NCBI GenBank assembly: GCA_902636165.1
Contig: CACPQV010000003.1
Span: 1 to 42,163, forward strand
DNA length: 42,163 nt
Reading direction: 5' to 3'
Source of the DNA: an uncultured Pelagibacteraceae bacterium
Lineage (GTDB): Bacteria; Pseudomonadota; Alphaproteobacteria; Pelagibacterales; Pelagibacteraceae
Position 1 is the stretch's first letter. Each line of letters starts with the position of its first letter. The notes beneath the pieces were generated by a model. It was not told where the DNA came from. It saw only the letters and a program-made list of their open reading frames with translations, and ran no database searches. The translations under genes were made by a program, and so were the position numbers. Positions 1 through 42,163 of the stretch are shown in pieces.

Positions 1-180
1 GCTAGGTTTATCTATCAATGATATCAGATTTAATAACGTAGATTTTCCAGAACCTGATGGACCCATTAAAGCGTAGATTTTACCTTTTTTAAAGTTATAG
101 GAGATTTTTTTTAATACTTTCACTTTTTTAAAAGTATTAAAATTTTTATATATATTTGAAAGTTTAATTAAGTTACTCAT
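1..180 (-). CDS. lolD: LolD-like lipoprotein-releasing ABC transporter ATP-binding subunit (partial, runs off window start)
   Basis: Reverse complement from 180 translates [60 protein letters not shown], with Walker [10 protein letters not shown]; overlaps the lolC/E stop by 8 nt. Confidence 0.88.
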
Positions 181-1402
181 ATTTTAAAGTTTTGATTGGA
201 TCTAATTTAGCAGCTTTTAAAGCAGGAAATATTGAGACTATTATTGTTATCAAAATTGAACTTAAAGAAATTATAAAAATTAAATATGGATTAATTTCTG
301 ATGGCATTGTGCTTAAAAAATAAATCTCTTCAGGGAATAAACTAATATTAAATACTGTGCTTAAAAACTGGCGTAAGTTTTCCACGTAAATAGAAAATAT
401 AACACCAAGAATTATTCCAAAAATAGTTGCAGTCGTTCCTATCGTAACTCCAATTAAAAAAAAAATTTTTACAATTGACTTATTCAAAACTCCTATAGAT
501 TTTAAAATTGCTATATCTCTTGTCTTATTTTTAACTAGTATTGTAAGACCTGAAATTATATTAAACGCTGCCACAATAATAATAAGAGATAAAATTATAA
601 ACATTACATTTCTTTCAACTTTTAAAGCTGAAAATAAAGAACTATTCATATCAGACCATGAATAAACAAATTCATTAGGAAAATTTTTTTGTGCAATCGA
701 TTTTTGATATTCAATATTTTGTGGATTATTTAAATAAACTTCTAAATTTCTTTCTTTTTTGTTTAAATTAAAAAATTCCTCTAAAGTATTTAAATTTATA
801 AAAGCTACATTGCTATCAAATTCAGCCATACCGCTCTCAAAAATAGAGGTTATTAAAAAAGTTTTTTGTTTAGGTAAATTTCCAATGATTGTCTCAACTC
901 CCTTGGAGGACATTAATGTTACACTATCTCCTATATCAAGATTTAAAATAAAACTTAATTCTTTACCAATTGAAATTTGATTTTTTGATAAAATATTATT
1001 TTTTCCTATAAATAATTCATTATTAAAAATTTTTAGTTTCGAAAAATCGGTTTTTTCATAGCCTCTTAATAATAATCCTTTAGATTTGTCACCTTTTATT
1101 ATTATAGCTTCTCCATTATTACTTAAAAATAAATTCTCCGATATATTTTTTAAATTTTGATCAATTTTAGTCACGTCTATTTTATTTTCGTAAGGATCAA
1201 TTGTTAAATGGGCGTTAAAACCAACTATTTTATTTATCAACTCAGTTCGAAAACCGTTCATTACCGACATAACAATAATTAAAACTGCAACACCTAAGCT
1301 TATTCCTATAAATGAAAAAATAGAAATAATGTTTAAGAAACCATCTCTCTTCCTGGCTCTTAAAAATCTTAATGTAATTTCTTTTTCTAAAGTTGAAATC
1401 AA
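173..1402 (-). CDS. lolC: LolC/LolE family lipoprotein-releasing ABC transporter permease
   Basis: 409-aa ORF, FtsX/MacB-like permease with N-terminal TM, large periplasmic domain and three C-terminal TMs; adjacent to lolD. Confidence 0.85.
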
Positions 1403-2733
1403 TTGTGAGCTTTTTGTTTATTAATAATCTTAATAATTTCTTTTAAATTAATTTTTTGAGTTTCTTTATTTATTTCTTTAAATTCAAATAAATCACCTTC
1501 AGTTTGTTTTCCAATAATTATTTGATATGGAGCTCCAATTAAATTCATTTTTTTTATTTTTGAGGATAAGTTCTCATCAGTATCATCAATAATCGGATCG
1601 ATATTATTTTGATTTAACTCAAGACTTATTTTGTTTGCTTTATCGAGTGCAGATGTATCATTTTTATTAATCATAGGAATTATTGCAATATCATATGGTG
1701 CAACAGAAATTGGCCATTTCATGATTTCATTTTTTTCATCATATTTTGCCTCTATAATTGCTCCTACTAATCTTGAAACTCCTATTCCATAAGAACCCAT
1801 TTTTACATAGTCTTTTTTACCCCCAGGTAAATCGACTGCTGCTTCCATTGGTTTGGAATATTTGTCTCCAAAATAAAAAATATGACCAACCTCTATACCT
1901 TTCGTTTTCAATCTATTTTTCTCTGAAACTTTTTGATTAAACTCATCTTCTTTAAATTTATCATCAGTAACTGAGTAAAATTTTTCATATTGATTTCTCA
2001 ATTCAAGTAGGGATTTAACATCAAGTTTTGTTCCTTCAAAATTCAAGTCAAATATTCTTTTATCTGCATAAATTTTACTCTCTCCAGTTTCTGCTAGGAT
2101 AATAAATTCATGAGAAAGATTTCCACCAATTGGTCCTGTATCGGCTGCCATTGGAATTGCTGTAAGATTCAATCTTTTAAAAGTTTTTAAATAAGATAAG
2201 AAAAATTTATTATAAGAAAACAATGCATCTTCATCTGTAACATCAAAAGAATATGCATCCTTCATGTAGAATTCCCGACATCGCATAATTCCAAATCTTG
2301 GTCTGATTTCATCTCTAAATTTCCATTGAATATGATAAAGAAGTTGAGGTAATGATTTATATGATTTTATAGAAGTCCTAAATATATCAGTAACTAATTC
2401 TTCATTAGTGGGTCCGTATAACATTTCACGGTTCTGACGATCTTTAATTCTTAACATTTCTTCGCCATAATCCTCATAACGACCACTCTCTTTCCATATT
2501 TCACTTGATTGTATGGTAGGCATTAAAATTTCTTGTGCACCAATCTTATTTTGTTCTTCTCTAACAATCTGCTCAATTTTTTTCATAACTTTATATCCCA
2601 ATGGTAACCAAGAATATATTCCAGCCGAGGACTGTTTAATCATACCAACTCTCAACATTAATTGATGTGACTTTATTTTTGCTTCTGAGGGATTGTTTTT
2701 AAGAATTGGTATAAAAGATTTAGATAAGTACAT
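1399..2733 (-). CDS. proS: Prolyl-tRNA synthetase (short, alphaproteobacterial-type)
   Basis: 444 aa with class II motifs (GIYSWLPLGYKVMKKIE, QIQWKFRDEIRPRFGIMRCREFYMKDAYSF); no insertion editing domain. Confidence 0.93.
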   Translation of the reverse strand: MYLSKSFIPILKNNPSEAKIKSHQLMLRVGMIKQSSAGIYSWLPLGYKVMKKIEQIVREEQNKIGAQEILMPTIQSSEIWKESGRYEDYGEEMLRIKDRQNREMLYGPTNEELVTDIFRTSIKSYKSLPQLLYHIQWKFRDEIRPRFGIMRCREFYMKDAYSFDVTDEDALFSYNKFFLSYLKTFKRLNLTAIPMAADTGPIGGNLSHEFIILAETGESKIYADKRIFDLNFEGTKLDVKSLLELRNQYEKFYSVTDDKFKEDEFNQKVSEKNRLKTKGIEVGHIFYFGDKYSKPMEAAVDLPGGKKDYVKMGSYGIGVSRLVGAIIEAKYDEKNEIMKWPISVAPYDIAIIPMINKNDTSALDKANKISLELNQNNIDPIIDDTDENLSSKIKKMNLIGAPYQIIIGKQTEGDLFEFKEINKETQKINLKEIIKIINKQKAHN

Positions 2734-2979
2734 TTAATTGATTATATTTCTTAAATTTAAATATTCAAATTTCATTAATGAATAAATTATAATAAACAAA
2801 ATCGTTGTAATAACAGTACAATAAATGAATTTCTTCCACATTTTTGGATTTTCTGGTGATCCAGGGTCCTCACCATCGACTTTGACTGATTTAATTCGAT
2901 CAACATCAATAGGTAATATCGCAAAGAAAACTACCCACCAGATGATGATATATATTATTGCTAAGCCAGTTGGACTCAT
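2734..2979 (-). CDS. DUF1467 family small membrane protein
   Basis: 81 aa, two TM segments, WWVVFFAILP motif, located between rnj and proS. Confidence 0.75.
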   Translation of the reverse strand: MSPTGLAIIYIIIWWVVFFAILPIDVDRIKSVKVDGEDPGSPENPKMWKKFIYCTVITTILFIIIYSLMKFEYLNLRNIIN

Positions 2980-4637
2980 TAAATCCTTACTAAATTAATA
3001 TTAGTATATGGTTTTTTTCCTGTTTTTTCTTTTGTAAATTTTCTACAAGCAATTTTAAGAGCGTCTATTAAATTACTTTCTTGCTGCCTGCTTCCAAGTT
3101 TAAAGGATCTTGTTGTTTTTTCAATTTCGTCTTCTAACCCATAAAGAAATTCATCTTCTTCATAAATGGGCAAACCTCTAAATGTTGTGACAGGGTTATT
3201 ATGGATATTCCCTTTAGGTGTTATTAATATAGTGACTTCCAAATATCCATTGCTACTTAAATTTTTTCTATCTTTGATTGATTGAGAATCCTCTTCCACA
3301 CTCACATTTCCATCTAAATACAATCTTCCGCTAGGGGCTTTGTCATATACCTCGGGTGCTTCACCAGGGTATAGCTTGACTATATCACCATTTTCAACTT
3401 GAACCGGATGAGGTACTTGCATTTCTTTAGCAAAATTTATATGTTCTATCATGTGTCTGTGCTCTCCATGAACAGGGATTACACATTTTGGTTTAACCCA
3501 TTGATACATATCTTTAAGATCCTCACGATTTGGATGTCCAGAGACGTGTATAAATTCTGTTTCTTCTGAGATAACCTCAATTCCATCTTTGACTAACTGA
3601 TTGTGTAATTTATAGAGTTTTTTCTCATTTCCTGGAATAATCTTTGATGAGAAGATTACTGCATCACCTTTTTCAATAAAAACATCAGGATGTGTGTAAT
3701 TTGATATCCTCATCATTGCACCCATTGGTTCACCTTGGCTTCCTGTACACAAATAAACTATTTTTTCTCTAGCAAAATTTTTAGCTTCTCTTGGATCAAT
3801 TGGATCAATGGTATTTTGTAAATATCCACATTGTCTTGCTGCCTTATAAATTCTATGCATAGATCTTCCAACTAGTGAAATTTGTCTTCCAGTTTGTTCA
3901 GCACAATAAAAGGCTGTCTCCATTCTAGCTACGTTTGAAGCAAACGATGTCACAATAATTCTTTTTTTTAATCGACCCATTATATTTAATAAATTTTTTC
4001 TTACATCTAACTCTGATCCTGATCTGCCAGCACTAAAAACATTTGTAGAGTCACAAATCATTGCTAATACACCTTCATCACCTATTTCTTTTAATCTTTT
4101 CGCATTTATTTCGTCACCTATTAGGGGATTTGGGTCGACTTTCCAGTCACCAGTATGTAAAACCACACCTGCGGGAGTTTTAATTCTTAATCCATTGGGT
4201 TCTAAAATAGAATGGGTTAAAGTAATGTACTCGATTTCAAAATCTTCCAATAGCACATTTCCATTTAACTCGACTATCTGTAAATCTTTTGTTATATCGA
4301 TGTGTTTTTCTTTAAATTTTTCCTTAATCAATACAGCGGTAAACGGAGTTGCGAAAATCTTACATTTTAATTTTGGCCATAAGTGAGCAATTGCTCCAAT
4401 ATGATCTTCGTGTGCGTGTGTTAATATTATTCCTAATAAATTATCTTTTCTTTCAACAATAAATCCAGGATCTGGATATATAAGATCAATGCCTGGTATT
4501 GTATCATCAGCAAAAGTTACTCCAATATCTACTATTATCCATTTATGATTTCCAGGCTCACCATAGCCAAAAAGATTCATATTCATTCCAATTTCACCTG
4601 AACCTCCTAGTGGACAAAATAATAATTCTTTTTTCAT
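2979..4637 (-). CDS. rnj: Ribonuclease J (metallo-beta-lactamase/beta-CASP)
   Basis: THAHEDHIGA metal-binding motif, beta-CASP region, 552 aa. Confidence 0.93.
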   Translation of the reverse strand: MKKELLFCPLGGSGEIGMNMNLFGYGEPGNHKWIIVDIGVTFADDTIPGIDLIYPDPGFIVERKDNLLGIILTHAHEDHIGAIAHLWPKLKCKIFATPFTAVLIKEKFKEKHIDITKDLQIVELNGNVLLEDFEIEYITLTHSILEPNGLRIKTPAGVVLHTGDWKVDPNPLIGDEINAKRLKEIGDEGVLAMICDSTNVFSAGRSGSELDVRKNLLNIMGRLKKRIIVTSFASNVARMETAFYCAEQTGRQISLVGRSMHRIYKAARQCGYLQNTIDPIDPREAKNFAREKIVYLCTGSQGEPMGAMMRISNYTHPDVFIEKGDAVIFSSKIIPGNEKKLYKLHNQLVKDGIEVISEETEFIHVSGHPNREDLKDMYQWVKPKCVIPVHGEHRHMIEHINFAKEMQVPHPVQVENGDIVKLYPGEAPEVYDKAPSGRLYLDGNVSVEEDSQSIKDRKNLSSNGYLEVTILITPKGNIHNNPVTTFRGLPIYEEDEFLYGLEDEIEKTTRSFKLGSRQQESNLIDALKIACRKFTKEKTGKKPYTNINLVRI

Positions 4638-5384
4638 TTATTTAATTAACTTTGCAATTTTAATTAATCCTTTAATTGTGATATCTTTATTTTGTATTAC
4701 ACGAGTCTTTAAAGATTTTCTAAACAAATCAGAGTAACCACCAGTAATTACAAGTTTGAAAGATTTTCTTGTTTCTTTCTTAATCAAATTAATAATATTG
4801 TCAATTAGTCCTATATAGCCCCAAAAAAAACCTGAACGGACTGCCGAAATTGTGTTGTTGCCAACTATATTTCTTATCTTCTTTAAATCTATTTGGGGTA
4901 TCAATGAGGCTTTATCAGACAAAGTATCAAGCGATATTTTTACTCCAGGGGCTATTATGCCACCTCTATAATATTTTTTTTCAACTACATCAAATGTGGT
5001 GGCAGTACCAAAATCTAAAATTATAAAATTGTTTTTACCGTTTTGTAGACTAATTGCATTAGCTAAACGATCTGAACCAGCCTGTTTATAATTAACTTTG
5101 ATTTTAATTAATGAACTCAAATTAAGATTTTTAATTTCATAACATCTAATTTTAGTTTTTTTATGAAAATATTTTTTAATCAAATTAAAAGATTTTGGTA
5201 CAACACTACAAAAAAGGATTTTCTCAACTTTTTTAATATCTTTAATCAAAAATTTAATTTTTTTGTCCAAATTTTTATTATTGATATTTTTTGAAATTAA
5301 ACTTGTTCTTTTTAAAATTCTATCTTTTTTGTTGACTAAAAATATCTTTGTATCTGAATTTCCAATATCGCCCAAAATATACAT
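4638..5384 (-). CDS. coaX: Type III pantothenate kinase
   Basis: DIGNSDTKI, GSDRLANA, DFGTATTFD and GGIIAPGV motifs. Confidence 0.92.
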   Translation of the reverse strand: MYILGDIGNSDTKIFLVNKKDRILKRTSLISKNINNKNLDKKIKFLIKDIKKVEKILFCSVVPKSFNLIKKYFHKKTKIRCYEIKNLNLSSLIKIKVNYKQAGSDRLANAISLQNGKNNFIILDFGTATTFDVVEKKYYRGGIIAPGVKISLDTLSDKASLIPQIDLKKIRNIVGNNTISAVRSGFFWGYIGLIDNIINLIKKETRKSFKLVITGGYSDLFRKSLKTRVIQNKDITIKGLIKIAKLIK

Positions 5385-5388
5385 ATGA

Positions 5389-5931
5389 CTATTTATTTTT
5401 TTTATGTTTATAAATCTCTAAATTTTTTTCAAAAATTTTTTTCAATTGTATCTCAATATTTCTTTTTGAAATTTTTTTGTTAATTAAATCATTTAAATTA
5501 GTAGTTGGATAGTTGCTAATTATAGGGTTTTTTATCAAATTAATTCCAACTCCAAGTATTAAAAATTTTTGATTTTGTTTATTTATTATCTCTTGGAGAA
5601 TTCCACAAATTTTTTTTCCTTTAATTAACAAATCATTTGGTTTTTTATAAACAATTCTTTTTTTGTAATATTTTGAAATTAGTTTTTTTACTAATATACA
5701 ATTTAATTTTGTTATTTTAGTTAAATTTAAATCCATATTTTCTAAATTATAAAAAAAACTTACAAATAAATTTCCTTTAAATGAAATCCATTTTCTTCCG
5801 TACTGCCCACGTCCATTACTTTGGCTGTCAGCAATTATCATTCCATAATTTAAATTGGAACTTTTAACCATTCTTATGGCTGTATCATTCGTACTTCTTA
5901 ACTTTTTAAATCTTAAAATTCTAAATTTCAT
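5389..5931 (-). CDS. birA: Biotin--[acetyl-CoA-carboxylase] ligase (minimal, catalytic domain only)
   Basis: NGRGQYGRKW and NDLLIKGKKICGIL motifs; 180 aa, no N-terminal HTH. Confidence 0.88.
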   Translation of the reverse strand: MKFRILRFKKLRSTNDTAIRMVKSSNLNYGMIIADSQSNGRGQYGRKWISFKGNLFVSFFYNLENMDLNLTKITKLNCILVKKLISKYYKKRIVYKKPNDLLIKGKKICGILQEIINKQNQKFLILGVGINLIKNPIISNYPTTNLNDLINKKISKRNIEIQLKKIFEKNLEIYKHKKNK

Positions 5932-7349
5932 TAAATTATGTTAATTCTGGAAACTACCTCTATTAATTGGCTCGGAAATATAAAGTATATCAGAATTAAC
6001 AATGTAGATGCTGTTAAAGAAAATTTTAACCAAAAACCATGATCAGTATCATATTTTTCTTTTTGCTCATCAAAATACATAATTTTAATTAACCTTAAAT
6101 AATAAAAAGCTGCAACGACTGTTGATAATAAACCAACGATTGCTAAAAAATACATTGATTGTTCAATGACTGCTTTAAAAACATAAAACTTAGCAAAAAA
6201 ACCAGCTAAAGGAGGAATCCCAGCTAGTGAAAATAAAATTATTAGTAATGATAACGCTAGCATTGGATGATTTTTAGATAAACCTGACAAATCATCTATT
6301 TTTTCGTAATAGTTATTGTCTCGTTTCAACATTAACAAGCATGAAAATAATCCTAAGTTCATTAGTATATATATGTTTATATAAATTACTGAACTTTGAA
6401 TGCCATCATTAGTACCTGCCGCTACACCAGCTAGAGCGTAACCAACATGACCTATGGAGCTATATGCAACAAGTCTTTTCAAATTTGTTTGTCCTATGGC
6501 TGCAATAGCACCAAATAGCATTGATGCGATCGATAAAAAAATTAAAATCATTTGCCACTGATCAATCAGATTTAAAAATGGTACATATAAAAATCTAATA
6601 AATACTGTCAATGCTGCTATTTTTGGAACCATTGTAAAAAATAATGTCACTGAAGTTGGTGAACCTTCGTAAACATCTGGGGCCCACATATGAAAAGGAA
6701 CAGCAGAAATTTTAAATGCTAGTCCTACTAAAATAAATACAATACCAAATGTTAAAGCATACTCATTAGAGTTCAATTGATCAGCTATTACATTAAAGTT
6801 GGTAGAGCCTGTAAACCCATATATTAAAGAGCAACCATATAGCAATAAACCAGAGGATAAAGCACTTAAAACAAAATATTTAAGTCCCGCTTCAGAAGAT
6901 TTGATTTGATCTCTATTGAATGTTGCTAAAACATATAAAGCCAATGACTGAAGCTCAAGACCCATATAAAATACTATTAAGTCATTAGAATTAATCATAA
7001 CCATCATTCCTAATACAGAACTTAAAATTAATATTGGATACTCAATCTTAAAGATTTGAAAAGTTTTAAGATAGTTCGAAGAAATGATTAGGACTAAGAA
7101 AGCTGCCAATAAAGTGATTATCTTCATTAAAGAAGATAAATAATCAATAATAATACTATTATTAAATAATTTTGTTTCGTTTATACCAATTGTTTCATTA
7201 AAAGTAATAACAGCGGTTATAATCAAAACAGCTAAAGAGAGACTCTGAACAAGTCTTGAGCTATTTTTTTTAAAAACACCTAATATTAATAAAAACATTA
7301 TCGACAAAGATAAAAATATTTCGGGTAATACTAATTGTAAATTTTCCAT
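5931..7349 (-). CDS. nuoN: NADH-quinone oxidoreductase subunit N
   Basis: 472 aa proton-pumping Nuo antiporter-like subunit, terminal in nuo order. Confidence 0.95.
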   Translation of the reverse strand: MENLQLVLPEIFLSLSIMFLLILGVFKKNSSRLVQSLSLAVLIITAVITFNETIGINETKLFNNSIIIDYLSSLMKIITLLAAFLVLIISSNYLKTFQIFKIEYPILILSSVLGMMVMINSNDLIVFYMGLELQSLALYVLATFNRDQIKSSEAGLKYFVLSALSSGLLLYGCSLIYGFTGSTNFNVIADQLNSNEYALTFGIVFILVGLAFKISAVPFHMWAPDVYEGSPTSVTLFFTMVPKIAALTVFIRFLYVPFLNLIDQWQMILIFLSIASMLFGAIAAIGQTNLKRLVAYSSIGHVGYALAGVAAGTNDGIQSSVIYINIYILMNLGLFSCLLMLKRDNNYYEKIDDLSGLSKNHPMLALSLLIILFSLAGIPPLAGFFAKFYVFKAVIEQSMYFLAIVGLLSTVVAAFYYLRLIKIMYFDEQKEKYDTDHGFWLKFSLTASTLLILIYFIFPSQLIEVVSRINII

Positions 7350-8833
7350 TATGTTTTACTTGCTAATTTAAAATTATATTGATCAATTAAATCTGAGATA
7401 GAAACCTCAATTGTGTTAATTAGAGGATCTGGATAAAATCCAAAAAATAGAGTTGGTACAGCTAAACAAGATAAAATAAATAACTCAGATCTATTTAAAT
7501 CAAACATCTGTTTCAAATCTGTATTTATTAATTTTCCAAAAACTACTCTTTTATATAACCAAAGCATATATGCGGCACCAATAATTACCCCTAAGCTAGC
7601 AATCACAGCTACTAAAAAATTATCCTTAAATGCGCCCATCAAAATTAAAAACTCCCCAACAAAACCACTTGTTCCAGGTAGGCCTAAAGCTGCTAAAGTA
7701 AATAACATAAACAAAATAGAATATTTTGGAATAATACTCACGATTCCACCATAGGTATCTATAAGTCTTGAATGCATTCTGTCATAAACAACACCTACAC
7801 ATAAGAAAAGTGCTGCAGAAACTAGTCCATGACTGATCATCTGAATAATACTTCCCTCAATACCTTGTTGCTGAATAGTAAAAATTCCTAAAGTAACATA
7901 ACCCATATGAGCAACTGATGAATAAGCAATTAGCTTTTTCATATCTTCCTGCATTAAAGCTATGAAAGAAGTAAAAATAATCGCAATTACACTGAGTGTG
8001 TAAATCAATGGGGTGAAGATTTCTGATGCTGTTGGAAATAATCCAAGAGAAAATCTTATAAAACCATAACCTGCCATTTTTAATAATATAGCTGCTAATA
8101 AAACAGATCCTGCTGTTGGTGCTTCAACATGAGCATCTGGTAACCATGTATGAACTGGCCACATAGGAGTTTTAACTGCAAAGGAGCTAAAAAAAGCTAA
8201 CCATAAAAGATTTTGATACTTTATACCAATTCCAGAATTATAAAGTTCAACTACATCTGTAGTTCCATTCAGCCAATAAATTGTAATTATAGCTACTAAC
8301 ATTAAAACTGAACCAAGCAAGGTATACAAAAAAAATTTAAATGCTGAATAAACTCTTCTGGCACCGCCCCAGATACCAATAATTAAAAACATGGGAATTA
8401 AACCTGCCTCAAAAAATAAATAAAAAATAACAAGGTCTAAAGAGCAGAATACACCGATCATAAAAGACTCCATGATAAGTACAGCTATCAAAAATTCACT
8501 TAGTCTTTCTTTGATTGAATTATTTACTGATAAAATACAAAGTGGTGTAATAAATGTTGTAAGTAAAATAAACAAAATTGAAATACCATCAACACCTACC
8601 TTGTAATTTATTAAATCTTTAATCCAAATTCTTTCCTCAACAAATTGAAACTCAGAAGTTGTTGGATCAAATAATATCCATAGATAAATTGATAAAAAAA
8701 AATTTACTGCTGAAGTAAATAAAGCAACATATTTTCCAGTAAAATTATTTTTTTTTTCACTTTTGTTAAAAAATAAGAATAAAGCTCCAATTGATGGTAA
8801 TAAAATCAAAGAGGAAAGAATAGGAAAGTTCAT
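7349..8833 (-). CDS. nuoM: NADH-quinone oxidoreductase subunit M
   Basis: 494 aa, HTWLPDAHVEAPTAGSVLLA motif. Confidence 0.96.
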   Translation of the reverse strand: MNFPILSSLILLPSIGALFLFFNKSEKKNNFTGKYVALFTSAVNFFLSIYLWILFDPTTSEFQFVEERIWIKDLINYKVGVDGISILFILLTTFITPLCILSVNNSIKERLSEFLIAVLIMESFMIGVFCSLDLVIFYLFFEAGLIPMFLIIGIWGGARRVYSAFKFFLYTLLGSVLMLVAIITIYWLNGTTDVVELYNSGIGIKYQNLLWLAFFSSFAVKTPMWPVHTWLPDAHVEAPTAGSVLLAAILLKMAGYGFIRFSLGLFPTASEIFTPLIYTLSVIAIIFTSFIALMQEDMKKLIAYSSVAHMGYVTLGIFTIQQQGIEGSIIQMISHGLVSAALFLCVGVVYDRMHSRLIDTYGGIVSIIPKYSILFMLFTLAALGLPGTSGFVGEFLILMGAFKDNFLVAVIASLGVIIGAAYMLWLYKRVVFGKLINTDLKQMFDLNRSELFILSCLAVPTLFFGFYPDPLINTIEVSISDLIDQYNFKLASKT

Positions 8834-10746
8834 TATTTTACAATTAAGAATGTTAATAAAGCAGAAAAACCAAGCAACATTACAAAAGCATATTGATATA
8901 TATACCCACTTTGAAATTTATTAGCTTTTACTGAAAATTTTTTGATCATCGACGAAATACCGTCTGGACCAAACCCATCGATAATTTTCAAATCAAAGAA
9001 CTTCCATAAAAATAAACCTAATTTTTTTGATGGTTTAACAAATAAAACATCATAAAGTTCATCAAAATACCATTTATTTAACAAAAACTGATAAAGCGGT
9101 TTATTTATACTAGCAAATCGTTCAGGTAAATTTCTATTTTTAATAAATAAATAATATGCTAGTGGAATAGATAATATTACCAAAGTTGGAGTGAGTAATA
9201 AAAACCATAGTGGTGGGTGATCAGTGCTTAATGGTTTTAGAAAAAATATTGAGTCACGCCAAAAATTATTTAGACCTTCATAACCGATAAATAATTCTTT
9301 AAATAAAAATCCTGCAAATATTGCACCAATTGATAATAAAACTAGAGGTATCAACATCACGATAGGAGACTCGTGCGTCTCATCTATCTTAATCTCTTTA
9401 TTATTATACTCACCATGAAAAGTTTTAAAAATTAATCTCCAAGAATAAATTGATGTAAGAAATGCTGTAAAAATACCTATACCAGCAGCATAATAACCTG
9501 TTGTATTTCCTCTCAAATAAGCAAATTCAATTATTGCATCTTTAGAATAAAAACCTGACAAAAATGGAAACCCCGTTAAAGCTAGCGTTCCTATAATCAT
9601 TAGTGAATAGGTGTATGGAAGTTTTTTCCACACTCCGCCCATATTATTTATATTTTGTTCGTCTTTAAAAGCATGAATAACTGAACCAGATCCTAAAAAT
9701 AACAGTGCTTTAAAAAACGCGTGAGTGAATAAATGAAACATTGCAACATTATATGCTCCGACGCCAGTGGCAAAAAACATGTAACCTAATTGGCTACAAG
9801 TAGAATACGCAATTATTTTTTTAATATCATTTTGTACCAGAGCTACTGTTGCAGCAAAGAATGCAGTACTCATACCAACAATTGTAACGATATTTAAAGC
9901 TAAATCTGAGTATTCATAAATTGGTGAACACCTTACAACGAGAAAAACTCCCGCTGTTACCATAGTGGCGGCATGAATTAAGGCAGAAACAGGGGTTGGT
10001 CCTTCCATAGCATCTGGTAACCAAGTATGAAGTAAAATTTGTGCTGATTTACCCATTGCACCAATGAATAAAAGTAAGCAAATCAAATCTACAGCATTAA
10101 ATGTGATACCTAAAAATACCAAATTTTTATCTGTAATGTTTGGAATTTCAGCAAAAACCTCAGTATAATTTACTGTTCCAAATAAATAAAAAATTAAAAA
10201 TATTCCTAGAGCAAATCCAAAATCACCCACTCTATTCACTACAAATGCTTTAATTGCAGCTTTGTTAGCTGATTCTTTTTTAAACCAAAATCCTATTAAA
10301 AAATACGAACATAAGCCTACACCTTCCCAACCAAAAAATAATTGGATGAAATTATCTGCAGTAACTAACATCAGCATTGCAAATGTAAATAAAGATAAGT
10401 AAGCCATAAATCTTGGTTTGTGTGGGTCGTGAGACATGTAACCGATTGAATAAATATGAACTAAGGCAGAAACTAATGTAACAACAACTAACATCACAGC
10501 AGATAATGAATCAATTTTCATTGACCAATTTACTTCAAGCGATCCAGAGCTAATCCATTTCGCTATGATGATGTTCTCTTGATATTGATTAACAACAACC
10601 TCATACAAAACGAGGACAGAAAAAATTGCTGAAATAGATACCAATAGGCTGGTAATTATTTCTGAACTTCTATCTCCTATCAATTTTCCAAAAAATCCTG
10701 AAATAATTGAAGCAATTAATGGTAATACTATAATTGAAATTTCCAT
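8833..10746 (-). CDS. nuoL: NADH-quinone oxidoreductase subunit L
   Basis: 637 aa, HTWLPDAMEGPTPVSALIHAATMVTAGV motif. Confidence 0.96.
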   Translation of the reverse strand: MEISIIVLPLIASIISGFFGKLIGDRSSEIITSLLVSISAIFSVLVLYEVVVNQYQENIIIAKWISSGSLEVNWSMKIDSLSAVMLVVVTLVSALVHIYSIGYMSHDPHKPRFMAYLSLFTFAMLMLVTADNFIQLFFGWEGVGLCSYFLIGFWFKKESANKAAIKAFVVNRVGDFGFALGIFLIFYLFGTVNYTEVFAEIPNITDKNLVFLGITFNAVDLICLLLFIGAMGKSAQILLHTWLPDAMEGPTPVSALIHAATMVTAGVFLVVRCSPIYEYSDLALNIVTIVGMSTAFFAATVALVQNDIKKIIAYSTCSQLGYMFFATGVGAYNVAMFHLFTHAFFKALLFLGSGSVIHAFKDEQNINNMGGVWKKLPYTYSLMIIGTLALTGFPFLSGFYSKDAIIEFAYLRGNTTGYYAAGIGIFTAFLTSIYSWRLIFKTFHGEYNNKEIKIDETHESPIVMLIPLVLLSIGAIFAGFLFKELFIGYEGLNNFWRDSIFFLKPLSTDHPPLWFLLLTPTLVILSIPLAYYLFIKNRNLPERFASINKPLYQFLLNKWYFDELYDVLFVKPSKKLGLFLWKFFDLKIIDGFGPDGISSMIKKFSVKANKFQSGYIYQYAFVMLLGFSALLTFLIVK

Positions 10747-10747
10747 T

Positions 10748-11059
10748 TTAACCTTTTAGTTTATCTATCTCCTCTACTCGAATAGTTCCAGAGTTTCTAA
10801 AATAAACAACTATGATCGCAAGACCAATTGCAGCCTCAGCTGCAGCAACAGTTAGTATAAAGAGGGTAAACACTTGACCAGAAAGATCTCCTAAATAAAT
10901 TGAAAAAGATACTAAATTAATATTTACAGCTAATAAGATAAGTTCAATACTCATCAAGATTACAATAATATTTTTTCTATTAAGAAATATACCAATTATT
11001 CCAATACTAAAAATAACAGCACCTAAAGTTAAATAGTGACCTAAACCTATATCAATCAT
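10748..11059 (-). CDS. nuoK: NADH-quinone oxidoreductase subunit K
   Basis: 103 aa, three TM, typical NuoK sequence. Confidence 0.95.
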
Positions 11060-11684
11060 CTATTTTTACTCCTTTATTAGATGCAACTTCAAGTACTTCC
11101 ACACCTTCAGTCCTTTCTCTAGATATTTGTTTTAAATAACTTTGTTTTTTAACACCCTCTCTTTGTCTAAAAGTAAGTACTATTGCTCCTATCATAGCAA
11201 TCAAAAGTATCATCCCACTAATTTGAAACACGTGTATATAATCAGTGTATAAAACCTGACCTAGTGAATGAGTGTTACTAACCCCATTTTCTAGTAATGA
11301 TTTTGCGGAATTAAATAAATCAGGTTTATATTTCCAGCCACCTATTACAATTATCAATTCAAAAAATATTATTACACTGATTAATAGTCCTATAGGTATA
11401 TGTCTTGAGCTATCTTTTGAAACAAACCACTGATTTTTTTGTTGAGCAACATTAAGCATCATTACTACAAACAAAAATAGCACTGCAACTGCACCAACAT
11501 AAACTATCAACATAATCATCCCCAAAAATTCGGCACCAATCATTATGAAGAGGCAAGATATACTTATAAAATCAAGAATTAAAAAAAAAACTGAATGAAC
11601 TGTGTTTTTAGAAACAGTTACCATTATGGCAGAAACAACTGCAATGACAGAAAAGACATAAAAAAATATTGCATGTGCAATCAT
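11052..11684 (-). CDS. nuoJ: NADH-quinone oxidoreductase subunit J
   Basis: 210 aa, five TM, position in operon. Confidence 0.95.
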
Positions 11685-11687
11685 AAA

Positions 11688-12173
11688 TTATCTGTATGGA
11701 TTGTCTGATTTAATATTTGCCGCTAAAACATTTTCCCATCTATCTCCGTTATCTAGGAGTTTTTCTTTTGTATAATAGAGTTCTTCACGAGTTTCAGTTG
11801 AAAATTCAAAATTTGGTCCTTGTACAATTGCATCTACAGGACAAGACTCTTCACATAGTCCACAATAAATACATTTCATCATATCAATATCATAGCGTGT
11901 AGTTTTTCTGCTTCCATCAGCTCTTTCGGCAGATTCAATCGTAATCGCTTGAGCAGGGCAGACAGCTTCACACAATTTACAAGCTATACATCTTTCTTCT
12001 CCATTAGGATATCTTCTTAATGCGTGTTCACCTCTATATCTTGGACTAATTTTGCCTTTTTCAAATGGATAATTTATTGTTTTTTTTGATTTGAAAATTT
12101 CCTTTACAGCAATAAAAAGCCCACTAATAAAATCGGTCATTAATATTGTTTTAAAAAATCTTGATATTTTCAT
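11688..12173 (-). CDS. nuoI: NADH-quinone oxidoreductase subunit I (2x[4Fe-4S])
   Basis: [12 protein letters not shown] and [12 protein letters not shown] ferredoxin motifs. Confidence 0.96.
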
Positions 12174-13172
12174 TTATATTGTAGGTAAAAGATTAAAGTA
12201 AAAAAGATAACTTGCCGTCAAAACAACATAAGTTAAAGATAATGGTAAAAATATTTTCCAACCTAGTCTCATTAATTGATCATATCTATATCTTGGGACA
12301 ATCGCTTTGACCAACGCAAAAAGAATAAATAAAAATAAAATTTTGAAAATTAACCAAAGAGCGCCAGGTATTAAATTAAAAGGATAAAGATCGATTGGAG
12401 ATAACCAGCCTCCTAAAAATAAAATTGACCCTAGTGCACACATTAACAAAATATTTGCATACTCTCCTAACCAAAACATTGCATACATCATTCCAGAATA
12501 TTCTGTTTGGTAACCCGCAACTAATTCAGCCTCTGCCTCTGGTAAATCAAAAGGTGGTCTATTCGTTTCAGCTAAAGCTGATATAAAAAAAATTACAAAC
12601 ATTGGAAATAATGGTATTACAAACCACATTTCTTTTTGAGCAATTACAATATCATTCAAGTTTAGAGATCCAACGCATAATAAGACATTAATTATAATGA
12701 TACCAATCGATACTTCATAAGATACCATTTGTGCAGCAGATCTAATTGCTCCTAAAAAAGGATATTTTGAATTTGATGCCCAACCACCCATTATTATCCC
12801 ATACACACTCAATGATGAGACAGCAAAAATATATAAAATTCCAACATTTATATCTGCTAATACTTGTTCAACTCCAAAAGGAATTACAGCCCATGCTATT
12901 AGAGCTAGAGTCATTGTTATTATTGGAGCAAGAATAAAAATTACTTTGTTTGAACTAGCAGGTATTATAATTTCCTTGAAAATATATTTTAGGGCATCTG
13001 CTAGGGATTGTAATAAGCCAAATGGACCAACAACATTTGGACCTTGTCTTTTTTGAACAAAAGCCCAAACTCTTCGATCTAACCACACGACCATAGCGAC
13101 TGAAACTAAAACAGGCACTAATAAAAATAAAATTTTGTAACTTTCTTGAAAAATAATATTTAAGTATTCCAT
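12174..13172 (-). CDS. nuoH: NADH-quinone oxidoreductase subunit H
   Basis: 332 aa, [24 protein letters not shown] and [26 protein letters not shown] motifs. Confidence 0.96.
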
Positions 13173-13175
13173 GAA

Positions 13176-15209
13176 TTAACCTTCTGTCCCTGTTTTTTTT
13201 AAATCAATTTTTGCGTTATTACATTCAAGCATAGTTTTTGATGAACGTGCAATTACATTAGAAAAATAATAGGCTTTATAATCAACTTTTAAAAATTCAT
13301 CAGCAAAATCACTTTCATTTAATTTATCTTCTAATTCTGTATTTTGCTGGTCTTTGTTCATCTTTAAATAGTTTAACATACTACTTTCGAGTTCATCTTT
13401 ATCATTAAAAAGTTTTCTATTATTCATAACCTCAGCAAGATCATTAATAATTTGCCAGTCCTCTTTTGCGTCACCTGGGGGGTAAGATGCTTTATAAGCT
13501 TTTTGTAATTTACCTTCCAAGTTAGTGTAATGTCCAGATTGTTCAGTATAAGCAGCACCTGGTAAAATAATATCTGCAATTTCTGCACCTCTATCTCCGT
13601 GACTTCCTTGATAAATAATAAATTCATCTTTCTTTTTAAAATCTAAATTATCTTGGCCAAGTAAAAAAATAATTTCAAATTTATTTTCATGAAGTTCATC
13701 TATAATTTTATCATTTTTATCAATGATATCTAAATCTAGATTTCCAACTGTAGCTGCATCCACTGATAATATGTTTATTGGATTCCAATCATCATTCAAT
13801 TTATTATTCTTGGATAAAAATTTTTTTGATAAATTAAATAAATGACTTGCTGATTTTATCTTAAAAAAAGACTCTCCAAATACAATCATTGGTTTTTTTG
13901 ACTCAATAATTTCTTTTGACAATTCATTATTATTTTCAAATATATCTTTGATAGTTTTTGCCCTCCCATTTAAACTTTGATAGCTGTAAGTTAAGTCTCC
14001 AAGATCGTTTAAAGAAACAACTTTGGTATTATTACTTAAATATGCTTTTCGAATTCGCGCATTAATCATTGTTGCTTCAAATCTGGGATTTGTGCCTATC
14101 AATAAAATCAGATCTGCTTCTTCAATTCCATTTATTGAAGAATTGAATAAATAATTTTCTCTTTTAGAGTTATCGATAAATCTTTTTGTAGATCTAAAAT
14201 CATATTTTTTTGTACCAATTGTTCTCTCTAAAAATTCTTTAAAAATAAAACTTGTTTCCATATTTGTTAGATCACCTACAAATCCACAAATCTTATCTTT
14301 GCTTGCATTTTCTATTTTTGATTTTATGATTTTGTAAACCTCATCCCAAGAAGCTTTTTCAAATTTATTATTATACTTTATATATGGAGTATCTAATCTT
14401 TGATTTAATAACCCGTCACAAGCATATCTTGTTTTATCTGAAATCCATTCCTCATTTATATCTTCATTTATAACAGGTAAAACTCTTTTCACTTCCCAAT
14501 CATAGGTATCAACCCGAATATTTGAACCAACCGCATCCATTACATCAATTGTCTCTGTTTTCTTTAATTCCCATGGTCTTGCTTCAAAAACATATGGCTT
14601 AGATGTTAGAGCTCCTACTGGACAAAGATCGATTACATTTCCTGACAATTCTGACTGAACTGATTGCTCTAAGTATGTAGTAATTTGCATATCCTCACCT
14701 CTTCCAATTGCACCTAACTCAGGAACTCCAGCTATCTCGGTTGCAAATCTCACACACCTTGTACAATGAATACATCTTGTCATTTGAGTTTTGATTAGTG
14801 GACCCATATTTTTTTCAGGTACTGCTCTTTTGTTTTCTTTAAATCTTGACTTATCTATTCCATAAAACATCGATTGATCTTGAAGATCACACTCCCCACC
14901 CTGATCACAGACTGGACAATCCAACGGATGATTTGCTAATAAAAACTCCATAACACCTTTTCTTGATTTCTCTATTTTTGGAGTATTAGTTTTTATAACC
15001 ATTCCATCTGCAGCGGGCATTGCACACGAGGCTATTGGTTTTGGAGATTTTTCCATTTCAACTAAACACATTCTGCAATTACCAGCTATTGATAGTTTTT
15101 CATGATAACAAAATCTTGGTATCTCTGCTCCTGCTTTTTCACAAGCTTGAAGAACAGTCAACCCTTCCTCAACCTCTACTTCAATATCGTTAACTTTTAA
15201 TTTAAGCAT
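13176..15209 (-). CDS. nuoG: NADH-quinone oxidoreductase subunit G
   Basis: N-terminal 2Fe-2S ferredoxin, [18 protein letters not shown] and [10 protein letters not shown] motifs. Confidence 0.95.
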
Positions 15210-16530
15210 TTTTATCCAATAAGTGTTGATCTACTAAATAAGGAATGTTCTTATTTTCTTTTACAATTGGATCAAATTTATTTCTTTTTTTAATCTCATC
15301 TTTGAAATGTCTTAATAAACCTTGAACTGGCCAAGAAGAACCCTCACCAAATGCACAAATCGTATGACCCTCTATTTGTTTTGTAACATCACCCAGCATG
15401 TCTATCTCATCTTTAGAAGCTTCTCCTTTTGCCATTCTTTCAAGCATTCTCCACATCCAGCCTGAACCTTCTCTACAAGGTGTGCATTGACCACAACTTT
15501 CATGTTTGTAAAATCTCGCTATTCGAGCCATACATTTTATAATGTCTTGATCTTTGTTAATCACAACTACACCAGCTGTTCCTAATCCACTTTTTTCAGC
15601 CATTAATGAATCAAAGTCCATAGTCAATGTCTCACATTTATCTTTTGGTATTAATGGCATTGATGATCCACCAGGTATCACAGCTTGTAAATTATCCCAT
15701 CCACCTATGACACCACCAGCATGTACTTCAATTAGTTCTTTTAATGGAATGTTCATTTCTTCCTCAACATTACAAGGATTATTTACATTTCCAGATATAC
15801 AAAAAATTTTGGTACCCGTATTTTTTTCTCTTCCTAAAGATGCAAACCATTTCCCACCTCTTCTTAATATTGTTGGTACAACAGCTATAGTTTCCACATT
15901 ATTAATTATTGTTGGGCAACCATAAAGTCCAATTAGTGCTGGAAAAGGAGGTTTTAATCTTGGTTGACCTTTTTTTCCCTCAATACTTTCGAGTAATGCA
16001 GTTTCTTCTCCACAAATATATGCTCCGGCTCCATAGTGAATATAAATATCCAGATCCCACCCAGTGCCTGCAGCGTTTTTACCTAATAATTTTTTTTCAT
16101 AAGCTTCGTCAATTGCTGCTTGTAGTTTTTGTCCGTCTACAAAATATTCTCCTCTAATATAAATATAACAAACATGTGCTTGAATTGCATAAGATGCAAT
16201 CAAACAACCTTCAATTAATTTATGAGGTTCAAATCTTAAAATATCCCTGTCTTTACAAGTGCCTGGCTCAGACTCATCTCCATTAATCACAAGATAATGG
16301 GGTCTAGAGCCAACTTCTTTGGGTGCAAAGGACCATTTTAAACCTGTTGGAAAACCTGCACCACCTCTTCCTCTAAGTTGAGATTCTTTGATTTCATTTA
16401 TAATCCAGTCTCTGCCCTTATCTGTTATTTCTTTAGTATTTACCCAATCACCTCTTTTTTGAGATGAAGTTAGGTCAGGTCCCAAATCATTGTATAAGTT
16501 TTGAAAAATTCTGTCTTGATCCTTAAGCAT
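15202..16530 (-). CDS. nuoF: NADH-quinone oxidoreductase subunit F
   Basis: [21 protein letters not shown]-binding region, [12 protein letters not shown] cluster motif. Confidence 0.96.
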
Positions 16531-17131
16531 TTTTAAAATCCATTAATGTTTTTCTATTATTTTCTGGTTCATTATTTATTCTTCCTCTATAAGAACCAGG
16601 TGTCGGTTTTTCACCATTTAAAATTTTGTCCAAAATTTTTAAAGTTTTTTCTTTATCAAGATCTTCATAGTAATCATCATTAATTTGCATCATCGGAGCA
16701 TTGACACATGCACCAAGACACTCAACTTCCATCCATGAACAAGTTTTATCGTTTGAAAGAACTGACTCATTTTCTGAAATTTTTTCCTTACATGCCTCGA
16801 CTAATTTGTTTGCACCCCTTATCATACATGGGGTTGTGGTACACACTTGAACAAAATATTTACCTACTGGTGATAAATTATACATGCTATAGAAAGTAGC
16901 AACTTCATATACTTTTATGTATGGCATATTTAAAAATTTTGCGATGTATTTCATTGCAGCTAAAGGGATCCAATTATCATTTTGTTTTTGAGCGATATAT
17001 AATAATGCCATCACAGCACTTTGTTGTTTACCCTCTGGATATTTTGCAACAATACTTTTTGCTGCCTCTAATGAAGAGGGGTTAAATTCAAAATTTTCAG
17101 GCTGGTTTTTTGCAGGTCTTCTTAAACTCAT
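16523..17131 (-). CDS. nuoE: NADH-quinone oxidoreductase subunit E
   Basis: Thioredoxin-like 2Fe-2S protein ([20 protein letters not shown]). Confidence 0.95.
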
Positions 17132-18303
17132 CTATCAACCTCCCCAAAAACTATATCAAGTGAACCAAGAACAGCAGGTACGTCTGCTAACATGTGACCC
17201 TTAATTAAATAATCCATTGATTGTAAATGTGAAAATCCTGGCGCTCTAATCTTGCACTTGTAAGGTTTACTTGATCCATCTGAGATTAAATAAACACCAA
17301 ATTCACCTTTAGGTGCTTCAACAGCAGTATAAATTTCATCTTTTGGTACACGATATCCCTCAGTAAATAACTTAAAGTGATGTATCAATGCTTCCATAGA
17401 TTGTTTTATTTCTGCTTTAGACGGTGGAGATATTTTACCATCAAAAGTTTTAATTGGACCTTTTTCCATCCTCGCTAAACATTGTTTTATAATGGATACA
17501 CTTTCTTTCATTTCTTCAATTCTACATAAATATCGATCGTAACAATCACCATTTTTACCTACTGGAATTTTAAATTCTAATTGATCATAACAATCGTAGG
17601 GTTGAGATTTTCTTAAATCCCAAGGGATCCCTGAACCTCTAATCATTACACCACTAAAAGAATAGTTTAACGCGTCATCTTTGGTTACCACTCCAATATC
17701 TACATTTCTTTGCTTAAATATTCTATTATCAGTTAAAAGGTTCTCGAGATCATTTATTATTTTTGGAAAAGTTTCACAAAATTTCGCTATATCGATTTCT
17801 AAACCGGCTGGTAAATCTTGATGAACTCCACCAGCTCTGAAATAATTTGCGTGCAATCTTGATCCAGATGCTCGTTCGTAAAAAGTCATTAATGTCTCTC
17901 TTTCCTCAAATCCCCATAATGATGGTGTTAAAGCACCCACATCTAAAGCTTGAGTAGTAACATTTAATATATGACTTAATATTCTCCCGATTTCACAAAA
18001 CATAACTCTTATATATTGCGCTCTTATTGGAACATCGATATCTAGAATTTTCTCTATAGCTAAAGCAAAAGCATGTTCTTGGTTCATAGGAGCAACATAG
18101 TCAAGTCGATCAAAATATGGAACTGCTTGCATATATGTTTTATTTTCAATTAATTTTTCTGTTCCTCGATGTAACAAACCAATATGCGGGTCTGCTTTTT
18201 CTACAACCTCACCATCCAGCTCAAGAATTAGCCTTAACACACCATGGGCAGCAGGATGTTGTGGACCAAAATTCAAATTCAAATTTTTAATTTTTTTTGT
18301 CAT
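17128..18303 (-). CDS. nuoD: NADH-quinone oxidoreductase subunit D
   Basis: [22 protein letters not shown] motif. Confidence 0.96.
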
Positions 18304-18892
18304 TAGTTTCTGATATTTCTTTTATATATTTTGTTCCTTCCCAAGGACTTTCATAATCAAAATTTCTATACTTTTGCTCTAGTTTTACAGGTTCATTGAT
18401 AACTTTTTTTTTCTCTTCGCTATATCTAACTTCCGAATGGCCAGTCAAAGGAAAATCTTTTCTTAATGGGTGGCCCTCAAAACCATAATCAGTCAAAATT
18501 CTTCTCAAATCGGGATGATTTTTAAAATTTACACCATACATATCAAAAACTTCTCTTTCCATCCAATTAGCTGAAGGAAATACAGATGTTAGAGAGGAGA
18601 TAAGTTCATTTTCACTAATAGAATAACTTAGGATCATTCTATGATTAAACTCATGACTTAAGAATAAATACACAATCTTAAATCTTTGAGTTTCCTCAGG
18701 ATAATCTACAACTGTAATATCAATAAGCTGTCTAAACTTAGTATCTTTGTTTGTTTTTATAAATAAAACAACATCAATTAAATCATCTTTATCAATTTCA
18801 ACATAAATTTGATTGTGCTTAATTGAAGTCTTATTGATTTTTGTCGTAAGTTCAGAATTTATCTTTTTCTCTAAATCAATTAAATTATTCAT
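18287..18892 (-). CDS. nuoC: NADH-quinone oxidoreductase subunit C
   Basis: [40 protein letters not shown] motif. Confidence 0.95.
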
Positions 18893-18893
18893 T

Positions 18894-19409
18894 TTACCTC
18901 GTGAAAGATCCTTTATTTCTAATTTTTTTTTGTAATTGCATTATTCCATATAACAATGCCTCAGCAGAAGGTGGACAACCTGGTACATAAACATCAACGG
19001 GCACAATACGATCACAACCTCTTACAACAGAGTATGAATAATGGTAGTAACCTCCACCATTGGCGCAACTTCCCATTGATATAACATATCTTGGTTCTGG
19101 CATTTGATCATAAACTTTTCTTAATGCTGGTGCCATCTTATTTGTTAAAGTACCTGCAACAATCATAACATCAGATTGTCTAGGTGATCCCCTTGGAGCA
19201 GCACCAAACCTTTCAAGATCATATCTTGGCATAGCTGTTTGCATCATTTCAACAGCACAACAAGCAAGACCAAAGGTCATCCAATGCAAAGATCCAGATC
19301 TTGACCAATTTACTAAATTTTCTAATGAAGTAGTTATAAATCCATTCTTGCCAAAATCTTCTGCAAGTTGTCTAAATTCATCAGGTACTTGATCTAATTT
19401 ATTGTTCAT
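18894..19409 (-). CDS. nuoB: NADH-quinone oxidoreductase subunit B
   Basis: [11 protein letters not shown] and [15 protein letters not shown] motifs. Confidence 0.96.
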
Positions 19410-19419
19410 TTAAAAAAAT

Positions 19420-19788
19420 TTATTCCCAGTCTAATGCACCTTTTTTCCATTCATAAATAAATCCAACTGTAAGTATGAATAAAAAAATCATCATTGACGT
19501 AAAACCCAAGATACCAATATTTCCTAAAGAAACTGCCCACGGAAATAAAAATGCTATTTCAAGATCAAAAATAATAAATAATATTGCAACTAAATAAAAT
19601 CTCACATCAAATTCCATTCTCGAGTCTTGGAATGGCTCAAATCCACATTCATAGGCAGATAACTTTTCTGGATCTGGATTTCTTGGTGATAAGATAAAAT
19701 TAATGACAACAAATGCGCAACTTAGTCCTAACGCAATAATCAGGAACAATATTATAGGTAAATAATCTTTTAAAAATTCCGCTGTCAT
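19420..19788 (-). CDS. nuoA: NADH-quinone oxidoreductase subunit A
   Basis: 122 aa, [32 protein letters not shown] motif. Confidence 0.95.
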
Positions 19789-19862
19789 GGGGGAATATAT
19801 ATCATTTTTTATAGTTAGATGAAGTGGTGTTAGGTCACATTATTCAAAATATACAGCATAAT

Positions 19863-19877
19863 TGATAATGATTATCA
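19863..19877. promoter_or_regulatory. Candidate Fur-box-like operator, perfect 7-1-7 palindrome
   Basis: TGATAAT-G-ATTATCA read directly; lies 75 nt upstream of the nuoA start codon and just downstream of the tRNA-Asp 3' end. Confidence 0.45.
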
Positions 19878-19894
19878 GCTTTAAGTAAAAGAAG

Positions 19895-19971
19895 TGGCGG
19901 GAGTGAAGGGACTCGAACCCTCGACCTATCGCGTGACAGGCGATCGCTCTAACCAACTGAGCTACACCCCC
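19895..19971 (-). tRNA. trnD: tRNA-Asp(GTC)
   Basis: GGGGGTGTAGCTCAGTTGGTTAGAGCGATCGCCTGTCACGCGATAGGTCGAGGGTTCGAGTCCCTTCACTCCCGCCA; cloverleaf arms, GTTCGAGTC T-loop, encoded CCA. Confidence 0.95.
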
Positions 19972-19985
19972 ACTTTTGATTCTTT

Positions 19986-20062
19986 TGGTGGGCAGTAAAG
20001 GACTCGAACCTTTGACCCCCTCGGTGTAAACGAGATGCTCTACCAACTGAGCTAACCGCCCA
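19986..20062 (-). tRNA. trnV: tRNA-Val(TAC)
   Basis: TGGGCGGTTAGCTCAGTTGGTAGAGCATCTCGTTTACACCGAGGGGGTCAAAGGTTCGAGTCCTTTACTGCCCACCA; anticodon loop TTTACAC, encoded CCA. Confidence 0.94.
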
Positions 20063-20126
20063 AAACCAAAGTGATGGTTATATCTTCTAGCTAAATAAGG
20101 TCAAGATTAATTAGTTGTTATAAATA

Positions 20127-20183
20127 AAAGATAATTTTTTAAAATCCACCCCTCCAATTATTTTTGGAGTTAAAATTATCTTT
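20127..20183 (-). repeat. Nested inverted repeat / candidate transcriptional terminator downstream of lon
   Basis: Outer arms AAAGATAATTTT (20127-20138) and AAAATTATCTTT (20172-20183); inner arms CTCCAA (20052+100..: 20152-20157) and TTGGAG (20164-20169). Confidence 0.55.
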
Positions 20184-20258
20184 CTCTATTTTAGAGGTTG
20201 GTCTCGTAAGATAGTAAGTTACAAAAATTACTAAAATCAAAATTATGAATAGTTCCAT
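20139..20258 (-). CDS. Unlisted 39-aa single-TM microprotein (family A, copy 1)
   Basis: MELFIILILVIFVTYYLTRPTSKIEKDNFNSKNNWRGGF*; ATG starts 8 nt after the lon stop; same length and motif register as the ORF at 40619-40738. Confidence 0.6.
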   Translation of the reverse strand: MELFIILILVIFVTYYLTRPTSKIEKDNFNSKNNWRGGF

Positions 20259-20266
20259 AAATAATT

Positions 20267-22645
20267 TTATTGAATGCTTGCTTGAGATTTATCGTCTTTT
20301 TTAGAAAGATCGACTTCAACCCATTCAGTTTTTTTAAGCTCTTTTGTTAAAGCAATTTTTAAAACTTCATCTGCAAATTCAACAGGTGTAATTTTTATCT
20401 CATCAATTATTTTTTTTGGCATATCAACAAGGTCTTTTTCATTTTCTTTAGGAATCAAAACCTGTTTAATACCTGCTCTGTGAGCAGCTAAAAGTTTTTC
20501 CTTTAGACCGCCAATTGGTAAAACTTGACCAGTCAAAGTCACTTCACCAGTCATCGCCACATCCTTCCGAACAGGAATATTGGTTATAGAAGAAACTATT
20601 GAAGTAACCATTCCAATTCCAGCCGATGGACCATCCTTTGGTGTTGCCCCCTCAGGAACATGAATATGAAAATCTTTTTTTTCAAAAATTGGAGGAATTA
20701 TTCCATATTCTAAACATTTTGATCTTACAAAAGATTTTGCTGCTTTGACAGACTCTTGCATAACGTCACCTAATTTACCTGTAATTTGCATTCTTCCTTT
20801 ACCTGGCATGGTAACAGTTTCAATTTTTAAAATTTCACCTCCATACTCAGTCCATGCAAGACCTGTAACGATACCAATTCTATTTTCACTTTCTAACTCT
20901 CCAGATTTAAATTTTGGAACACCCAAAAAATCAGCAAGATTTTTATTATTAACATCTACTTCTTTTTCCTCACCTGAGACAACTTTTTTTACAACTTTTC
21001 TGGCAACTTTGGAAATTTCTCTTTCGAGGTTTCTTACACCAGACTCTTTTGTATAACTTCTTATAATTTCTTTGATAATGTCGTCACCTAATTTCATTTC
21101 TTTTTCTTTAACCCCATTATCTTTAATTTGTTTTGGAAGTAGATATTTATTAGCTATATTTATTTTTTCATCCTCAGTGTAACCTGCTAATCTTATGACT
21201 TCCATTCTATCTAATAAAGGTGGTAAAATATTTAAAGTATTCGCGGTAGTTACAAACATAACGTCTGATAAATCATAATCAACTTCTAAATAATGATCAT
21301 TAAAAGATGTATTTTGTTCTGGATCTAAAGCCTCAAGTAAAGCTGAAGAAGGATCTCCTCTATAATCATTTCCGATTTTATCAATTTCATCTAATAAAAT
21401 TAAAGGATTTTTTGTGCCAGCTTTTTTCATCATCTGGATTATTTTACCAGGCAGAGAGCCTATGTAAGTTCTTCTGTGGCCTCTTATTTCAGCTTCATCT
21501 CTCATACCGCCTACGGACATTCTCACAAATTCTCTATTTGTAGCTTTTGCAATTGACTTACCTAATGAAGTTTTTCCTACTCCTGGAGGACCAACTAAAC
21601 ATAAAATTGGTCCTTTAATTTTATCCATCCTTTTTTGAACAGCTAAAAACTCAATAATTCTCTCTTTTACTTTTTCCAAACCGAAATGATCCTTGTCCAA
21701 AATATTTAAAGCCTTTGTTAAATCTATATCTATTTCGCTTTTTTTGTGCCAAGGAAGTTCGGTCATCCAGTCTAAATAATTTCTTACCACAGTAGCCTCT
21801 GCAGACATCGGACTCATATTTTTTAATTTTTTAAGTTCTTGAAGACATTTTTTTTCAACTTCTTTTGGCATTTTTGCTTTAAGTATAGCTTTATTTAAAC
21901 TTGTACTTTCATCTTTACCGTCTTCTATTTCACCTAATTCTTTTTGGATAGCTTTTAATTGTTCATTTAAATAATATTCTCTTTGAGTTTTTTCCATTTG
22001 GGTTTTAACTCTGCCTCTTATCCTTTTTTCTACTCCAATAATACTTGTCTCATTTTCCATAATTTTAATTATTAGATTAAGTCTTTTTTTAACGTCAGCA
22101 GTTTCAAAAATTTGTTGCTTTTCAGATATTGTAGCAGATATGTGTGAAGCAATATTATCAGCAATTTGGGATGGGTCTTTTAGGTCTTTGATTGTGCTTA
22201 TAGTCTCACTTGAAATTTTTTTATTTATGGAAGTCAATTTTTCTAATCTTCTTACAGCAGTGGCTGCTAAAGGATACAAATCTTCTTTATTCTCAATAAC
22301 ATCATTGTAAGATGTATAATCACAATTTATATACTTGTCGTTATCTTTGAAGTCTAATATTTTCACTCTTCTTACACCCTCAACCAAAACCTTTACTGTT
22401 CCGTCTGGCAATTTAAGAAGTTGTAAAATATTTCCCTCACATCCATACATAAATATATCAGTCTTTTTGGGATCATCGATCTCTGAATTTTTTTGAGTAA
22501 CAAGTATAATTTTTTTCTCTTTTTTCATTACCTCATTCAATGCTAAAATAGACTTATCCCTTCCAACAAATAGAGGAATTACCATACTTGGAAATACCAC
22601 AATATCTCTTAATGGTAATAATGGTGATGAAATTTTAACGTCCAT
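20267..22645 (-). CDS. lon: ATP-dependent protease La
   Basis: 792 aa, GPPGVGKTSLGKSIA Walker A, EGATPKDGPSAGIGM catalytic Ser. Confidence 0.97.
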   Translation of the reverse strand: MDVKISSPLLPLRDIVVFPSMVIPLFVGRDKSILALNEVMKKEKKIILVTQKNSEIDDPKKTDIFMYGCEGNILQLLKLPDGTVKVLVEGVRRVKILDFKDNDKYINCDYTSYNDVIENKEDLYPLAATAVRRLEKLTSINKKISSETISTIKDLKDPSQIADNIASHISATISEKQQIFETADVKKRLNLIIKIMENETSIIGVEKRIRGRVKTQMEKTQREYYLNEQLKAIQKELGEIEDGKDESTSLNKAILKAKMPKEVEKKCLQELKKLKNMSPMSAEATVVRNYLDWMTELPWHKKSEIDIDLTKALNILDKDHFGLEKVKERIIEFLAVQKRMDKIKGPILCLVGPPGVGKTSLGKSIAKATNREFVRMSVGGMRDEAEIRGHRRTYIGSLPGKIIQMMKKAGTKNPLILLDEIDKIGNDYRGDPSSALLEALDPEQNTSFNDHYLEVDYDLSDVMFVTTANTLNILPPLLDRMEVIRLAGYTEDEKINIANKYLLPKQIKDNGVKEKEMKLGDDIIKEIIRSYTKESGVRNLEREISKVARKVVKKVVSGEEKEVDVNNKNLADFLGVPKFKSGELESENRIGIVTGLAWTEYGGEILKIETVTMPGKGRMQITGKLGDVMQESVKAAKSFVRSKCLEYGIIPPIFEKKDFHIHVPEGATPKDGPSAGIGMVTSIVSSITNIPVRKDVAMTGEVTLTGQVLPIGGLKEKLLAAHRAGIKQVLIPKENEKDLVDMPKKIIDEIKITPVEFADEVLKIALTKELKKTEWVEVDLSKKDDKSQASIQ

Positions 22646-22706
22646 AACCTAAATATGGATATTATAAATTATATTGCAATACCTTTTTCCACTTATATTA
22701 AGGATA

Positions 22707-23975
22707 TTAAGCCGCTGATGTCTTTCCTGACTTAGGTTTATTCTCAGTTTTAGAGTGTACTATTATTGGCTGAGACTGGCCTTTGACTGCTGAGGCATCT
22801 ACTATCACTTCCTGAATATTATCTTGACTTGGTAAATCATACATTGTTTTAAGTAAAATATTTTCTAGTATAGATCTCAAACCTCTTGCGCCAGTTTTTT
22901 TTCTTATAGCTTTTAGAGCTATTTCTTTTAATGCATTTTCTTTAAATGATAATTTTGCACCATCTAGTTTAAATAATTCTTGGTATTGTTTTGTTAATGA
23001 ATTTTTTGGTTCTTGAAGTATCTTAATTAATGATTTCTCATCAAGATCATCTAAAGTTGCGATCATTGGTAATCTACCTATAAATTCAGGTATTAATCCA
23101 TATCTCAATAAATCCTCTGGCTCTAAACCTTTCATCCATTCACCAGTTTTCTTATCTTGAGTATTTTTAACATCAGCACCAAAACCTATTGATGATCCTT
23201 TATCCCTTTGAGAAATAATTTTATCTAAGCCAGCAAAAGCACCTCCACAAATAAATAATATATTAGTTGTATCAACTTGTAAAAATTCTTGTTGAGGATG
23301 TTTTCTGCCACCTTGTGGTGGAACACTTGCAATTGTACCTTCCATAATTTTTAATAATGCTTGCTGGACTCCTTCACCAGATACATCTCTAGTGATTGAA
23401 GGGTTCTCAGACTTTCTGCTAATTTTATCCACTTCATCTATATAAACTATTCCTCTTTGTGCTTTTTCAACATTATAATCAGCTGCTTGTAAAAGTTTTA
23501 AAATAATATTTTCTACATCTTCACCTACATATCCTGCCTCTGTCAAAGTTGTTGCATCTGCCATAGTAAAAGGCACGTCAAGTATTCTTGCTAACGTCTG
23601 AGCTAACAAAGTTTTTCCACAACCAGTTGGGCCAACTAAAAGAATGTTGGATTTTGCTAATTCAACATTTTTACTGGTTTTATTCTCATAATTAAGTCTC
23701 TTGTAATGATTGTGAACAGCAACAGATAAAACTTTTTTTGCATGGCTTTGACCTATGACATAGTCATCTAATACTGAGCAAATTTCTTTTGGTGAAGGAA
23801 GGCCATCTTGATGCTTAACAAAAGTATCTTTGCTTTCCTCCTTAATAATGTCCATACACAACTCAACACATTCATCACATATGAAAACAGTTGGACCAGC
23901 AATTAATTTTCTTACCTCGTGCTGACTTTTTCCACAAAAAGAGCAATAAAGAATATTTTTATTATTTGTATTCAT
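22707..23975 (-). CDS. clpX: ClpXP ATPase subunit ClpX
   Basis: N-terminal zinc finger CSFCGKSQ...[19 protein letters not shown] Walker A. Confidence 0.97.
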
Positions 23976-24063
23976 AATTTTTTAACGAATCAGTTAAATG
24001 ATCATAATATAAATGACTTACTTTATTCAAGTTATGAATAAAGCTTTTTCAATATCTTGTGTT

Positions 24064-24675
24064 TTAAGATCTTTTTTCTACAACTTCGTCTATTAAACCA
24101 AAAGATTTTGCTGAGTCAGGTGTCATAAAGTTATCTCTCTCTAATGCTAGCTTAATCTCGTCAACAGATTTACCAGTGTGTTTTGAATAAATTTCATTTA
24201 ACCTTTTTTTCAAAGACAAAACTTCATTTGCATGAATTTCAATATCTGTCGCTTGACCTTGAAATCCAGCTGATGGTTGGTGAACCATTATTCTGGAATT
24301 TGGAAGCGAGAATCTCTTGCCTTTAGCACCAGCTGATAATAGAAAAGATCCCATAGATGCAGCTTGTCCAATACACAGAGTTGAAATATCAGGTTTTACA
24401 TATTGCATAGTGTCATAAATTCCTAATCCAGCAGTAACTAATCCCCCAGGACTATTAATATACAAATTAATTTCTTTTTTAGGGTCCTCGGCTTCTAAAA
24501 ATAACAATTGAGCGGTAATTAAAGAAGCAACATTATCATTTATTTGTCCTGTTAAAAAAATTATTCGCTCTTTCAACAATCTAGAGTAAATATCATATGC
24601 TCTTTCACCCTTGTTCGATTGCTCAACAACCATAGGCACCAAATTGCTCATATGTTCAGATATTTTATTTGTCAT
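24064..24675 (-). CDS. clpP: ATP-dependent Clp protease proteolytic subunit
   Basis: [20 protein letters not shown] and [22 protein letters not shown] catalytic motifs. Confidence 0.97.
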
Positions 24676-24707
24676 AAATTGATTCGCTCTAGTTATACAA
24701 CTTGAGA

Positions 24708-26138
24708 TTACTTTTTGCTAACTTTTTTTGTTTTTTTTGGGCTAGATTTAGATTTTTCTTTTTTTAAAGACGATTTTTTGGCTTCAACTTTTTTTGAGGG
24801 CTTCTTTTCCTCTTTATTTTTAATGCTTTGATTTTCTTTTAAATTTTGATCTTGAGATTGTTTTAAAATTTTTTCTGCTTCATCTTTAGAAATTTCTTTT
24901 TTATTAGATTTCGCCTTCTCTTTTATAAGGTTCATTATCTTTTCCTCATACACAGTTCCTCTTAGGCTAGCGATAGCAGATTGATTTTTTTGATAAAAAT
25001 CCATAACCATTTTTTCTTGACCGGGCATCATTCTTATTTGTTTTTGAATTTCAGTTTGTAGTTCTTGCTCAGTAACTTTTATCTTATTCTGTTCACCAAA
25101 TTCATTTAAAATTAAGCCAACTTTAATTCTTTTTTTTGCAATTTCTTCAAAATTCTTTCTACTCTTTTTTTTGTCATCCTCATTCATACCTTGAGAAAGA
25201 ATCTTAACCTCTTCTTCAATTAAATTTTCTGGTATCTGATCAACTTTAAATTTTTCAATTTCTTTTAAAATCTGATTTTTTGTTAGTCGATCCAAAGAAT
25301 TTTTATATTCATCATTAATTTGTTTAGATATCAATGATTTTAGATCTTCTAAATCTTTTGCACCTAAATTTTTGGCAAATTCATCATCAACTTTTACTTC
25401 ACTAGGATTTTTAACTGATAAAATTTTGCACGTGAACTTTGCTTTTTTGTTGACTAAGTCTTTCTCAGGAAAATTTTCTGGTAAGGTAGCCTCAACTACT
25501 TTTTGATCTCCTTTTTTAATTCCAATTAATTGTTTATCAAAGCCTTTTAAAAATAAATCTTTACCTAAAGTTAATTGAGTATTTTTACCTTCTCCACCTT
25601 TAAAAGTTTTTTGATCTACTGTTGCAGTATAATCAAAAGATACAAGATCTCCCTCCTTAGTTTTGGTGTCATCGCTTGCATCTTTAAAATTTGGTTGGGT
25701 TTTTGCAATTTCTTGAATTCTTTTATCAGTTTCTTTTGGATCAATTTTTACTATATAGTCGTCAAACTTAATATTCTCTATAGATTTTATTTCTACTTTT
25801 GGTAGTTCGGTTACTGAAATAATATATTCCAAATCTTTATCTTCTCCATATGACTTAAGATCTAGTTTAGGTTGACCAGCAGGTTTTATTTTGTTTTCCT
25901 GTAGAGCTTTTGTTGAGGTATCTTTTAAAACTTTATCTAAAACCTCACTAAAAATAGCTTTTCCAAATTGTCTTTTTAAAATTTCTCTTGGAACTTTACC
26001 TGGTCTAAATCCCTTCAAATTTACAGTGTCTTTAATTTCATCATATTTTTCATCCATATATGAATTCATTGTCTTTTTATCGACAAATACTTTGAGGTCT
26101 TTGTTCAAACCTTTCTTATTTTCTACAGTTACTCTCAT
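24708..26138 (-). CDS. tig: Trigger factor with Lys-rich C-terminal tail
   Basis: Trigger factor N-domain ([23 protein letters not shown]), FKBP domain, position upstream of clpP-clpX-lon. Confidence 0.94.
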
Positions 26139-26148
26139 AAAAACATTA

Positions 26149-26233
26149 TGGTAGGGCGAAAAGGACTCGAACCTTCACAGATTGCTCTATCGGTTCCTAA
26201 GACCGACGCGTCTACCAATTCCGCCATCGCCCC
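26149..26233 (-). tRNA. trnL: tRNA-Leu(TAG)
   Basis: GGGGCGATGGCGGAATTGGTAGACGCGTCGGTCTTAGGAACCGATAGAGCAATCTGTGAAGGTTCGAGTCCTTTTCGCCCTACCA; long variable arm, loop CTTAGGA. Confidence 0.94.
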
Positions 26234-26266
26234 ACAAATTTAGAGGTTTTATATATTATTGAAGCT

Positions 26267-26315
26267 AATTGTCCAACGACAATTATTGAAAATTGTATTA
26301 GTTTTCCTTTATAAT
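26267..26315 (+). promoter_or_regulatory. Candidate promoter with adjacent inverted repeat for the DUF1289 gene
   Basis: IR AATTGTC-CAAC-GACAATT (26267-26284); TTGAAA (26286-26291), 18-nt spacer, TATAAT (26310-26315). Confidence 0.5.
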
Positions 26316-26321
26316 ATTACT

Positions 26322-26573
26322 ATGATAATTTCCCCATGCATAAGTATTTGTAAAACAGATCCAAGTACAGGATATTGTTATGGTTGTGGTAGGAATAATC
26401 AGGAGAAAAAAATATGGAAGCTTGAAGATACAACCGATGATTGGAAAAAAGAAAATTTAAAAATTATTAAAAAAAGACTAACTGGATGGCAATTAAAAAG
26501 TTTCGAAGAATCGTATACTTATAAAATTGAAAATGGTATTTCTTTATTCAAAAAAAATTTGAAAAATGAGTAA
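26322..26573 (+). CDS. DUF1289 family protein
   Basis: MIISPCISICKTDPSTGYCYGCGRNNQE..., Cys pattern CxxxC...CxGC; first ATG preferred over the upstream start in the ORF track. Confidence 0.8.
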   Translation: MIISPCISICKTDPSTGYCYGCGRNNQEKKIWKLEDTTDDWKKENLKIIKKRLTGWQLKSFEESYTYKIENGISLFKKNLKNE

Positions 26574-26739
26574 AACTTCTATTGTAATAATTATTTACAT
26601 TATTGGACTAATATTTGGAGCATTATTTCTTAAAATCTGGAGCGCAGATACTAGCATAATAAAAGGACTTTTAGGATTAGGATGGACAGCTCTTCTTTTA
26701 ATCGGAATATTTTTTGCCGAAAAAAATGAAAAAAATTAG
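26566..26739 (+). CDS. 57-aa membrane protein, two TM (not in supplied ORF track)
   Basis: MSKTSIVIIIYIIGLIFGALFLKIWSADTSIIKGLLGLGWTALLLIGIFFAEKNEKN*; overlaps both neighbouring CDSs. Confidence 0.65.
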   Translation: MSKTSIVIIIYIIGLIFGALFLKIWSADTSIIKGLLGLGWTALLLIGIFFAEKNEKN

Positions 26740-27148
26740 ATACTTTGTTTTCCTTTTTTTTATAATTATATCTTTTTCAAGTTCAAAGTCAGAAATAATA
26801 ATCATGAGTGAATGTGATGATAAGCAAGATGAATATTTAAAAAATGAATACATTCTTAATCTTAATGAATTTACAATGACAAGAAATTATGTATTTAAAG
26901 AAAAAACTTACCAAAAATATAAATTAACAGACTTAAGTGTCAAAAAATCTAACTCTTATGTTAGAAATATATACGAAGAAAATGGAAAAATTTTAACTCA
27001 TAAACATGGTTACCCCCAATTTTATACTCAAATTTTATTCGATAAAGGAAAACAGGAAATTTTCATCAAGACTGTTTTAAATGATGAGGAAGGTATCTCA
27101 AAAATTTCTACATGTGAAAAAATAGAAAAATTTGATAATGAAAGTTAA
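26726..27148 (+). CDS. Hypothetical secreted protein with N-terminal signal peptide
   Basis: MKKIRYFVFLFFIIISFSSSKSEIIIMSECDDKQDEYLK...; ATG at 26726 preferred over the TTG at 26714. Confidence 0.65.
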   Translation: MKKIRYFVFLFFIIISFSSSKSEIIIMSECDDKQDEYLKNEYILNLNEFTMTRNYVFKEKTYQKYKLTDLSVKKSNSYVRNIYEENGKILTHKHGYPQFYTQILFDKGKQEIFIKTVLNDEEGISKISTCEKIEKFDNES

Positions 27149-27270
27149 TTTTTTTTTTTATTCTTTATAAAATTTCTTTTTTTAGTCCCAAATCTACTGT
27201 TAGTAATATTGCTCCTATGTTTAGCGTATGCTTGTTTTTGCGCCTGCTTCATAGCTTTTTTTGAGGACAT
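27145..27270 (-). CDS. 41-aa highly basic microprotein (not in supplied ORF track)
   Basis: MSSKKAMKQAQKQAYAKHRSNITNSRFGTKKRNFIKNKKKN*; stop overlaps the convergent stop of the upstream gene. Confidence 0.5.
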   Translation of the reverse strand: MSSKKAMKQAQKQAYAKHRSNITNSRFGTKKRNFIKNKKKN

Positions 27271-27276
27271 AAAATT

Positions 27277-27834
27277 TTAATAATTTATTTTTATATTTCC
27301 TAACATATTAAAATTTTTATCAGATACAACTATTTCACCAGAGGAGGAGGCATGATTTAAAACTTCTGATATAAATACATAATGTGTGATTAAAATTAGA
27401 TTTTTATCACTTTTAAATTTTTTTATGTAATTATTAAACATTTTAATTTGATTTTCTTTATTCTTTGCGTATTTGGCACTGTAAAAAGAATTTAAAAAAC
27501 TTTTCGTAGAAAAGTTTGTAAAAGCAATTTTAGCTGTTTCTTTACATCTGCACCACTCGCTTGATAAAACATATTCTATTTTGATATTATTTTTCTCAAA
27601 AAACTCACCAATGTTTTTGGCTTGCTTTCTGCCCTGACTATTTAAATTTCTCTGGGTAGAACAATCGTTTAAATTGAAATTATCAGGGTCTCCACCTCCT
27701 GGTGCGTATGCATGTCTAATAAATATCAGTTTTCCACCATCCCTTAACTGATTTAATAAGTTTTCATTTAAATCAGCCTTGATAGGTGTAGTTAAAAATA
27801 TTGATATTATTATTAAAGATTTTAAAAATTTCAT
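27277..27834 (-). CDS. Histidine phosphatase family protein with signal peptide
   Basis: FIRHAYAPGGGDPDNF (RH motif), signal-like N-terminus, LITHYVF second His. Confidence 0.82.
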   Translation of the reverse strand: MKFLKSLIIISIFLTTPIKADLNENLLNQLRDGGKLIFIRHAYAPGGGDPDNFNLNDCSTQRNLNSQGRKQAKNIGEFFEKNNIKIEYVLSSEWCRCKETAKIAFTNFSTKSFLNSFYSAKYAKNKENQIKMFNNYIKKFKSDKNLILITHYVFISEVLNHASSSGEIVVSDKNFNMLGNIKINY

Positions 27835-27836
27835 TT

Positions 27837-28517
27837 ATGGATATTAAATTGAATAATTTAAACAAAACAATAATTAAGTGTAAAAAATGTCCAAGACTTG
27901 TAAAATTTATTAAAAAAGTAAGTACTGAAAAAAGAAAACAGAACATTGATGAAATATATTGGGGTAAACCTGTTCCAGGATTTGGAAATTTTAAATCAAA
28001 ATTAGCAATAATTGGTCTTGCACCCGCTGCGCATGGTGGCACAAGAACAGGAAGAGCTTTCACCGGAGATAGATCTGGGGATTTTTTATTTAAATGCTTA
28101 CACGAAGTCGGGATTTCAAATTCTCCAATTTCAAAAGATATAAATGACAATTTAAATTTAAAATCTACTTATATTACCAATATTTTAAAATGTGTGCCCC
28201 CAGAAGATAAGCCACTTAGTGATGAAATTTCTAACTGTTCAAATTTTTTTAATAAAGAAATTTCAAGTTTAAAAAAACTTAAGGTAATAGTACCATTAGG
28301 TAAAGTCGCTTTTGATAACTGTATTAAACAATACAAACAAAAATTTAGTATTAAAAAAAAATTTATTTTTAAGCATGGTAAAACATATTTATTGCCAAAT
28401 GGTTTGATAATATTATCAAGTTACCATCCAAGTCCTAGAAACGTAAACACTAAACTAATTTCATATAAAATGATGGTTAATTTATTTAAAAAAGCAAAAA
28501 AACTAGCTAAGTTTTAA
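27837..28517 (+). CDS. Uracil-DNA glycosylase, family 4/5-like with Fe-S cysteines
   Basis: CKKCPRLV, IIGLAPAAHGGTRTGRAFTGDRSG, SSYHPSPRNVNT; four candidate cluster cysteines; start moved to ATG 27837. Confidence 0.85.
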   Translation: MDIKLNNLNKTIIKCKKCPRLVKFIKKVSTEKRKQNIDEIYWGKPVPGFGNFKSKLAIIGLAPAAHGGTRTGRAFTGDRSGDFLFKCLHEVGISNSPISKDINDNLNLKSTYITNILKCVPPEDKPLSDEISNCSNFFNKEISSLKKLKVIVPLGKVAFDNCIKQYKQKFSIKKKFIFKHGKTYLLPNGLIILSSYHPSPRNVNTKLISYKMMVNLFKKAKKLAKF

Positions 28518-28929
28518 TTGTGTCACAAAAATAAGGTTTAAATTTTGAATATATTTCATCTGGGATTTTTACAGGCTTACTGTCTTTATTTACAAAAACT
28601 AAATGAACTTGAGCTTCAACAATTACCTCTTTACCTTTTGTAATTATTTGATTCATAAAAAAAGAAGTTTTTGTTATTGATTTAACAAAAGATCGTATTT
28701 TTAACTCATCCTCTAAATAAGCTGATTTTTTATATTCAATATTACAAGACTTAACAATTATTATAGAATTGAATTGATCTTTAATTTTTTTATTGCTAAA
28801 GCCAATCGTAAATAAAGCCTCCGTTCTAGCTCTTTCTAAATATTTTAAATAATTAGCATAATAAACTACCCCACCTGAATCTGTATCTTCATAGTAAACT
28901 TTCAAAATGTGGAAAAAATTTTCATGCAT
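28507..28929 (-). CDS. ybgC: YbgC-type acyl-CoA thioesterase
   Basis: VYYEDTDSGGVVYYANYLKYLERARTEAL hot-dog motif. Confidence 0.88.
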   Translation of the reverse strand: MHENFFHILKVYYEDTDSGGVVYYANYLKYLERARTEALFTIGFSNKKIKDQFNSIIIVKSCNIEYKKSAYLEDELKIRSFVKSITKTSFFMNQIITKGKEVIVEAQVHLVFVNKDSKPVKIPDEIYSKFKPYFCDTIKT

Positions 28930-28987
28930 AAAAAAATTATATAAAGTGATAAATTATTCTATAGATTGTAAGGTATAAAGACAAAAA

Positions 28988-29128
28988 ATGAATATCTTTA
29001 TAATTTGGTTAATATTGGTAATCGCTTGGAATTTTGGCTATCCAGGAGCTAGTCCTGCAGAAGATGTTTTGGTTGCAGTTATTTTAGCTTTATTCAATCT
29101 TTTTTTGAAGAAATATTTAAAATTATGA
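28988..29128 (+). CDS. 46-aa membrane microprotein (not in supplied ORF track)
   Basis: MNIFIIWLILVIAWNFGYPGASPAEDVLVAVILALFNLFLKKYLKL*; two hydrophobic segments; ends exactly where the convergent CDS ends. Confidence 0.6.
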   Translation: MNIFIIWLILVIAWNFGYPGASPAEDVLVAVILALFNLFLKKYLKL

Positions 29129-29779
29129 TTAATTCTCTGAAAAATATATATTCTGAAAATAAGCTATTGCTTTCATTTTTGAGTTGTCTGTATCAGACAT
29201 TATTGCTAATCCATCCAGTTCATTTACTTCTAGATCATGAAACTTTTTAAAATCTTCCTTAACATTAGCCTTGACTGTGACCCATTCGTTAATATTCTTT
29301 TTGGTGCTAGCTAAAACATTGTCTATTGATTTTTTTGTATAAGGGCTTGGAGAATTAAAGCCAATTTCGTTGTTGCTTGAAAATACATAATTAATTGCCC
29401 TATTTGAAAGTGGTGTAGCACCTGTTTTTTTAACAGCAAATACTCTTGCAGCAAAATCATGTCCTTTCTTCGTGTTTTCTTTTATTCCAGGTAAATCTCT
29501 TTCTATTTTCCATGTGATATTAATGAAAGGAGTCTTATTCAAATCAATTTTTATCTCCTTGCCCAATCCAGAGGCTGCATTATCAGCTACTGCTTTTAAG
29601 AAATTCCCATTTTCATTTGATCCAACTGTATATATTGTCTCATTATCAGCTCCTCTGACTTTTCGAACATCTAGTTCAGAAAGCTCTTTCTGAGTAAAAT
29701 CGAAAACCTTAATCTCATTTGCATAACCAAAGCCAACGATTAAAAGATTAGTGATAATAATTTTTAAAATTAGTTTCAT
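29129..29779 (-). CDS. DUF3047 family exported protein
   Basis: Signal peptide followed by a DUF3047-like domain (ITWKIERDLPG, RVFAVKK, NEWVTVKANVKEDFKKF). Confidence 0.7.
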   Translation of the reverse strand: MKLILKIIITNLLIVGFGYANEIKVFDFTQKELSELDVRKVRGADNETIYTVGSNENGNFLKAVADNAASGLGKEIKIDLNKTPFINITWKIERDLPGIKENTKKGHDFAARVFAVKKTGATPLSNRAINYVFSSNNEIGFNSPSPYTKKSIDNVLASTKKNINEWVTVKANVKEDFKKFHDLEVNELDGLAIMSDTDNSKMKAIAYFQNIYFSEN

Positions 29780-29867
29780 TTTGTAATTTTTAAAAAAAAA
29801 TTGTTAATACATTATTTTGACAAAATTTAAACATTCAAAAATCAATTTTTATTAATATTTGAATTAT

Positions 29868-30005
29868 ATGAAGACAATTTCCATCTTTATATTATTAATT
29901 TACTGGTCAATCATGATTTTTGCACCTGTTATGTCTAAAGATGTCAAATTTAGTAGAGCGAAGATTAACCAAACAAAGATAGTTGAGGAAAAACCTTTAA
30001 ACTAA
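29868..30005 (+). CDS. 45-aa microprotein with N-terminal TM/signal (not in supplied ORF track)
   Basis: MKTISIFILLIYWSIMIFAPVMSKDVKFSRAKINQTKIVEEKPLN*; stop overlaps the convergent SDR stop. Confidence 0.5.
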   Translation: MKTISIFILLIYWSIMIFAPVMSKDVKFSRAKINQTKIVEEKPLN

Positions 30006-30754
30006 TAGGTAGATCGACCTCCACTTATATCAAAAACTGCAGCTGTAGAGAAAGTATTTTCCTCAGATGACAGCCAACAAATTAATGATGTAAATTCTTC
30101 AACTTCAAGAAACCTGCCTCTAGGAACTTTTGATAGCATTTTTTGCACATGTTCTTTGGTCATTTGGTCTAAAATTCGTGTTTTAGCTCCAGCAGGTGTA
30201 ACAGCATTTACAGCGATATTTTTGTCTGCAAGCTCTTTACCTAGAGATTTTGTCAATCCTATAGCACCTGCTTTGCCAGCACTATAAGCACTTGCATTAG
30301 CATTACCATCTTTTCCTGCAACTGATGCAACATTCACTATTCTTCCGTAATTATTTTTTATCATGTTAGGAACTATTGCTCGACAACAGTTAAAAGTCCC
30401 CATCAAATTTATATCCACAACTTTTTTCCACATCTGAACATCGTATTCCCATAATGATGCTGTTGGACCTGTTATACCAGCATTATTTATAAGAATATCA
30501 ATATTTGAATTTTTAAATATTTTATTTGCACAAACCTCAACTTCTTTAAAGTTTGATATGTCTATAATATTTGAACTTAAATTTGAGTTATTTAAATCTT
30601 TACTAGCTTTGTCTACTGTTCTTGAATCAATGTCCCAAATTATCACCTTTGCTCCTGAATTCAAAAATCTTTTTGCAATATCTAATCCAAAACCTTGGGC
30701 TCCTCCTGTTATGAGTGCTGTTCTATTATTAAAGTTGAATTTTATATTATCCAT
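30002..30754 (-). CDS. SDR family oxidoreductase
   Basis: TGGAQGFG cofactor motif, NNAG, YSAGK catalytic motif. Confidence 0.9.
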   Translation of the reverse strand: MDNIKFNFNNRTALITGGAQGFGLDIAKRFLNSGAKVIIWDIDSRTVDKASKDLNNSNLSSNIIDISNFKEVEVCANKIFKNSNIDILINNAGITGPTASLWEYDVQMWKKVVDINLMGTFNCCRAIVPNMIKNNYGRIVNVASVAGKDGNANASAYSAGKAGAIGLTKSLGKELADKNIAVNAVTPAGAKTRILDQMTKEHVQKMLSKVPRGRFLEVEEFTSLICWLSSEENTFSTAAVFDISGGRSTY

Positions 30755-30764
30755 AAAATTTTTT

Positions 30765-32222
30765 TTAGTCTCTAACTAATAGGTAATATATCAACCCTGA
30801 AACAAAAGCACCTATAATCCATGAAAATGACTGAAGGAATATTAAGTTTGAATTCCATATTGTAGAACTTGAAAATATAAAGCCAATTGCTAGTGCGTAA
30901 ACACCTCTCAAATGCCAGCCACCAGAATAATAATAGACACCATTTCTATCAAGAGAATAAATATCTTTATTAATTAAATCTCCTTTTTTTATAAAATAAA
31001 AATCAATTACCATTATTCCAAATAAAGGACCAAAGAAGGCTCCAAAGGTATCAATAAAAGACAAAATTCCAATTTGACTTAAAAATATTAACCAAAATGT
31101 ACCTATTAAAAAACCTAAAATTGAAATTATATAACTTGAACTTTTTAACGAAAGCGAAGATGGAAATAAATTTATTAATGTGTATTGAGAGGGGATAAAA
31201 TTTGCAATTAGATTTGTTGAAGCTGAAGCTATAATTATAAAAATTAAAACTAAATTTGTAATCAACAAATTATTAAACGAACCAATAATGTCAGTAGGAT
31301 TAGTCAATATTCTTGACAAATTTTCAGAGTTTTCCTTCAAAAAACCATCAGCACCCATTACAATAAATAAAGCGAAAAATGAAAAAATGATTAAATTAAT
31401 TATTAGACTTAAATTTCCTTTTTTTAGCTCGTTCTCATTTTTGACATATCTTGAAAAGTCACCAAAATTCAAAATGATAATTGAAAAATATGCAAAAATT
31501 GTACCTGTAACAGTTACTAATGGTCCAAGATTATTTGCAACGAAAAAATTCTTATAATCAAAATTATTTATAAAAATTCCAGTTGTGAGTTTTACATCAC
31601 TTAATAAAACAGAGAAAAAAAATAATATCATACCTAAATAAACTATAATTGCTGAAAATCTGATTATTTTTTTGTTAAAAATCATACCTATACTAAATAA
31701 AAATGTTTGAATAATTATAGTTATAATTAATGATAACCAATCAATTATATTCAATCCCAATAAAAATGTTAAAAAGATCTCTTGGTCTAATAAAGATGGT
31801 TGAATTGAAAAAATAATAATTCTTATCAAATAACCAAAAGCTTTTGATAAAAAATATGTTTGAATTCCAAACATAAAGATTCCAACCAATCCTCTTAAAA
31901 AACCAAAATATTTAGCTCCTATTATGCCTAGTGAGGATCTTAACAATACTACGAAAGGTAAACCAAATTTTTGAGATGGTTTACCAATCAAGTTTGAAAA
32001 CAAAAAAACTAATATTGATCCAAACAATGTTCCAAAAAAAACAATAGCCATATTTATTTCGTAAATAAGGTAAAGAGAAGTAATTAAGGAAAAACCAACT
32101 ACGCTTTGTATGTTTACACCCCAGAAACAAAATAAATCTTTCCAGTTCCAATTTTTGTTATTTGGGTTAACTGATACTAAGTCCCAATTAATAAGTGTTT
32201 TTTTTGATTTTTGTTGACTCAC
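30765..32222 (-). CDS. NCS1 family (cytosine/purine/hydantoin-type) permease
   Basis: 485 aa, ~12 TM, N-terminal NWNWKDLFCFWGVNIQ. Confidence 0.8.
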   Translation of the reverse strand: MSQQKSKKTLINWDLVSVNPNNKNWNWKDLFCFWGVNIQSVVGFSLITSLYLIYEINMAIVFFGTLFGSILVFLFSNLIGKPSQKFGLPFVVLLRSSLGIIGAKYFGFLRGLVGIFMFGIQTYFLSKAFGYLIRIIIFSIQPSLLDQEIFLTFLLGLNIIDWLSLIITIIIQTFLFSIGMIFNKKIIRFSAIIVYLGMILFFFSVLLSDVKLTTGIFINNFDYKNFFVANNLGPLVTVTGTIFAYFSIIILNFGDFSRYVKNENELKKGNLSLIINLIIFSFFALFIVMGADGFLKENSENLSRILTNPTDIIGSFNNLLITNLVLIFIIIASASTNLIANFIPSQYTLINLFPSSLSLKSSSYIISILGFLIGTFWLIFLSQIGILSFIDTFGAFFGPLFGIMVIDFYFIKKGDLINKDIYSLDRNGVYYYSGGWHLRGVYALAIGFIFSSSTIWNSNLIFLQSFSWIIGAFVSGLIYYLLVRD

Positions 32223-32247
32223 TTACTCAATATAAAACTTTAATCAA

Positions 32248-33600
32248 TTACTGTCCATATAAGAGAGTTGGTAACCAAAGAGCAATTTTAGGGAATATAA
32301 TAATCAAAATTAAACCTATAACTTGGAGCACCATAAATTGCATCATCCCATAATAAATATCTTTAAGATCCCATTCTGGCACAACTCCCTTCAAAAAATA
32401 TGCCGATAAAGCGACAGGAGGAGAAAGCCAGGCGGTTTGTAAATTGACTGCAACTAATATTGCAAACCAAGTTAAATTAAATTCTAATGCCTCCACTAAA
32501 GGTAAAATTATTGGAACAATAATCATTACAATTGGGACCCACTCTAAAGGCCAACCAAGTAAAAATATCATAACCATTATCATTGCTAAAATTAAATATT
32601 TATTCATTTCTAAACCTAACAAAAACTCAGTTAATAAAGTTGGAGTTCCTAATCTTGCAAAAACTGCACCAAAAAAATTTGAAGCTGCAACTAAAACCAT
32701 TATTAGTGCTGTAATTTCTAAAGTTTTGACTAGTGCTTCTTGTAATTTTGAAAGTGTTAATTTTTTATAAGCTAAGGAGAGTAGCAAAGCACCCATAGCA
32801 CCACATCCTGCTGCTTCTGTTGGAGTTGCAAAACCAAATAAAATACTTCCTAAAGCTGCAAAAACCAAAGCTGCAGGTGGGACTAATCCTAAAAAAAATT
32901 CAATCCAAACATCTTTCATGCTCGCAGCCCTCATTTCATCTGGCAGAACTGGTCCTAACTTTGGATTAATCATACATCTAATTGTAGTGTAACCTGCATA
33001 TAAACTAGCTAGTAGTATCCCAGGAATAATTGCTGCTGCAAACAAATCAATAACGGGTATCTCCATTATTGGTCCCATAACAACAAGCATAATGCTTGGT
33101 GGAATTAATATTCCCAAAGTTCCACCAGCAGTAATAGTGCCTGCTGCAAGTTTGACATCATAGCCTGATCTATTCATTGATTTTGCAGCCATAATTCCAA
33201 GAATTGTAACTGAAGCACCTACAATTCCTGTGGCAGCTGCAAATATTACAGAAACAAATAAAACTGCATAATATAATGACCCTTTAACTTTCGCTAGCAT
33301 CATTTGGAAAGCAGAGAACAATCTTTCCATAAGTCCAGCTTGCTCCATCATAATTCCCATAAACACAAATAGTGGAACGGCGGCGAGTGTCTGTTCGGTC
33401 ATTACCATTGAAAATTGAAGTGTCATTAAATAAAAAACTAATTTTCCAAAACCTAAATAACCAAAAACAAAACCTAAAAATATTAAAGTAAATGAAATCG
33501 GAAATCCCACAAAAATTGCAAACAGCATCACACCGACAAGAATAAATCCCAAAATTGCTGGATCAATAAACTCTGCTATCATTTGTTTTCTCCTGGCCAC
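32248..33600 (-). CDS. dctM: TRAP transporter large permease
   Basis: 450 aa DctM-like, GGTLGILIPPSIMLVVMG motif. Confidence 0.93.
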   Translation of the reverse strand: MARRKQMIAEFIDPAILGFILVGVMLFAIFVGFPISFTLIFLGFVFGYLGFGKLVFYLMTLQFSMVMTEQTLAAVPLFVFMGIMMEQAGLMERLFSAFQMMLAKVKGSLYYAVLFVSVIFAAATGIVGASVTILGIMAAKSMNRSGYDVKLAAGTITAGGTLGILIPPSIMLVVMGPIMEIPVIDLFAAAIIPGILLASLYAGYTTIRCMINPKLGPVLPDEMRAASMKDVWIEFFLGLVPPAALVFAALGSILFGFATPTEAAGCGAMGALLLSLAYKKLTLSKLQEALVKTLEITALIMVLVAASNFFGAVFARLGTPTLLTEFLLGLEMNKYLILAMIMVMIFLLGWPLEWVPIVMIIVPIILPLVEALEFNLTWFAILVAVNLQTAWLSPPVALSAYFLKGVVPEWDLKDIYYGMMQFMVLQVIGLILIIIFPKIALWLPTLLYGQ

Positions 33601-34193
33601 TCACCTTTTTTAGCAGCCCAGTAACTCTTAAATAATTCCGAAATACCTTGGATTAATAAAAATATAATGCCAATTAATAAACATGTTTTGATAGGCCACA
33701 TGTATGGCATCCAAGTTGTGTCCATACCTCTCTCACCTCTTTGAATTGACTCACCAACAAATCCAACTGTCATATATAAGAAAACAATTAAACCTGGAAA
33801 ATAAAAAAGAAGATATAACCAAAAGTCTATAAGTCCTTGATTTTTAGTTTTAAAATTTCTGTATAAAAAATCTGCTCTTATATGCACTCCTCTTGAAAGA
33901 GCATAACCTGCGCCTAACATAAAAAGAGCTCCGTATAAAAAACGACTTATATCATATGCCCAAATTGTAGGGGCTAAAAATAGTTTTCTTGCTAAAACTT
34001 CATAAGTCATAGCAAAAATTAATGGCATTAATATCCAACAAACGATATTACCAATCCATTTACTGAATCTATCAATATAAACAATTGATTTTGCCATCCA
34101 TGATGGCATATCTTCTGGCATTTTTCCTAAACCCCCTCGCCTTTCAGCAATCATTTCGTCAGATATATCAAGTTTGCTAGGTTCTTCTGCCAT
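33579..34193 (-). CDS. dctQ: TRAP transporter small permease
   Basis: DctQ-like four-TM protein, GYALSRGVHIRADFLY, overlaps dctM start. Confidence 0.9.
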   Translation of the reverse strand: MAEEPSKLDISDEMIAERRGGLGKMPEDMPSWMAKSIVYIDRFSKWIGNIVCWILMPLIFAMTYEVLARKLFLAPTIWAYDISRFLYGALFMLGAGYALSRGVHIRADFLYRNFKTKNQGLIDFWLYLLFYFPGLIVFLYMTVGFVGESIQRGERGMDTTWMPYMWPIKTCLLIGIIFLLIQGISELFKSYWAAKKGEWPGENK

Positions 34194-34212
34194 AAAATTC
34201 TAGTTAAAAAAA

Positions 34213-34244
34213 TTAGAGCGGGCTATACGAAAAAGCCCGCTCTA
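34213..34244 (-). terminator. Intrinsic terminator/attenuator between dctP and dctQ
   Basis: Minus-strand AGAGCGGGC...GCCCGCTCT GC-rich hairpin followed by AATTTTTTT. Confidence 0.88.
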
Positions 34245-34266
34245 AGAAATTAAGATTTACTTTTAT

Positions 34267-35361
34267 TTACTTTAATGTTGCAGCGTGAGCCATTCCTAGC
34301 TTCGCATTTGACATTTGAGCACCACTCCAGAAAGGAACAGCTATATCAGCAAAATTTTTCATAGAAGTATAGACTTCATTAAAAAATTTATTTTCAGCAG
34401 CATTTTTATTTAAAGATGCTTTTGCTGCAGCCATATATTCTGTGAAATAATCTGAAGGTGTATCCTCTAAAATTACTCCATGTTTAGTGGTAAGCTCTTG
34501 TAAAGCTTTTCCATTTTCATAGATTCTATAACTTAGAGATTTTGCTAATGATGCATTAGCAGCCACTTCAAGAGATTTTTTCTCATGATCGCTCATCGCA
34601 TTATAAGTTTTTCCAGTAATATAAAAGTCAGCATTTACGACTACTTGGTGCAAACCTTGTAAGTAGTAGTGCTTTAATACTTTTTGGAAACCAAACGTTA
34701 AATCTGGTTTTGGACAACACCACTCAGCAGCATCAATAGTTCCTGCTTCTAAAGCTGGTAGAATGTCTCCACCGCCCATAGCGACTGATGCTATACCAAT
34801 ATCTTTATATGTTTGTCCTGGAATTCCTGGAGGAGTTCTGAACTTATATTTTCTAAAGTCAGCCATATCTTTAATTGGTTTTGGAAACCAACCTAAAGCT
34901 TCTGGACCAACTGGTTGAATCATAAATCCTTTGATATCTCTTCCCATTTCTTTCCATAATCTGTCGTATAACTCTTTTCCTCCACCATACTGGAACCATG
35001 ATAAGAACGCGATGTTGTCAATACCAACACCACCACCAGCTACTGGCGAACCAAATAACATCGCAGCAGGGTGGTCACCTGACCAATAGTGTGTCCAAGC
35101 GAATCCACAATCAATCAAACCTTTGTCAACAGCATCAAGAGTTTCTTTAACTCCGACAACTGCGCCTGCAGGTAAAATTTCAAACTTTAACGAACCACTT
35201 GTTAAAGTTGTAACAGTGTCAGTAAAGTCTTTTAACATCTTAACTTCATCAGCTTTAGTGTTTAGAACTGTCTGACATTTTAGTGTTTTTGCAGCATTAG
35301 CACTAGATGCAAAACCAAGTACCAAAACGGTTGCAAACAACATTGAAATGATTTTTTTCAT
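34267..35361 (-). CDS. dctP: TRAP transporter solute-binding protein
   Basis: Signal peptide, DctP family; ...GGGDILPALEAGTIDAAEWCCP... Confidence 0.93.
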   Translation of the reverse strand: MKKIISMLFATVLVLGFASSANAAKTLKCQTVLNTKADEVKMLKDFTDTVTTLTSGSLKFEILPAGAVVGVKETLDAVDKGLIDCGFAWTHYWSGDHPAAMLFGSPVAGGGVGIDNIAFLSWFQYGGGKELYDRLWKEMGRDIKGFMIQPVGPEALGWFPKPIKDMADFRKYKFRTPPGIPGQTYKDIGIASVAMGGGDILPALEAGTIDAAEWCCPKPDLTFGFQKVLKHYYLQGLHQVVVNADFYITGKTYNAMSDHEKKSLEVAANASLAKSLSYRIYENGKALQELTTKHGVILEDTPSDYFTEYMAAAKASLNKNAAENKFFNEVYTSMKNFADIAVPFWSGAQMSNAKLGMAHAATLK

Positions 35362-35378
35362 TATTATTCCTATAGTTA

Positions 35379-35390
35379 GTTAAATTTAAC
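35379..35390. promoter_or_regulatory. Palindrome GTTAAATTTAAC upstream of dctP, in the dctP/GMC divergent promoter region
   Basis: Perfect 12-bp palindrome 18 nt upstream of the dctP start. Confidence 0.3.
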
Positions 35391-35494
35391 AATTACATAC
35401 AATCAGAAAAACAAAGTTCACACAAGTGACAATTGTTTAATATGAGTGTAAAGATGTTTTAATGAGATTAATAAAAAAAACTATTCAACTATAG

Positions 35495-37090
35495 ATGGAA
35501 AATTTTGATTTTATAATTTTAGGTGCTGGGTCTGCAGGATGTGTTCTTGCTAACAGACTATCAGAAAATACAAAAAACAAGGTTCTTTTAATTGAGGCAG
35601 GTGGAAAAGATATTTATCCATGGATACATATTCCAGTTGGATATTTTAAAACTATGCACAACCCCTCGGTTGATTGGTGTTATAAAACCGAACCAGACAA
35701 AACAATGAACAATCGTTCTATTCGTTATCCAAGAGGAAAAACTTTAGGTGGAAGCTCAGCGATAAATGGATTGTTATATATTAGAGGTCAAAGTAGAGAC
35801 TATGATATCTGGCGCCAGCTTGGTAATGCAGGGTGGGGTTGGGATGACGTTCTTCCTTACTTTATTAAAGCTGAAGATCAAGAACGTGGGAAAGACGATT
35901 ATCATGGTGTAGGTGGACCCCTATCTGTTTCAGATCAAAGAATTCAGTTACCCTTATTGAATGAGTTTCAAAATGCAGCTGAGGAATTTGGTATTCCAAA
36001 AACCAAAGATTTTAACACTGGTGACAATCATGGGTGTGGATACTTTCAAGTAACTGAGAAAGATGGTTTTAGGTGTAGTACTGCCGTTGGTTATCTAAAT
36101 CCAATTAAAAACAGAGATAATTTAAAGATTGTAACTAATGCCCATGTAAAGAAAATAAACTTTGAAAACAAAACTGCTAAAAATGTTGAGTACTGGCAAG
36201 GAAATGAACTTAAAAAAGTTTTAGCTAACAAAGAAATAATACTTTCATCTGGTTCTATTGGTTCTCCTCAAATTTTACAAGCATCCGGTATAGGTAATTC
36301 AGAAAATCTTAAAGATTTAGGTATAGATATGGTGCATGATTTAAAAGGAGTTGGAGAAAATTTGCAAGATCATTTAATGTTTAGACCAATTTATAAAGTT
36401 CATGGACTTAAATCATTAAATAAAAAAATAAATAGTTTTTTTGGAAAATTAATGATTGGTCTGGAATACATTTTTAATAGAAGTGGACCAATGACAATGG
36501 GTGCTAGTCAAATGTGTATGTTTGCAAAAAGTGAACCATCTTTAGAGTTGCCAGATCTTCAGTGGCACGTTCAACCTATGAGCATGGATACTTTAGGTGC
36601 TACAAAAAATCATGACTTCCATGCATTTACACCTACAGTAGCTAATATAAGACCAACTAGTAGAGGTTATGTAAATATTGTTAATAAAGACTCAAGAATT
36701 TATGCTAAGGTAAAACTTAATTATCTTTCTACCGAACATGATCGTATGGTTGCTGCTAAAGGTTTAAAACTAACAAGAAAAATTGTAATGGAATCAGAAA
36801 CTTTTAAGAAATATAAACCGGAAGAATATAGACCTGGAATAGACATTAATGATGATGAAGAGATTGTAAAAGCTGGATCCGATTATGCACAAACTATTTT
36901 TCATCCAGTAGGAACATGTAAAATGGGACAAGATGAAATGTCAGTTGTTGATGAAAAACTCAAAGTGAAAGGTTTAAATAATCTTAGAGTCATAGATGCA
37001 TCAATTATGCCAAATATAACTTCAGGTAATACAAATGCACCTACAATAATGATTGCAGAAAAAGGTGCAGATATGATACTGAGAGGTTAA
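35495..37090 (+). CDS. GMC family FAD oxidoreductase (choline dehydrogenase-like)
   Basis: [41 protein letters not shown] motifs. Confidence 0.93.
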
Positions 37091-37683
37091 TGTTCGCTGA
37101 TTTAATCACACCAGAACAAATAACTATTTTAACACAAATAATTTTAATTGATTTAGTTTTAGCAGGCGATAATGCAATCATAATTGGAATGGTTGCTTCT
37201 AAATTTCCATTAGAACAAAGAAAAAAAATCATTTTTTGGGGAATAGGAGGAGCGGTTGTTTTACGAATAATCTTAACTTTATTAACTGCTTACTTATTAC
37301 AAATTACTGGCTTAAGATTGCTCGGTGGATTGCTTCTACTATACATAGTCTATAAACTTTATATTGATGTAATTAAAGGCTCAGATCACCAAAATAATGT
37401 TAAAGTAGACAATTCGAGTTTCTTAAAAGCTATTTGGACAATTCTGTTAGCTGATTTTACAATGAGCTTAGATAATGTCTTGGGAGTTGCTGGAGCGGCA
37501 GGGGATCATTATTACTTATTAATTTTTGGACTTGTTTTATCGATCATACTAATGGCAACAGCAGCAACTTTAATATCTAGTTGGATCAAAAAATATAAAT
37601 GGATAGCTTGGGCTGGTCTTTTAGCCATTCTAATTGTTGCTATTGAGTTGATTTACACAGATATTAAAATATTATTTTTATAA
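37090..37683 (+). CDS. TerC/YjbE family integral membrane protein
   Basis: LAGDNAIIIGM and SLDNVLGVAG motifs; TAATG junction with the GMC gene. Confidence 0.87.
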   Translation: MFADLITPEQITILTQIILIDLVLAGDNAIIIGMVASKFPLEQRKKIIFWGIGGAVVLRIILTLLTAYLLQITGLRLLGGLLLLYIVYKLYIDVIKGSDHQNNVKVDNSSFLKAIWTILLADFTMSLDNVLGVAGAAGDHYYLLIFGLVLSIILMATAATLISSWIKKYKWIAWAGLLAILIVAIELIYTDIKILFL

Positions 37684-38450
37684 TGTTCTTAAAAAAATAT
37701 AATCTTCAAAATAAAACTGCAGTAGTTACTGGCGCAGGCAAAGGAATTGGAAGAGCATGTGCTATTGCACTTGCTGAAGCAGGAGCAAATTTAATTATCA
37801 TAAGTAGAACTAAAAAAGATTTAGATAGCGTGTCGAAGGTAATTAAGAAATTTAAATCAAAATGTAAATCATATGTTTGTGACATAACTAATTACAATGA
37901 GATTAGTATTATAATTAACAGGCTCCCAAAAATTGACATCTTAATTAACAATGCAGGAAATAATATTCCAGAACACTTTACAAAAGTGAAAACAAAAAAC
38001 ATGGAATATCTTGTCAAGATTAATACTATTGCAACTTTTAACCTTGCTCAATTATGTGCTTTAAAAATGATTAAGTCAAAAAATAGAAAAAAAATCGGTG
38101 GTTCAATTGTAAACATGTCTTCTCAAATGGGTCATGTCGGAGGACCTATAAGAAGTGTGTACAATATGACAAAATTTGGTTTAGAAGGTCTTACAAAAGG
38201 AATGTCCATTGATCTTGCAAAATATAATATAAGGGTAAATACTGTTTGTCCTACATTTGTTGTAACTCCAATGACGAAAAAATTTTTAAAAAGTAAAAAA
38301 TTTAAAAAAGAAGTTTTAGGCAATATACCACTTGGAAGATTTGCTGAGTTGTCTGATGTAGCTTCTGCTGCTGTCTTTTTAGCATCCGATGCGGCTTCGA
38401 TGATAACAGGAACTTCATTATTGGTTGATGGTGGATGGACTGCAAAATAA
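37683..38450 (+). CDS. SDR family oxidoreductase
   Basis: TGAGKGIGRA, NNAGN, YNMTK motifs. Confidence 0.9.
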   Translation: MFLKKYNLQNKTAVVTGAGKGIGRACAIALAEAGANLIIISRTKKDLDSVSKVIKKFKSKCKSYVCDITNYNEISIIINRLPKIDILINNAGNNIPEHFTKVKTKNMEYLVKINTIATFNLAQLCALKMIKSKNRKKIGGSIVNMSSQMGHVGGPIRSVYNMTKFGLEGLTKGMSIDLAKYNIRVNTVCPTFVVTPMTKKFLKSKKFKKEVLGNIPLGRFAELSDVASAAVFLASDAASMITGTSLLVDGGWTAK

Positions 38451-39241
38451 TATCTAAAATAATATTCTTTATAATTCTTTCTTCTATAACACAACTTAAG
38501 GCTGTTGAGTTTAAAGGTAAATTTCTACAAGGACATTACATAATTGGTTTAACTGATCCAAAAGCACAAATACTTATTGGAAAGAAAAGAGTAAAAGTTT
38601 CAAATGACGGATATTTTGTATTTGGAATAGACAGAGATAGAAAGTTTGATGTAACTATTACAAAAATTCTAAATGGGAAAAAAGAAAAAATAATCAAAAA
38701 AGTTTTAAAAAGAAAATATAATATTCAAAGGATCGACGGCTTGGAAGAAAGTAAAGTTACTCCACCTGAGTCAGTCTATAAAAGGATAAAAGAGGAAAAT
38801 AACAGAATTGGAAAAGCAAGAGCAATAAACTCTGATTTACCCTTTTTTAAAAACCAATTTATTATGCCAGTTGATGGTATCATTAGTGGTGTTTATGGAA
38901 GTCAAAGAATTTTGAATGGTAAACCTAAATGGCCTCACTACGGAATTGATATTGCTGCAAAAAAAGGGACGATGATTAAATCATCTGCCTCTGGCACTGT
39001 GACTATGGCTGAAGATGATTTGTATTACACTGGTGGTACAATTATAATGGATCATGGTCATGGTATTTCTACAATTTATTCACATCTTGAAAATGTAATG
39101 GTTTCTGTTGGAGATGAAATCAATCAAGGGGATATTATTGGAACTGTTGGATCCACTGGTAGATCTACAGGCCCGCACTTAGATTTTAGGGTAAATTGGT
39201 TTCAAACAAGGCTTGATCCAATGTCCTTGTTAAATTTATAA
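38435..39241 (+). CDS. M23 family metallopeptidase (HLD variant)
   Basis: HYGIDIAAKKGT and TGRSTGPHLDFRVNW motifs, N-terminal signal-like segment. Confidence 0.85.
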   Translation: MDCKIISKIIFFIILSSITQLKAVEFKGKFLQGHYIIGLTDPKAQILIGKKRVKVSNDGYFVFGIDRDRKFDVTITKILNGKKEKIIKKVLKRKYNIQRIDGLEESKVTPPESVYKRIKEENNRIGKARAINSDLPFFKNQFIMPVDGIISGVYGSQRILNGKPKWPHYGIDIAAKKGTMIKSSASGTVTMAEDDLYYTGGTIIMDHGHGISTIYSHLENVMVSVGDEINQGDIIGTVGSTGRSTGPHLDFRVNWFQTRLDPMSLLNL

Positions 39242-39246
39242 AATGA

Positions 39247-39402
39247 ATGTTGATTTTTGAAAAATTTAAAAATTTTTTGTCTAAAAGCAAATGGGGAAGA
39301 TATATCTTAGTAGGCGGCTTTACTTTTTTTTTAATTAAAGGGTTGGTTTGGCTAGTAATTTTTTTAATTGCTGGTTTTAGTTTGATAAATTTTGGATCAT
39401 AA
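39247..39402 (+). CDS. 51-aa membrane protein (not in supplied ORF track)
   Basis: MLIFEKFKNFLSKSKWGRYILVGGFTFFLIKGLVWLVIFLIAGFSLINFGS*; amphipathic N-terminus plus hydrophobic region. Confidence 0.6.
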   Translation: MLIFEKFKNFLSKSKWGRYILVGGFTFFLIKGLVWLVIFLIAGFSLINFGS

Positions 39403-39416
39403 AATATAATCATTCA

Positions 39417-39845
39417 ATGGAAGTTGAGAATCAAAATAATTCTGAATTTAAAGTAGTAGGTTTAACAATGGAAAAACTATCTATTTATTATGGGATATTT
39501 TTAATTTTATGGGGAGTAATAGTTAGTTTTATTAGTGGAAGTGGCTCAATGACTTCGTATATTCCATCTATTTTAGGAGTTCCGATTTTAATTTTTTCAT
39601 ATCTTTCAATTAAATTTGTTTCTAAGAAAAAAATGTTTATGCATATTGTAGTATTGTTTGGATTAATCATTTTTTTAGGTGGTCTTGATTTTATTAGATC
39701 ATTAATTACTGGGAATGCTTTTAGTAATTTCTATGCTGACTTATCAAAAATAATGATGATGATAACTGGTTTATTTTTTACTTATCAATGTATTAGATCA
39801 TTTATTCATGCGAGAAAAATTAGAGAAATAGGTAGTGTTGAATGA
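39417..39845 (+). CDS. Hypothetical multi-TM membrane protein
   Basis: 142 aa, about four hydrophobic segments; overlaps the next gene by 4 nt. Confidence 0.6.
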   Translation: MEVENQNNSEFKVVGLTMEKLSIYYGIFLILWGVIVSFISGSGSMTSYIPSILGVPILIFSYLSIKFVSKKKMFMHIVVLFGLIIFLGGLDFIRSLITGNAFSNFYADLSKIMMMITGLFFTYQCIRSFIHARKIREIGSVE

Positions 39846-40615
39846 GTAAATTGTTAGAGAAAACCTCTAATAAACTTGTAAAAGCATTTCTTAAAAGTAA
39901 GATTATTGCTCCAATTCCATCTAAATACACAAAAAAACTTCATGAGGCTCAAAAATTAAGAAAATTATGCGAAAGCAAAATTAAATTACCGGTCATAGGC
40001 TTTAAAGCTGCTGGTACAGGAATACCTTTAATTAAAAAGTTTAAAGAAAAAGAACCCTTTTATGCCTCAGTTTATAAAAGAAATTTTTTGAAAAGTGGCA
40101 AAGGTGTAAAAATAAATAAAGCTACTTTAGGAATTGAACTAGAGGTTTGTTATAAAATCAAAAAATCTTTTTTTTCTTCTAAAGGATCAGTCACAATGAA
40201 AAATATATCTAAATATATTTCACATATGGCACCTTGTATTGAAGTAGTTGGTTATAGACAAAGAAAAAAAGGAATTACCTCATTTGGTGATTTATGCAGC
40301 GATTTTGGTGCAAATGTAAAGTTTTTAGTTGGAGCAACAAAAAGATATAAAAGAATTAATATTGGTAATTTAAAAACAAATATTTCAAATAAAAAAGTAA
40401 ATCAAAGTGTAAATGGTAATACAAATACTGTTTATATTAACCCACTAAATTCACTAAGATTTGTATTAAGTAAAGTCAAAAAAGATAAAATAAATCTAAA
40501 TAAAGATTTTTGGGTTTTTACTGGTTCCTCAGTGGGAGTTGTTCCAATTAAGAGTAAAGGTCTTTATATTGGTAAAATTGATAAATTGGGAACAGTCAAA
40601 ACAATGATAAAATAA
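39842..40615 (+). CDS. 2-keto-4-pentenoate hydratase-like protein (FAH-type fold)
   Basis: KLRKLCESKIKLPVIGFKAAGTG, LGIELEVCYKI, FVFTGSSVGVVPI-like hydratase pattern. Confidence 0.65.
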   Translation: MSKLLEKTSNKLVKAFLKSKIIAPIPSKYTKKLHEAQKLRKLCESKIKLPVIGFKAAGTGIPLIKKFKEKEPFYASVYKRNFLKSGKGVKINKATLGIELEVCYKIKKSFFSSKGSVTMKNISKYISHMAPCIEVVGYRQRKKGITSFGDLCSDFGANVKFLVGATKRYKRINIGNLKTNISNKKVNQSVNGNTNTVYINPLNSLRFVLSKVKKDKINLNKDFWVFTGSSVGVVPIKSKGLYIGKIDKLGTVKTMIK

Positions 40616-40618
40616 AAC

Positions 40619-40738
40619 ATGCAAACATTAATTCTACTGGCTTTGGTAATTGTTATTGCTTGGGTATTATTCAGGCCTTTTACTAAAAATGAAATTGATA
40701 AATACAATGATAAAAACTGGCCAGATATGAATTTTTAA
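40619..40738 (+). CDS. Unlisted 39-aa single-TM microprotein (family A, copy 2)
   Basis: MQTLILLALVIVIAWVLFRPFTKNEIDKYNDKNWPDMNF*; same length and motif register as the ORF at 20139-20258. Confidence 0.65.
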   Translation: MQTLILLALVIVIAWVLFRPFTKNEIDKYNDKNWPDMNF

Positions 40739-40743
40739 AGATC

Positions 40744-42163
40744 CTAAGAAATTAAAGAGGGTTGTTTTTTCATATCCTCTTTTTTGATACCAGCAACTCT
40801 CACTGGTTTTTTCATAGCATCTCTTCTAAAAGGTTCGCCTAGCTCTTGATTAAGAATTATCTCAATAAATGTTGTAATTCCTTTTTTTTGGTCTTCACAA
40901 GATTGTTTAATTGCAGCTGTTGTCTCCTCCATCGTTTTAACAGTAACCCCTTTTAATCCGCAAGCATCAGCTACTTTTGCATAGCTTAATTCTGGATCTA
41001 ATTCCGTTCCAATAAAATTATTATCGAACCAAAGAGTAGTATTTCTTTTTTCAGCACCCCATTGATAATTTCTAAAAATTACCATGGTAATTGCTGGCCA
41101 CTCTTTTCTTGCGCATGAGCTCATTTCATTCATACTTATTCCAAATGCACCATCTCCAGCAAAGCCAATTACTGGTGTATCAGGACAACCTATCTTAGCG
41201 CCCAAGATCGATGGAAAACCATAACCACAAGGACCAAATAAACCTGGAGCTAAATACTTTCTAGGTTTTTCAAAAGTAGGATAAGCATTTCCAATTGCAC
41301 AGTTATTTCCAATATCACTTGAAATAATTACATCTTCAGGCATTCCAGCTTGGATTGCTCTCCATGCTTGCCTTGGTGACATTCTATCTTTATCTCTTTC
41401 TCTTGCCTCTTTATTCCAAACCGTTCCCTCATCGTCATCCTCATGATCTAAACTTGATAATTTTTGTAACCAAGCAGATTTTGTTTGGTGAATTAAATCT
41501 TTTCTTTTTTGTCTATCAGTATCTCCGGCATCTGGAGATAATTTTTCTAAAATCTGTGTCGCCACTAATTTTGCATCACCACTAATTCCAACCGTAACTT
41601 TTTTTGTTAAACCAATTCTATCAGGATTCATGTCCACTTGGATAATGCTTGCATCCTTAGGCCAATAATCAATTCCATATCCTGGGAGTGTTGAAAAAGG
41701 ATTCAATCTAGTTCCTAATGCTAAAACAACATCAGCTTTTGAAATTAGTTCCATTGCAGCTTTAGATCCATTGTATCCTAATGGTCCCACTGCAAGTGGA
41801 TGACTTCCAGGAAAGCTATCATTGTGTTGATATCCTGAACAAACTGGTGAGTCTAACTTTTCAGCAAGTTTTTTTGTTTCTTCAATTGCACCACCAATAA
41901 CAACTCCTGCTCCAGATAAAATAACAGGAAATTTAGCTTTAGATAAAAGTTTTGCAGCTTTATCTATTGCCTCAGCACCCCCACCTTGTCTTTCTAATCT
42001 AACAATCGGTGGTAATTCAACATCTATAACTTGTGTCCAGTAATCTCTTGGTACATTTATTTGTGCTGGTGCTGAACCCCTTATTGCTTTTTCTATCACT
42101 CTATTCAACACCTCAGCCATTCTTGATGGGTCTCTAACTTCTTCTTGGTAGCAAACCATATCT
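40744..42163 (-). CDS. xsc: Sulfoacetaldehyde acetyltransferase (partial, N-terminus beyond window end)
   Basis: ThDP-enzyme; GFAGDGAFGISMNEMSSC...NYQWGAEKRNT typical of Xsc; frame open to the window edge. Confidence 0.88.
   Translation of the reverse strand, partial: DMVCYQEEVRDPSRMAEVLNRVIEKAIRGSAPAQINVPRDYWTQVIDVELPPIVRLERQGGGAEAIDKAAKLLSKAKFPVILSGAGVVIGGAIEETKKLAEKLDSPVCSGYQHNDSFPGSHPLAVGPLGYNGSKAAMELISKADVVLALGTRLNPFSTLPGYGIDYWPKDASIIQVDMNPDRIGLTKKVTVGISGDAKLVATQILEKLSPDAGDTDRQKRKDLIHQTKSAWLQKLSSLDHEDDDEGTVWNKEARERDKDRMSPRQAWRAIQAGMPEDVIISSDIGNNCAIGNAYPTFEKPRKYLAPGLFGPCGYGFPSILGAKIGCPDTPVIGFAGDGAFGISMNEMSSCARKEWPAITMVIFRNYQWGAEKRNTTLWFDNNFIGTELDPELSYAKVADACGLKGVTVKTMEETTAAIKQSCEDQKKGITTFIEIILNQELGEPFRRDAMKKPVRVAGIKKEDMKKQPSLIS

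Follow-up and report, generated by a model that had tools for sequence, protein, structure and literature searches.

The reading frame at positions 20139..20258 of the minus strand, here called sORF A, is a real gene under purifying selection, and that selection is concentrated in the charged C-terminal tail of the 39-aa protein it encodes (MELFIILILVIFVTYYLTRPTSKIEKDNFNSKNNWRGGF). Small single-pass membrane proteins are a known kind, and this one represents a new family among them; the unusual part is its mobility. The window, by which we mean the whole stretch of 42,163 nucleotides analyzed, belongs to a 661-kb assembly of an uncultured Pelagibacteraceae bacterium that comprises 50 contigs and is 55% complete. 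The original prediction for this DNA had described an unannotated family of small membrane proteins with more than one copy per genome. Both the orthologue searches and the dN/dS values presented below bear it out, the latter showing purifying selection. The same prediction had taken the position of the gene as a pointer to its function, and that part is not supported.

Two Homologous 39-aa Reading Frames

The gene order around sORF A is lon stop, 8 nt, sORF A, tRNA-Val, tRNA-Asp, and nuoA, which places it between lon and nuo as had been claimed. The lon protease gene (20267..22645, minus strand; TIGR00763, PRK10787) lies immediately upstream, and tRNA-Val (19986..20061, minus strand) is the downstream border of the insertion site. 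A second frame, sORF B (40619..40738, plus strand; MQTLILLALVIVIAWVLFRPFTKNEIDKYNDKNWPDMNF), begins 3 nt past a 2-keto-4-pentenoate-hydratase-like gene (39842..40615, plus strand; sub-cutoff NCBIfam matches) and ends 5 nt short of a convergent xsc-like sulfoacetaldehyde acetyltransferase gene (40744..42159, minus strand; TIGR03457, 745.6 bits), which in several relatives delimits the B site on its 3′ side. An M23 peptidase gene (38435..39241, plus strand; PF01551) bounds the variable region containing sORF B on its 5′ side. In the relative represented by locus L043, among others, sORF B directly follows the M23 gene; in the window, a variable insert (39247-40615) with ORFs of 51, 142, and 257 aa separates the two.

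Both frames start with ATG and encode 39 aa. A 39-aa ORF by itself means nothing, because the window has 228 ORFs of at least 30 aa; it is homology that carries the claim. An ungapped alignment of the two proteins has identical residues at 16 of 39 positions, two of which (I5 and L17) come in addition to those first listed. The BLOSUM score of this alignment is 66, as against a mean of −1.8 (sd 12.6, maximum 60) for shuffles of sORF B that preserved the composition of the hydrophobic transmembrane half and the charged tail half separately, and none of 20,000 such shuffles reached 66. The distance of about 20 kb between the two genes was likewise given correctly, and a spacing of approximately 19-20 kb is kept in several relatives (e.g., G060, G036, G067, G133, G180, and G274). 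A third candidate in the same genome (on contig C13, E = 0.11) lacks the family motif and was rejected.

Selection on the Tail

Within the family we observed four sequence types, which differ at the C-terminus. Type A, to which sORF A belongs, ends in RP[TI]SKxE[KE]xxF[ND][SD]K[ND]NWRGGF; type B, the M23/xsc-region type of sORF B, in RPxxKKE[LI]DRYNDKDNW[SP][ND]M[GDN][FL]; type C, of about 47 aa, in KPSxxE[IL]xKFxxKxQDxxNWSxMGF; and type D in ELERYEDKHNWTSLGGC. Common to the types are a hydrophobic segment some 17 residues long, a proline on or close to its boundary, a glutamate (E25 in type A), an aromatic residue (F/Y29), a tryptophan near the end, and a fixed C-terminus. Every one of 85 distinct 39-aa type A proteins ends in NWRGGF, and P20, E25, K32, N34, W35, R36, G37, G38, and F39 are invariant among them. 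The AlphaFold model (mean pLDDT 79) has a helix at residues 2-18 and a shorter one at 23-30, and its end is loose. Residues 2-18 would form a single membrane helix and, by the positive-inside rule, the tail would be cytoplasmic.

Values of dN/dS, calculated as medians of Nei-Gojobori counts, are far below 1: 0.22 (tail 0.10) among 45 distinct lon-linked sequences, 0.10 (tail 0.04) among 49 fabI-linked sequences, and 0.09 (tail 0.06) among 20 sequences of the window's close clade, so that sORF A and its orthologues span 0.09-0.22 overall and 0.06-0.10 in the tail. The sets linked to fabI and lon give 0.04-0.10 for the tail and 0.16-0.36 for the transmembrane half. These figures bear on the suggestion that the frame is not a gene and owes its conservation to a DNA or RNA element located where operons end. 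Copies are always intergenic, and in several genomes they lie near tRNA or tmRNA genes, as such an element might. However, synonymous sites vary and nonsynonymous sites vary far less in two separate sets (pS 0.44-0.45 versus pN 0.07-0.14); length, ATG, and stop are preserved over all 85 distinct type A sequences; and the DNA upstream of the frame differs between sites. The codon pattern refutes a noncoding element, and we can give that reading hardly any credence.

Distribution and Resemblance to Known Proteins

Orthologues of both A and B are present across relatives. In a single-sequence search of 200 genomes of the genus, A-like copies appeared from 90% identity downwards, nearly always with an unbroken frame, and the sORF B query recovered a separate set of orthologues with identities of up to 84%. 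Broken frames are confined to isolated copies in two genomes, G012 and G281. The former, a complete genome of 1.34 Mb, has an in-frame TGA right after NNW, with loss of the last four residues (L062, C1:378144-378260). A profile search found members in 77 of 113 near-complete genomes of the genus and in 98 of 149 of the order, every listed one within Pelagibacteraceae, the window's own family, and a sample of 289 genomes of the class (Alphaproteobacteria) yielded no members outside it. Named records with members are all SAR11. About a third of the near-complete genomes are without a recognizable member, and the function must therefore be dispensable in some lineages.

No model in Pfam or NCBIfam matches above cutoff, and PHROGs gave weak matches only. 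The best match to a PDB sequence (E 0.12, to mitochondrial ATP synthase protein 8) was judged to be due to chance. No description of the family was found in the literature searched.

Among the known proteins closest to it is CcoQ/FixQ (PF05545), the small subunit of cbb3 cytochrome oxidase, in which a single transmembrane helix likewise leads via FRP into a short charged tail, and one may ask whether the SAR11 protein is a comparable structural subunit of a respiratory complex. PF05545 is among the two commonest weak Pfam matches of the family and is the strongest, with weak profile similarity over the part from the transmembrane helix to RPxxK in 14 of 33 members (best E 1.7e-5); one fabI-linked member scores 22.8 bits (E 8.8e-5). 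Yet the matches seen in detail all fall below the 29-bit Pfam gathering cutoff and stop soon past the RPxxK boundary, leaving the NWxxGF tail outside the matched stretch, and sORF A itself has no PF05545 match. Nor are the genes linked to an oxidase: no ccoN/O/P or other oxidase genes were recognized in the flanks examined (about 160 loci at lon, fabI/pnp, M23, and hydratase/xsc; the other 47 were clustered and the commonest clusters read by eye). The family is, moreover, absent from a third of near-complete genomes. We regard a structural subunit of this sort as improbable.

Occupied and Empty Sites

Depending on the species, the family stands behind lon, fabI, pnp, the M23 peptidase gene, the hydratase-like gene, or tmRNA. 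Type A copies are found mainly at two places: 64 loci lie behind lon, and 75 lie in the gap between the convergent fabI and pnp genes, where 54 share the orientation of fabI and 21 that of pnp. Some species are entered twice in these counts, and the fabI-pnp gap also holds one B-type copy (L092). Either site can be empty. The lon-tRNA-Val gap is often about 50 nt in relatives that lack a lon copy versus 206 nt in the window, where it holds sORF A; the fabI-pnp gap can be as short as 42-52 nt when empty versus 140-142 nt when occupied, and in many genomes it carries other cargo. None of the fabI-type genomes in which the end of lon could be read has a copy there, and none of the lon-type genomes in which fabI was found has an intact copy at fabI; G281 has an intact lon copy and a broken fabI copy. 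Since intact copies at lon and fabI exclude one another in the genomes read, a single type A copy seems to suffice for a genome.

On a tree of lon, the lon-site label requires at least three changes on well-supported branches and 13 on the best tree. These changes represent repeated gain, loss, or recombination, and branch support is too weak to order the events. Nothing links the gene specifically with lon or nuo, for elsewhere the same family stands behind unrelated genes. The proposal that its location points to regulation of those complexes is not supported on this account, and also in view of the many relatives in which the lon site is empty and the third of near-complete genomes that have no member.

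The start codon lies 7-17 nt past the stop of lon and mostly 3-20 nt past that of fabI, a closeness that suggests cotranscription with the upstream gene. This arrangement bears on a further reading, that the protein is a type I toxin-like hydrophobic membrane peptide restrained by an antisense RNA. The small size, the single transmembrane segment, the several chromosomal copies, and the restriction to one lineage would all suit such a toxin. A start so near the stop of a housekeeping gene leads one to expect joint expression instead; by eye, the ORF alone is common to the lon and fabI copies, with no conserved flanking DNA to accompany it; and the conserved charged tail is long. Taken with these features, a toxin seems to us quite improbable.

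tmRNA-End Repeats and Islets

In several genomes, the final bases of the tmRNA gene recur as an additional copy beside B-type sORFs. The 21-mer core of that end, with at most two mismatches, has no more than four occurrences per genome, one of which, in G060, G117, G133, G100, G067, and G036, stands about 10 nt past the sORF. A 25-mer with up to 6 mismatches lies within 400 bp of 19 members; with 8 mismatches allowed, it has no occurrence in 609,650 bp of other SAR11 DNA (80 named A-type loci). Its preferred offsets are directly past the stop, about 80 bp before the start, and about 360 bp after the start. At the last of these, a second small gene intervenes, encoding a 68-aa secreted protein (AFAGSCPMM...GDHAKSEELLKKALELFKS) with weak TPR similarity. 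This gene stands 9-36 nt behind a B-type sORF on the same strand in 10 genomes (L057, L059, L107, L113, L115, L118, L124, L131, L132, and L133), and the two genes are likely to constitute a cassette. At two loci (L297 in G060 and L313 in G133), sORF B is separated from xsc by a carbamoyltransferase gene and two small ORFs, a stretch that starts at a tmRNA-end repeat, and the sORF ends in MH, not MNF/MNL.

In four genomes (G094, G346, G303, and G353), at least two repeats stand behind the tmRNA gene itself and delimit small blocks; the sORF is either within these or immediately next to them. Small islets delimited by direct repeats of the tmRNA 3′ end (GGGGCACCTGGCAACAGAACGCCCC) stand behind tmRNA genes at L301-L304, L306, and L307 (G204, G094, G346, G303, G344, and G353); they have a thyX/mrp-like side and a mazG-like/fumarate-hydratase-like side, both named by eye, to their left and right or the reverse. 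In G344 (L305, C1:114000-128500), about ten paralogues of a secreted protein of approximately 190 aa (MKKLLAIIILSLCF...IRDFQIEGISIGDSLL) follow one another with tmRNA-3′-end repeats interspersed, one of which is fused to a tRNA-like 3′ end.

The layout resembles that of the ssrA-specific genomic islands of Dehalococcoides, in which tandem blocks of cargo lie behind a tmRNA gene and are delimited by direct repeats of its 3′ end (PMC2764846). The SAR11 islets differ in being only about 0.5-5 kb long, with one to a few genes. None of the 10 proteins scanned from islets and related loci was recognized as an integrase, and copies of the repeat are also found well away from tmRNA, immediately behind a sORF. 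The literature searched yielded no paper on tmRNA islets in SAR11. We infer that the islets move by site-specific recombination. A viral origin of the repeat was considered and rejected: all eight viral contigs with an exact copy carry a phage tmRNA there, and none has a bare attachment site.

The window, its own two copies included, has no att-like tmRNA-end repeat with up to three mismatches. Since the repeats adjoin B-type members and not these copies, an islet route for type A is an extrapolation. Degenerate repeats (6 mismatches) occur near the fabI-pnp gap in G003 (L367, position 1464) and G201 (L385, position 2317), where the sORF is absent, a hint that the gap serves as a secondary site of integration.

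A small membrane protein carried on islets might serve phage exclusion, blocking phage entry or DNA injection in the manner of prophage superinfection-exclusion proteins. Its patchy presence, its place among the cargo of tmRNA-end islets, and the several gains or losses of sites are what one would expect of such a factor, and one islet (L302) also has a gene (5198-6805, minus strand) whose trypsin-like domain is related to the protease portion of the RT-Protease_XI defence models (E 1e-22). The tail, however, is extremely conserved and not diversifying, unlike the expectation for most exclusion factors; no relatives were found among 50,697 phage records or, by profile-guided pattern and tblastn, in IMG/VR viral contigs; and no defence gene was noticed when the gene context of the lon and fabI copies was read. 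We consider phage exclusion unlikely, if worth keeping in mind.

Discussion

Small regulatory membrane proteins such as CydX, AcrZ, MgtS, and KdpF are around 50 aa or less, with a single transmembrane segment and a short tail. The SAR11 microprotein shares the small size, the single predicted transmembrane segment, and the short tail, and sORF A combines purifying selection with a predicted membrane helix. Those proteins have a known complex, whereas the SAR11 microprotein relocates and has no sequence match in Pfam or NCBIfam. The protein may regulate some membrane complex, as the original prediction had supposed.

The account that we favor, at about even odds, is that sORF A encodes an accessory single-pass membrane microprotein whose cytoplasmic tail binds a host partner, and that the family is spread by gene cassettes and expressed via host operons. 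An accessory role is suggested by the third of near-complete genomes without the family, by the relocation of the gene, and by the early in-frame stop in the G012 copy; a role driven by the tail is suggested by the concentration of selection there. The sORF A product would be held in the inner membrane by its helix, with the positively charged RPxSKxE... tail in the cytoplasm. The tail would be the working part, a docking peptide of the form [RK]P-x2-K-x-E-x3-[FY]-x2-K-x-N-W-x2-G-F-COOH that may bind and modulate one membrane-associated host protein or machine; the window has no recognized partner gene. Expression would come from the operon ahead of the gene, here that of lon. A minimal cassette would account for the spread and relocation of the family across SAR11, in part through islets that exploit the tmRNA 3′ end. 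Alternatively, the conserved tail could serve membrane insertion, oligomerization, or as a degron.

In a larger context, we speculate, with considerable doubt, that SAR11 harbors an undescribed class of relocating one-gene microprotein cassettes of its own, partly on tmRNA-3′-end islets and lodged a few nucleotides behind housekeeping genes, which would let a genome keep one working copy of a membrane-tethered tail peptide of strong ecological benefit (e.g., phage exclusion or control of a membrane protease).

SAR11 are the most abundant marine bacteria, and their genomes are a textbook case of streamlining. In such genomes, a 120-bp gene that is strongly selected, repeatedly relocated, and present in no family library searched amounts to an annotation gap. 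With two mutually exclusive sites, empty counterparts of both, and repeats of the tmRNA end, the family is a tangible starting point for studying the movement of very small genes in streamlined genomes, and its invariant tail could be used directly as bait for the partner.
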